Shown here in pieces: positions 1 through 38,616 of a DNA stretch of 38,616 bases (positions within the stretch are counted from its first letter, which is position 1; each line of letters begins with the position of its first letter). A model generated the notes under the pieces. The model saw only the letters and a program-made list of their open reading frames with translations, was not told the origin of the DNA and searched no databases. This stretch comes from Candidatus Hodarchaeota archaeon (GTDB lineage: Archaea > Asgardarchaeota > Heimdallarchaeia > Hodarchaeales > Hodarchaeaceae), in assembly GCA_016839785.1 (NCBI GenBank), contig JAEOTQ010000020.1, positions 1 through 38,616 on the forward strand, written 5' to 3'. The position numbers and the translations under genes are program-made.

Positions 1-12
1 ACTAGAAATCAG

Positions 13-1212
13 TTAAAAGTAATCTCGAAGAGTTGCTGGTTGTTTTGGAAAGATCTGAGATAATTTCCGAGCCTCTGTTAGATCCCCATCTATTTTTCCC
101 ACTTCAGCCAATTCGGCTGTTGAATATATTCCAAAAATTATTTGGCTTAAAGTATTAATTGTTAAATGTAGTTTAGCTTCTTTTGGAACCAGGTTTACTT
201 GACATTGCCCGTTTTTTATCTGTAATTCGAAATTTTTGTTATTCCAAGGGCATCCAGTGTCTTTAATCGTGAAACACACATTTTCAACCAGAGAATCTAA
301 GTAGCTCAGCTTGGGGAGAAGTTTTTCGAGATCAATTATCCGGAACATAGAATTACTTAGATGCCGTTTTTCTTTAATATCAGGACTTTTCATATAGAGG
401 AGGTAGTTGGAATCCAGTGGAGCAAATTTAATATATTTTCGTTGTGAATCATGATTTGCCAGAAAATTTAATAACGCCTGCTTAGTTTCAGGATCGAAAG
501 TTATCATTTCTCTTACTTCAATATAAGGAAATTTATTTCGGTGACTTTTTTGTTCAAATCGAATTATTAAATATCCTAAATCATTGCCATTGAGATCTTG
601 ACAGATAAATTGAAATCCTCTTGAGTTCCAGCTCCATCCCATTAGCTCTATCCAAAGTTTCGAAGGACGTTTGACTAATCCATCAATTTTTTCCGTCATT
701 TTTTGATATAATGCTTGACAACGGGCATATTCAGGATGGAAATCTTCTTCTATTCGACGATTGGGCGTGGGATTCTGACGAATATTTGAACAGCGGATGG
801 AATACACTTCTAGGGAGTCAACATGCGCGTAACCGACTTTTTCATAAAATTCATATGAAAAGGGGTAGAGAGAAGACACTAGATACTCTTTTTTGTGAAG
901 ATCCTGAAAAATAAATTCAAACAATTTGGTGATATGCTGTTTCCGTCTATATTCAGGTTTACAAGCAACAGCTGAAATCCCTGCCATTTTCACCCATGTT
1001 CCGCGTATTCGCTGACTAAAATCAATAATACCTATGACTGCACTAATGGTAGCATTTTCTTCCACGACATAATCCGTCATCGGGTAAATAACAAGAGGCA
1101 GCGAATCAGGTGTTTTTGGTGTGTCATATCGATTCTTTCTTCCCTCGAATGCATAGACTCTAATTTTTCTAATTGCTTCCTTGTCATCATCAGTAGCTAG
1201 CCGGCAGATCAT
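13..1212 (-). CDS. Eis-like GNAT N-acetyltransferase with C-terminal SCP2-like domain
   Basis: The protein of about 399 residues begins MICRLATDDD, the usual beta-strand opening of a GNAT fold. An upstream in-frame ATG at 1287 would add 25 residues, but these are a Lys/Ile-rich stretch unlike the family, so I chose the ATG at 1212. The order resembles mycobacterial Eis: a GNAT domain with a CKPEYRRKQHITKLF acetyl-CoA loop, a second degenerate GNAT half, and a C-terminal sterol-carrier-like part ending near the FPKQPATLRDYF tail. Family knowledge: Eis proteins acetylate amines on aminoglycosides or protein lysines; the substrate here is unknown. Odd: the pyrophosphate-loop glycine of the usual R-x-x-G-x-A motif seems replaced by Gln. 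The gene is complete and faces away from its right-hand neighbour. Confidence 0.78.
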   Translation of the reverse strand: MICRLATDDDKEAIRKIRVYAFEGRKNRYDTPKTPDSLPLVIYPMTDYVVEENATISAVIGIIDFSQRIRGTWVKMAGISAVACKPEYRRKQHITKLFEFIFQDLHKKEYLVSSLYPFSYEFYEKVGYAHVDSLEVYSIRCSNIRQNPTPNRRIEEDFHPEYARCQALYQKMTEKIDGLVKRPSKLWIELMGWSWNSRGFQFICQDLNGNDLGYLIIRFEQKSHRNKFPYIEVREMITFDPETKQALLNFLANHDSQRKYIKFAPLDSNYLLYMKSPDIKEKRHLSNSMFRIIDLEKLLPKLSYLDSLVENVCFTIKDTGCPWNNKNFELQIKNGQCQVNLVPKEAKLHLTINTLSQIIFGIYSTAELAEVGKIDGDLTEARKLSQIFPKQPATLRDYF

Positions 1213-1394
1213 AGATATCAACTTACGAATAGAAAGAAAGAGAATTATAATTATCTTCTTCTTTTGGTAAAATCCATAACTCTTCAAATTATATTAACTC
1301 ATATGGTAAGATAGAGACTTTAACAATAAATACTCAAAATCCGTTCATTCTTTTGGCGACTTCCACTCTATAATACTAAAAATGTGAAAGAAAA

Positions 1395-1697
1395 ATGGGT
1401 GACAAAGACAGACGAATTTCTCGGAAACAGGGCCCAGTGTGTGCTAATCACACAGATCGTTTTGATACAAAAGAATGCGAGAGGTGTCATAAATTCTTCT
1501 GTACTGATTGTAGTGTTGAGGATTGGCATGAAAACTTTTTTTCTCAATTTATTGGTAAAAAACGAGATTTTATCAAGAAAATTTACTGTCATCCCTGTCA
1601 GAAACGAGTAGTACGAATTCGTATGGCAGGTTACATTGGATTATTATTAATGTTTGGACTCCCTGTAGTATTATGGGTGTTAATATCCCTCTCATAG
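1395..1697 (+). CDS. Small B-box-like zinc-finger protein with one C-terminal membrane helix
   Basis: A 100-residue protein. Residues about 16-65 carry a Cys/His series (CANH, CERCHKFFC, CSVEDWH, CHPCQKR) spaced like the treble-clef or B-box-type zinc fingers often found at the N-termini of archaeal membrane proteins. Residues about 77-98 form one hydrophobic helix (YIGLLLMFGLPVVLWVLI), so the finger probably sits on the cytoplasmic face of the membrane. A TATA-like stretch (TATAATAC, about 1370-1377) lies roughly 20-25 bases before the ATG, suggesting a leaderless or short-leader transcript. It ends 27 bases before the methyltransferase gene on the same strand. Function is not recognised; such fingers usually mediate protein contacts. 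Confidence 0.65.
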   Translation: MGDKDRRISRKQGPVCANHTDRFDTKECERCHKFFCTDCSVEDWHENFFSQFIGKKRDFIKKIYCHPCQKRVVRIRMAGYIGLLLMFGLPVVLWVLISLS

Positions 1698-1700
1698 AGC

Positions 1701-1708
1701 TTTAAATA
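1701..1708 (+). promoter_or_regulatory. Candidate TATA box (TTTAAATA) for the methyltransferase gene
   Basis: TTTAAATA lies about 20 bases before the ATG at 1725, the spacing expected for an archaeal promoter whose transcript starts at or very near the start codon. A weak AAGGA precedes the ATG by only one base, too close to be a good ribosome-binding site, which fits a leaderless message. Assigned by pattern only. Confidence 0.4.
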
Positions 1709-1724
1709 CTGGGCGTTTAAGGAA

Positions 1725-3395
1725 ATGCCACGAAATTCGTTAAAAGATTATCAGGAAGACCGTTTTGAACGGGGGGTTTATGATCGTAGAAATGCCCTCA
1801 ACGATTTAACTGGGAAAGAGTGGTTGTTTTCGACTAAAACCATTATTCCCAAAGAATATTTCTCTCGGTTTCCCCCTCTCTCAAGTGATCACGATTTTCC
1901 CCCCCTTCCCATTGATTTAAGCCAAGAGCTCATTGAAACTTTTACTAAACCCAATGGTACCATACTTGATCCATTTGCAGGACTGTGTAGTACATTGTTA
2001 GCAGGTTATTACCTCAATCAGGATTCTGACTCCTCTAACCGTGAAACAATTGGATTTGATAAAGAAATACTTAATTTAGAAGAATTTAGAAAAATCGCGC
2101 AAAAATTAAAGATTAAAAATTTAGGTAACATTTCTTACAAGCCATTTTCTGAACTTACACATCTTGCTAATAATTCTGTCAGTTTTATTTTATCAGATCT
2201 TTCAAAAAAAAGTATAAGTGACAAACAACAAGAAGAACCTCGGTTCAATACTGTAATAAAAGAATGGGTTCATGATAAAACGGACACACTCAAATTAAGT
2301 ATGTTGAAATTAGTTAATAATGGATACATGGTTCTATCTTTCCCTTTTTACAACAGAAATTACGGTGGTAAATCAAAAAACAATCTAGAATGGAATTTTG
2401 CTCTGATGAAGCTGATTACTACGCAGCTCAACTCATTAGGTGCAGTTTTAAAGGCTGAACGATTTTGGTTTGAACCATCAAATTCTAAAGAAGAAATAAC
2501 GCTCATAACACCTCAGAGACGATTTTTAGTCTTTCGTAAGGAATCATATCACGAAAATAATTCACCCTCCCAGTTTTTATCAAATCAAATTAAGTACCCC
2601 CTTGGGCCAACTTCTATCTTACACCGAAGTTTTCCTCCCTCTTTTGAGCATAAATTGCGAGGACAACATGGTGGAATGAAACCACCTGAATTAACAGAGT
2701 ATTTAATTCGTCGTTATTCACCTAACAAATCTGACCTTATTTTTGATCCATTTGTAGGCGTTGGAGGATCTTTATTGGGAGCTACTCTTGCTCATCGGAA
2801 AGCGGTTGGTATCGATATCAATACACAATGGCAAGAAGTATATTATGAAGTATGTCGTCGTATGCAAGTACCCGAACAAACATATGTGGTCGGAGATTCC
2901 ACTCAAGTCCTTAATGATCTTCTTGAAGACGAAAGTATCGGGATGATAATGACGGATGTTCCTTACTGGGCAATGGACAAGTTGAGAAAAACTCGTGGTC
3001 GATTTTCCAAAGCTGGTGAAGAATCAAAAGACAAACTTCATTCCTCACTGAAACAGTTTGATCAAGGTGCGATCCTTACGATTCAGGAATGGCATGAACT
3101 TCTAGAGAAAACTTTCAGTGCTTGCTATAAAAAACTCGCTAAAGGACACGTTTTAGCGGTATTCATTGGTAATATGTATCGAACTTTGACAGAACAACAA
3201 GCAGGACGCTCTATCAAGGTTGGAAAATTTTTACTTCTTTCATCCTCACTTGCCGAAATCCTAGTGTCTCTAGGATATCGCTATCGTGAGGAAATTATCT
3301 GGTACGCTCCTGATAAAGCCCTCCACATTTTTGGATATCCCTATTCCTATATCCCAAGTGTTGTCCATCAAAGCATCCTTGTTTTTGAAAAATAA
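1725..3395 (+). CDS. Two-domain N6-adenine/N4-cytosine-type methyltransferase
   Basis: The 556-residue protein carries two SAM-binding motif I copies. The first, GTILDPFAGLCSTLLAG at about 78-94, follows a proline-rich approach typical of DNA N4C/N6A methylases. The second, LIFDPFVGVGG at about 339-348, is followed by GIDIN and by a catalytic-type TDVPYW at 410-415 in place of the usual (D/N)PP(Y/F/W). In the first half the matching position reads SDLSKK, so only the C-terminal half looks catalytic. Family knowledge: tandem DPFxG domains occur in DNA modification methylases and in Trm11-like tRNA methylases; no THUMP domain is seen. No restriction endonuclease lies nearby, so it is probably an orphan methylase. 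The substrate (DNA or RNA) is undecided. Confidence 0.78.
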   Translation: MPRNSLKDYQEDRFERGVYDRRNALNDLTGKEWLFSTKTIIPKEYFSRFPPLSSDHDFPPLPIDLSQELIETFTKPNGTILDPFAGLCSTLLAGYYLNQDSDSSNRETIGFDKEILNLEEFRKIAQKLKIKNLGNISYKPFSELTHLANNSVSFILSDLSKKSISDKQQEEPRFNTVIKEWVHDKTDTLKLSMLKLVNNGYMVLSFPFYNRNYGGKSKNNLEWNFALMKLITTQLNSLGAVLKAERFWFEPSNSKEEITLITPQRRFLVFRKESYHENNSPSQFLSNQIKYPLGPTSILHRSFPPSFEHKLRGQHGGMKPPELTEYLIRRYSPNKSDLIFDPFVGVGGSLLGATLAHRKAVGIDINTQWQEVYYEVCRRMQVPEQTYVVGDSTQVLNDLLEDESIGMIMTDVPYWAMDKLRKTRGRFSKAGEESKDKLHSSLKQFDQGAILTIQEWHELLEKTFSACYKKLAKGHVLAVFIGNMYRTLTEQQAGRSIKVGKFLLLSSSLAEILVSLGYRYREEIIWYAPDKALHIFGYPYSYIPSVVHQSILVFEK

Positions 3396-3420
3396 ACCTC
3401 TATACTCTGGAAGAAAAGCA

Positions 3421-5313
3421 CTACTTCTGTTTTTTCTTTGAAGCAAAAATCCCCAGAGCGAGGATGAACATTATCAATTGGAACCCAGGGATGATTGAAG
3501 TGTTTGTTGATTGAGAGGATGAACTCGTTGTATCTGAAGATAAAATTGCGAATATCTCAGAATAAACGATTCCATTTGAAGTGGTATTGTAAAACATATA
3601 TTTAACCTTATAATACCCTTCTGGAAGTGAAACCAGATCAACATTCAATGCTTGCCAACTCTGAGTTGTATCATCATAAATAAAATCCCCTGAAATCCCC
3701 ATCGATTCACCTGTAGACGACAGTATTTCGTATATTCCACCATCAGCAATTATCCACATAAAACCATTTGAATCAGATACACTGACATTACTCAAATTGA
3801 GCATTCCATCTGAATAGATGAGAGTACCCATGGTAATATAGATACCTGTCGGATTTACAATGAACCAATAGTCTTGTGCTGGTGCGGTATTCTCATCGTC
3901 ATGGTCAGGAGTACCTGCCTCTGTATAAGCACTCACTACAACGTATATATCATCAGCTGAAATGTTCTCTACTGCTGATGAAAAATTCGCAAATCCATCT
4001 GGCGCGATCATAATTGGAATGACCACTGTATCAAGTGGAACAGTTGTTGTATTTTCCATGATTACGGTGACTAAGAAACCTTCAGAAGATTCACTTTGAA
4101 ACTCAAATGTGAAAGGTAAATCAATAGGATAATTGAATTTTAAGTAATCTGTACCCCAAAACGGAACAGAATTCTCGGTACGTGGTAAAGGAGACGATGC
4201 ATAGGTGTCTTCGGTATTGACAGTCACACTATCATTGTAATACCCATACGCTCCACCTGCAAATGATGTATCATCCAAGAAATTCGCAATTGTCCAATTT
4301 CGGAATACTTCCACAAATGGAACATCATAACCTTGTTGAAAAAGAGAGTCCTCGATGCTTTCAATTCCATTGGCTGATCGTTGAACCAAATCTTTGATCA
4401 CAAGATTGCCCCCATAATGTTCTGCTAAGTATAAGAAGAACGTGTAGGATGCACCATAATTGGCTAGTACTAAATTGCCACTCGAATCCCAATAAGTCAA
4501 AGAAACATCAGGATTGTCTCGAAAATCTGACCCCACTCCACCTGCGAAGGCATCACCGCCAATTAAATATTCTGCAAACATTGAGGCCCCTTCATCGAAC
4601 CATGTTTCTTCATCATCATCATTGCCAAAATGTATCAGGTGTTGAAATTCGTGGGCAACCGTTTCAATGTTATCGGCAGCTAAGATATCAATGTGGAGAA
4701 TTTCTGCCTCATTGCTATAGCGAAGATTCGGCTGAAGTTCGCTGTTTAAAAATTGATTTAGCGAATAAAAAAATCCTGCTACAAATCCATAATCAATCTC
4801 ATCTATATCGTAAACAAGGAGAATAATTTTGTTATTACTATCAATATCTGGGGGTATACCGAAGAAATCTGTGAGAGCTGGGTAGACAAGGGTTTCGAAG
4901 CTATCGTTCATATCTAACAATTCTGGATCAGAAACAGCTGTAGTATTCGAGTAGATTAAATTATGTGGTCCATTAACCTTTAAGGTGGCATTAATCTGAT
5001 AAAATTCATATGGATAAGTTGAAACATCAGGAACCCAAAATAAGCGTGAGCTACCGATTACCTGTTCTGTGGTCTCTATACTGAGAGAAGTTGTAGGAGT
5101 TTCTTTTACCGATTGAGCTGCATTGTCATTGGAAGATTTTAGATGAGAGATTGTTTCTTTGTTAATTACTGGTGGGTGTAACAATGATTCGCTAGTTTCT
5201 GACATTTTTATTATTGGTGGATCAATATCTGAGGATAATACTGATATATATCCGATTCCAGAGCTACACACAAGTAGAAATAAACTGATTGAGACGATTT
5301 TTGACCAGACCAT
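3421..5313 (-). CDS. Secreted HExxH zinc metalloprotease with PGF-type C-terminal anchor
   Basis: The 630-residue protein has an N-terminal signal or anchor helix (SIVSISLF-like, residues 5-25), a Ser/Thr-rich spacer, then a protease domain with HEFQHLIH (zinc ligands H221 and H225, catalytic E222) and a downstream WFDEGASMFAEYL whose E241 suits the third ligand of a gluzincin. Acidic DDDEE and many Asn-x-Thr/Ser sequons fit an extracytoplasmic protein. The mid and C-terminal parts look like beta-sandwich modules. The end has a Ser/Thr-rich stalk, then PGF (609-611), a hydrophobic helix and a KKKQK tail, the layout of PGF-CTERM surface anchors handled by archaeosortase. It is convergent with the methyltransferase gene. 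Probable role: surface digestion of proteins or peptides. Confidence 0.8.
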   Translation of the reverse strand: MVWSKIVSISLFLLVCSSGIGYISVLSSDIDPPIIKMSETSESLLHPPVINKETISHLKSSNDNAAQSVKETPTTSLSIETTEQVIGSSRLFWVPDVSTYPYEFYQINATLKVNGPHNLIYSNTTAVSDPELLDMNDSFETLVYPALTDFFGIPPDIDSNNKIILLVYDIDEIDYGFVAGFFYSLNQFLNSELQPNLRYSNEAEILHIDILAADNIETVAHEFQHLIHFGNDDDEETWFDEGASMFAEYLIGGDAFAGGVGSDFRDNPDVSLTYWDSSGNLVLANYGASYTFFLYLAEHYGGNLVIKDLVQRSANGIESIEDSLFQQGYDVPFVEVFRNWTIANFLDDTSFAGGAYGYYNDSVTVNTEDTYASSPLPRTENSVPFWGTDYLKFNYPIDLPFTFEFQSESSEGFLVTVIMENTTTVPLDTVVIPIMIAPDGFANFSSAVENISADDIYVVVSAYTEAGTPDHDDENTAPAQDYWFIVNPTGIYITMGTLIYSDGMLNLSNVSVSDSNGFMWIIADGGIYEILSSTGESMGISGDFIYDDTTQSWQALNVDLVSLPEGYYKVKYMFYNTTSNGIVYSEIFAILSSDTTSSSSQSTNTSIIPGFQLIMFILALGIFASKKKQK

Positions 5314-5402
5314 ATATTTTGCCCCAAGACGCGATTTATCCTTCTACTAGGCCTTCTTTCTTTCATTCTTAAAATGATATTCAAATGGGAAACGCTAATT
5401 TT

Positions 5403-5428
5403 TTCACAAAGTCTCACATTTCTGTGAA
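5403..5428. repeat. Short inverted repeat TTCACA / TGTGAA
   Basis: Perfect 6-base arms, 5403-5408 and 5423-5428, are separated by 14 bases in the 227-base gap between the metalloprotease and the small membrane-protein pair. It lies about 90 bases upstream of the protease start, so it could be an operator for that gene, but arms this short arise by chance. Nothing else is evident in this gap. Confidence 0.2.
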
Positions 5429-5540
5429 GAAAATAGAAACAAAACTTGGTACCGCAGTTTTCTGTTATTCCTACAAAGTAAATTGATAAAATCTGAAATT
5501 TTGTAACATGAGATTGGATTACAATGCTTGGTTCTTAACT

Positions 5541-6077
5541 TCACCCAAACCAAAGGTATGTAAGCATCCCTAAACCACAAAACACAGAGCCTGAGATTTG
5601 CATCACCCAGAACCAGGCTAGTTCAGAAGTTGGTTTTTCTGTTTGAGCAACGAAATAATTGGATCCCCAGGCTTCGATTCTCTTCCCAATCGAATTACGA
5701 TGATCTTTCGTCACATAGATAAATGCTACCCGCTCACCAAATAACAGACCTCCAAGATAAATAGGTTCAAGCCCAGAAAACAGATCTACTATATAATGAA
5801 CCGCAAGTGCTACTGAAAACATATTTATTTCAGGATAGATCCTCACTGGAAATACAACCCAAATGAAAAGGACAAATAAATAATCGTGAGTGACCCTCCG
5901 AGCCATAATTTCAGAAATATTAAGTTTAACTAAAAATAATTCCAGAAAGTCAGAGATTTGACTACCTAATATGATAAAAATGATCCAAGTGGGATTGGAG
6001 GTGAAATTAATATCAAAGAATGCAAACCAGAAAAAGATGACTCCAAATACCCATTCAGTGTGTTTTAAGGCTTCCAT
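5541..6077 (-). CDS. Multi-pass membrane protein, degenerate paralogue of the upstream YdjM/DUF457-like protein
   Basis: 178 residues with about four to five hydrophobic helices. It lines up with the next gene along its length: HTEW for HLEW near the start, GSQISDFLE for GSDFPDIFD, RRVTHDY for HREISHT, HYIVDLFSGLEPIYL for HIMEDILAGRDPIYL, and ELAWFWVM for ELSWLWFL near the end. It has lost several of the Asp/His residues expected to bind metal, keeping mainly H94 and D98. It begins 16 bases after the stop of its paralogue, so the two are probably co-transcribed and may form a hetero-oligomer. The function is unknown; loss of metal ligands suggests a non-catalytic partner. Confidence 0.65.
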   Translation of the reverse strand: MEALKHTEWVFGVIFFWFAFFDINFTSNPTWIIFIILGSQISDFLELFLVKLNISEIMARRVTHDYLFVLFIWVVFPVRIYPEINMFSVALAVHYIVDLFSGLEPIYLGGLLFGERVAFIYVTKDHRNSIGKRIEAWGSNYFVAQTEKPTSELAWFWVMQISGSVFCGLGMLTYLWFG

Positions 6078-6093
6078 ACTTCAATCACATAAT

Positions 6094-6606
6094 TTAGCTA
6101 AAGTACATGAATATTCCAACAACTAAAAACCATGATCCAAGAATAGTTAAAAACCACAACCAAGATAGTTCATCACCAATATTTTCTGAACCATGATAAG
6201 AACTTTTTATCAAATTTCTGACCCTTCCACCGATTGCTATTGACTGTTCGATAGATACTATTTGTATAGCTCCTCTATGTGAGATTGGTGAGAATAAGTA
6301 TATTGGATCTCTTCCTGCAAGAATATCTTCCATGATGTGCATAATAGATCCGAGTGTAAGAAATGCTATTACAGGAATAAAGTAACTAATTACTAATAAA
6401 ACGCCAATGAAGAAAACTGTATGGGATATTTCTCGGTGTCCTTCCTGAAAGTGTTTTCCTCTATATAAAATCCAATCGAAAATATCTGGAAAGTCAGAAC
6501 CAATTCCTAGTAATAAAAAACTCAGAGCATCAAGAGGGATTTGGAAAATTGCGCAAAGCATTAACCCAAAGCCCAAGGTCCATTCTAAATGCCCAATTGG
6601 ATCCAC
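6094..6606 (-). CDS. YdjM/DUF457-like membrane-bound putative metal-dependent hydrolase
   Basis: 170 residues, mostly hydrophobic. The conserved polar set sits where the YdjM/DUF457 family has its putative metal site: GSDFPDIFD (D38, D41, D44), HREISHT (H57, H62) and HIMED (H90, D94). Members of that family are annotated as inner-membrane metal-dependent hydrolases, mostly without a proven substrate. The start is a GTG at 6606, chosen because GGAG lies six bases upstream on the minus strand. It leads a two-gene unit with its paralogue and diverges from the ABCE1 gene across a 255-base gap. The family call is by motif memory only. Confidence 0.6.
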   Translation of the reverse strand: MDPIGHLEWTLGFGLMLCAIFQIPLDALSFLLLGIGSDFPDIFDWILYRGKHFQEGHREISHTVFFIGVLLVISYFIPVIAFLTLGSIMHIMEDILAGRDPIYLFSPISHRGAIQIVSIEQSIAIGGRVRNLIKSSYHGSENIGDELSWLWFLTILGSWFLVVGIFMYFS

Positions 6607-6861
6607 TAGTATCTCCTACAGTCAAAGGAATAATAATTCACCGTTCTTTCGGTAAGGATTGACAAGTAGTCTTACCCTCTGAATATTCTTTAAATCATTT
6701 TGTGACGATTTTCTAGGCAAAAATCCTATTATGGCGAAGAATAAGAGTCCATCTGTACTTCAGAAGTGACAAAATCCCATTCCTCATTCACGATGTATGC
6801 TTTTAATCCTTATCTGTAAATGATGTAAGAACTCCTTTCGCTTTCCTTTACATAAAGTTGC

Positions 6862-8649
6862 GTGGTTATTATCCGAATCTTGAGTATTAATTATGATAAA
6901 TGTAAACCTGATTTATGTGGATTTGCCTGCTTCAAATACTGTCCTTTAGTGATTAAAGGTCAGAAGAATGTCATAACATTTCGGAAGGCAATGGGAAAAC
7001 CTATTATCAACAACAATACCTGTTTAATGGCTAAAAAAGGAACTTGTGGTATCTGCATAAACAAATGCTTTCCTCGTGCTCTTAGTGTTACTAATTTACC
7101 TTCAGTTGAAACAGCTGGAATATTAGTCCATAGTTATGATGAGAATGGATTTCGGTTCTTCGGTGTCCCTCAAATTCATCCTGGTAAAGTTATTGGTTTA
7201 TTGGGAGTCAATGGCATAGGTAAATCGACGATGTTAGATATTTTGGCGGGAATGAAGCCTAATGGAGGGAATTATCAAGACCTAGATAGGGGGTACAAAC
7301 ATTTCCTTTCCCAATTGAAAATATCAAGTTTTCGTCAATTTCTTTCGGAAGTTGAAACAAATACACTAAAAGTGACACATAAAACCCAAATCTTTAACCA
7401 TCTTACTGAGCTTTCAGATTCAGTATCTAATATCTTATCAAACAATGATAACAAAGGACATTATTCTATAGATGAAATAATTGAGTTAATGGAGCTCACA
7501 TCGATTTTAAATCGAATTCCCAACGAATTATCTGGAGGGGAGTTACAAAGACTTGCTATTGGAATCGCTCTTTTACAGAATGCAGATATTTATCTTATAG
7601 ATGAACCTTGTACATTTTTGGATTTTCGTCAAAGGATAAAGATGGCGAAGATCTTTCACCAATTGGCGTCTGTGGGAAAAACTGTATTCATTGCTGAACA
7701 TGACATTGCTATTCTTGACTTTCAAAGCGATCTGATCTATCTATTTTATGGGGAACCCCATAAATTTGGAGTTATTTCAAGGCTAGCTTATAGTACTAAG
7801 AAAGGGATAAACAATTTTCTCCTCGGTCGATTAAAAGATGAGAATGTGAGAATCCGTGGAAAACATATTGTGTTTACACGAGTCGTTAAAGAAAGAGATT
7901 GGGAAGGAAGACCAGGGGTAGAATTCCCAGCATTTAAAAAACAAGTTGGGTCATTCAATCTCTCAGTGGATAAGGGGATTAATTATTTTGGAGAAATTCT
8001 TTGCATTCTAGGAGAAAATGGATTAGGAAAAACTACTTTCGCTCGGCATCTCACTCAAACATTGAAATCGGTAAAAGTTTCCTTCAAACCCCAATTTCTG
8101 CACCGTAATTTTACTGGAACTGTACGGGAATTTTTAACTCAGTATACGAATACATTCATTAGTTCTCGTGCCTTTAAGATTCATATATTGAAACCCTTTT
8201 CAATTTCTCATCTTTTAGACAAACCCATAAGTGCTTTGAGTGGAGGAGAACTTCAACGATGTTTTCTGGCGGGTTGTTTAGGAAAAAAAGCAGATTTATA
8301 CATCATAGATGAAGGAAGTGCTTTTCTTGATGTAGAAGAAAGATTGAATGCGACTCGTGTTATTCGACATATTGTGTCCAAAAACAATGCGGCCTGTATT
8401 GCGATTGAACATGATATCCAAATAGCTGATGCGTTAGCAGACAGGGTCATGCTCTTCGAAGGAACACCGGGCCACATTGGTCAAACTGTTGGACCATTGT
8501 CTAAAAAGGATGCACTTAATAGATTTTTACAAGAGATTGATGTTACTTTTCGAAGGGATTCTGAAACCGGACGAGCCCGTCTAAATAAATTGGGAAGCCG
8601 ATTGGATAGGGATCAGCGAAAAAACAATGCTTATTATCATGATTTCTAG
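6862..8649 (+). CDS. ABCE1/RLI-type ribosome-recycling ATPase, divergent
   Basis: The 595-residue length and domain order match ABCE1: an N-terminal double [4Fe-4S] region followed by two ABC ATPase domains. First Cys set: C14, C19, C23, C27. Second set: C54, C62, C65, C69. Walker A motifs are GVNGIGKST (about 115) and GENGLGKTT (about 384). Signatures LSGGELQR occur at 223-230 and 459-466, and H-loops read AEHD and IEHD. Family knowledge: ABCE1 splits post-termination ribosomes. Odd points: the second Cys set has CX7CX2CX3C rather than CX2CX2CX3C and reads CFP instead of CPF, and the second Walker B is IDEG (483-485) instead of IDEP. The start is GTG at 6862, giving the expected short lead to INYDKC. 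It could be a divergent paralogue instead of the housekeeping copy. Confidence 0.88.
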   Translation: MVIIRILSINYDKCKPDLCGFACFKYCPLVIKGQKNVITFRKAMGKPIINNNTCLMAKKGTCGICINKCFPRALSVTNLPSVETAGILVHSYDENGFRFFGVPQIHPGKVIGLLGVNGIGKSTMLDILAGMKPNGGNYQDLDRGYKHFLSQLKISSFRQFLSEVETNTLKVTHKTQIFNHLTELSDSVSNILSNNDNKGHYSIDEIIELMELTSILNRIPNELSGGELQRLAIGIALLQNADIYLIDEPCTFLDFRQRIKMAKIFHQLASVGKTVFIAEHDIAILDFQSDLIYLFYGEPHKFGVISRLAYSTKKGINNFLLGRLKDENVRIRGKHIVFTRVVKERDWEGRPGVEFPAFKKQVGSFNLSVDKGINYFGEILCILGENGLGKTTFARHLTQTLKSVKVSFKPQFLHRNFTGTVREFLTQYTNTFISSRAFKIHILKPFSISHLLDKPISALSGGELQRCFLAGCLGKKADLYIIDEGSAFLDVEERLNATRVIRHIVSKNNAACIAIEHDIQIADALADRVMLFEGTPGHIGQTVGPLSKKDALNRFLQEIDVTFRRDSETGRARLNKLGSRLDRDQRKNNAYYHDF

Positions 8650-8672
8650 ATTCTTTCCTAGGAGAAAAGAAT
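8650..8672 (+). terminator. Candidate terminator hairpin after the ABCE1 gene
   Basis: Directly after the TAG stop, ATTCTTT (8650-8656) pairs with AAAGAAT (8666-8672) across a 9-base loop and is followed by a T-rich run (TTCTAATTTTATTTT). The gene ahead is convergent, so a stop signal here is plausible. In archaea the T-run alone often suffices. Confidence 0.4.
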
Positions 8673-8686
8673 TTCTAATTTTATTT

Positions 8687-9895
8687 TCAAAAGATGGGAA
8701 AAATTAGAGAAAACCATTCAGCAGGTAAGGGGAGGCATAGCAATATTAATATCAGCATACCTATCGCAACCATTTTGCGAGAAAGAGATAATTCAGTTAA
8801 ATCATCTAGAGGGCCTGAATGTCCTGTTTGTGAATACATAAATAATAGTAAGATTGCAAAAAACCAGAAACCGATTACTACTAGAACACCCGCACTAATA
8901 TAGGTGACGATGCGATGATTTTTTTCTGAAAACATACTTCTAGCAACATGTCCACCATCACTCTGACCGATAGGGATTAAGTTTAGTCCTGTAAGCAGAA
9001 ATCCAATAAAACCTGCATAAGCAAACGGATGTAGGAAAACTATAACACTATTGCTATATTGTGGAACGAAAAAATATGCGATGAGCTCAAATAATAATAT
9101 TCTCATTCGGTCAGGACTATTTAATCTCAGATCAAATAGTCCCAATGGATTAGAGAAATCCTGGGTTACCTCTGCAGCTGGTACAACGATCGAATTCATT
9201 AATCCTATTACAGAGAAAAAAATCGCGATCGCAAATCCAAAGATAGGTCCAGCTAGGCCAACATCGAATAGGTCATTCCGTGACCGTATAGGGGTTTTTT
9301 GAGAAATAAATGCGCCCATCGTTCCTAGACCTATGGGCATAGGGATAAAATGAGGCCAACTAGCTTTAATTCCATGAAGTCGTGAGGCAACCATATGTCC
9401 AATTTCATGTATTCCTACGATTCCCATTAAACTAATAACGTAAAATACGCCGACAATTATTGGATCAAGAGTTGGTTCAGCAATACGAAGATCGTCCCAC
9501 ATGGTCACACCAACTATAAATACAGAAATTACCGTTAGGATAAATAGGACAATAGGTGTACTCAAATTTTGTTTTGTTACAATCATTTTTTCTGGAATTG
9601 GAAATATATAAAGCATTCCCCTCGATTCGTGAACGGGATGAGATCGGATAAGAGACATGTAACCCATGGTTTTAAGCGTTTGATTAACTTGCTTAATATT
9701 GCCTCCAATATCGCTTCGTTTAAGAATTTCATAAACGGGGAATATCTCCTGTTGAAATGGAGAGCCAGATTCTGACGTTGGTCTATATTGTTTAGATGTA
9801 ACTGTAAAAAATTGGTTGATTAACTCATCTATTTGAGAGTACTTCCAGAATCCTGACATTAGACTTTCATGATGACTTAGGTACTTGGTTATCAA
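8687..9895 (-). CDS. M50 site-2-protease-type intramembrane metalloprotease
   Basis: The 402-residue protein has about 100 residues of soluble N-terminal region, then several membrane helices. The zinc motif HEIGH is at 163-167 inside a hydrophobic segment. A GLAGP turn at 213-217 and NLIPIGQSDGGH at about 305-316 give the third ligand D313, as in the NxxPxxxxDG motif of S2P proteases. Together these identify family M50. Family knowledge: such enzymes cut transmembrane segments of regulatory or signal proteins. The start at 9895 is a TTG with no clear ribosome site; an ATG at 9859 would shorten it by 12 residues without touching the domain. It is convergent with ABCE1. The target is unknown. 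Confidence 0.85.
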   Translation of the reverse strand: MITKYLSHHESLMSGFWKYSQIDELINQFFTVTSKQYRPTSESGSPFQQEIFPVYEILKRSDIGGNIKQVNQTLKTMGYMSLIRSHPVHESRGMLYIFPIPEKMIVTKQNLSTPIVLFILTVISVFIVGVTMWDDLRIAEPTLDPIIVGVFYVISLMGIVGIHEIGHMVASRLHGIKASWPHFIPMPIGLGTMGAFISQKTPIRSRNDLFDVGLAGPIFGFAIAIFFSVIGLMNSIVVPAAEVTQDFSNPLGLFDLRLNSPDRMRILLFELIAYFFVPQYSNSVIVFLHPFAYAGFIGFLLTGLNLIPIGQSDGGHVARSMFSEKNHRIVTYISAGVLVVIGFWFFAILLLFMYSQTGHSGPLDDLTELSLSRKMVAIGMLILILLCLPLPAEWFSLIFPIF

Positions 9896-9974
9896 AAAGT
9901 CTTTGATACTGGAAAATGAGACTAGAAGATAAAGATTATCCTAGTTGACTCTTAGGAAGCATCATTAGATTGAA

Positions 9975-10544
9975 TTAAATCCTAATTTTGAAGTCACGTA
10001 GAGGAATGGTATCTGGAAGGATGATATCAATAAGATCTTCATCGATTTCTTTTGCGAATGACCTATTGACTTGAACATTAACATACTTAGCAAGTTTTTT
10101 CAGGTCAACTGTCGATATATTATGACTTGTGGGAGTAATAAACATTCTTCCTTCTGAGCTCAAAACAAATGCAAATTCGTACAATCTATCCCAACTAGGT
10201 AGACGTATTTCTAGTAGAATAGAAATAAAACGGACAAATGGGATTTTAATTACATTCTTCATTAGAAAGAAGACAATCTCTTTCTTGTTATTTTGAATAC
10301 GAATATCAATTTCAGTACCTAAACATTTCACTCTAAGAATGGGAATTTCTCGCCAATATATTTGGCTAGGTTTTGTCGAATGATTGCAATAATCATCAAG
10401 AAATTCAATTGTTTTCCGTCTTACTTGACCAAGTGATAACAAAGTATCCAAGAAGTGAGTTAGTAAATTTGGAATGTTATCTGTTTCGTTCGTCTCAAAC
10501 ATTGTATGAAGAATATTACAGTCCATATTAGAGTCAATTATCAT
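9975..10544 (-). CDS. Conserved-looking unknown at the end of the Rag-GTPase gene cluster
   Basis: 189 residues, not recognised. It has no clear membrane helix and no Cys pairs. Its second half alternates short hydrophobic strands and helices (EIDIRIQ, EIVFFLMKN, EFAFVLSSEGRMFIT, FKIRI), which could be a small alpha/beta fold of roadblock or longin type, but this is only an impression. It starts 63 bases after the stop of the Rag-like gene upstream and has the same orientation, so it is probably the last gene of that cluster. The context suggests a GTPase partner. No ribosome-binding site is apparent before the ATG. Confidence 0.5.
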   Translation of the reverse strand: MIIDSNMDCNILHTMFETNETDNIPNLLTHFLDTLLSLGQVRRKTIEFLDDYCNHSTKPSQIYWREIPILRVKCLGTEIDIRIQNNKKEIVFFLMKNVIKIPFVRFISILLEIRLPSWDRLYEFAFVLSSEGRMFITPTSHNISTVDLKKLAKYVNVQVNRSFAKEIDEDLIDIILPDTIPLRDFKIRI

Positions 10545-10607
10545 GGGGATTTACGAATTTAAGTCGGTTTTAGATACAAAAATCCGCAAGTTCAACCGAA
10601 AATCCAG

Positions 10608-11540
10608 TTAACTCTCTGTGATACTTTGCAATTGAGAGCTAAAAGCAAAAACTTTATTATAGAGAGATGCAACAGGCTCATTTCTTTCTCTGAGTCGGCT
10701 TTTCGAAAATCCAAAGAATAATGCTAAACCGTTCTCCATGAAGCGGATAATAAATACACGTTGATCCGATTCGAGAAGCGTAGATGTAGCTGAATTCGTA
10801 TCTGAATCCGCTAGACGTTTAACTACGGCGTCAAAAAACTCTCTAACTTCATAAAGATTGATATGTTCAAATTTTGATACTTTTTCTACTTTGGTCAGTG
10901 GAGCTCCTTCTTTTGTGAATATTTGAGCCATATCTGCCATATTATGTTGGATGAAAGTCTCTAGGAGGGGACGTAATGTTTTTCTCGCACCACTTGCATC
11001 GGCATAAACTTCACCCATGGCTTTGAAGATTGAGTCAGAAAACACAGTGGTTTCATAATATTTAATTTGTTTAGGAATCCCTGATCCTAAGTAATCTTCG
11101 ATTGTTTTCCTGACTTCTTGTTTCATTTTCTTAGGAATTAAATCAGCTTTATGTTGAAAAATAAATAATGTCGCCTCTGGACTAAATTGGGCTAATTTCT
11201 TTACTGCCAAATCCAGATAATATTTTGCCCGTGAAATATTTTTAATTTCTATTGAGTCTACTACAAATACAAATGATTTTACTCCGCTAAAGATGAATTC
11301 TGATAATTCACCAGTGAATCGATCAAGAAATGCGGTTTGTCCCCCTAAATCGAATATGGTTAATTCCGTACCTGCAACAACCTTCTGCTTACGCTCATAG
11401 TCGATTGTAGCGTTATAATCATCATCTTTCTGTGGGATTTTCCCTTCATTGACCACTTTGATTATCGTAGATTTCCCTGATTCTGCTAATCCCAAGATAA
11501 GAACTTTAGAAATTTTCTTTTTTCTTCTTAAATGCGACAT
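10608..11540 (-). CDS. Rag/Gtr-like small GTPase with C-terminal extension
   Basis: The 310-residue protein has an intact G domain: G1 GLAESGKS (17-24), switch-I Thr45 in YNATIDYER, G3 DLGGQ (64-68) and G4 HKAD (130-133). HKxD in place of NKxD and the following TTVFSDSIFKAMG stretch (like the SIWDETLYKAW region of RagA) point to the Rag/Gtr family, not Arf or Ras. The C-terminal about 100 residues (KVEKVSKFEHI onward) would correspond to the roadblock dimerisation domain. Family knowledge: Rag GTPases work as dimers and report nutrient state at a membrane platform. It is the fourth gene of the cluster, 15 bases after the longin-like candidate. No lipidation site is visible, so membrane attachment would need a partner. 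Confidence 0.85.
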   Translation of the reverse strand: MSHLRRKKKISKVLILGLAESGKSTIIKVVNEGKIPQKDDDYNATIDYERKQKVVAGTELTIFDLGGQTAFLDRFTGELSEFIFSGVKSFVFVVDSIEIKNISRAKYYLDLAVKKLAQFSPEATLFIFQHKADLIPKKMKQEVRKTIEDYLGSGIPKQIKYYETTVFSDSIFKAMGEVYADASGARKTLRPLLETFIQHNMADMAQIFTKEGAPLTKVEKVSKFEHINLYEVREFFDAVVKRLADSDTNSATSTLLESDQRVFIIRFMENGLALFFGFSKSRLRERNEPVASLYNKVFAFSSQLQSITES

Positions 11541-11555
11541 CTTTGATAATAGCTC

Positions 11556-12362
11556 CTATTGGGAACCAATTTCCTGAATTACTCCGATCTTTTCTAAGAT
11601 CATTTCACGTTCCATTGGATCTGATACATTTCGTATGGAAAATCTACTTTTAAAGCGATTTGTATTAATGTTAGAAGCTGATGCTCCAGCATGAAACATC
11701 AAATGTTGAGAAATTGAATCTTTTAATTCTATAAGGAAAATCCGTTTAAGAAGTGTATTCACAAGAATGAGAACTGATAGTGCTCCAAGATCTGTTTGAA
11801 GGTTAATTTCTCTTAAATCTCCTTCAGTATTGACCGTAAAAAACTCAAGGCCCCCTTTCTCGTGAATATAAGATTGATCACTGTCAACTGGCACTGGGAC
11901 ATGTGGATCAGGTGATTCACAAATTTGCTTAATTCGGCTTAGAATTTTTTGCATTTTTTCTGGATCAGAGAGGTCTTTTTCGTCTTTAATATTCTTTGTT
12001 TCTTCCTGTAGTGCCCGTTCTATTGCAGGATGAAACTGAAAAACCGTCTTGCGATTTTCTGATTCAAAGAGAAGCCAAATCGTTGATTCTCGTCCATGTT
12101 GATCAATGCGAATATCTGTTGTCTCTGTTGGCGACACAGTAAAGGACATGGCAAGTGCCTCTATATTCGGGTTGTTTGGAATAGGAAGTGATCCGTGTAG
12201 ACGATAATGTTGTCTTTCGGCAAGTGTTCCTGCTCCCATAAAGAGGATGGTCATACCAATAACACTGAGATTTTCAGCTGTGTCCTCTGGAATGGGAGAT
12301 AGATTTAATAGAGGGTAAGGACCCCTGTCGCCCATAGTCGTAACAATTAGTCCAGAAAACAC
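11556..12362 (-). CDS. Unknown, possible longin-like protein in the Rag cluster
   Basis: 268 residues. The opening strand (FSGLIVTTMGDRGPYPLLN) followed by a helix and LSVIGMTILFMGAG resembles the start of longin/profilin-type domains, which in Asgard genomes often accompany small GTPases; this is a weak inference. The middle has a charged helical stretch (about 128-150) and the C-terminal half contains DLGALSVLILVNTLLKRIFLIELKD, which may be a helix-strand pair. The start is a GTG at 12362, supported by GAGGT seven bases upstream on the minus strand. It sits between the pseudo-Rag (30 bases) and a Rag-like GTPase (15 bases). A scaffold or regulator role similar to Ragulator or GATOR parts is possible but unproven. 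Confidence 0.5.
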   Translation of the reverse strand: MFSGLIVTTMGDRGPYPLLNLSPIPEDTAENLSVIGMTILFMGAGTLAERQHYRLHGSLPIPNNPNIEALAMSFTVSPTETTDIRIDQHGRESTIWLLFESENRKTVFQFHPAIERALQEETKNIKDEKDLSDPEKMQKILSRIKQICESPDPHVPVPVDSDQSYIHEKGGLEFFTVNTEGDLREINLQTDLGALSVLILVNTLLKRIFLIELKDSISQHLMFHAGASASNINTNRFKSRFSIRNVSDPMEREMILEKIGVIQEIGSQ

Positions 12363-12392
12363 GGTTTATACCTCTTATCTGATAACTTTGTT

Positions 12393-13337
12393 TCATTTTA
12401 GTATTTCAAAAATCTCTGTTGTAAGATCGAGACAACTTTCTTCTATTCGAGGATATGGTTCCGCATCATACTTAAAAACTGATTCCCTTCCAACCAAGAT
12501 AATTTTATTCTCAGCATTAATCCTTTTTGTTATCATAACGAAATCTTCGATCCGAATAATGTCTGCTTGATATTTGGGGCCTACATCAAAGACGTTAAAT
12601 TGTGCTAACATCCGAATAATTTGTGGGCCCACTTTTGTTTCCCATCCCTCACTTTTTCCGACTGCAATTAAAATATCTTGGTTGTATCCTATTAGATAAG
12701 CACCGGAGAAGCCCCAATCTTCCATTTTTCCCTTCAAAATTCTTTTGATTTTCTTCAACTGCTTATCATTAACCTTTTTTACGGTTGAATCTTTGTTATT
12801 CTCAAGAGTCTTACTAAAGTCGGCTGCTTTATTTACTATCTGAGTGAAAGCCATATTCGTCATTCGCTGTTCATCTGGACCTTTCAATGAGACAGTATAA
12901 GACGTAATATCTTTAGGAATAAGCTGTTGGAGATGTTTCTCGACATTTTTCCGAATTTTATTTCTTTCTAATTCGTTTGGAATTAGATGGCCTCTATTAA
13001 CTATCAGTATCACTTGAAAATCTTTGTTTACTTCACTTATATCAAAAAAAATTTCTTTAAAATCGTTTGCCAGGTCGTCCATTACTTGATATGAAATATC
13101 ATGGACGTAAATCAGAGTATTGATTTTCAAATATAGTTTTTCTCTCAAAGCGGGTAATATCTTTTCGAAATATGACTCTTCGTTCCCTTTGAGAGATTTA
13201 TTAAGCCAATCATAGTAAATGAGATTCTTACGAATCCTCAGTCCTGACTCCGCACGTCCCAATTTTAGTAGCTGGTTAAACAGAAGATCTTTTCCAGAGT
13301 GCGATAACCCAGCTACTACGATTAGGTTTTGTTGCAA
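12393..13337 (-). CDS. Rag-like pseudo-GTPase with C-terminal roadblock-like domain
   Basis: 314 residues. The start (NLIVVAGLSHSGKDLLFNQL) matches a Rag-like beta1/P-loop, but the Mg-binding Ser/Thr is Asp (GLSHSGKD, D17), the DxxGQ motif is absent (YYDWLNKS, 41-48) and G4 is NRGH (114-117) in place of HKxD/NKxD. GTP hydrolysis is therefore unlikely. Residues about 195-314 (KMEDWGFSGAYLIGYNQDIL, then helix) look like a roadblock/LC7-type domain. The start is a TTG at 13337, supported by GAGGT seven bases upstream. It lies 10 bases after the active Rag-like gene, so the two products could form a heterodimer with one working nucleotide site. Family assignment rests on motif alignment and context. 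Confidence 0.68.
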   Translation of the reverse strand: MQQNLIVVAGLSHSGKDLLFNQLLKLGRAESGLRIRKNLIYYDWLNKSLKGNEESYFEKILPALREKLYLKINTLIYVHDISYQVMDDLANDFKEIFFDISEVNKDFQVILIVNRGHLIPNELERNKIRKNVEKHLQQLIPKDITSYTVSLKGPDEQRMTNMAFTQIVNKAADFSKTLENNKDSTVKKVNDKQLKKIKRILKGKMEDWGFSGAYLIGYNQDILIAVGKSEGWETKVGPQIIRMLAQFNVFDVGPKYQADIIRIEDFVMITKRINAENKIILVGRESVFKYDAEPYPRIEESCLDLTTEIFEILK

Positions 13338-13347
13338 AGTGGTACCT

Positions 13348-14352
13348 CTATATAGGTGTTTTTAGCATGTTTTCTAGTTGAGATGTAAGTAAACGAATGG
13401 TTTCTTCAATTTCTATTAATTTCCTTGTTTCCAACATAGATTTTATATCGGAGGAAACTAACAGAATTAGATACTGAGGAGGAACAGAAGCTCTGAATAA
13501 CATAATGTCTCCAATTTTCACTAATTCGGATTTTGAACTGGGAATTAGCCATAAATCACTTGACTTATCAAGAATGGTAATCAATTGTTTGATTTCATTG
13601 ATATCTGTCTCAGAGGCACTAATAATAAAATCTGGTTCCACTGTAGATAATAAAAGGACTTCATCCAGACGATTCATAAATTTTAACGCATGCAGTACTT
13701 GTTGAATAGGGCGCATTCGTAATCGTCTCTGAATGGCCTCCAGGTCTTCTTCTTTTTCGACTACAGTTGCTTCTGGAATGATTTCACTTGCTTCAGCCGT
13801 AATACGCTTAAAAGCTTCGTGAATTGAATTATCATAAATTGAGGTTTGAAGAAATGTTATATTTTTTGTCACAACCGAAGATTGATACATCTCCATTAGA
13901 AATTCCATTCTTTCTGCTCTTTGGGTTAAATCAGGCATTAAATCCGTTTTATGCAATAAAATGTATACCGCTGGTTGAACGTCTGACATCTCTTCCAACC
14001 GATTGGTACCTTCAACGAACGCTTTTAGTGATGCAGGAAATTTATCAGGGGTTGAAATATCACAAATATAAACCAGAACTGCGACATTACTGAAAATGAA
14101 GGAACTCATACTGCTTAGGAATCGTTTCAAAAAAACTTCCTGTCCTCCAAGATCCATAACGGTAATAGGTTCATCAGCCACTTGCTCTACTTGACGTTCA
14201 TAATTCAACGTTGCAGCATAATCAGCAGTTTCTTCCGGTAATTTACCTCCGAAGACAACATCACGGATAGAGGTTTTTCCTGCTTGAGAAAGGCCTAAAA
14301 GTATAATTTTTCGGGTACTTTGGGTCTTTAATTGCTTGAGATAGTGACTCAT
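13348..14352 (-). CDS. Rag/Gtr-like small GTPase, first gene of the cluster
   Basis: 334 residues. G1 is GLSQAGKT (20-27), switch-I Thr48 lies in YAATLNYER, G3 is DLGGQ (67-71) and G4 is HKTD (134-137). TSIYDNSIHEAFKRI (170-184) matches the Rag-family segment after G5. The region from about 208 to the end is the right length for a roadblock-type dimerisation domain. The ATG at 14352 has AAGGT nine bases upstream. It is first in a same-strand series of five closely spaced genes, so its promoter should lie in the 268-base gap to the right. It closely resembles the GTPase encoded at 10608-11540 in motif spelling (Y-x-A-T-[IL]-x-Y-E-R), so the two are probably paralogues. Confidence 0.86.
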   Translation of the reverse strand: MSHYLKQLKTQSTRKIILLGLSQAGKTSIRDVVFGGKLPEETADYAATLNYERQVEQVADEPITVMDLGGQEVFLKRFLSSMSSFIFSNVAVLVYICDISTPDKFPASLKAFVEGTNRLEEMSDVQPAVYILLHKTDLMPDLTQRAERMEFLMEMYQSSVVTKNITFLQTSIYDNSIHEAFKRITAEASEIIPEATVVEKEEDLEAIQRRLRMRPIQQVLHALKFMNRLDEVLLLSTVEPDFIISASETDINEIKQLITILDKSSDLWLIPSSKSELVKIGDIMLFRASVPPQYLILLVSSDIKSMLETRKLIEIEETIRLLTSQLENMLKTPI

Positions 14353-14462
14353 TTTGTAGACCTTGGAATATTGAAATAAAATGATTCAGTCATGAGTTCT
14401 AAGGCAGGAAATTTAAGTATGACCAAATAAATCTTCCGTTATAACGAACGCTTCTTTATTTA

Positions 14463-14478
14463 GGGAATTCGTATTCCC
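14463..14478. repeat. Perfect 6-bp hairpin GGGAAT-TCGT-ATTCCC
   Basis: Arms 14463-14468 and 14473-14478 are separated by a TCGT loop in the 268-base gap between the Rag cluster and trpS. Downstream on the minus strand it is followed by AT-rich sequence. It could end the trpS message or act in the leader of the Rag cluster about 110 bases before its start codon. Nothing else stands out in this gap. Confidence 0.3.
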
Positions 14479-14619
14479 AACAAATAGATTTTGGAATCAA
14501 GTTCCTAGATTCTCTAATTCCCACTAGTACTCAGCAGATAAATAATTACTGAAACTACCTGTTACAGTTTTTACAGCCCTTTCTTTGTTCAGAAATTTTG
14601 AAAAATATGCGTCTAAGAC

Positions 14620-15753
14620 CTATCCATCAAGACGTTCGAGAACAACCTCTCGTGCTTTAGGAAGAGCATCCTGACGCTTCTTTTCATGAGTTTCCATGAA
14701 TTCTTGAATTATACCCAGAAGATTCTTTTTATCTACTCCACAGAGTAACTCACCTTTCCGACAAGAAGCTTCAATCTCATGTAGTTTTTTGTCATCAGAT
14801 TGAAAGAAATATCGATACAAATCGAAAATTCGACAAATTTCAGGTTGACCTCCTAATTCTCTCTGTTCTTCTACCGTAATTCGTCCACCTGTAAATGCAT
14901 TCATGATTTTTTTCCTCAAAGATATGTTAGTTTCGAATAAGGTGAGTACTGACATAGGACTTCTCTTGGCCATTTTATCAGATCCATCTAATCCCTGAAT
15001 TAGTTTATGAAAGGTGAACCCAGGTAACATAAACTTATAGGTATCTTGAAAGAACTTCTTACGAACAAAATCATGAGATAATCGTGCATGGGGAGCCTGA
15101 TCTGCTCCGATAGGTGTTACAGTAGGGAGTGGCCCATTATGTAGTTGAGGTAGAAGAATATCGGCAACTTGAATGAATGCGGCATTATAAACGCCTAATC
15201 TATGTTCCCCGTAAATAGCCTTCATCATGTTATGTGTCGAGTGAGACGATAAAAGATACCCCAATCGCATTACATCCATCTGATGAGACTGACGATATAC
15301 ATACGCGTTATCAAGATTCAATCCAAGTGCAATCAGATCAGCTACGTTTTCTATGGCATTTTTCTCAGCTTGATTAAGCGGTAATCGTCCATCTGCATAA
15401 CTCTCAATATCTGCAATACAGAAATACACTTTCCCACCGAGTTTCTGAAAATAAATCACTTCAGTGCATGTGATGAGGTTCCCAATATGATATTCTGCTG
15501 AGGTTGGTTTTATACCAGTCATGACAGCGAACGGTTTATTCTTGTTTATAGCTTCTATAACTGGTTCCAAGGAAGTATGACCAAACATTATCTCTCTATT
15601 CATGTAATAATGTCGTTTACTTTTTGGTAAGGAGCTAATCGCCTCTTCAACAGGTCTAATCCCAAATTCATTCATTAATCGTTCATAATCTGTTACTGAA
15701 CCACCGAATGCGTCCACTAAAGAGTCAGCTTGAAAATTATCATCTGAATTCAT
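14620..15753 (-). CDS. trpS: Tryptophanyl-tRNA synthetase, archaeal/eukaryotic type
   Basis: The 377-residue protein is a class I synthetase that charges tRNA-Trp. The HIGH-type motif is HIGN (89-92) and the KMSKS loop reads KMAKR (260-264). The family-specific stretches FTGGRITVEEQRELGG and SCRKGELLCG are those seen in archaeal and eukaryotic TrpRS, which separates it from the related TyrRS. The N-terminal helix with DYERLMNEFGIRPV is also typical. No N-terminal WHEP or editing domain is present. The ATG at 15753 overlaps the TGA of a short upstream reading frame in an ATGA arrangement. TyrRS is the main alternative and is less likely because of the FTGGR and GELLCG blocks. Confidence 0.87.
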   Translation of the reverse strand: MNSDDNFQADSLVDAFGGSVTDYERLMNEFGIRPVEEAISSLPKSKRHYYMNREIMFGHTSLEPVIEAINKNKPFAVMTGIKPTSAEYHIGNLITCTEVIYFQKLGGKVYFCIADIESYADGRLPLNQAEKNAIENVADLIALGLNLDNAYVYRQSHQMDVMRLGYLLSSHSTHNMMKAIYGEHRLGVYNAAFIQVADILLPQLHNGPLPTVTPIGADQAPHARLSHDFVRKKFFQDTYKFMLPGFTFHKLIQGLDGSDKMAKRSPMSVLTLFETNISLRKKIMNAFTGGRITVEEQRELGGQPEICRIFDLYRYFFQSDDKKLHEIEASCRKGELLCGVDKKNLLGIIQEFMETHEKKRQDALPKAREVVLERLDG

Positions 15754-15887
15754 GATCTGTTCTCACCGTTAACACTTGAAATAAAAGAATAATGAAGTAA
15801 TGGATGTTGGTTCTTTGATCTAGTTACAAAAAAGTACTCTGTACCTAAAATTAATGCTGGTGGAGTTCCACTAGCGACAGCTGCCAT
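15750..15887 (-). CDS. Candidate small ORF coupled to trpS by an ATGA overlap
   Basis: An ATG at 15887 opens a 45-residue frame (MAAVASGTPPALILGTEYFF and onward) whose TGA overlaps the trpS ATG (15753-15750). The frame stays open upstream for about 30 more codons to a TAG, including a TTG that could start a slightly longer form with a hydrophobic lead (LFFGISGCEKDVP). The residues look protein-like rather than random, but no family is recognised. It could be a real leader peptide coupled to trpS, a worn gene remnant, or chance in the 280-base gap. It contains no Trp codon, so a classical Trp-attenuation leader is not supported. No clear ribosome-binding site was found. Confidence 0.25.
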   Translation of the reverse strand: MAAVASGTPPALILGTEYFFVTRSKNQHPLLHYSFISSVNGENRS

Positions 15888-16033
15888 TGGTACATCTTTC
15901 TCACATCCAGATATCCCAAAAAACAAGTAGAATAAAAATTCTCTGATAGAGAGAAGATACGTTCTGAAAAGAATCCTATTAATCTATTCATTAGATAAAC
16001 TGGTATCTGAGAGTTCAGGATAGGATCTCATTT

Positions 16034-17494
16034 TTACATGAGTTTATGGGTGAAATGATAAAACCCACTTGTTTCGTATAGAAATTGGACAATAATAACT
16101 ACTGCAATCAGACTCAAACCTAAGCAAAACGTCATAACTCCCAGAGAACCCCAGTACTCGAAAAGGGTACCTCCGACTACAGTCCCTAGGATTGAACCAG
16201 TCGACATTAATGCAGATGTAAATCCCATTTCTCTACCTCGATTCCCTTCTTTAGTGACATCAGTGATTAATGCCAACGAAGACGATCCAAAACCTGATGC
16301 ACATATCAAACAGATAAGGATTAGAAGTATAATAATCACGTGAGGGATCGGTAGAACAATACCCGGAGCAAATTCTAGTGGTTTAGATATTCCGATCGCA
16401 AATGGGTTATTAAGTAGATTGATGAAACTTTCGGGTTCGAGACGAAGAATAGCGGCGAAAATCACCAGAAGTAGGCTTGTTCCTACACACCCGATGATCA
16501 AGAAGGGTTTTCGGCCAAAATTATCAGAAAGTTTTCCCAAAGTTGGCTGTAATATTCCCATGATTCCCACACCCACTAGTGCAACAAATCCGATCGTAGT
16601 GGCATCCACTCCACCAGCAGTAACCTCTTTCAGAATTACTGGAGCATAGGTTCCCCCAGCTCCCACCAATGTAGTATAAGCTAGCCAGGCAAATGCAAAC
16701 TTTCTGAATTGTTTATTTTTTAGGCTCTGAAGCATTGCCTTGAATGGATTCATTCCTGGATCATCAGGTTCAGTCAAATCTTCAAATTTTAACACATCAT
16801 CTTCATCTACATCTTCTAATTCAATTTTCACACTTTTAGGTTCATAAAAGCGGAATAAATATAATGAAGACGCGAGTAAGAGGATAACTGTAAATACAAA
16901 GAACGAAGATTCTTTGAATAAATCCCAAGTAAGACCACCTATTAGAAAACCACTTGCTCCTCCTCCTGAACGAGCCAAATAGAATTTTCCCATTGTTTCT
17001 CCATGACTTCTTTCAGGTGCAAGATCTGCAAACATAGATAGCACAGGACCTGATAGCATCGCTGATGCTAAACCTTTAAATGCACTCGCACCAAGTAAAA
17101 TCAAAAAAGCATTGGAAGATGTCGCATACCCGGCAAATAAGATTGGAAAAGGAATGAAGGTCAAAGCTGCAAGAAATGTACCAGTTACAAGTAAGGGTTT
17201 TCTCCCTATTCGATCACTAACCGAACCGAAAAATGAGGCCGTAGATAATGAAACAAAATAATAGACCGTTAGAATTATGGGTAGTTCTAACTCACTTGGA
17301 AATACCCCTCCAGTTCTCTTTGGAAGTTCAAAGAAATAAAGAGGTAAACAGATCACTGAGGATGAAAAAGCTGATTCAGTAACTGCTACCGCAAGGAGAA
17401 GTAATCTAATCTGTTCTCGTAAGAAATAAGTAATAGGTTGCCCAAAAAAAAGTAATGTCTCTTTGGTATACTTTGATAATGATCGACGTAGCAT
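16034..17494 (-). CDS. Major facilitator superfamily permease, about 12 helices
   Basis: 486 residues. The loop after helix 2 reads GSVSDRIGRKPLL, the standard MFS motif A, and a second copy (GKLSDNFGRKPFL) occurs in the C-terminal half, giving the two six-helix bundles. The long acidic cytoplasmic loop between the halves (about 225-245, VDEDDVLKFEDL) is usual for the family. The substrate cannot be told from sequence; the general look is that of drug-export or sugar-type MFS proteins. It stands alone on the minus strand, 280 bases upstream of trpS and divergent from the next Rag-like gene. Transmembrane direction of transport is not inferable. Confidence 0.88.
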   Translation of the reverse strand: MLRRSLSKYTKETLLFFGQPITYFLREQIRLLLLAVAVTESAFSSSVICLPLYFFELPKRTGGVFPSELELPIILTVYYFVSLSTASFFGSVSDRIGRKPLLVTGTFLAALTFIPFPILFAGYATSSNAFLILLGASAFKGLASAMLSGPVLSMFADLAPERSHGETMGKFYLARSGGGASGFLIGGLTWDLFKESSFFVFTVILLLASSLYLFRFYEPKSVKIELEDVDEDDVLKFEDLTEPDDPGMNPFKAMLQSLKNKQFRKFAFAWLAYTTLVGAGGTYAPVILKEVTAGGVDATTIGFVALVGVGIMGILQPTLGKLSDNFGRKPFLIIGCVGTSLLLVIFAAILRLEPESFINLLNNPFAIGISKPLEFAPGIVLPIPHVIIILLILICLICASGFGSSSLALITDVTKEGNRGREMGFTSALMSTGSILGTVVGGTLFEYWGSLGVMTFCLGLSLIAVVIIVQFLYETSGFYHFTHKLM

Positions 17495-17641
17495 TTTTTG
17501 TGTTCCTTTAATCCTCTAGGGTAATCCAAATGATATCATTGCTGGTTAAATGAAGCTTTCCGTTATAGTTTCCCACAACTTTCCTCTTTAATAACGTTAC
17601 ATTACTTCAAATCTTTGGACTTAGCTTGGGATAGATAAGGA

Positions 17642-17652
17642 ATATTTAAAAT
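17642..17652 (+). promoter_or_regulatory. Candidate TATA box (ATATTTAAAAT) upstream of the fourth Rag-like gene
   Basis: A strong A/T match to an archaeal box A lies about 100 bases before the ATG at 17750. It would give a leader of roughly 75 bases, long for a single archaeal gene, so a closer weaker promoter cannot be excluded. By pattern only. Confidence 0.25.
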
Positions 17653-17749
17653 TTATCCGATATTGGTTTCTGTTTCGAGTACGAATACGTCTTTTCTACT
17701 CATTATGGAAATAATGAATCAAACTTAGTGTACCCTTCAAATTGAGGTA

Positions 17750-18661
17750 ATGAGAAGTATGAAAATTTCACTAGTCGGTCTTAGCGGTTGTGGAAAAACA
17801 TCAATCTATTCAACAACTTTTGGAGGAATGACTCCTTTAGAAGTCAAAGATCTTGGGCCTACGGTAATGTATGAGGTCAAAAGCCATAATTATCTTGGCA
17901 TTCAAGTTTCATTATGGGATTTTGGGGGCCAAGAAAAATATCGTCAAAGTTATCTGGAAACTCCAAAGTTACTGGCAAATACGTCAATTTTGGTATTTGT
18001 CCTTGATCTTCACCACCCTGAGAATTTTAAATTGGCCAACGAATACTTTGAAAATGTTTATTCAGCAATTAAAGAACAGGGAGGAGATCCAAGAGTAAAA
18101 ATATTTTATCACAAATATGATACAGAGGACTATGCGGAAGTGGCTCTTGAAGAGAGTCTCAATAAGGCTAAACAACTTCCTTTCGTTGTGAAATTTACTC
18201 CACGTGAATTTTTAACTTCGGTTTATAGACAAGAGGAACTTAGCGATTTTATAAAACAAATTTTAATCGCTGATTTTGAGGAATTGAAGAAAAGTGTTGA
18301 AGGTGCTCAGGAATTCTTATCAAACTTAAAATCCAAGATTATAATAACCGATGTTAATGGAAACGTAATTACGCATAATATCGAAGGATTTGCTACTGGA
18401 ATTCAACTGCGTGAGGATTTACGTGAGTATATTTTCGCATGTAATGTTCTACGGGAGAATTTCTTGACATCAGAGTCCGCTTCTTTTATAGCCAGCTCTG
18501 AAGTAAAGCAGTTGAAAGTCCATATCTATAATTATGTGTTAACAGTTCTAATCATGATGGATGAACATGAATCAGCTGATCCACCAGAGAAAATTAATGA
18601 ATTATTGAAAGAGATGGAAATATTCTCAGAATTGCTGGTCGAGATGAGTAGTGAGGAATAA
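17750..18661 (+). CDS. Rag/Gtr-like small GTPase, stand-alone
   Basis: 303 residues. G1 GLSGCGKT (10-17), switch-I Thr38 in GPTVMYEV, G3 DFGGQ (57-61) and G4 HKYD (121-124) are all intact. HKxD and the TSVYRQEELSDFIKQI stretch after G5 place it with Rag/Gtr GTPases; DFGGQEKYR and HKYD recall the RagC/Gtr2 side more than RagA, a tentative reading. The C-terminal about 120 residues (SKIIITDVNGNVITHNIEGF onward) fit a roadblock-type dimerisation domain. Start choice: ATG 17750 has GAGG only three bases away, while the second ATG at 17759 has it 12 bases away, so either may be used. It is transcribed alone, away from the main Rag cluster on the other side of trpS and the MFS gene. Confidence 0.84.
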   Translation: MRSMKISLVGLSGCGKTSIYSTTFGGMTPLEVKDLGPTVMYEVKSHNYLGIQVSLWDFGGQEKYRQSYLETPKLLANTSILVFVLDLHHPENFKLANEYFENVYSAIKEQGGDPRVKIFYHKYDTEDYAEVALEESLNKAKQLPFVVKFTPREFLTSVYRQEELSDFIKQILIADFEELKKSVEGAQEFLSNLKSKIIITDVNGNVITHNIEGFATGIQLREDLREYIFACNVLRENFLTSESASFIASSEVKQLKVHIYNYVLTVLIMMDEHESADPPEKINELLKEMEIFSELLVEMSSEE

Positions 18662-18739
18662 TCATCTAAAAATGTTGAGAAAATGACAATTTTAAGACTT
18701 CATTAATTTACTATTGTTTTCTTGGTCAGATCAGAATAA

Positions 18740-18750
18740 ATTATTTATAC
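18740..18750 (+). promoter_or_regulatory. Candidate TATA box for the NuoEFG-Nfn operon
   Basis: ATTATTTATAC lies in the 215-base gap before the operon and would give a leader of about 100 bases. A second A/T-rich block (ATTAATTATATTATC, about 18818-18832) lies closer, with a leader of about 20 bases. Either could serve; no operator-like palindrome was seen here. Confidence 0.25.
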
Positions 18751-18876
18751 CTCATCCAGAACAATGGTTTCCGTTGTTTCCAGAGACATTTAACACAATT
18801 TATCCTAAAAACTACACATTAATTATATTATCAGTGGTAAATAACATCAGTTAAAGAATATTGGAGATGTTCAGAA

Positions 18877-19374
18877 GTGGTTGCAGCAGAAGCTATGGAT
18901 TCGACAATTCATGAGATATTGAACTCAAGGGAGAAGGAAAGAAAACATCTGATTCCTATTTTACAGGATGTCCAAAAAGAATATGGATATTTATCTAAGG
19001 AAAATATGATACGAATCAGCAAATATCTTGAAATATCACCAAATGAAGTTTATGGAGTCGCATCCTTTTATCAGCAATTTAAATTCATTAAACCTGGAAA
19101 GCATATAATTTCGGTGTGTTTAGGGACGGCTTGTTTTGTCAAAGGTGGAAATGTTCTTGCAGAAACCGTAAGAACAAAATTGGGTATCGAACCAGGTGAA
19201 ACTACTGAAGATGGGTTATTTAGTTTTGAACGTGTTGCGTGTCTTGGATGTTGCGCATTATCTCCTGTTGTTCAGATAGATAACGAAATCTATGGTCAGG
19301 TGAAACCTTCAAAATTACTCCGCCTTATTAGTCGGATAATTAAGGAAGATCAACCAAAGGAGGAACAAAAATGA
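18877..19374 (+). CDS. NuoE/HndA-like thioredoxin-fold [2Fe-2S] subunit
   Basis: 165 residues, the usual length for NuoE, HydC or HndA. An N-terminal helical bundle (residues 12-65, with LIPILQDVQKEYGYLS) precedes the thioredoxin-like [2Fe-2S] domain with C81 and C86 (CLGTAC) and C122 and C126 (CLGCC). Family knowledge: this subunit sits on the NuoF-like flavoprotein and takes electrons to or from NADH. The start is a GTG at 18877 with GGAG ten bases upstream; an ATG at 18895 is an alternative that keeps the domain. Its stop overlaps the next start (ATGA), so translation is coupled. First gene of a five-gene operon. Confidence 0.9.
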   Translation: MVAAEAMDSTIHEILNSREKERKHLIPILQDVQKEYGYLSKENMIRISKYLEISPNEVYGVASFYQQFKFIKPGKHIISVCLGTACFVKGGNVLAETVRTKLGIEPGETTEDGLFSFERVACLGCCALSPVVQIDNEIYGQVKPSKLLRLISRIIKEDQPKEEQK

Positions 19375-21209
19375 CACAAACCAAATCAGTATCTCCTTAT
19401 TCACAAAAGACTGTTCTAATTTGCAAAGGAACTGGTTGTGTTTCAAGTAAATCAGAAGATATCAGTGAAGAATTCAGGGAACAGCTGAAAAATGTAAATT
19501 TGCTAGAAAAAATAAAGGTAGATTTTACAGGCTGCCATGGATTTTGTGCACAGGGTCCCATTGTCATCATTGAACCAGAAGGTATAATGTATGCTCAGGT
19601 AAAAGTACCTCATGTAGAGAAGATTGTCACTTCACATCTCAAAGATGGGATTCCAGTTGAAGAGCTATTTTTTGTTGATCCTAAGTTAAATAAACGTATT
19701 GGAAAGTATAAAGAGATTGATTTTTACAGTAAACAAACAAGGATGATTTTAGGTAATTGTGGACATATTAATCCAGAAAATATTGATGCTTATATTGAAA
19801 CTGGGGGATATTCTGGACTGAAAAAAGCACTAGAAAAGACACCAAAAGAAATAATTCAAATAATTACAGATTCAGGGCTGAGAGGACGAGGTGGGGCAGG
19901 GTTTTCAACAGGGTTAAAATGGAAATTTTGTCATAATGCTCCTGGTAGTGAGAAGTATATCATCTGTAATGCTGATGAGGGAGATCCTGGAGCGTTTATG
20001 GATCGGTCTTTACTTGAAGCTGACCCACATAGTGTATTGGAAGGGATGATTATTGGGGCTTTTGCTATTGGTGCCTCTCATGGAATAATATATGTTCGTG
20101 CTGAATATCCTCTAGCTATCAAACGTTTTAGTCGTGCTCTTGTGACAGCGAAGGAGCAGGGATTTTTAGGTTCAAATATTCTTGGTTCTGGTTTTTTTCT
20201 TGACATTTCAGTTCATGAAGGAGCGGGAGCGTTTGTATGTGGAGAAGAAACAGCATTAATGTCTTCTATAGAGGGTCATCGTGGAAATCCAAGAACTAGA
20301 CCTCCCTTTCCTGCCACATCAGGACTCTGGGGAAAACCTACGAATATAAACAATGTTAAAACATGGGCTTCAGCAGCCTGGATCTTTAAAAACGGGTGGA
20401 AAAAGTTCCATGAGATTGGTGTAGAGAATGCTACAGGAACAGCCATCTTTTCTTTGACTGGAAAAGTAAAAAATCTGGGTTTGATTGAAGTTCCTATGGG
20501 TACTCCCCTAAAAGATATTGTGTACGAAATTGGTGGAGGAATTTTAGACGATAGAGAATTCAAAGCCGTTCAAACTGGAGGACCTTCTGGAGGATGTCTC
20601 CCACCAAGTCACTTAGATTCACCAGTCGATTATGAGACGATGGCTGCATCAGGGAGTATTATGGGATCAGGAGGAATGATTGTCCTTGATGAAACCAATT
20701 GTATGGTCAAACTTGCTCATTATTTTCTTACATTTACACAGGCTGAATCCTGTGGAAAGTGTATTCCATGCAGAATTGGCACTAGGGCGATGTTATTAAT
20801 TTTAGAGCGAATTATTAAAGGAAAAGGAGAAGATAAGGATCTTATGTTACTGGAGGAACTCGCTTATACCGTTAAGATGGGTTCTTTATGTGCCTTAGGT
20901 CAAACTGCCCCGAATCCAGTATTAACAACTCTTAAGTATTTCCGTAATGAGTATCAGTCTCATATTTTTGAAAAACGTTGTTTAGCCAAAGATTGTCAAG
21001 ACCTGATTAATTATGTCATCGATGAGGATCTGTGCAATGGATGTACAATATGTGCTCGCAATTGTCCTGTCAGTGCGATCACAGGGGAAAAAGGAAAAGT
21101 TCATTTCATTGACACAGCAGTATGTGTCACTTGTGGTATCTGTCATTCAAGCTGTCCAAAAACGGCTATCTTTAAACAAGATAGGCCTCATGAGGTGGTG
21201 TTGGAATGA
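19371..21209 (+). CDS. NuoF/HydB-like NADH-binding flavoprotein with extra Fe-S domains
   Basis: 612 residues in the order of HydB/HndC: an N-terminal thioredoxin-like [2Fe-2S] domain (C18, C23, C55, C59); the FMN/NADH domain with GRGGAGFSTGLKW (172-184) and NADEGDPGAFMDR (200-212); a SLBB part; the NuoF C-terminal [4Fe-4S] site (CGKCIPC at 461-467 plus C507); and two ferredoxin clusters (C555, C558, C561, C565 and C585, C588, C591, C595). Family knowledge: the FMN here is the bifurcation or NAD(H) site in HydABC and NfnABC-type enzymes. It overlaps its neighbours by ATGA on both sides. All cluster ligands and the flavin motif are intact, so it should be active. Confidence 0.93.
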   Translation: MTQTKSVSPYSQKTVLICKGTGCVSSKSEDISEEFREQLKNVNLLEKIKVDFTGCHGFCAQGPIVIIEPEGIMYAQVKVPHVEKIVTSHLKDGIPVEELFFVDPKLNKRIGKYKEIDFYSKQTRMILGNCGHINPENIDAYIETGGYSGLKKALEKTPKEIIQIITDSGLRGRGGAGFSTGLKWKFCHNAPGSEKYIICNADEGDPGAFMDRSLLEADPHSVLEGMIIGAFAIGASHGIIYVRAEYPLAIKRFSRALVTAKEQGFLGSNILGSGFFLDISVHEGAGAFVCGEETALMSSIEGHRGNPRTRPPFPATSGLWGKPTNINNVKTWASAAWIFKNGWKKFHEIGVENATGTAIFSLTGKVKNLGLIEVPMGTPLKDIVYEIGGGILDDREFKAVQTGGPSGGCLPPSHLDSPVDYETMAASGSIMGSGGMIVLDETNCMVKLAHYFLTFTQAESCGKCIPCRIGTRAMLLILERIIKGKGEDKDLMLLEELAYTVKMGSLCALGQTAPNPVLTTLKYFRNEYQSHIFEKRCLAKDCQDLINYVIDEDLCNGCTICARNCPVSAITGEKGKVHFIDTAVCVTCGICHSSCPKTAIFKQDRPHEVVLE

Positions 21210-22816
21210 GCAAATGGATGAACATAAATGGGAGGCGTGTCGTATTTGAAGAAGGAGAGACTGTACTAGAAGTTGCCACAAAAGCAGGAATTTACATTCC
21301 CACACTCTGTGCAAGGCCCGATTTACCTTCATTTGGAGCATGTAGATTATGCATTATCGATGTCGAGGGAGCTCGAACATATCCAAATTCCTGCACTTTG
21401 CCTGCTAGAGAGGGAATGGTTGTAAGAACTGCGACACCAGATTTGCAAGCTGTCCGTAGAAATGTTTTTCAGCTAATTCTTGCTGAACACCCTAGTTATT
21501 GCATTATCTGTAAAGAACACGACGAATGTGAAAAAGTACGTCATGGGGAATATAAGGCTGGGAGAGTTATTGGATGTTTTACTTGTAGTAATAAAGAAAT
21601 TTGTGAAATTCGTGAGATTTCAGAATATTTAAGAATCAAAGAAATTCGCTATCCGATGCTTTATAAAAATCTACCGTTGGAACGTGATGATCCTTTTCTT
21701 GTAAGAGACTATAATCTTTGTATTTTATGTGCTCGTTGTATCCGAGCATGTCAGGACGTTCTGGGTTACAGTGCCATTGATTTAACAAAGCGTGGTCATG
21801 ATACTAAAGTTGGGACGATTTCAGAGGTGTCTCACCTAGAAAGTGGGTGTGTATTCTGTGGTCATTGTATTGATGTGTGCCCAACAGGAGCCCTCATTGC
21901 CCGTGGTTCAACTTGGTTTGGAAAACCTGATAAATCTGTTACAACTACTTGCAATCTTTGTTCGCACGGATGTCAAATGGTGATTGATGTAAAATGGGAC
22001 AAAGTAGTAAATGTCCATCCCCCATATGAACTGTCTGCTCGGCGTGAATATTGTGTAAAAGGTCGTTTTTGCATTCCTGCCTTAGTGAATGGTCGAGATC
22101 GTCTTAAATACCCAACTATTAAACGGAAATTGATCAAAGAAGAACAACATCCTGTTTCATGGGATGAAGCAATTTCTTACACAGCTGAGAAGTTAAAATC
22201 CTTTAAACCAGAGGAAATTGGGATTATTATTGCTCCATCGTTAACTGATGAATCTGTGTTTATTTTGTCGAAATTTGCTCAGAAAGTCAGTACTAATTCA
22301 ATCGTATATGATGAGGAAGGAATTATGAGTTTACAATCTCAGGGAGTCAAAGCATATGTTACAACTTTCAATTCGAAAATATTTTCTAAACTTGAAGGTT
22401 TAGAATTCCTCGTACTCCAAGATATATATGAATCGATTACTTCTGAATCTGCGGAAGTCGTTCTTCCTACAACAGTATTTACTGAAGAAGATGGAACAAA
22501 ATCAGGGGAGGAATACATGAGATATTCAATAAATAAAGCAGTTGAACCGCCTGGTGAGGCACTTCCCAGCTGGGCTATCTTCTGTCGCATAGCTCAATCG
22601 ATGGAATTAGAAGGGTTCAGTTATAATTCAATTGAGGAATTGAAAGATGAAATTATGAATTCAGAACCTTTAGATATACCCAAAATCTCAAAACAAAACC
22701 TTGAATATATGGGAATTCCTCTAACTGAAAAAGTTGAGGAATTTAGACTTTACATTACTACTAAACGGGCTATCAATCAATCAGAAGGAAAAGGTGAAGT
22801 AGATGTCCAAATTTGA
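21206..22816 (+). CDS. NuoG/FdhA-like Fe-S subunit with collapsed molybdopterin domain
   Basis: 536 residues. N-terminal [2Fe-2S] domain (C35, C46, C49, C63); a His-Cys [4Fe-4S] site (H95, C99, C102, C108); an extra Cys group (C124, C127, C133); two ferredoxin clusters (C172, C175, C178, C182 and C215, C218, C221, C225); and the molybdopterin-type [4Fe-4S] motif (C249, C252, C256, C283). After that only the first and last pieces of the molybdopterin domain remain (WDEAISYTAEKL at 319-330; VLPTTVFTEEDGTKSGEEY at 419-437), and the cofactor-binding middle, several hundred residues in formate dehydrogenases, is missing. No H-cluster motif is present. It is therefore an electron-wiring subunit, not a hydrogenase or formate dehydrogenase. 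Coupled by overlap on both sides. Confidence 0.87.
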   Translation: MSKWMNINGRRVVFEEGETVLEVATKAGIYIPTLCARPDLPSFGACRLCIIDVEGARTYPNSCTLPAREGMVVRTATPDLQAVRRNVFQLILAEHPSYCIICKEHDECEKVRHGEYKAGRVIGCFTCSNKEICEIREISEYLRIKEIRYPMLYKNLPLERDDPFLVRDYNLCILCARCIRACQDVLGYSAIDLTKRGHDTKVGTISEVSHLESGCVFCGHCIDVCPTGALIARGSTWFGKPDKSVTTTCNLCSHGCQMVIDVKWDKVVNVHPPYELSARREYCVKGRFCIPALVNGRDRLKYPTIKRKLIKEEQHPVSWDEAISYTAEKLKSFKPEEIGIIIAPSLTDESVFILSKFAQKVSTNSIVYDEEGIMSLQSQGVKAYVTTFNSKIFSKLEGLEFLVLQDIYESITSESAEVVLPTTVFTEEDGTKSGEEYMRYSINKAVEPPGEALPSWAIFCRIAQSMELEGFSYNSIEELKDEIMNSEPLDIPKISKQNLEYMGIPLTEKVEEFRLYITTKRAINQSEGKGEVDVQI

Positions 22817-23693
22817 GATCCTAAAGAAAGAAGAATTTGTACCCAATTTTTATAAGCTAGATATCGCTGTACCTGGTATAGCTAAGAAAGCTAAAGCAGG
22901 TCAATTTATTTTAGTGATGGTGGATAAGCAATCAGAGAAGATTCCATTAACTATATTAGATTGGGATGAAGAAAAGGGTACAATTTCTTTTATTGTCCAA
23001 GAATTAGGTTTATCTACTTCAAAGATGGCATTTATGGAGGAAGGAGATTCATTCTATAGTATTGTTGGTCCATTGGGAGAACCAGCCTACTTGGAAAACT
23101 TTGGGACCGTTGTATTAGGAGGAGGATGTTACGGTGTTGGAGCAGTCTTTCCAATAGCAAAAGGCCTTAAGGCACTTGGAAACTATGTTATAACGATAAT
23201 TGAGGCCAAAAATGAAAATCTCCTGTATTATGAAGAGGAATATAAGACTGTAAGTGATGAAGTCATTCTCGTGACTACTGATGGATCTAAAGGGGAACGT
23301 GGGCATATTTACGACGTTCTCGACAATATGATTGAAGTGCAGAAGCGTAAAATTGATCATATTAAAGTCATTGGCTGTAATGTCATGATGAGTAAGGTGT
23401 CAAAGCTTACAAAAGAGAAGGGAGCTATCCCAACCTATGCAACTGTTACTACAATTATGGTTGATGGAACAGGTATGTGTGGAAGCTGTCGATTATCCTA
23501 TGACGGGAAAACAAAATTTGCTTGTGTAGATGGACCAGAATTTGATGCTCACAAAATAGATTGGGATGAATTAATACACGTTCGGAATACCTCCTATATT
23601 ACAGAAGAAACATTGGGTTTACAGAATTTTTCTCCTGAATGTCGTTCTCTAGCTAAATATCAGGAAAGAACAAAGGAAGAGGAAGCATCATGA
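22803..23693 (+). CDS. NfnA/PyrK-like ferredoxin-NADP reductase subunit
   Basis: 296 residues, close to the usual length of NfnA (about 280). A FAD-binding barrel with KIPLTILD (47-54, normally RxPLT), a NAD-binding part with GGGCYGVGAVFP (106-117) and a C-terminal [2Fe-2S] site with D221, C226, C229 and C241 in MVDGTGMCGSC...FACVDGP, which is the Asp/three-Cys pattern of NfnA. Family knowledge: NfnA holds the NAD(H)-side FAD in the NfnAB bifurcating transhydrogenase. It overlaps the NuoG-like gene by 14 bases and the NfnB-like gene by 4, so it is made with them. Odd: the usual Arg of the FAD motif is Lys, unlike the second copy at 28126-29973. Confidence 0.9.
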   Translation: MSKFEILKKEEFVPNFYKLDIAVPGIAKKAKAGQFILVMVDKQSEKIPLTILDWDEEKGTISFIVQELGLSTSKMAFMEEGDSFYSIVGPLGEPAYLENFGTVVLGGGCYGVGAVFPIAKGLKALGNYVITIIEAKNENLLYYEEEYKTVSDEVILVTTDGSKGERGHIYDVLDNMIEVQKRKIDHIKVIGCNVMMSKVSKLTKEKGAIPTYATVTTIMVDGTGMCGSCRLSYDGKTKFACVDGPEFDAHKIDWDELIHVRNTSYITEETLGLQNFSPECRSLAKYQERTKEEEAS

Positions 23694-25423
23694 AATCTAA
23701 AGAACGAATGCAGATTCCTTTTACAGATATGCCTACCCAACCTCCCCAGGTTCGTGCTAAGAATTTCCGTGAAGTGCCCTATGGTTATTCTGAAGAAATG
23801 GCTATCCAGGAAGCAAATCGATGTCTGAACTGTAAGAAACCTAAATGTGTCGAGGGGTGCCCTGTTCGTGTTCCCATCCCCGAATTCATCTCTTTGGTAC
23901 AAGAAGGTAAGTTTTTAGAAGCAGCATGGAAAATCAAAGAGCGAAACGTTCTTCCTGCTGTTTGTGGGCGCGTGTGTCCTCAGGAGACTCAATGTGAAGC
24001 GCAATGCATAAGAGGTAAAAAAGGGAGATCTGTCGGTATTGGTAATCTCGAGAGGTTTGTTGCAGATTATGAAAGACTTAGTGGGCATATTCCTGAACCA
24101 ATACGAGTAAGCAAAAATGGAAAAAAGGTCGCAATTGTCGGGAGTGGCCCGTCAGGTTTAACGACTGCTGGAGATTTGATTTTACAGGGATATGAAGTTA
24201 CAGTATACGAGGCATTTCACCTTGGAGGAGGGGTTCTTGTTTATGGTATTCCTGAATTCAGGTTACCAAAATCTGTAGTCCAGTTTGAAATTCAGAATTT
24301 AGAGAATGCTGGGGTTAAGTTTGTCTATGATTCAGTCATTGGGAGAATTCGAGGGATAGATGAATTGTTTACAGAAGATGGATATGATGCAGTTTATGTT
24401 GGGGTTGGAGCTGGATTACCTGTCTTTATGAATATTCCTGGTGAAAATTTACAAGGGGTCTATTCAGCGAATGAGTATTTGACGCGTTCAAACTTGATGA
24501 AAGCGTATCTTTATCCCGAATATAATACACCATTACTTACTGGAAAGAATGTAGTTGTAGTAGGTGGAGGAAATGTTGCTATGGATTCAGCCCGTACTGC
24601 CTTACGATTAGATGCTGATAATGTATATATCGTCTACCGTCGATCTAGAGAACAAATGCCTGCTAGGTTAGAAGAAGTTCATCATGCAGAGGAAGAAGGA
24701 ATCCAATTTCGACTACTTTCTAATCCAGTAGAGATCATGGGTGATGAAAAAGGACGAATTGAATCTATCAGATGTCAACGATATGAACTTGGAGAACCTG
24801 ATAAGTCAGGTCGGGCACGCCCCGTCCCGATAGAGGGAGATTATTTTGTGCTCAATTCGGATCTGATTATCATAGCAATAGGCAATAAAGCTAATCCTCT
24901 TATAACGATGACCACACCCGATTTAGAGGTAAATAAATGGGGAAATATTGTAACTGACGAACTAGGAAGAACAAGTAAGCCATTTGTATACGCTGGTGGG
25001 GATATAGTAACTGGAGCTGCAACAGTGATTTCTGCAATGGGCGCTGGACGACGTGCAGCAATGGCCATTCATGAAGATCTTTTTCCAACAACTGAAGTAA
25101 AGACAGAGGGCTTTACTATTCCTAAAGAGACATTAGAAATAAAGCATGCAGCAATTTATCCAAAAACGGTCTATTTAAGACTTAATTTAATTAATTCTTC
25201 AGAGAAAGAGCTTGACCAAGTCAAAATTCGTATTTCTCATGTTCATGATTTCTTTGAAACAACTATGTTTGAAACAACTATCCCTCGCTGGTCGCCTGGC
25301 GAAGAACACGAATTTGATTGTCCTCGTATAGATAAAAACGAGAAAGAATATCTGATTACGATTAATGACCTACATGGTAAAATTATGTCAAAAATTATTG
25401 TTGCTGAGGAAGTAAAAAGATAA
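23690..25423 (+). CDS. NfnB-like NADPH flavoprotein with an added C-terminal beta-rich domain
   Basis: 577 residues. An N-terminal helical region holds two [4Fe-4S] sites (C45, C48, C53, C57 and C92, C96, C102, C106), then FAD motif GSGPSGL (151-157), NADP motif GGGNVAMD (292-299) with YRRS (316-319), and closing GGD (437-439). This is the NfnB/GltD small-subunit fold, and the usual length (about 470) is reached at residue about 467. A further 110 residues (about 468-577) form a beta-rich tail with the same N-x-S/T...V-x-I-R-I...FF...W pattern as the two unknown proteins encoded at 25849-26892 and 26967-27914. Family knowledge: NfnB carries the bifurcating FAD and binds NADPH. Last gene of the operon, convergent with the CBS gene. 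Confidence 0.9.
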   Translation: MKSKERMQIPFTDMPTQPPQVRAKNFREVPYGYSEEMAIQEANRCLNCKKPKCVEGCPVRVPIPEFISLVQEGKFLEAAWKIKERNVLPAVCGRVCPQETQCEAQCIRGKKGRSVGIGNLERFVADYERLSGHIPEPIRVSKNGKKVAIVGSGPSGLTTAGDLILQGYEVTVYEAFHLGGGVLVYGIPEFRLPKSVVQFEIQNLENAGVKFVYDSVIGRIRGIDELFTEDGYDAVYVGVGAGLPVFMNIPGENLQGVYSANEYLTRSNLMKAYLYPEYNTPLLTGKNVVVVGGGNVAMDSARTALRLDADNVYIVYRRSREQMPARLEEVHHAEEEGIQFRLLSNPVEIMGDEKGRIESIRCQRYELGEPDKSGRARPVPIEGDYFVLNSDLIIIAIGNKANPLITMTTPDLEVNKWGNIVTDELGRTSKPFVYAGGDIVTGAATVISAMGAGRRAAMAIHEDLFPTTEVKTEGFTIPKETLEIKHAAIYPKTVYLRLNLINSSEKELDQVKIRISHVHDFFETTMFETTIPRWSPGEEHEFDCPRIDKNEKEYLITINDLHGKIMSKIIVAEEVKR

Positions 25424-25432
25424 ATACCAAGA

Positions 25433-25831
25433 TTATCCGAGTTCAAGAGTATTAAATGCAGAAATAATGTCATGAGTAGTGATGATTCCTACTAATTCAT
25501 GAGAGTCTGAATCCTTGACTGGGATCCGCTTAATCTTTTTTCGATACATCGTGATTAATGCATGTTCAATGGTATCCTCTGGAGCAATAGTAATGAGATC
25601 TCTTGTTGCAATTTCTTTTGCCTGTACTTCACACAAGTCTCTGCAATCGGTAATTACTTTTCGTACAATATCTCGTTCTGTTATTATTCCAAACACAGTG
25701 GAATCTTCATAAACCAGTATGGAACCAATGTTTTTCTCTATCATCATTTTTGAAGCATATATCACACTCTTATCCCCGCTAATAGTAATTAAATCCCTTG
25801 TCATCAAGTCTTTAACTCTTGTTAAGTTCAA
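25433..25831 (-). CDS. Stand-alone CBS-pair protein
   Basis: 132 residues made of two CBS motifs and nothing else. Each has the signature VKDLMTRDLITI or AKEIATRDLITI, and they end GIITERDIV (about 48-56) and GIITTHDII (about 113-121). Family knowledge: CBS pairs bind AMP, ATP, NAD or SAM and gate partner proteins. The start is a TTG at 25831; a TAG lies two codons upstream in frame, and the next ATG would cut into the first CBS motif, so TTG is favoured. Its stop lies 10 bases from that of the NfnB-like gene, and it follows the unknown protein gene by 17 bases, so those two may be co-transcribed. It may sense nucleotide state for the neighbouring redox enzymes, an inference from position. 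Confidence 0.88.
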   Translation of the reverse strand: MNLTRVKDLMTRDLITISGDKSVIYASKMMIEKNIGSILVYEDSTVFGIITERDIVRKVITDCRDLCEVQAKEIATRDLITIAPEDTIEHALITMYRKKIKRIPVKDSDSHELVGIITTHDIISAFNTLELG

Positions 25832-25848
25832 ATTCTATTCCCTTAGCC

Positions 25849-26892
25849 TTAAATTCTCTTAATTTTCAAAGTATCTTCTTCATCTTCTATTTTAAGTAAA
25901 TAACGGATCCCATCTTCAATTTCAGGTTTGAAATCAATTCCTTTAACCTCACCTTGATCCCATTTCTCAAGTTTTTTGAGGGCCTTATCCTTTCCAAAGA
26001 ATCCACGAGATTCATAGATTCGAATTGTCACATTCTTTATAGTGAAGGGAGAGGTATTTTTTAATGAAATTGCTACTAAATCTTCCCCTCTATTTATTGA
26101 TAAGATTTTGATTGTTTTCTGCCTTCCTCGGATATCTTCCGTTTTAGATTGGCCAATAACTTTGCTATCTTTACTTCTTGGAATCGCGAATCTTAATTTC
26201 TTCTTTGGAACAGATTTTGAAAGAAATTTCTTATCAACTTCAACTATCTTTTCTCGTTTTCTGTCTTTTCGAAATAACGGTTCAAGCTTACTAATTGGTA
26301 TGTTAGGAGTTAATGACTGGCAAATTTCCGTTAGCTCTTCTTCAACTAACCTTGCATTTTTTAGGGAAAAATCTTCACTGAGCTTGTTTGCAGATGATTC
26401 AAGCTGGAATCTAACGAGATAGCAGAGATGCTTGCTGAAATCTTCTTTAATTTTAGAATAAAATTCATGGAGTATTTCTTGAGCAACGAAAGAGACTTCT
26501 GAAGGAGCTTTTACTATAAGGATGAACCTTTCCTTCTGCCACTTCATTGCCTTCATACCTGACCGTTTTTTCAAGCGTTGTGTATCGCATTCAAAGAGAG
26601 TGGCTGAATATACTACTCCACTAAGTTCAAGATCCATTGTCGAGAATTTATCAGACTTAAGAAACTGATCTTGATGCCACCATGCCGGATGAATAGTTAA
26701 AATGGCCCTTTCATTTTCATTTTCCATAAGAGCCTTTGGGTAGGTAAAAAGTAACGAATGACCTTGTAATTCATCGTAAAAATAAATGAAAAATCCAAAA
26801 GAACGATCTTCTACTTGAAGATGAATCGAATCAATAGGATTTGATTTCCCATTCGGCAAAGAAATGTACTCCAAATAATCGTGAAGATACAC
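25849..26892 (-). CDS. Unknown protein with longin-like N-terminus and NfnB-tail-type C-terminal domain
   Basis: 347 residues. Residues about 30-165 alternate strands and helices (GFFIYFYDELQGHSLLFTYP) and align with the next gene upstream: D-x3-G-x3-L-[FY]-x2-P, then H-x2-W and D-L-x2-S. This looks like a longin-type or similar alpha/beta domain. A Lys-rich linker (about 205-235) precedes a beta-rich C-terminal domain (260-347) that matches the tail of the NfnB-like subunit: SLKNTSPFTIKNVTIRI, then FF and W at equal spacing. The start is a GTG at 26892 with no obvious ribosome site. It lies between the CBS gene (17 bases) and its paralogue (74 bases). Function unknown; a partner or regulator of the redox complex is suggested by the shared domain. 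Confidence 0.6.
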   Translation of the reverse strand: MYLHDYLEYISLPNGKSNPIDSIHLQVEDRSFGFFIYFYDELQGHSLLFTYPKALMENENERAILTIHPAWWHQDQFLKSDKFSTMDLELSGVVYSATLFECDTQRLKKRSGMKAMKWQKERFILIVKAPSEVSFVAQEILHEFYSKIKEDFSKHLCYLVRFQLESSANKLSEDFSLKNARLVEEELTEICQSLTPNIPISKLEPLFRKDRKREKIVEVDKKFLSKSVPKKKLRFAIPRSKDSKVIGQSKTEDIRGRQKTIKILSINRGEDLVAISLKNTSPFTIKNVTIRIYESRGFFGKDKALKKLEKWDQGEVKGIDFKPEIEDGIRYLLKIEDEEDTLKIKRI

Positions 26893-26966
26893 AAATACAA
26901 AATGATTTACATTTCCTTTAAAAATTTAGGATTTAACATTTTCTTGTGGCTATTTTATAACTATGT

Positions 26967-27914
26967 TTATGCAGGTTCAATATCCAATGATTTAATTGCC
27001 ACAGTTTGATTCTTACTACTGATTTTTAGCATGTAGCTTTCCAATTTTGAAGATCGAGGGAATTCAAGAATTAAATCTTCCTTAGTAGGCCATTCCTCAA
27101 GATTTTGCTCCCACAAATTCTCACTGAAAAACTCCGTCTTCTTGGAAACTTTTATCTTAACTTCTTCTAACGTCTCTGTTTGATTAACTAAAATGACTAA
27201 AACTTCATCGGCACTCTCTTCAGTGCTTAATATCCGCATTGTAACTGATTCTTTAAAAAAACTCTTTTCAGGAGACTTTTTATCTAGAGAGTGCAAAGAG
27301 GATTTTGAGATTGATAGATTTTGAGAAGAAAAGAATATTCTGGTTTCAGTTAATTTGTTTCCAAGATTTTCCCATAGCGTTTGGAGGGATTTACCAATTT
27401 TAGCTGCCTTATCCGAATATTGCAAATACTTCCGTCTTTTAGTAGGATTTAACTTCAATATATGCCGTTTGTACAATACTTCGATATCTTTCCAATGATT
27501 AGTTTGCAGATCGTCTCGGAATTGTTCCAGTGCTTCTGGATGTATGAAATCCCCATCCTTCCATATTTTTAGCACGATCCCAAAAATCGGCTTTTCTACG
27601 GTACCTATAACGTCTTGTGATTGAGATTCTTGTAATTGAAGCGCTGTATAAATAAACTCTGAAATCTTCAGGTCTATACGCATAGGAATGTGTTCAACCT
27701 TCCATATGTAATGGGTTTTCAATACATTATGTTCTTCAGAGTTTTTTCGCAGTTTTGTTGGAATAGAATAAAGGATTTGTAGTCCATAGGTTGTATCGAA
27801 CGAACATAAGTAGAATCCGATCAAGCTCGAAGAAAATGAATGTGGCTTGGTTGATTTTTCCAGCTCCGTAGAATTCGTACTAAAAGGATCTATATTCATT
27901 GTATTTGCTGCCAT
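26967..27914 (-). CDS. Unknown protein, paralogue of the downstream neighbour, with NfnB-tail-type C-terminal domain
   Basis: 315 residues from the ATG at 27914 (a TTG one codon earlier is possible). The N-terminal domain (about 30-165; GFYLCSFDTTYGLQILYSIP) follows the same pattern as the neighbour at 25849-26892. A linker of low complexity rich in Ser, Lys and Glu (about 195-222) leads to the C-terminal domain, where VNQTETLEEVKIKVSKKTEF lies 13 residues before a conserved Trp (FF...W) exactly as in the NfnB-like tail. It faces away from the next operon (TrxR-NfnA fusion) across a 211-base gap and is probably first in a three-gene minus-strand unit with the neighbour and the CBS gene. No recognised family. 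Soluble. Confidence 0.6.
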   Translation of the reverse strand: MAANTMNIDPFSTNSTELEKSTKPHSFSSSLIGFYLCSFDTTYGLQILYSIPTKLRKNSEEHNVLKTHYIWKVEHIPMRIDLKISEFIYTALQLQESQSQDVIGTVEKPIFGIVLKIWKDGDFIHPEALEQFRDDLQTNHWKDIEVLYKRHILKLNPTKRRKYLQYSDKAAKIGKSLQTLWENLGNKLTETRIFFSSQNLSISKSSLHSLDKKSPEKSFFKESVTMRILSTEESADEVLVILVNQTETLEEVKIKVSKKTEFFSENLWEQNLEEWPTKEDLILEFPRSSKLESYMLKISSKNQTVAIKSLDIEPA

Positions 27915-28024
27915 CAAGTATTTGCAAATGAATCATTGAATTAGTCAATTTGAATCTCTTTGCGTTCTATTTCTGTTTTAACTTCAAAAATCTTGGTATA
28001 TTCATGATTGTGAACGAGAATATC

Positions 28025-28035
28025 TATTAAATACC
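28025..28035 (+). promoter_or_regulatory. Candidate TATA box for the TrxR-NfnA / NfnB2 operon
   Basis: TATTAAATACC lies about 90-100 bases before the start of the fusion gene. A closer A/T block (CATATTAAAAC, about 28088-28098) is an alternative. Pattern only; the region between the two divergent genes (27915-28125) holds nothing else recognisable. Confidence 0.25.
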
Positions 28036-28125
28036 TGATTGTTTATCGCAATAACTGAGCGACAATTACCTTTATTCACCTAGATCATCATATTAAAACA
28101 AAATATTTCATTAGATCAGGCATGA

Positions 28126-29973
28126 TTGGAGCAGAATCTGTTGGAATCAAAGATATGGGATGTCATATGTGTGGGAGGTGGCCCTGCAGGCCTTTCTTGT
28201 GCAATTCGAGCGGCAGAACTAGGACGAAGTGTTCTTGTTCTTGAAGCTAGATCAGGATCAGCCACAGCAGGTAGCATGATGGTAGATGGGTACCCAGGAT
28301 TTTTCAGTATTACTCGCCAAGAATTACTGGATAAAATGGCTCGTCAAGCAAAATATCATGCAACGATCAGATATGCTGAGCGTGTCAGTCGATTAGAGCT
28401 TGAGGGAGAAATCAAACGAGTATATACCACTGTTGAGAGAGGAGAATTTTTCACAGAAGAGATCACATACCAAGGCAAAACAGTACTTATCGCTACAGGG
28501 TTACATCCAAAAAAAATAAATGTTCCTGGGGAACGAAAATTCCATTCTAAAGGAATTTATTATAATAATCCTCCTGAAGGGGAATATGAAGAGAAAAATG
28601 TTGCCATAATCGGTCACAACTCATGGGCTGTACGTAATGCTCTTCATTATGATTCGATTGGGGCACATGTATGCTTGATTACCGCTAGAGATGCTTTTGA
28701 TGCCCATCCTGCATTGTTAAGGCGACTTAATGAAAGCTTTGTCAATATCCGTTTTGGTCATGAAGTTATTTCATTTGAAGGAGATTTAAAAGTTCAAAAA
28801 GTGAATTTAAAGAAACATACAGGTGAGAAAGTTACTATCTCAACTGAGATTATTGTAATCCTCAGTAGTAAAATTAAGAACAGAGAATTATTCATGAATG
28901 CTGGCTTGGCCATTACACCTGAAGGGAAAATTATCATAAATTCAGCAAACCAAGATACAAATTTACAGGGAGTATTTGCCGCTGGCAGTGCCATAAGAGG
29001 AGACTCGATTGTCGGAATTGACGCTGCAGAAGGTCAAACGGCCGCAATGCAAATTTCTCGTTATCTCACCAATCTTGAAAAAGAAGAAACCAAAACGATA
29101 CCTGAAAAATTGGAAGCTTCCTTGGCCCAAAGATTTGTTGAAGGGAGAAGTATCATTCTTGAGAAAGTTGATTTATCCCCAGAAATAATCAAATGGGTGG
29201 TTCATGCACCACGGATAGCTGAAAAATGTCAACCTGGCCAATTTGTTATTTTACGTGTCACCGATCATGGTGAAAGAATTCCTTTGACAATTGCTGATTT
29301 CGATCGAGGAGAAGGAACTATTACACTTATCTTTCAGAAGATAGGAAAAAGTACAAAATTGATGGGAAGACTAAATACTGGAGATCACATACTGAACCTG
29401 CTAGGACCCCTTGGTGAACCTGTGAAGATTGAAAAATGGGGAACAGTAGCAGTATTAGGAGGAGGATGTGGTGTTGCCCCTGTATTACCAAAAACAAAAG
29501 CAATGAGAGATATAGGAAATTATATAGTAAGCATCATCTCAGCTCGAACAGGATCCCTTCTAATCTGTCAAGATGAGATGAATGCAGCAAGTGATGAACT
29601 ACATATTGCTACAGATGACGGCACATTAGGTCATCATGGATTTGGTTTAGATTTATTACAAAAATTCATAAAAGAAGGGAGGAAATTTGATCATGTCGTA
29701 GCTGTTGGCCCGATCCCTATGATGAGAGCAGTCGTAAATTTCACAAAAAAGCACAACATTCCGACCATAGTGTCATTAGCTCCACTTATGGTAGATGGAA
29801 CTGGTATGTGTGGGGCCTGTCGGGTGACGGTGGGTGGAAGAGTGAAGTTTGCCTGCGTAGATGGGCCAAATTTTGATGGCTTAAAGGTTGATTTTGATGA
29901 ATTGACTCTTCGATCACAAGCATACCGCTATGAGGAACGGGTTGCTGTTGAAAAGATGTCTAGAACTAGTTAA
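28126..29973 (+). CDS. Fusion of a thioredoxin-reductase-like flavoprotein to an NfnA-like subunit
   Basis: 615 residues in two parts. Residues 1-315 have the thioredoxin-reductase fold: FAD motif GGGPAGL (17-23) and a closing GVFAAGSAIRG (282-292, normally GVFAAGD). The redox CxxC is gone: the place for CATC reads YYNNPPEG (145-152), and the NADPH site GGGNSA reads GHNSWA (163-168). Residues 340-600 are NfnA: RIPLT (384-388), GGGCGVAP (445-452) and the [2Fe-2S] ligands D557, C562, C565, C577. The start must be non-ATG: a TGA stands at 28123-28125 directly before the TTG at 28126 (next TTG at 28141). It lies 15 bases before the second NfnB-like gene. The N-terminal part is presumably a scaffold or extra FAD carrier, not a thioredoxin reductase. 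Confidence 0.85.
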   Translation: MEQNLLESKIWDVICVGGGPAGLSCAIRAAELGRSVLVLEARSGSATAGSMMVDGYPGFFSITRQELLDKMARQAKYHATIRYAERVSRLELEGEIKRVYTTVERGEFFTEEITYQGKTVLIATGLHPKKINVPGERKFHSKGIYYNNPPEGEYEEKNVAIIGHNSWAVRNALHYDSIGAHVCLITARDAFDAHPALLRRLNESFVNIRFGHEVISFEGDLKVQKVNLKKHTGEKVTISTEIIVILSSKIKNRELFMNAGLAITPEGKIIINSANQDTNLQGVFAAGSAIRGDSIVGIDAAEGQTAAMQISRYLTNLEKEETKTIPEKLEASLAQRFVEGRSIILEKVDLSPEIIKWVVHAPRIAEKCQPGQFVILRVTDHGERIPLTIADFDRGEGTITLIFQKIGKSTKLMGRLNTGDHILNLLGPLGEPVKIEKWGTVAVLGGGCGVAPVLPKTKAMRDIGNYIVSIISARTGSLLICQDEMNAASDELHIATDDGTLGHHGFGLDLLQKFIKEGRKFDHVVAVGPIPMMRAVVNFTKKHNIPTIVSLAPLMVDGTGMCGACRVTVGGRVKFACVDGPNFDGLKVDFDELTLRSQAYRYEERVAVEKMSRTS

Positions 29974-29988
29974 GGAGTGTTGAGCATC

Positions 29989-31410
29989 ATGAGTGAAGAA
30001 AGGGAACAACGTAAACAAAAGCTCAAGAAAAAACGTACTCATATGAGTGTTCAAGAATCTCGCGAACGGATCCGCAATTTCAGCGAAGTGGCATTGGGAT
30101 ATACGGATGAAGAGGCACTGGAGGAAGCCTCTCGTTGTTTGAAATGCAAAAAGCCCCGATGTGTAAAGGGGTGCCCAGTCAATGTCCAAATCCCAGAGTT
30201 CATTCAGAAAGTACTGGAAAATGACATCAATGGAGCGAAAGACATTATTTTATGCACAAATAGCCTTCCAGCAATAACTGGACGTGTCTGTCCACAAGAA
30301 AATCAATGTCAAGAATTCTGCATTCATCCGAATGCTATTTCTATTGGCAATCTTGAAAGATATGTTGCAGATCAGGGACAGAGTGGCGAACGAAATATTT
30401 CTAGCAGTTTAGGAACTAAAGTGGCAATTGTCGGAGCTGGACCATCAGGATTAACTTGTGCTGCGGAATTAGCAACTCTAGGTCACAAAGTAAACGTCTA
30501 TGAAGCATTACATGAATATGGTGGTGTATTAACATACGGAATTCCAGAGTTCCGTATGCCCAAATCCATTGTAAACGACGAAATCGAATCTGTTAGAGCA
30601 TTAGGTGTGGAATTTGAAAAAGATACTCTTATTGGGAGAACTATAACTGTAAATGAGCTTTTAGAAAAACATAATTTCAACGCCGTTTATGTGGCTTCGG
30701 GTGCTGGTACTCCGAATTTTCTAGGTATTCCTGGTGAAAATTTAAATGGGGTTTTTTCTGCAAATGAATTTCTCACAAGAGTGAATTTATTGAAAGGTTA
30801 CCAATTCCCTGATTATGATACTCCTGTGACTATTGGTGAAAAAGTGGCTGTTATTGGCGCAGGTAATGTTGCCATGGACTGTGCTAGAACTTCATTGAGA
30901 TTAGGAGCACGAGAAGTCGATATCATTTATCGAAGATCCGAAGGTGAAATTCCTGCTCGATTAGAGGAAATTATTCATGCTAAAGAAGAGGGAGTAGTAA
31001 TTGGGGAATTAATTTCACCGTTGGAAATAATTGGCGATAATAAGGGGAATGTAGTCGGCCTTAAATGTATGAAAATGGATCTAGGAGAAAAAGATGCCTC
31101 AGGTCGACGTCGACCTATTCCAATTCCTGAAACAGAATTCATTTTTCCTGTTGATACGGTCATAATTGCTATTGGTCAACGTCCGAATCAATTGATTGCT
31201 CTTACAACTGACGGATTAGAAACTACCAAGTGGGGGACGTTTGTACATAATGAAGAGACGGGTGCTACAACTCGGGAAAGAATTTTTTGTGGTGGTGATG
31301 TAGCAACAGGAGCAGCTACGGTAATACTCGCCATGGAAGCAGGTCGAAAAGCAGCTAAAGCAATTCATGAAATGATCATTGAGAAAGATTTGAATCACAG
31401 TACAAAATAG
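29989..31410 (+). CDS. NfnB-like NADPH flavoprotein, second copy, without C-terminal extension
   Basis: 473 residues from the ATG at 29989 (SD AAGGAG ends 11 bases before; an in-frame GTG at 29977 lies inside that site and is unlikely). It has the NfnB order: Fe-S set CLKC..CVKGC, then TGRVCPQENQCQEFC where the first Cys of the usual CGRVCPQ is Thr, FAD motif GAGPSGL, NADP motif GAGNVAMD with YRRS, and final GGD. The Thr is also found in GltD-type proteins, so it is not a defect by itself. It ends soon after the GGD domain, lacking the tail of the first copy. It pairs with the fusion protein upstream as an NfnAB-like transhydrogenase. GltD (glutamate synthase small subunit) is the alternative, but no large subunit is near. 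Confidence 0.88.
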   Translation: MSEEREQRKQKLKKKRTHMSVQESRERIRNFSEVALGYTDEEALEEASRCLKCKKPRCVKGCPVNVQIPEFIQKVLENDINGAKDIILCTNSLPAITGRVCPQENQCQEFCIHPNAISIGNLERYVADQGQSGERNISSSLGTKVAIVGAGPSGLTCAAELATLGHKVNVYEALHEYGGVLTYGIPEFRMPKSIVNDEIESVRALGVEFEKDTLIGRTITVNELLEKHNFNAVYVASGAGTPNFLGIPGENLNGVFSANEFLTRVNLLKGYQFPDYDTPVTIGEKVAVIGAGNVAMDCARTSLRLGAREVDIIYRRSEGEIPARLEEIIHAKEEGVVIGELISPLEIIGDNKGNVVGLKCMKMDLGEKDASGRRRPIPIPETEFIFPVDTVIIAIGQRPNQLIALTTDGLETTKWGTFVHNEETGATTRERIFCGGDVATGAATVILAMEAGRKAAKAIHEMIIEKDLNHSTK

Positions 31411-31504
31411 CTTCGATGAGGATGATAAGTCATACCTCAGTTTCTTTTAGAAGAAGAGTTAAGAGGAATTGTTTTAGTTAATTGTTTTCTGTTACATAAA
31501 AATA

Positions 31505-31542
31505 AGAGATAGGGGAAGTGAAGGCTAAATTGTCCTATCTCT
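31505..31542. repeat. 9-bp perfect inverted repeat, possible bidirectional terminator
   Basis: AGAGATAGG (31505-31513) and CCTATCTCT (31534-31542) form a perfect 9-bp stem around a 20-base loop, at the point where the plus-strand NfnB2 operon and the minus-strand ABC permease converge. The right arm lies inside the last codons of the permease. It could stop transcription in either direction; a clear U-run is missing. Confidence 0.4.
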
Positions 31543-33222
31543 GGTTGAAACAAATTTTTTCAGAGCGATAATGTAAAAGATTATTGCTACGAATGTACAG
31601 AGCAAAGCACTGGGTAAAACATCGATTAATGTTTTTTCCTTTAGAAATATACCCATAAAGTCAAAATAGCTGAATGGTGTTAGAGAGAGTAGAATATGAT
31701 TGTCAGCTATAAATCCCCCTAATAATAGGAGAATACTAAGAGTAAATCCTAGTAACAATCCTTTTATAGCATGTTTATAAGGAAAAATCAGTGCAAGGGA
31801 GAAAAATATTATGAAAAATACACAATATGCCCATGTGAATACTAAATAAGTTACAGCTGCATTTACAAGATCACCATTATTTTCCAAGGACAAATCTACG
31901 AGAACGTAACATATGAAACTAGAAAGGAACAGTGCTACAAGCCCTATTAGCGTAGCTATTGTCCTATTGAAAATTATCCCTGTTTCACTTTGAGGTAAAA
32001 CCCATGTAATCTCTGCAATTCTCTCTTTCTTATCTCTGAATATTATGTTATTAATAATTAGTAGAATTAATGGACCAAAGGGTATGAGCCAGGCCCAAGC
32101 AAAGAATTCAAGTGTGAACCATCCTTCAAGGGTTGGTTTAAGTTTATAATTAAACAAAGCTGCATCGATAAATGGAATATCAATACTTCCAAGAGTTAAT
32201 GCTGTCTTTGCTTCTCCTTCGTATGTACTTCCTTGCATAAATGTAAGAAGAATTGTCATAATGAAAAAAACTGTCATTAATCCAGCTGTTGAATGTAATT
32301 GATCACGAAAAGCAGGAAATCTCCACCCAAGACTTCCAATTAGTTTTTCAACTGGTAATCTAATAAAAGAAAATCTTTTTGTCAGAGCTTGTCCCTCTGT
32401 TTCCAGTTCATCGATTTCTGTTTTCTTATGACCTCCTTCTATGAAGTCTCTCCTATTTATTAGTAGAATGGAAATAAATACCAGAAAAATCGATAATACG
32501 AGTGTTGTAACAATAAATTCTATATTCCAAGTTCCAGTAATAGCATTTTGAGTAATTTCGGCTTTAGAAAATAAGTTGAAATCCATTAAGGCCTCAAACT
32601 CTTTGTTATTGCTGAGGGTCATATTTGTAAAGAATCCGAGAACAGTATATCCACCACCAATAATATATCCCATCTTTTTAGAAAACGTGATTGAACATCC
32701 AAAAGCAGTCAGAAACGATATAAAAATTCCGAGCACTCCGCCCATAATGAAGGCAATTGTTAAATTGGGAATTGAATTGGCGCTATTGTTAATAAGCAGG
32801 AAAATCGATGAAAAGATGTAGCTTGGAACACATAACAGGAAAATTAGCGTAATTAGTAGCAGAGAATTCTCGATATAACTCTTTGTAAGCGATTTGGGTG
32901 TCGAAAATAATAGTTCTTTTCCATCCTTTTCCGAGATTGGTAATATATTCACCCCTAGAAGAATTGCTGACAATGGAAGATAGATACTAATTACCATACC
33001 CGCAGAAATAATTGTCCATAAATGAAATCCAGGATTATCATATTCGATTGCTCCAATGAATCTTTCATAATAAACCAGAATATTTTCCATTGAAAGTTCT
33101 CCAGGGTATATGACTGGAAAAAACAATGAAATAGCTGCGAAAAGGATAATAGAGAGGCCAAATTCAGTTTTATGCCTCAAAAAACGAAAATAGAACAGGG
33201 CAATATTTTTGGAAATGTACAT
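31525..33222 (-). CDS. ABC-2-type exporter permease, large
   Basis: 565 residues with about 11-12 hydrophobic helices in two similar halves (helix clusters at 18-270 and 320-560), probably a fused ABC-2 permease. Odd: it ends in a short Arg-containing tail (STRDRTI) whose codons form part of a stem-loop. The start ATG at 33222 has AGGAG eight bases upstream on the minus strand. Its start lies 11 bases after the stop of the ATPase gene, so the two form one operon. Substrate not inferable from sequence; such exporters in archaea move drugs, lipids or polysaccharide. Confidence 0.85.
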   Translation of the reverse strand: MYISKNIALFYFRFLRHKTEFGLSIILFAAISLFFPVIYPGELSMENILVYYERFIGAIEYDNPGFHLWTIISAGMVISIYLPLSAILLGVNILPISEKDGKELLFSTPKSLTKSYIENSLLLITLIFLLCVPSYIFSSIFLLINNSANSIPNLTIAFIMGGVLGIFISFLTAFGCSITFSKKMGYIIGGGYTVLGFFTNMTLSNNKEFEALMDFNLFSKAEITQNAITGTWNIEFIVTTLVLSIFLVFISILLINRRDFIEGGHKKTEIDELETEGQALTKRFSFIRLPVEKLIGSLGWRFPAFRDQLHSTAGLMTVFFIMTILLTFMQGSTYEGEAKTALTLGSIDIPFIDAALFNYKLKPTLEGWFTLEFFAWAWLIPFGPLILLIINNIIFRDKKERIAEITWVLPQSETGIIFNRTIATLIGLVALFLSSFICYVLVDLSLENNGDLVNAAVTYLVFTWAYCVFFIIFFSLALIFPYKHAIKGLLLGFTLSILLLLGGFIADNHILLSLTPFSYFDFMGIFLKEKTLIDVLPSALLCTFVAIIFYIIALKKFVSTRDRTI

Positions 33223-33233
33223 TGTAATAACTC

Positions 33234-34124
33234 CTATTCTTCGGTTTTGTAGAATTGCATAAAGTAATCTTCCAGACTCGCAGGAGGGTAAGAAAGCTCT
33301 TCAGGCTCCATAATGATAAGCTTTTCAAGGACTGGCTTAATGGAGTCTGTTTGATGTACTAAGATACGTGCTTTATTCGCATTTATTTCAAGTAAATTGT
33401 CACCAAAAGTCTTAAGTTGTTCTTCATTAGGATTTTTGAGGTAGGCCTCTATGATCCGTGGAATTTTCATATTTAGTGTCTTTACATCTTCCACACTTAT
33501 TAAAGAACCATTTTTGATGATTGCTATACGATCAGAAATTCTTTGAACTTCAGCCAGATTATGACTGCTGAAAAAAACCGTTTTTCTTTGTTCTTTTGCT
33601 TCTAAAAGAAGATCATAAAGCTCTTGTTGCAGGAGCGGGTCTAGTCCAGATGTGGGTTCATCCAAGATCAAAATATTTGGATCGTGCATAAATGCAGCAA
33701 CAATTCCAACTTTTTGCTTATTACCCTTTGAAAGATCTCCTATCTTTTTTTTGGAGGATAATGAGAATCGTCTCATCAATTCCTCTCTCCTTGTACTTGG
33801 TTTTTTTCGCATATTCTGTACATAGGAGAGAAAATCATTGACTGTATAGGTATCTGGAAGGATAAAATCTCCTGGAATATACCCAATGTCTTCACGAATA
33901 CTAGGGTTCGCTCTAGTTACTTTGTTACCATTGATCCAAATCTCTCCTTTTGTGGGGAGAAGAATGTTTATCATACAGCGAATAGTAGTGGTTTTTCCAG
34001 CTCCATTTGGCCCAAGGAAACCAAAAATTTCCCCTTCTTTTATTTCAAGGTTTAAATCTTCAATACCACGAGTTTTCCCGTAGTATTTAGTCAAATTTTT
34101 TATTTTAATTTTCGATTTATTCAT
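33234..34124 (-). CDS. ABC transporter ATPase, ABC-2 (drug/antibiotic export) type
   Basis: 296 residues with Walker A GPNGAGKTT (38-46), signature LSKGNKQKV (131-139), Walker B LILDEPTSGLD (152-162) and H-loop SSHNL (205-ish). The overall look (GEIFGFLGPNGAGKTT, the DEPTSGLDP start) is typical of DrrA/CcmA-type exporters. A C-terminal extension (about 220-296) is common in this group. The next gene in the same direction is the permease. Upstream lies a regulator gene running the other way, suggesting that the pair is controlled by it. The start ATG at 34124 follows AT-rich sequence without a strong ribosome site. Confidence 0.92.
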   Translation of the reverse strand: MNKSKIKIKNLTKYYGKTRGIEDLNLEIKEGEIFGFLGPNGAGKTTTIRCMINILLPTKGEIWINGNKVTRANPSIREDIGYIPGDFILPDTYTVNDFLSYVQNMRKKPSTRREELMRRFSLSSKKKIGDLSKGNKQKVGIVAAFMHDPNILILDEPTSGLDPLLQQELYDLLLEAKEQRKTVFFSSHNLAEVQRISDRIAIIKNGSLISVEDVKTLNMKIPRIIEAYLKNPNEEQLKTFGDNLLEINANKARILVHQTDSIKPVLEKLIIMEPEELSYPPASLEDYFMQFYKTEE

Positions 34125-34185
34125 TTTGAAAACCTAAACAGATATTTTTTGCACGTATGATGCAACTGACAAAACACACGCAAAG

Positions 34186-34194
34186 TTTAAATAT
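34186..34194 (-). promoter_or_regulatory. Candidate TATA box for the ABC transporter operon
   Basis: On the minus strand ATATTTAAA lies about 62-70 bases upstream of the ATPase ATG at 34124, giving a leader of about 35-40 bases. It directly abuts the inverted repeat at 34195-34213, so a protein bound there would block TBP. Pattern only. Confidence 0.4.
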
Positions 34195-34213
34195 TTTTCG
34201 AATTGTCCGAAAA
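34195..34213. promoter_or_regulatory. Candidate operator: TTTTCG-7-CGAAAA inverted repeat
   Basis: Perfect 6-base arms TTTTCG (34195-34200) and CGAAAA (34208-34213) with a 7-base spacer, in the gap between the divergent ABC exporter and the tandem-HTH regulator and adjoining the exporter TATA-like box. A likely binding site for the neighbouring regulator; unproven. Confidence 0.4.
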
Positions 34214-34215
34214 TT

Positions 34216-34244
34216 CAGAATTATCATAAATGATAGAAATTCTG
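34216..34244. promoter_or_regulatory. Candidate operator: long near-perfect palindrome in the exporter/regulator gap
   Basis: CAGAATTATCAT (34216-34227) is mirrored by ATGAT (34230-34234) and AATTCTG (34238-34244), with a three-base bulge AGA, giving 12 paired bases around a two-base centre. It sits mid-gap between the two divergent promoters and could bind the winged-helix regulator, repressing both sides. Next to the smaller palindrome at 34195-34213. Confidence 0.5.
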
Positions 34245-34257
34245 ATGATTGAATAGA

Positions 34258-34267
34258 CATTTAAAAT
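34258..34267 (+). promoter_or_regulatory. Candidate TATA box for the tandem-HTH regulator
   Basis: CATTTAAAAT stands about 35-43 bases before the ATG at 34301 and would give a short leader of about 10-15 bases. It is 14 bases from the large palindrome, so the regulator could control its own gene. Pattern only. Confidence 0.35.
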
Positions 34268-34300
34268 TATCTGTTTCTCATAAATTTGGATATGAATTAA

Positions 34301-35422
34301 ATGATATCTGATTTAAATCATCTATCTTTGGTAACTATAAAACGTAATTATCTTAATTTCATGGAACAAACATTAACCTGGTTTGATTCTTCTCTTATTC
34401 GTATCTTATTTTCTTTACTTATGGAAAAAAAGCCACTGACTCAGGAAGAGCTAATTGCCTTAACTGATCTTAATAGAGCGACAGTATCAGATACTCTTTC
34501 CAAATTAACTGGATCAAATAGCAAATTTTTAGTATTACAATCTCGGAGAAAAGGAGAACGGAAAAAACGATATCATTGCCCCCAGGATTTATCTGTTTAT
34601 TTTAACAGTTTATTGATAGAAGGTTTAGAGTTAACAAAAATTAGCTCAGAGCATATCCCAGAATATTTAGCTAGATTAAATGCACTAAAAAATCAGAATT
34701 CTGATAAAACAAATTTCAAACGATTCTTACAAGATTATCAGAGAGTTACTACTTATTTTCATGTTGCAGTCACATTTTTTCAAAAAAACCTGAGTAATTA
34801 TGCTGACAATCCCAGTTTAATCCCAGACCATATTGAAAAAACGCTTATCACTGATGTTTCAATAACTAATGAAAGTAATTTAAATTATCTTGATAGACCA
34901 AATGACTCTCTAGATATAATAAAGAGAGATTTTATTACCTCAGAGGCTTCAAATCAATATGCTACTGTTGGAAAGAGAAAGGAGCTAGTCACAATAGGCC
35001 TTTTATTTTTTATAGAGGGAAAACCAATTACACAGAACCATATCAGCAAAATAACTGGTTTTAGTAGATCAACCGTATCAACAACCCTTTCGGATCTAGT
35101 ACAACTTAATATCATCCAAGTACTTAAAAAACCGAAAGATAGAAAAAAATATTATGAATCAAAATATACTTTAGTAGAAAATTTATTGTCAACTATACGA
35201 GTGATGAATCAAATATTCTTAAAATCAAAAACTGTGGTTAACGATCAATTTTTAGCCAATATCGAGGACATTAAAGGCTTGAAGGAGGAAAAAGATAAAC
35301 TTAAGACTTTTATGATCGAAAATATACAATTTTTTGACTTATTTATCGATTATACAAGAGCTTGTAGCGATGTTGTAAATAAACTCCTATCAGAATATGC
35401 AGTATCAGATCCTAGCACTTAA
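34301..35422 (+). CDS. Transcription regulator with two GbsR/MarR-like winged-helix domains
   Basis: 373 residues. Two helix-turn-helix units with the same plan: LTQEELIALTDLNRATVSDT (about 47-66) followed by a wing with RRKGERKKRYHC, and ITQNHISKITGFSRSTVSTT (about 244-263) followed by PKDRKKYYESKY. Both match the GbsR/MarR-type pattern (x-RATVSxxLxxL). Each HTH is followed by a long helical segment likely to form the dimer interface. An internal duplication is therefore likely, and one chain may cover a full palindrome. It is divergent from the ABC exporter with two inverted repeats between them, so it probably controls that operon and itself. Not an intein or fusion artefact. Confidence 0.78.
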   Translation: MISDLNHLSLVTIKRNYLNFMEQTLTWFDSSLIRILFSLLMEKKPLTQEELIALTDLNRATVSDTLSKLTGSNSKFLVLQSRRKGERKKRYHCPQDLSVYFNSLLIEGLELTKISSEHIPEYLARLNALKNQNSDKTNFKRFLQDYQRVTTYFHVAVTFFQKNLSNYADNPSLIPDHIEKTLITDVSITNESNLNYLDRPNDSLDIIKRDFITSEASNQYATVGKRKELVTIGLLFFIEGKPITQNHISKITGFSRSTVSTTLSDLVQLNIIQVLKKPKDRKKYYESKYTLVENLLSTIRVMNQIFLKSKTVVNDQFLANIEDIKGLKEEKDKLKTFMIENIQFFDLFIDYTRACSDVVNKLLSEYAVSDPST

Positions 35423-35562
35423 TATCTTTCTATACTCCTGTAAACGAATAGTTTGTAGGCGTTTGCCTATTATCTGATAGAATTCCAATTATAAAGTAGA
35501 GCTGAGGAACGAAAGATTTCTTAAATGCTGAACTTAATGAATAGAGGAAAAGCTGTGATATC

Positions 35563-36054
35563 ATGAGAGATAAGTGGCAAGTTGTGCCAAAACGTGTAGG
35601 ACGGAGTAGAAAGATTCAAGTCCGACAATTCGAGCCCGAAGAAATTTTCATTGAGTTTGAATTAAATGTCCAAGATCCAGATTCAACTCAAGATGCTATT
35701 GAGGAAGCAACCCAATTAGCAATTTCATATCTGGATACGGAAGAAAAAAAACTGCGTAAGACTCCCTCGACTCAAGCTGCAAAAAAATCAGCTCAACCCA
35801 AAGTGAAAGAAGAATATGCAATACAAATCACGGAGGAGGGAAAAAAGTTAGGTAAGTTCAATATTAAAAAGTCTGAGGATTCTCAATTTGAAAATTTCAT
35901 CCATTTATGGCTTGAAATAGATAATGAAAAAATCTATGTTGGTTATCTTAGAAAAGATAGCGGAGATTTCACGATAAAGGACAAAAATAAGATAATTTTA
36001 GAAAAATATGGTGTGAAAAGAGGGAAGCATTTTAGAATAATGCAGAAATTATAA
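35563..36054 (+). CDS. Conserved-looking unknown, possible two-part basic protein
   Basis: 163 residues, not recognised. An N-terminal segment of about 60 residues starts with basic VPKRVGRSRKIQVRQF, then a Glu/Asp-rich helix (about 40-60), a short Lys/Ala/Gln linker (65-83) and a C-terminal beta-rich half (85-163) with IHLWLEIDNEKIYVGYLRKD. The overall charge pattern suggests a soluble cytoplasmic protein. It ends 29 bases before MEMO1 on the same strand and may share its message. No signal peptide, Cys pairs or membrane helix. Confidence 0.5.
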   Translation: MRDKWQVVPKRVGRSRKIQVRQFEPEEIFIEFELNVQDPDSTQDAIEEATQLAISYLDTEEKKLRKTPSTQAAKKSAQPKVKEEYAIQITEEGKKLGKFNIKKSEDSQFENFIHLWLEIDNEKIYVGYLRKDSGDFTIKDKNKIILEKYGVKRGKHFRIMQKL

Positions 36055-36083
36055 TCATATATTGATTAAATGAAGAGATAAAA

Positions 36084-36974
36084 ATGGATAGACAGAGTCG
36101 ACATGCGGGAAGTTGGTATGAGGGTACTGAAAAATCCTTGACACAACAAATTAATAATTTATTTTGTGATAAACAATGGGGATATGGGAAAGATCCATTG
36201 GAAAATATGGATGATAGGATTATTGACTCAAATCTTATAGGAATTGTCTCCCCCCATGCGGGATATGTTTATAGTGGGCCTATCGCCTCCCATGGATTTG
36301 CAGAAGTGTTCAAGCGAATAGAAAAGATAGATACAGTAATTATTTTAGGGCCTAATCATCAAGGATTGGGTGTACCAATTTCATTCTATCCTGGAGGGCA
36401 TTGGAGTAACCCTCTTGGATCTGTGAAAGTTGATACTGAATTTGTAGACTATGCAAGAACATACGACTTTGAACCAATCCAAGAACGGATTGGATTTGAA
36501 CGAATCGCACATGTAAATGAACATTCAATCGATATCCAGTTGCCGTTTTTACAATATCTCTACAAGAATGACTTTGAAATTGCACCTATTTCCCTCGGAG
36601 ATCAGTCCTTTAATCCTGTAGTTTCAACGCTTTCCACTTTCTTAAGTGATTACATAACTTCACATTCTGAAAAACGAATTTTAATAGTTTCCAGTAGTGA
36701 TTTCTCGCATGAACATAATTATGAACTTGTCGTAAAGAATGATAAAACGATGTTGTCCTATTTAGAGTCTATGAACCTTAAAGAAGCAGAACAGTTTAGA
36801 CAGAGAATAAGAATGACAATGTGTGGGTATGCGCCTGTTTTTACTCTCATTCAAACTGCAAAAAATCTTGGCACTCCTTCAGTAGAAATCCTAAAATATG
36901 CCAACAGTACAGATATTCATCCAGGAGGAGGATATACCGTTGGTTACGCTAGTATTCTAGTTAGATCATCGTAA
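36084..36974 (+). CDS. MEMO1-family protein (AmmeMemoRadiSam component B)
   Basis: 296 residues, matching the family length. Opening RHAGSWYEG (6-14) and motifs PHAGYVYSGP (57-66), NHQG (91-94), HSIDIQLPF (147-155), SSDFSHE (204-210) and CGYAP (247-251) are the standard MEMO1 blocks. H58, H92, D206, H209 and C247 line up with the metal-site residues of human MEMO1 as I recall them. Family knowledge: archaeal homologues accompany AMMECR1 and a radical-SAM protein in the AMMECR1/MEMO/radical-SAM set; neither partner is in this window. It lies between the unknown gene (29 bases) and the PfkB kinase (40 bases), on the same strand. The chemistry is not established. Confidence 0.92.
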   Translation: MDRQSRHAGSWYEGTEKSLTQQINNLFCDKQWGYGKDPLENMDDRIIDSNLIGIVSPHAGYVYSGPIASHGFAEVFKRIEKIDTVIILGPNHQGLGVPISFYPGGHWSNPLGSVKVDTEFVDYARTYDFEPIQERIGFERIAHVNEHSIDIQLPFLQYLYKNDFEIAPISLGDQSFNPVVSTLSTFLSDYITSHSEKRILIVSSSDFSHEHNYELVVKNDKTMLSYLESMNLKEAEQFRQRIRMTMCGYAPVFTLIQTAKNLGTPSVEILKYANSTDIHPGGGYTVGYASILVRSS

Positions 36975-37014
36975 AAGGTTTTTATAGTAATCATAAATTG
37001 TTGGGATAGAAAAA

Positions 37015-37977
37015 ATGAGCTCTAATATCCTAGTAATCGGAAAAACCGCGTATAAATTAAATTTTAAAATATTATCTGATTTTTCAACCTTTAATGAATT
37101 AAAAACACATCAAGCTGCCGAAGCTAAAAGAGAATATGATGGGATGGCTTCCAATATTGTCTATGGATTAACTGTACTTGGTAGTTCACCCACACTCACT
37201 TCTATTGTCGGTAAGGATTTTGAATGGAATTTAAAACCCTATTTTGAACAATTGGGAGTAGAATTAAAATTATTTCAAGACTCTGATAGAGAAACTGCCT
37301 GTAACTTCCATCTTATGGATGAAACAGATCATTCTATACTAATAGAACAGAATAATTGTTACAACTATTTTGCGGAACAGTCCCTAATTGTTAAAATACC
37401 TCCCAAACTGCTAGATAGATTTAATGTAATATTTGTTGGGACTGGAAAGGTTGAAGCCGATGTGAAATTCCTAAATTACATATATGAAACGAACAAGGCC
37501 ATTCCAGTGGTATATTCCCCCGATGGGAACATAAGAGAGGTGTCGCAATGGCGCTTTTCCCAAATCTTGGAAAAAGTGTCAATCTTTGTTTGTAATGAAA
37601 TAGAATTGCAATTGCTTGAAGAGAAAGCAAAAGCAACTCGTTCGGATTTCTTACAAAAATATCCCCGCCTAAAATACATTGTATCTATGGAGGATCGCTC
37701 CAAAATAATAATCTATGCAAAAAATCTGAAAATTAAGGTTACTGACGGGCCTGTAACGGATGAAATCTCCAATATTGGTTGGCAAGATGCTTTTCGTGCA
37801 GGACTAATTTTTGGAGTTTCAAAAAAGAAACCGATTGATGAAGCTGCTAAGTTAGCTGCCTCGCTTGCTTCATACTATGTGGAATCACAAGGCCCTCATA
37901 GCTATTCGCCAAGTGTAGAACAAGTTCAATTACGAGCATTTGAAGTAAGAACAGTTAAGAAAGAAACTAAAAATTAG
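37015..37977 (+). CDS. PfkB-family carbohydrate/nucleoside kinase
   Basis: 320 residues. The N-terminal strand (ILVIGKTAYKLNF) and YDGMASNIVYGLTVLG (about 41-56) correspond to the Gly-rich substrate loop of PfkB enzymes, and NIGWQDAFRAG (253-263) to the second signature; D258 is the catalytic base position. The usual anion-hole GAGD reads NIGWQD, with the first two Gly replaced, so ATP use may be altered. Family knowledge: PfkB includes ribokinase, adenosine kinase and ADP-dependent sugar kinases. A TATA-like ATAGTAAT (36984 region) lies about 25 bases ahead, so a leaderless message is possible. Adenine deaminase lies close by on the opposite strand, which would suit a nucleoside kinase; that is only a guess. 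Confidence 0.75.
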   Translation: MSSNILVIGKTAYKLNFKILSDFSTFNELKTHQAAEAKREYDGMASNIVYGLTVLGSSPTLTSIVGKDFEWNLKPYFEQLGVELKLFQDSDRETACNFHLMDETDHSILIEQNNCYNYFAEQSLIVKIPPKLLDRFNVIFVGTGKVEADVKFLNYIYETNKAIPVVYSPDGNIREVSQWRFSQILEKVSIFVCNEIELQLLEEKAKATRSDFLQKYPRLKYIVSMEDRSKIIIYAKNLKIKVTDGPVTDEISNIGWQDAFRAGLIFGVSKKKPIDEAAKLAASLASYYVESQGPHSYSPSVEQVQLRAFEVRTVKKETKN

Positions 37978-37986
37978 AATATGTAT

Positions 37987-38364
37987 CTATGCCGCTATTC
38001 CTCTTGCGGCTGCACCATGGCTCCACAATGAAATCTGCTTGAAATTTACAAATTCAAGACCAATTTCGTCTAATTCCTTTCTTACAATCATCCTAATGCG
38101 ATTAAAGATAATAGGTCTTTGATTAACGATTTCATCTTCATTTATATCTTTTAAGATTAAATCAATATGTCTTTGAATTTGAAAGTATAGAAAAACATTT
38201 ACTGCATCAAGATCTAGATTGCCCTTAGTGACTTGAGCGAATCGCTCCAAATCCTTTGTATGATAACTTAGAATTCCTCTAAAATCAATTTCTACATTAT
38301 TAACAGAAGAAATTCGTGTATATGCGAAATCAAGTGAGTAAATGCAATGTTCTTTTATTTCCAT
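37987..38364 (-). CDS. Small unknown protein upstream-linked to adenine deaminase
   Basis: 125 residues. Not firmly recognised. The sequence has beta-strand-like starts (SLDFAYTRIS, VEIDFRGILSYHT) followed by helices and RKELDEIGLEFVNFKQISLW, which vaguely recalls the SPFH/band-7 core but without its transmembrane part; the match is weak. It starts 14 bases after the stop of the adenine deaminase fragment on the same strand, so it is probably co-transcribed as the second gene. It is convergent with the PfkB kinase, its stop only nine bases away. It ends in HGAAARGIAA. Confidence 0.45.
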   Translation of the reverse strand: MEIKEHCIYSLDFAYTRISSVNNVEIDFRGILSYHTKDLERFAQVTKGNLDLDAVNVFLYFQIQRHIDLILKDINEDEIVNQRPIIFNRIRMIVRKELDEIGLEFVNFKQISLWSHGAAARGIAA

Positions 38365-38378
38365 TTAATTTTTCATTC

Positions 38379-38616
38379 CTATTGACTAATATTAGAGATT
38401 AATTCAGTAAAAGCAAATTTGTCGACATCTACAAGTCCTTTATCAGTGATCTTTAAATGTGGAATTACTGGTAATGCCATAAATGATAATGCCATTAGCG
38501 GTTCATCAAAATTTGACACTTCATCCTTAAAAATTTGATTGATCGCTTCTAATTCATCATACAAGGTTTGATATGATTGTGTACTCATTAAACCACCAAA
38601 AGGAAGGGGTACCTTA
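38379..38616 (-). CDS. Adenine deaminase, C-terminal fragment cut by the window edge
   Basis: The frame is open through the right edge with no stop, and its last about 79 residues read like the end of adenine deaminase: VPLPFGGLMST, then a helix and LSFMALPVIPHLKITDKGLV (residues before the stop at 38379). This block (PFMxLSFLALPVIPxLKxTDxGLVDV) is the characteristic C-terminus of Ade/AdeC, where it closes the active-site domain. An internal ATG at 38588 gives a 69-residue frame but cuts inside the conserved VPLPxxGLMS motif, so it is not the start. Family knowledge: the enzyme deaminates adenine to hypoxanthine in purine salvage. The rest of the gene lies outside the window. Confidence 0.85.
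   Translation of the reverse strand, partial: KVPLPFGGLMSTQSYQTLYDELEAINQIFKDEVSNFDEPLMALSFMALPVIPHLKITDKGLVDVDKFAFTELISNISQ

Follow-up and report, generated by a model that had tools for sequence, protein, structure and literature searches.

The Hodarchaeales (Asgard) MAG studied here carries, within a window of 38,616 nucleotides (the whole stretch of DNA that was analysed), a gene cluster at 9975-14352 in which two intact Rag-type GTPases, A1 and A4, flank a degenerate Rag-like protein, A2, and a protein predicted to join a longin to a gelsolin-like domain, A3 (Table 1). Since the order A1-A2-A3-A4 is kept in 10 of the 11 other genomes of the genus, this conserved cluster is not a chance arrangement; and because two other families have an A3-family protein behind an intact GTPase and one that lacks G3, we define a recurring unit consisting of an intact GTPase-roadblock protein, a degenerate GTPase-roadblock protein and a longin-gelsolin protein. 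On the whole, we lean towards reading the cluster as encoding one Rag-type GTPase signalling complex with a switchless partner and a longin regulator.

Table 1 Genes of the cluster and the neighbouring peptidase gene, with positions in the window
Feature	Position	Strand	Motifs or basis
A1, intact Rag-type GTPase, 334 aa	13348..14352	-	GLSQAGKT, DLGGQ, HKTD
A2, degenerate Rag-like protein, 314 aa	12393..13337	-	GLSHSGKD, no DxxG, NRGH
A3, longin + gelsolin-like protein, 268 aa	11556..12362	-	AF2 model, Foldseek, family alignment
A4, second intact Rag-type GTPase, 310 aa	10608..11540	-	GLAESGKS, DLGGQ, HKAD
A5, 189 aa (probably 183), fold without match	9975..10544	-	genus-restricted
M50 membrane peptidase	8687..9895	-	79 nt downstream of A5, next same-strand gene

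Two intact Rag GTPases and a degenerate relative

Judged by sequence, A1 and A4 are members of the Rag GTPase family. They match Pfam Gtr1_RagA at 5.3e-34 (118 bits) and 1.2e-31 (110 bits), respectively (curated cut-off 22), their best PDB matches are Gtr1 (3e-18) and RagA (1.5e-18), and in the tree they group with RagA/RagC, not with Arf or Rab (split 99/96). G3 is DLGGQ in all aligned orthologues of both proteins, and at G4 HKxD replaces NKxD (HKTD in A1; HKAD, HKTD or HKVD in A4 orthologues). In A1 the G domain (residues 1-190) is followed by a roadblock-type C-terminal domain, recognised only indirectly, since A1 aligns by profile along its entire length with A2 and one domain in the model of A2 resembles MglB; the C-terminal domain of A4, searched as a profile against the PDB, gave eight matches up to E 10, all of them dynein-roadblock chains (best E 0.024).

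In A2, by contrast with an active Rag, the G1 motif ends in GKD, an Asp standing where the Ser/Thr that binds Mg would be, DxxG (G3) is absent and G4 reads NRGH. Because these defects are invariant in 12/12 aligned orthologues, we class A2 as a putative pseudo-GTPase relative and not as an active Rag; the same invariance, together with a dN/dS of ~0.08, rules out pseudogene decay. A2 matches Gtr1_RagA at 1e-5, with PF04670 matched in 12/12 family members, and its profile alignment with A1 runs full length. Its AF2 model (pLDDT 74; built from an alignment that contained no intact Rag) combines a G-domain fold with a roadblock domain, and Foldseek matched it to RagA (1.8e-14), with RagA/RagC covered full-length, and to MglB (TMt 0.77). 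The trees are compatible with descent of A2 from the Rag line or from an Arf-type degenerate line.

The first-pass annotation of this DNA had described two Rags with intact HKTD (A1) and HKAD (A4) motifs beside a pseudo-Rag that had lost the G1 Ser/Thr, G3 and G4, and had suggested that one GTPase pairs with a catalytically dead partner. These assignments agree with ours: the roadblock domain is found by fold in A2, by profile in A4 and through the A2 alignment in A1, and the losses in A2, a degenerate and conserved protein, were listed exactly, with the qualification that the P-loop itself is retained, including the Walker-A GK. There is some room, though we find it somewhat unlikely, for A2 as an atypical nucleotide binder (of GDP, ATP or another nucleotide) with a constitutive, sensor role: invariance among orthologues extends to the GxxxxGK loop, to NRGH and to SLKG, which stands where G5 is expected, and a pure scaffold would have no need of them; the loss of DxxG and the Asp at the Mg-binding site speak against such binding.

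The longin-gelsolin protein A3 and its genomic partners

The AF2 model of A3 (pLDDT 81) places a longin domain at residues ~1-123, with the order beta-beta-alpha-beta-beta-beta-alpha-alpha and longin fold matches, and a gelsolin-like domain at ~170-258. The longin-like candidate suggested at first pass therefore has a true longin fold in the predicted model, while the second domain had been missed. Among solved structures the best Foldseek match is a Loki longin (8yqg), followed by Rag regulators (GATOR1, FLCN-FNIP2, Lst4) and gelsolins. GATOR1 and FLCN-FNIP2 score weakly (E 3e-3 to 5e-3) beside the Loki longin; these two and Lst4 are the only eukaryotic longins in the top 50. A3 has no Pfam longin match, and its family profile found nothing significant in the PDB; a gelsolin-like chain appeared at E 0.61, in agreement with the later fold search.

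Within the family alignment, a motif D83-x-R85-I-x(3)-G90-R91, in which R85 and R91 are invariant, lies in the beta4-beta5 loop; it is present in all GTPase-adjacent A3-family proteins checked and also in stand-alone members. A3 resembles NPRL2 of GATOR1, FLCN-FNIP and Lst4 in its longin fold, GP hairpin motif, beta4-beta5 arginines and association with Rag GTPases (genomic in the case of A3), and differs from them in being a single gene with a gelsolin-like C-terminus in place of a DENN domain, with no detectable sequence homology to GATOR1/FLCN-type GAPs. Homology to NPRL2 in particular was sought by profile comparison and MAFFT and dropped, and neither profile nor sequence alignment placed the A3 arginines on NPRL2 R78.

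In two other families (f4 and f7), an intact GTPase is followed by a G3-less GTPase and then by an A3-family protein, the GTPases here being of Arf type; the G3-less gene adjoins the longin gene on the same strand in 29/29 genomes, at a spacing of 28-259 nt (aligned coordinates). A further family (f2) shows a Rag-Rag-longin arrangement, and one genome has a longin gene next to a Rag pair (contig C78) and another next to a Rag gene (contig C41). The exact five-gene set is genus-specific, and the more widely shared core is GTPase, degenerate GTPase and longin-gelsolin protein.

A putative signalling complex and its relation to known Rag systems

The products of the cluster likely associate physically in one complex. 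We propose that A1, A2 and A4 would pair through their roadblock domains, with A1 and A4 cycling between GTP and GDP and A2 serving as a fixed, switchless pseudo-GTPase, the rigid half of a heterodimer whose other half would most likely be A1, which lies next to it and gives its best match over the full length. A3 would dock where the active GTPase exposes its switch face. Like NPRL2 with R78 and FLCN with R164, the A3 longin might most plausibly act as a GAP, using R91 or R85; because the search for A3-NPRL2 homology came back empty, this arginine-finger idea draws on fold and loop position only, and we put forward the GAP role, taken on its own, as tentative.

Longin domains also act as GEFs and scaffolds, and longin dimers are known as GEFs (Mon1-Ccz1, TRAPP) or platforms. 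In the same complex A3 could therefore be a scaffold or exchange factor and not a GAP, holding A2 and recruiting or loading A1/A4, with actin or some other partner bound by its gelsolin-like domain. We regard this as somewhat unlikely: its best fold match is a Loki longin without assigned activity, and what accompanies it constantly in three families is the degenerate GTPase and no single active one, both as such a role would predict, but it would leave the invariant beta4-beta5 arginines without an obvious role, and GATOR1, FLCN-FNIP2 and Lst4 would not be expected as its sole eukaryotic counterparts among the top 50 fold matches.

Returning to the complex with a longin regulator, its GTPases share with eukaryotic Rags (RagA/B-RagC/D, Gtr1-Gtr2) PF04670, an HKxD G4, a G domain followed by a roadblock and more than one paralogue. 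Unlike these, the archaeal set has a third, degenerate partner and an operon-like cluster, shows no 1:1 orthology in our trees, and has no known TORC1 or lysosome. Orthology of A1 to RagC and A4 to RagA, suggested by motif likeness by eye, was not supported: clade tests rejected A4+RagA (p 0.033) and A1+RagA (p 0.039) and gave p 0.069 for A1+RagC, which weighs slightly against 1:1 descent of RagA/RagC. The first-pass annotation had seen here a likeness to an ancestral nutrient-sensing platform. A reading of the cluster as directly ancestral to the eukaryotic RagA/C-Ragulator-GATOR/FLCN system would fit the position of Hodarchaeales close to eukaryotes (PMC10307638) and the presence of Rag, roadblock and longin parts; we judge it improbable in view of these tests, of the gelsolin-like domain where DENN would stand, and of the cluster, in which no separate LAMTOR-type roadblock (the Ragulator scaffold) was recognised.

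In the lokiarchaeon MK-D1, Rag-like GTPase-roadblock proteins are also found (compare LokiRagO, PDB 8yl2, and LokiRagM, PDB 8zla), one pair sharing an operon and being predicted to heterodimerise. According to the same study, operons that join GTPase genes to roadblock or longin genes are not the rule in MK-D1 (PMC10933270); the GTPases studied here differ in being clustered with a pseudo-Rag that is conserved and with the gene of a longin-gelsolin protein. MglA-MglB of Myxococcus likewise unites a small GTPase and a roadblock in one regulatory unit, with the roadblock a separate GAP and not, as here, fused to each GTPase.

There is some chance, though a modest one, that Heimdallarchaeia evolved a longin arginine-finger GAP acting on a pair of active and switchless GTPase-roadblock proteins independently of, and perhaps before, eukaryotes. 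If so, the principle of a longin GAP acting on Rags, as in GATOR1 and FLCN-FNIP, would be older than TORC1 and the lysosome, and a GTPase-pair/longin-GAP unit would have been built on Rag-type and Arf-type GTPases alike. Asymmetry between the two halves is a hallmark of Rag heterodimers, and a switchless GTPase kept as partner would show that it may have arisen more than once. Matching small Asgard GTPases to their regulators by genome layout has been difficult, as noted for MK-D1 (PMC10933270). The cluster, together with the related arrangements in two other families, singles out one candidate regulator for a defined set of GTPases in archaea close to eukaryotes, which makes the origin of Rag-longin control bench-testable with four small proteins.

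Gene order, flanks and the fifth gene

The five ORFs, all on the minus strand and separated by 10, 30, 15 and 63 nt, lie as the first-pass annotation placed them. Its expectation that the gene set is conserved was borne out for A1-A4 within the genus, at protein identities of ~50-96%, with the contig of the 11th genome (G040) stopping inside A2, and did not extend to the five-gene set beyond it. An absence of roadblock domains and a lack of conservation, which it had named in advance as counting against its reading, were both looked into; roadblock domains and conservation were found. Co-inheritance of neighbours without a functional complex is very improbable: close relatives also share the synteny of the flanking genes (TrpRS, MFS, M50, ABC), but the A1-A4 order outlasts flank changes (L049, L050, L052) and other families show the arrangement with another type of GTPase.

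A scan for promoters and terminators was uninformative, because sites were no more frequent than in shuffles and the consensus is bacterial, and a search for RNA families in the window returned none. The M50 gene adjoins the cluster in every genome whose contig extends that far and is perhaps part of the same transcription unit.

A5 matched nothing in Pfam or NCBIfam, its PDB search gave no hit below E 0.65, and kinship with longin or roadblock proteins was considered and set aside for want of a match. Since its orthologues begin at the corresponding Met, ATG 10526 is the more likely start, which would widen the A4-A5 gap to 81 nt. It is the fastest evolving gene of the cluster (dN/dS 0.14, the genes other than A2 spanning 0.02-0.14; 34% identity to distant orthologues) and follows A4 in 9 of the 10 genomes with the A1-A4 order; in one genome (L053), an MscS-type channel stands in its place.

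Gene order and selection in the cluster

The window (38,616 nt) belongs to a 4.0 Mb Asgard genome. Five genes lie there on one strand, as the first-pass annotation had described, with gaps of 10, 30, 15 and 63 nt; in reading order they encode an intact Rag-type GTPase (A1), a degenerate Rag-like protein (A2), a longin and gelsolin-like protein (A3), a second intact Rag-type GTPase (A4) and a protein without a family match (A5). Conservation had been named beforehand as a test of this cluster, and the order A1-A2-A3-A4 is kept in 10 of the 11 other genomes of the genus (in G047, one of the ten, a contig edge cuts A1; the eleventh contig, in G040, ends inside A2). The genomes are MAGs, and occurrences counted inside a single genus or family do not represent independent events. 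A5 comes next in 9 of these 10, its position in G037 being occupied by an MscS-type channel; the A3 orthologue of G037 is broken by an in-frame stop, either an assembly error or a broken copy. The flanks are less constant than A1-A4, with the upstream TrpRS absent at L049, L050, L052 and L055. The same-strand gene that follows the cluster encodes an M50 membrane peptidase and adjoins it wherever the contig reaches that far, even where other flanks have changed. Among close relatives, median dN/dS is far below 1 for all five genes (A1 0.04, A2 0.08, A3 0.09, A4 0.02, A5 0.14), figures that are approximate because several dS values exceed 1.

Coordinates of the cluster and related features
Feature	Location	Coordinates	Strand
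A1-A5 cluster	window	14352-9975	-
M50 membrane peptidase	window	8687-9895	-
Divergent Rag-type GTPase, 303 aa	window	17750-18661	+
YdjM-like membrane proteins (two)	window	5541-6606	-
A1 paralogue, 685 aa	own genome, C16, L065	1143-3200	
Rag cluster with 287-aa protein	G047, C149, L080	1045-3834	
Broken A3 orthologue	G037, L053	3455-4258	
A3 paralogue	L060	8022-9044	
A3 paralogue	L021	1498-2523	
A3 paralogue	L103	3933-4955	

Intact and degenerate GTPases

The two genes proposed as Rag-like GTPases proved to be so: A1 and A4, 35% identical over the G domain, match Gtr1_RagA far over the curated cut-off, carry the Rag-typical HKxD, have Gtr1/RagA as top chain when all PDB chains are searched, and cluster in a G-domain tree with eukaryotic Rags, away from Arf and Rab (99/96). 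The motif losses reported for one gene were likewise found in A2, which retains the GxxxxGK loop with Asp in place of Ser/Thr, has no DxxG and reads NRGH at G4, a state identical in 12/12 orthologues, all of which match Gtr1_RagA. An AF2 model of A2, built from its orthologues alone (pLDDT 74), matches RagA and RagC across almost its full length (E 1.8e-14), and its C-terminal domain matches MglB (TMt 0.77).

Roadblock domains, which had also been set as a test, are assigned in A2 by fold; in A4 they are supported by the C-terminal domain profile (with paralogues), whose 8 PDB chains to E 10 are all roadblock (best E 0.024). For A1 the domain is suggested indirectly, through alignment of its profile with that of A2 (293 columns, C-terminal domain included, E 3e-4).

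Further Rag-type genes were observed. The divergent GTPase (DFGGQ, HKYD) lies 3.4 kb upstream of the cluster, stays near it in most genus genomes and groups with long GTPases of families f5 and f6. The 685-aa A1 paralogue, which has also lost G3 and keeps HKSD, is a second degenerate Rag in the window's genome. At L080 intact and degenerate Rags are again clustered: a protein matching only the C-terminal part of A1 lies beside a paralogue of A1 (59%) and an A4-like GTPase whose G1 reads GRN.

The longin protein and the wider unit

The longin-like candidate is A3, which is 88-89% identical in the nearest public relatives of the window's genome (labelled Candidatus Hodarchaeota and Heimdallarchaeota B3). 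In its AF2 model (25 diverse family members, pLDDT 81) the elements follow longin order and precede a second domain. The best Foldseek match is the Loki longin 8yqg (1.4e-5), followed by GATOR1 (3e-3), gelsolin domain 2, FLCN-FNIP2 (5e-3), Thorarchaeal ProGel (TMt 0.71) and the Lst4 longin; A3 is thus a longin plus gelsolin-like protein. Residues invariant in 25/25 members include D12, G14, P15, D83, R85, I86, G90 and R91, and the model places R85 and R91 between beta4 and the point where beta5 begins, the region that in NPRL2 and FLCN bears the arginine fingers. The residue letters R78 (NPRL2) and R164 (FLCN) were confirmed in the sequences; no alignment of these two with A3 was obtained. NPRL2 Arg78 is cited, and the SMCR8 Arg147 finger and longin GAPs are described, in PMC8213707. 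In a paralogue subfamily of A3 (three loci in the table) the C-terminal part looks TPR-like, not gelsolin-like, and Pfam TPR_8 matches 4 of the proteins in the family alignment.

In a search of 228 phylum genomes A2 was confined to the genus, besides two weak G-domain matches; the A3 family spreads throughout the class and weakly beyond. Families f4 and f7 have two Arf-type GTPase genes and then an A3-family gene. The first GTPase is intact (GxxxxGKT, DLGGH, NKxD); the second is without G3 and, in f7, without a normal G4 too, and the long C-terminal parts of both look roadblock-like by eye. The G3-less gene was found in 29 f4/f7 genomes, and in 29/29 it is the same-strand neighbour of the A3-family gene, 28-259 nt away in aligned coordinates. 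The intact-degenerate-longin order is therefore common to two GTPase types, Rag in the window and Arf-type in f4/f7. A2 may have arisen either from Rag or from the degenerate Arf-type line: given p 0.40 for grouping A2 with A1 and p 0.10 for grouping it with the G3-less genes, the degenerate members may share common ancestry. Family f2, of the same order as the window, has a Rag-Rag-longin arrangement; in the window's own genome contig C78 has a longin gene next to a Rag pair, and C41 has one next to a Rag gene; Rag pairs have a longin gene within ~2 kb, by position, in G038, G041, G043, G044, G046 and G047.

What the analysis establishes is the gene set, its order, the domains, the motif loss, the selection and the recurrence. 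Most likely the cluster encodes a GTPase complex linked through roadblock domains. Such a complex would pair the pseudo-GTPase, as the rigid half, with an active GTPase half, on which a longin regulator would act, possibly by GAP chemistry and in response to an input signal; nothing here but the family name supports the nutrient-sensing role proposed at first. Lokiarchaea have Rag-like GTPase-roadblock proteins, including one operonic pair (PMC10933270), also present in PDB (8yl2, 8zla), and the GTPase genes of MK-D1 do not generally share operons with genes for roadblock or longin proteins (PMC10933270). Our search, which covered a minority of subscription papers and no bioRxiv preprints, found no paper on a pseudo-Rag or longin-gelsolin partner in Asgard archaea, which counts as weak evidence.

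At L096 and L097 (f5), what comes after the A3-family gene is not a GTPase but a ~200-aa protein with longin/roadblock-like letters (YILDE.GIPLFARTY). The two neighbouring YdjM-like proteins in the window are probably a tandem duplicate, because in G037 the homologue of each matches the family of the other.

Follow-up and report, generated by a model that had tools for sequence, protein, structure and literature searches.

Nfn and Bfu are two of the four known machineries of electron bifurcation, the former working with one special FAD and the latter with FMN and Fe-S clusters, and they are thought to differ in mechanism. Elsewhere, each module works on its own in dividing electrons among NADH, NADPH and ferredoxin. 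StnABC of Sporomusa ovata, whose structure we take to be 8oh5, and the Nfn-Bfu of Thermococcus sibiricus, presumably 9n5u judging by its chain names (NfnA/NfnB) and domain order, resemble the locus analyzed here in their BfuBC core, their NuoG-like BfuA with an inactive Fdh-like part, their GltD/NfnB-like NADPH module and the predicted NADPH/NAD+/ferredoxin chemistry. However, Stn carries its GltD-like domain within BfuA (StnC), which reportedly retains 5 of 8 ligands, has no NfnA and is reported to have lost bifurcation in its Nfn half. NfnAB (NfnI; 4ylf in Thermotoga maritima, 5jca in Pyrococcus furiosus) is alike in the NfnB cofactor and NADPH motifs tested, in NfnA family and in [2Fe-2S] ligands. 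P. furiosus NfnII/Xfn (5vj7) pairs an NfnA of altered NADH domain with a normal NfnB, as found here, but has no Bfu module and shows different loop substitutions; its acceptor is unknown and it has no NAD+-dependent activity (PMC6405883). In the Bfu Type 3 enzyme of Acetomicrobium mobile (NiFe-Bfu, HydABCSL, 7t2r) extra subunits also bring the third substrate, yet these form a hydrogenase, whereas in our locus they are NfnA and NfnB and BfuA has additional cysteines. Finally, a second bifurcating flavin module on the Bfu core was proposed for Bam-Bfu, which combines benzoyl-CoA reductase, BfuABC and HdrA (PMC9304861). This is a precedent for a flavin module joined to Bfu, although of HdrA type and with another substrate.

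The window, that is the whole 38,616-nucleotide stretch of archaeal DNA analyzed here, contains five overlapping ORFs at 18877-25423, all on the plus strand. Their products are, in order, BfuC (StnA/HydC/NuoE-like, 165 aa, 18877..19374; PF01257, E 3.9e-49), BfuB (StnB/HydB-like, 612 aa, 19371..21209; 7t2r_B match and ligand tables), NuoG-like BfuA (536 aa, 21206..22816; domain matches, Cys pattern and Foldseek), NfnA (296 aa, 22803..23693; PRK06222, E 9.7e-100; 5jca_S, E 2e-77) and NfnB (577 aa, 23690..25423; TIGR01316 over its cut-off, E 8.5e-178; 4ylf_B, E 9.9e-157), the first two making up a core of Bfu/HydBC type. Successive genes overlap by 4, 4, 14 and 4 nt, confirming the five-gene run claimed in a preliminary description of this DNA. 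The genus mates of the source organism are Hodarchaeales, within the Asgard archaea.

BfuC belongs to the NuoE-type 2Fe-2S thioredoxin family and has a single [2Fe-2S] cluster, with ligands C81, C86, C122 and C126 conserved in 28/28 sequences from the relatives' loci and the window. BfuB is of the NuoF/HydB type, with an FMN/NAD(H) domain and a C-terminal 2x[4Fe-4S] region with eight C-terminal cysteines, and 7t2r_B, the best-scoring solved BfuB, matches it over nearly its full length (778.7 bits). Ligands were located for the N-terminal [2Fe-2S] cluster B5 (C18, C23, C55, C59) and for the [4Fe-4S] cluster B1 (C461, C464, C467, C507). Those of the unusual [2Fe-2S] cluster B2 (C444, H531, C537, C542; 20700..20996, plus strand) were mapped by hand on the alignment from the 7t2r_B ligands given in section 6 of PMC9304861, and the His and three Cys are conserved in all 52 BfuB rows with letters at those positions. 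This His marks bifurcating BfuB and is absent from non-bifurcating homologues. The fifth B2 ligand position is Ile482 in the window and varies across the BfuB rows, and two of the four B5 Cys are replaced by Gly in the operons of family f7. The window has the sequence features that mark the Bfu family, namely a BfuB with FMN domain, clusters B1-B5 and the B2 His, and a BfuC with its [2Fe-2S] cluster.

BfuA has the ligand sets of a [2Fe-2S], a His-Cys3 [4Fe-4S], 2x[4Fe-4S] and an A5-type [4Fe-4S] cluster, and the A3 ligands H95, C99, C102 and C108 are conserved. The A3 cluster and the downstream NfnA and NfnB genes as extra subunits place the locus with Bfu Type 3, and we infer that NfnA and NfnB associate physically with BfuABC. 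The 536-aa protein contains no GltD part, NfnB being encoded by a separate ORF. Its molybdopterin-like domain is shortened and, in the window BfuA, lacks a Cys-His pair downstream of C283, which bears out the earlier statement that no working molybdopterin site is present; the pair is also absent from the full-length BfuAs (748-769 aa) of family f28. The claimed absence of an H-cluster likewise held, PF02906 not being found in the 84.5% complete genome searched, where the NiFe-hydrogenase model gave two 70-aa matches, one of them just over the cut-off. No catalytic hydrogenase or formate dehydrogenase site was seen with the complex, as had been anticipated, and a third reaction of either kind is disfavoured by the lack of PF02906 and of the Cys-His pair. 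An extra motif, GCxxCx5C (C124, C127 and C133; 21575..21604, plus strand), was conserved in 33/33 rows with letters, and it separates the BfuAs of the type found here (32/32) from the other BfuA-like proteins of the phylum (0/15). C289 within GRFC (22070..22072, plus strand), a candidate fourth ligand, shows the same distribution (32/32 versus 0/15); seven of the 15 others have the C..GR motif minus the Cys and eight are without the motif. These four extra invariant cysteines perhaps bind a further [4Fe-4S] cluster. Among solved structures 7t2r was the third-best match of BfuA (184.6 bits), behind two formate dehydrogenases, and Foldseek returned complex I 75-kDa subunits, formate dehydrogenases and 7t30_A with TM about 0.5 and rmsd of 12.5-16.2 Å among the 50 matches listed, which indicates a NuoG/Fdh-type fold only. 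The AlphaFold model of the window BfuA has pLDDT below 50 over much of the Fe-S region.

NfnB comprises 2x[4Fe-4S], a bifurcating-type FAD site, an NADPH site and a genus-specific C-terminal domain. In counts that leave out NfnB hits below 350 bits, among them the split L055 gene, its eight Fe-S ligands (C45, C48, C53, C57, C96, C102, C106 and E121; 23822..24052, plus strand) are all present in 29/29 operon-type and 23/23 stand-alone proteins. The same holds for R191 of the EFRLPK motif (24260..24262, plus strand; 29/29 and 23/23), a putative FAD N5 arginine that, by motif alone, would be R201 of P. furiosus NfnB. The NADPH-motif arginines tested are kept in 29/29 operon NfnBs, so that NfnB retains every bifurcation and NADPH residue tested, and the operon NfnBs have lost none of the columns that are conserved among stand-alone NfnBs. 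Besides the FAD and NADPH arginines, the window has the motifs RCx2Cx4Cx3CPV and GRVCPQExQCx3Cx13Gx2ER (PMC6405883), the last spacer of the second being x11 and not x13. The C-terminal domain (residues 467-577; 25088..25420, plus strand), delimited by length comparison and hhalign, is akin to tail regions in two proteins encoded nearby (hhalign probabilities of 96.8% and 93.7%). The length of 577 aa is found in 7/7 genus loci with a complete gene as well as in the window, while other operon NfnBs have 468-548 aa. A second NfnB (29977..31410, plus strand) falls outside the operon NfnB group and is a paralogue outside the complex.

In spite of the conservation of its partner, NfnA, a member of the PRK06222 family, combines an FAD domain and a [2Fe-2S] cluster having an Asp ligand with an altered NAD(H) domain. 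The cluster ligands D221, C226, C229 and C241 (23463..23525, plus strand), within the motif DGTGMCGxCRx10CV (PMC6405883), are conserved in 30/30 operon-type NfnAs, two of which (L156 and L157), with their upstream side cut, were classed by similarity. Column comparison was made with 26 stand-alone NfnAs, a sample made up of the copies lying in the loci analyzed, 17 of them hand-picked from a longer list. Position 109, in the NAD(H) loop GGGCYG (23118..23135, plus strand), is Cys in 30/30 operon-type proteins versus Gly in 26/26 stand-alone ones; position 134 (23202..23204, plus strand) is Glu in 30/30 versus Gly in 18 and Ser in 8; and position 192, in the GPxxMM loop (23376..23378, plus strand), is Cys in 30/30 versus Pro in 26/26. 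These discriminating columns arose on one branch, hence 30/30 does not stand for 30 independent events. The loops with C109 and C192 presumably adjoin in the FNR fold. Canonical NAD(H)-binding loops were found in none of the 30 operon-type NfnAs, which suggests, from sequence, that free NAD+ is probably not the ordinary end point of the NfnA branch. The a-FAD motif reads EKIPLT in the window instead of the expected ERxPxT; ERxPxT occurs in all 26 stand-alone NfnAs, whereas the 30 operon-type proteins have R in 25 and K in 5, and T in 23 and S in 7. A thioredoxin-reductase-like domain fused to a canonical NfnA (28126..29973, plus strand; domain matches), a further paralogue outside the complex, has Gly and Pro at two discriminating columns. 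The preliminary description had considered all ligands and flavin motifs intact; Ile482 at B2, EKIPLT and the non-canonical NAD(H) loops of NfnA depart from this. Nor do the sequences support, in the form given there, its idea of two flavin branches from a full NfnAB pair, the NAD(H) domain being altered in 30/30 NfnAs.

Among the 32 phylum genomes with this BfuA type, 27 have NfnA and NfnB directly after BfuA; the gene order that the preliminary description proposed to look for does occur in other Asgard genomes. The five-gene order was found in families f1, f7, f28, f18 and f19, and this recurrence across families argues against a chance arrangement. Five loci encode a single fused BfuA-NfnA protein, with NfnB after it. 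A strict-pattern contig scan gave six loci, all from Hodarchaeota/Heimdallarchaeota records, so that the arrangement is documented here for Asgards and may also occur in bacteria. All plasmid matches were below 60% identity, and those listed for BfuA were formate dehydrogenases. The arrangement was not found among the titles and abstract openings listed in literature searches. Whether the two halves occur independently in relatives has a divided answer. As families they do, with NfnA in 163/227 genomes of the phylum (E <= 1e-20) and BfuB in 52/227 (E <= 1e-90), and this BfuA type stands without NfnAB in three loci (L064, L065 and L066, of G089, G090 and G091:C299), where BfuA has a C-terminal 2x[4Fe-4S] extension. 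Of the 30 genomes with the best-scoring NfnA, however, 28 have the operon-type NfnA linked to BfuA; in the remaining two it lies at a contig end. The NfnAs of operon type group in a single clade (100/99) that includes none of the 26 stand-alone NfnAs, BfuAs of the type found here lie on one side of a branch with SH-aLRT 97 in a tree built without the fragments L045 and L155 and without BfuAs resembling Stn, and one clade of operon NfnB is not rejected (AU p 0.36). For the BfuBs of these loci, of one cut locus and of four loci of the group without NfnAB, a single clade is rejected (AU p 0.0017; 30 rows versus 19, with the L041 and L056 pieces and others below 450 aa left out of the tree). This implies an exchange of the core, unless the tree itself is misleading.

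Based on the overlapping frames, the recurrent order, the BfuA-NfnA fusions followed by NfnB, the grouping of BfuA, NfnA and possibly NfnB, the B2 His and Cys of BfuB, the retained NfnB residues, the altered NfnA columns and the extra BfuA cysteines, we give a probability of about 0.6 to the reading that all five products assemble into a single soluble complex, a variant Bfu with NADP(H) as third substrate and NfnA as connector. The earlier proposal of a diaphorase joined to an NfnAB pair in one complex gains support from gene order, fusions and NfnB residues, as well as from BfuA and NfnA each forming one clade and being found together. BfuBC, with its FMN, would form the core that handles NAD(H) and ferredoxin, and BfuA, with its inactive molybdopterin domain, the Fe-S wire. 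NADP(H), most likely the third substrate, would be bound by NfnB, whose bifurcating residues tested are all kept. NfnA would connect the NfnB flavin to BfuA, to which it is fused in some relatives, and is probably a relay to BfuA and not a second NADH site, its rebuilt NAD(H) domain probably passing electrons to BfuA or a special acceptor and not to free NAD+; the NfnII precedent of a differing NADH-binding domain and no NAD+-dependent activity agrees with such an altered role (PMC6405883). In the cell the direction would most likely be towards NADPH, from NADH and reduced ferredoxin. Against this reading count the BfuBs that are not one clade, the three NfnAB-less loci, the B5 Cys loss in f7, Ile482, the origin of the NfnA columns on one branch and the AlphaFold model of a fused BfuA-NfnA (L063), which has pTM 0.58 and no confident domain docking.

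The complex is neither Stn nor plain NfnAB. A Stn divided into separate subunits, in which NfnB would be an NADPH-oxidising input only, with a non-bifurcating FAD and electrons passing through its two [4Fe-4S] clusters to BfuA, and NfnA structural or accessory, would account for the shared partners (BfuBC, a NuoG-like and a GltD-like protein) and the likely third substrate, and Stn-type loci do occur in the phylum (L142-L145 and L148). Yet it is unlikely, since NfnB has 8/8 ligands, Glu121 (29/29 operon NfnBs, and Glu in NfnB generally) takes the position at the FAD-proximal cluster that is always Lys (K170) in StnC, and the [2Fe-2S] ligands of NfnA are kept throughout. Moreover, Stn-type BfuBs form their own group, and G054, G055 and G060 carry both types, although the Stn-type BfuA of G054 is a fragment of 217 aa where a contig ends. 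As an origin, Stn is disfavoured by that separate BfuB group and by Glu121. The canonical NfnB and the family match and cluster ligands of NfnA would suit a complete, ordinary Nfn that is attached to Bfu and retains an NADH site of its own, giving two NAD(H), one NADP(H) and two ferredoxin sites, but C109, C192 and E134, which never vary in the operon type and occur in none of the 26 stand-alone NfnAs, make this rather improbable, the more so as the operon NfnBs show no comparable loss.

Two separate co-regulated enzymes, a Bfu with a third substrate of its own and an NfnAB-like one, might share the operon, given that each family also occurs by itself in the phylum and that three loci have the same BfuA type and no NfnAB; we consider this very unlikely in view of the five fusions, of the linkage of the altered NfnA to BfuA and of BfuA and NfnA recurring together as single groups, unlike BfuB. 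The two new invariant Cys in two loops of the nucleotide domain, and again NfnII, leave a small likelihood that NfnA delivers its electrons to some other acceptor, with C109 and C192 forming a putative redox-active disulfide or metal site through which the high-potential branch might reduce a disulfide, a sulfur compound or another nucleotide. The fusion of NfnA with BfuA, however, suggests an internal role. A more far-reaching version of the complex, possible but doubtful, is a double bifurcator in which the NfnB FAD and the Bfu FMN/Fe-S site would act in series through the re-purposed NfnA and the extra BfuA cluster, with a 1:3 or 3:1 split. If so, four electrons of NADP(H) would exchange with NADH and ferredoxin in a proportion other than 1:1, and by arithmetic the NADPH pool would lie near -445 or -335 mV instead of -390 mV.

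What seems new in the single-complex reading is that two modules separate elsewhere are joined in a conserved Asgard five-gene set whose connecting subunit was apparently rebuilt. As the Nfn half is intact at the NfnB flavin while NfnA is rebuilt, the coupling of two bifurcating sites and its stoichiometry become directly testable. The history of the set appears modular, BfuA, NfnA and possibly NfnB having kept together with BfuB cores that lack a single history. Asgard archaea are the closest known archaeal relatives of eukaryotes, and the five genes would give Hodarchaeales and other Asgards a predicted NADPH-making machine, whose place in their redox economy bears on the origin of eukaryotes.

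The operon at 18877-25423 of the forward strand consists of five ORFs of 165, 612, 536, 296 and 577 aa, in the order BfuC, BfuB, BfuA, NfnA and NfnB, that overlap successively by 4, 4, 14 and 4 nt. A GTPase gene lies upstream, 215 nt from the first operon gene, and the convergent downstream neighbour ends 9 nt past the last operon stop. The predicted complex is assigned to the Bfu family, where Type 3 of the published classification comes closest; the BfuBC core has been described as the defining feature of this family (Schut et al., PMC9304861). In the 2022 Bfu catalogue the NADP module of Nfn-Bfu is given as part of BfuA, in the form of a domain (PMC9304861), and the titles and abstract beginnings listed by searches of an open-access library yielded nothing on a five-gene Bfu-NfnAB arrangement. 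Hence, NfnA and NfnB behind BfuABC would represent a new arrangement within the Bfu family, the genomes compared being those of Asgard. The genome bearing the operon (4.04 Mb, 248 contigs, 84.5% completeness) showed one PF10588 match; its two NfnA Fe-S domains (PF10418) lie inside the window. No [FeFe]-hydrogenase domain was identified in this 84.5% complete genome, and the NiFe-hydrogenase model gave two 70-aa matches, one barely above the cut-off.

We looked for these genes in 227 genomes of the same phylum, termed Asgard. BfuA of the window's type was present in 32 of them at E <= 1e-60, and in 8 of the 12 genomes of the window's genus. NfnA and NfnB follow this BfuA in 27 of the 32, a count that takes in G046, split over two contigs, and genes interrupted or cut at contig ends. 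Among the exceptions, genome G213 has only an NfnA piece after BfuA, and the contigs of G084 and G087 end within BfuA. At locus L070 (1-1296) a BfuA of this type is likewise cut by the contig edge. G089 and G090 carry this BfuA without NfnAB downstream, and both kinds of locus occur once in G091. The complete BfuAs without NfnAB (L064, 8449-11364; L065, 2608-5592; L066, 6908-9826) are extended at the C-terminus by 2x[4Fe-4S] and measure 971-994 aa. In the BfuA tree they cluster with the loci where BfuA and NfnA are fused and followed by NfnB (L058, L059, L061, L062 and L063, families f18 and f19), which would make loss or replacement of NfnAB one option for them. Any NfnA at E <= 1e-20 was found in 163 of the 227 genomes, stand-alone copies being common; in the 30 genomes whose NfnA scores highest (at least 268 bits), the gene is linked to BfuA in 28 cases and lies at a contig end in two. 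BfuB at E <= 1e-90 occurs in 52 of the 227, other arrangements included, such as Stn-type loci (L142-L145, L148) and loci here termed Fdh-like, with a long BfuA that lacks the extra cysteines (L135-L137, L139-L141 and L153, some of them cut).

In the tree analyses, a single branch with 100/99 support split 30 operon-type from 26 stand-alone NfnAs, and the BfuAs of this type, the loci without NfnAB included, fell on one side of a branch with SH-aLRT 97 (33 rows versus 15). A single clade of operon NfnBs was absent from the best tree, yet it was not rejected (AU p 0.36). For BfuB, a single clade of these loci was rejected (30 rows versus 19, AU p 0.0017), the 30 rows being the five-gene loci, the cut locus and four loci of the group without NfnAB, in a tree where long branches were flagged. 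The simplest reading of these trees is that BfuA, NfnA and possibly NfnB would form a stable unit, with the BfuBC core swapped in some lineages.

Regarding the core, the top-scoring solved BfuB for the window protein was that of the Acetomicrobium mobile NiFe-Bfu (7t2r_B, 778.7 bits), followed by 9n5u_B (729.5) and others. The B2 cluster ligands of 7t2r_B, C438, C476, C531, C536 and H525 (PMC9304861), correspond to C444, I482, C537, C542 and H531. In a table of 54 rows, where one gene may be represented by more than one piece, C444, C537, C542 and H531 were conserved in the 52 rows with letters there, and position 482 was variable (T 14, I 11, K 7, S 6, R 6, V 4, C 4). The B2 His is reported as missing from non-bifurcating homologues (PMC9304861). 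All four B5 Cys are present in the window BfuB; two of them are Gly in the operon BfuBs of family f7 and in the two Stn-type BfuBs listed. The BfuC [2Fe-2S] ligands were conserved in 28/28.

All Fe-S ligand positions of BfuA were conserved in the 33 rows with letters. In addition to the known clusters, the protein has a second CxxCx5C motif (C124, C127, C133) and, within GRFC, the invariant C289. Both occur in 32/32 BfuAs of this type, whereas 15 further BfuA-like proteins from the phylum, each >400 aa, have neither (seven have the C..GR motif but no Cys, and eight lack the motif). Because the four cysteines occur together, their pattern suggests one extra candidate [4Fe-4S] cluster; the predicted model is too poor around them to show cluster geometry. 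The second CxxCx5C resembles the A3 region of 7t2r_A in phmmer alignments and may thus represent a tandem duplicate of A3. In the window BfuA the molybdopterin domain is shortened, and no Cys-His pair was found after C283; in family f28 BfuAs this domain is full-length, yet the pair is likewise absent.

Operon-type NfnAs conserve D221, C226, C229 and C241 (30/30). Their C109 and C192 are Gly and Pro, respectively, in 26/26 stand-alone NfnAs, and further marks are E134 (Gly/Ser in stand-alone copies) and the loss of R39 and D159. These substitutions fall partly in the GGGxG and GPxxMM loops, which line the nucleotide cleft in the FNR fold. Since identity among operon-type NfnAs falls to 42%, the marker residues are probably maintained by selection, though of single origin. 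In P. furiosus NfnII the NADH-binding domain also differs and NAD+-dependent activity is absent (PMC6405883).

Residues C45, C48, C53, C57, C96, C102, C106, E121 and R191 of NfnB are conserved in 29/29 operon and 23/23 stand-alone proteins, as are the NADPH-motif arginines R317, R318 and R326 (29/29, and 22/22 stand-alone with letters). In contrast, StnC has a strictly conserved Lys in place of the NfnB Glu, and its FAD is reported as non-bifurcating (PMC10482914), whereas operon NfnB keeps E121; an internal contrast is the 1156-aa L050 protein, which carries Lys. The C-terminal ~110 aa of the 577-aa NfnB (25088-25420), restricted to the window's genus, have related counterparts in the C-terminal domains of two neighbours without Pfam match on the reverse strand (25849-26892 and 26967-27917; hhalign 96.8% and 93.7%) that are mutually homologous (98.7%). 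Apparently, a domain has moved between this redox subunit and the neighbouring proteins.

Other Nfn and Bfu joins were observed. At 28126-31410 of the window a thioredoxin-reductase-like domain is fused to a canonical NfnA and followed by a second NfnB, possibly an Nfn feeding a disulfide; this second locus also adjoins the operon in L038-L042 (L042 cut) and L045. Downstream of the operon in L046 and L047 (f7) there is an extra NfnA plus an NfnB with ~130 additional N-terminal residues. L151 (7215-10274) joins both modules in another way, BfuB and an NfnB-like part (Fer4_20, Pyr_redox_2) in a single 1019-aa polypeptide adjoining a 237-aa BfuA-like protein. Finally, NfnBs of 909-924 aa beside a stand-alone NfnA (L171, 1926-4700; L173, 6204-8933; L174, 5831-8569) have an additional N-terminal part that includes a NuoF-like ferredoxin stretch.

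In the proposed mechanism, NAD(H) and ferredoxin would exchange electrons at the Bfu core, BfuA would be the carrier and NADP(H) would enter at NfnB. The [4Fe-4S] pair of NfnB could feed BfuA as in Stn, NfnA serving another acceptor (wiring A), or NfnA, with its changed NAD(H) domain, could connect the high-potential branch with BfuA, the NfnB pair serving ferredoxin (wiring B). As to topology, wiring B is favoured because of the BfuA-NfnA fusions and because the changes are confined to NfnA. With E' values of -280 (NADH), -380 (NADPH) and -500 mV (ferredoxin) (PMC9304861, Table 1), the computed NADP(H) balance point is -335 mV for wiring A, -445 mV for wiring B and -390 mV for a 1:1 enzyme. 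That only one bifurcation site is functional is no less probable than that both are. Three genomes, G054, G055 and G060, have a Stn-type locus (L144, L143 and L148, respectively) together with a five-gene locus, and thus offer for comparison a natural pair of both Bfu solutions within one cell.
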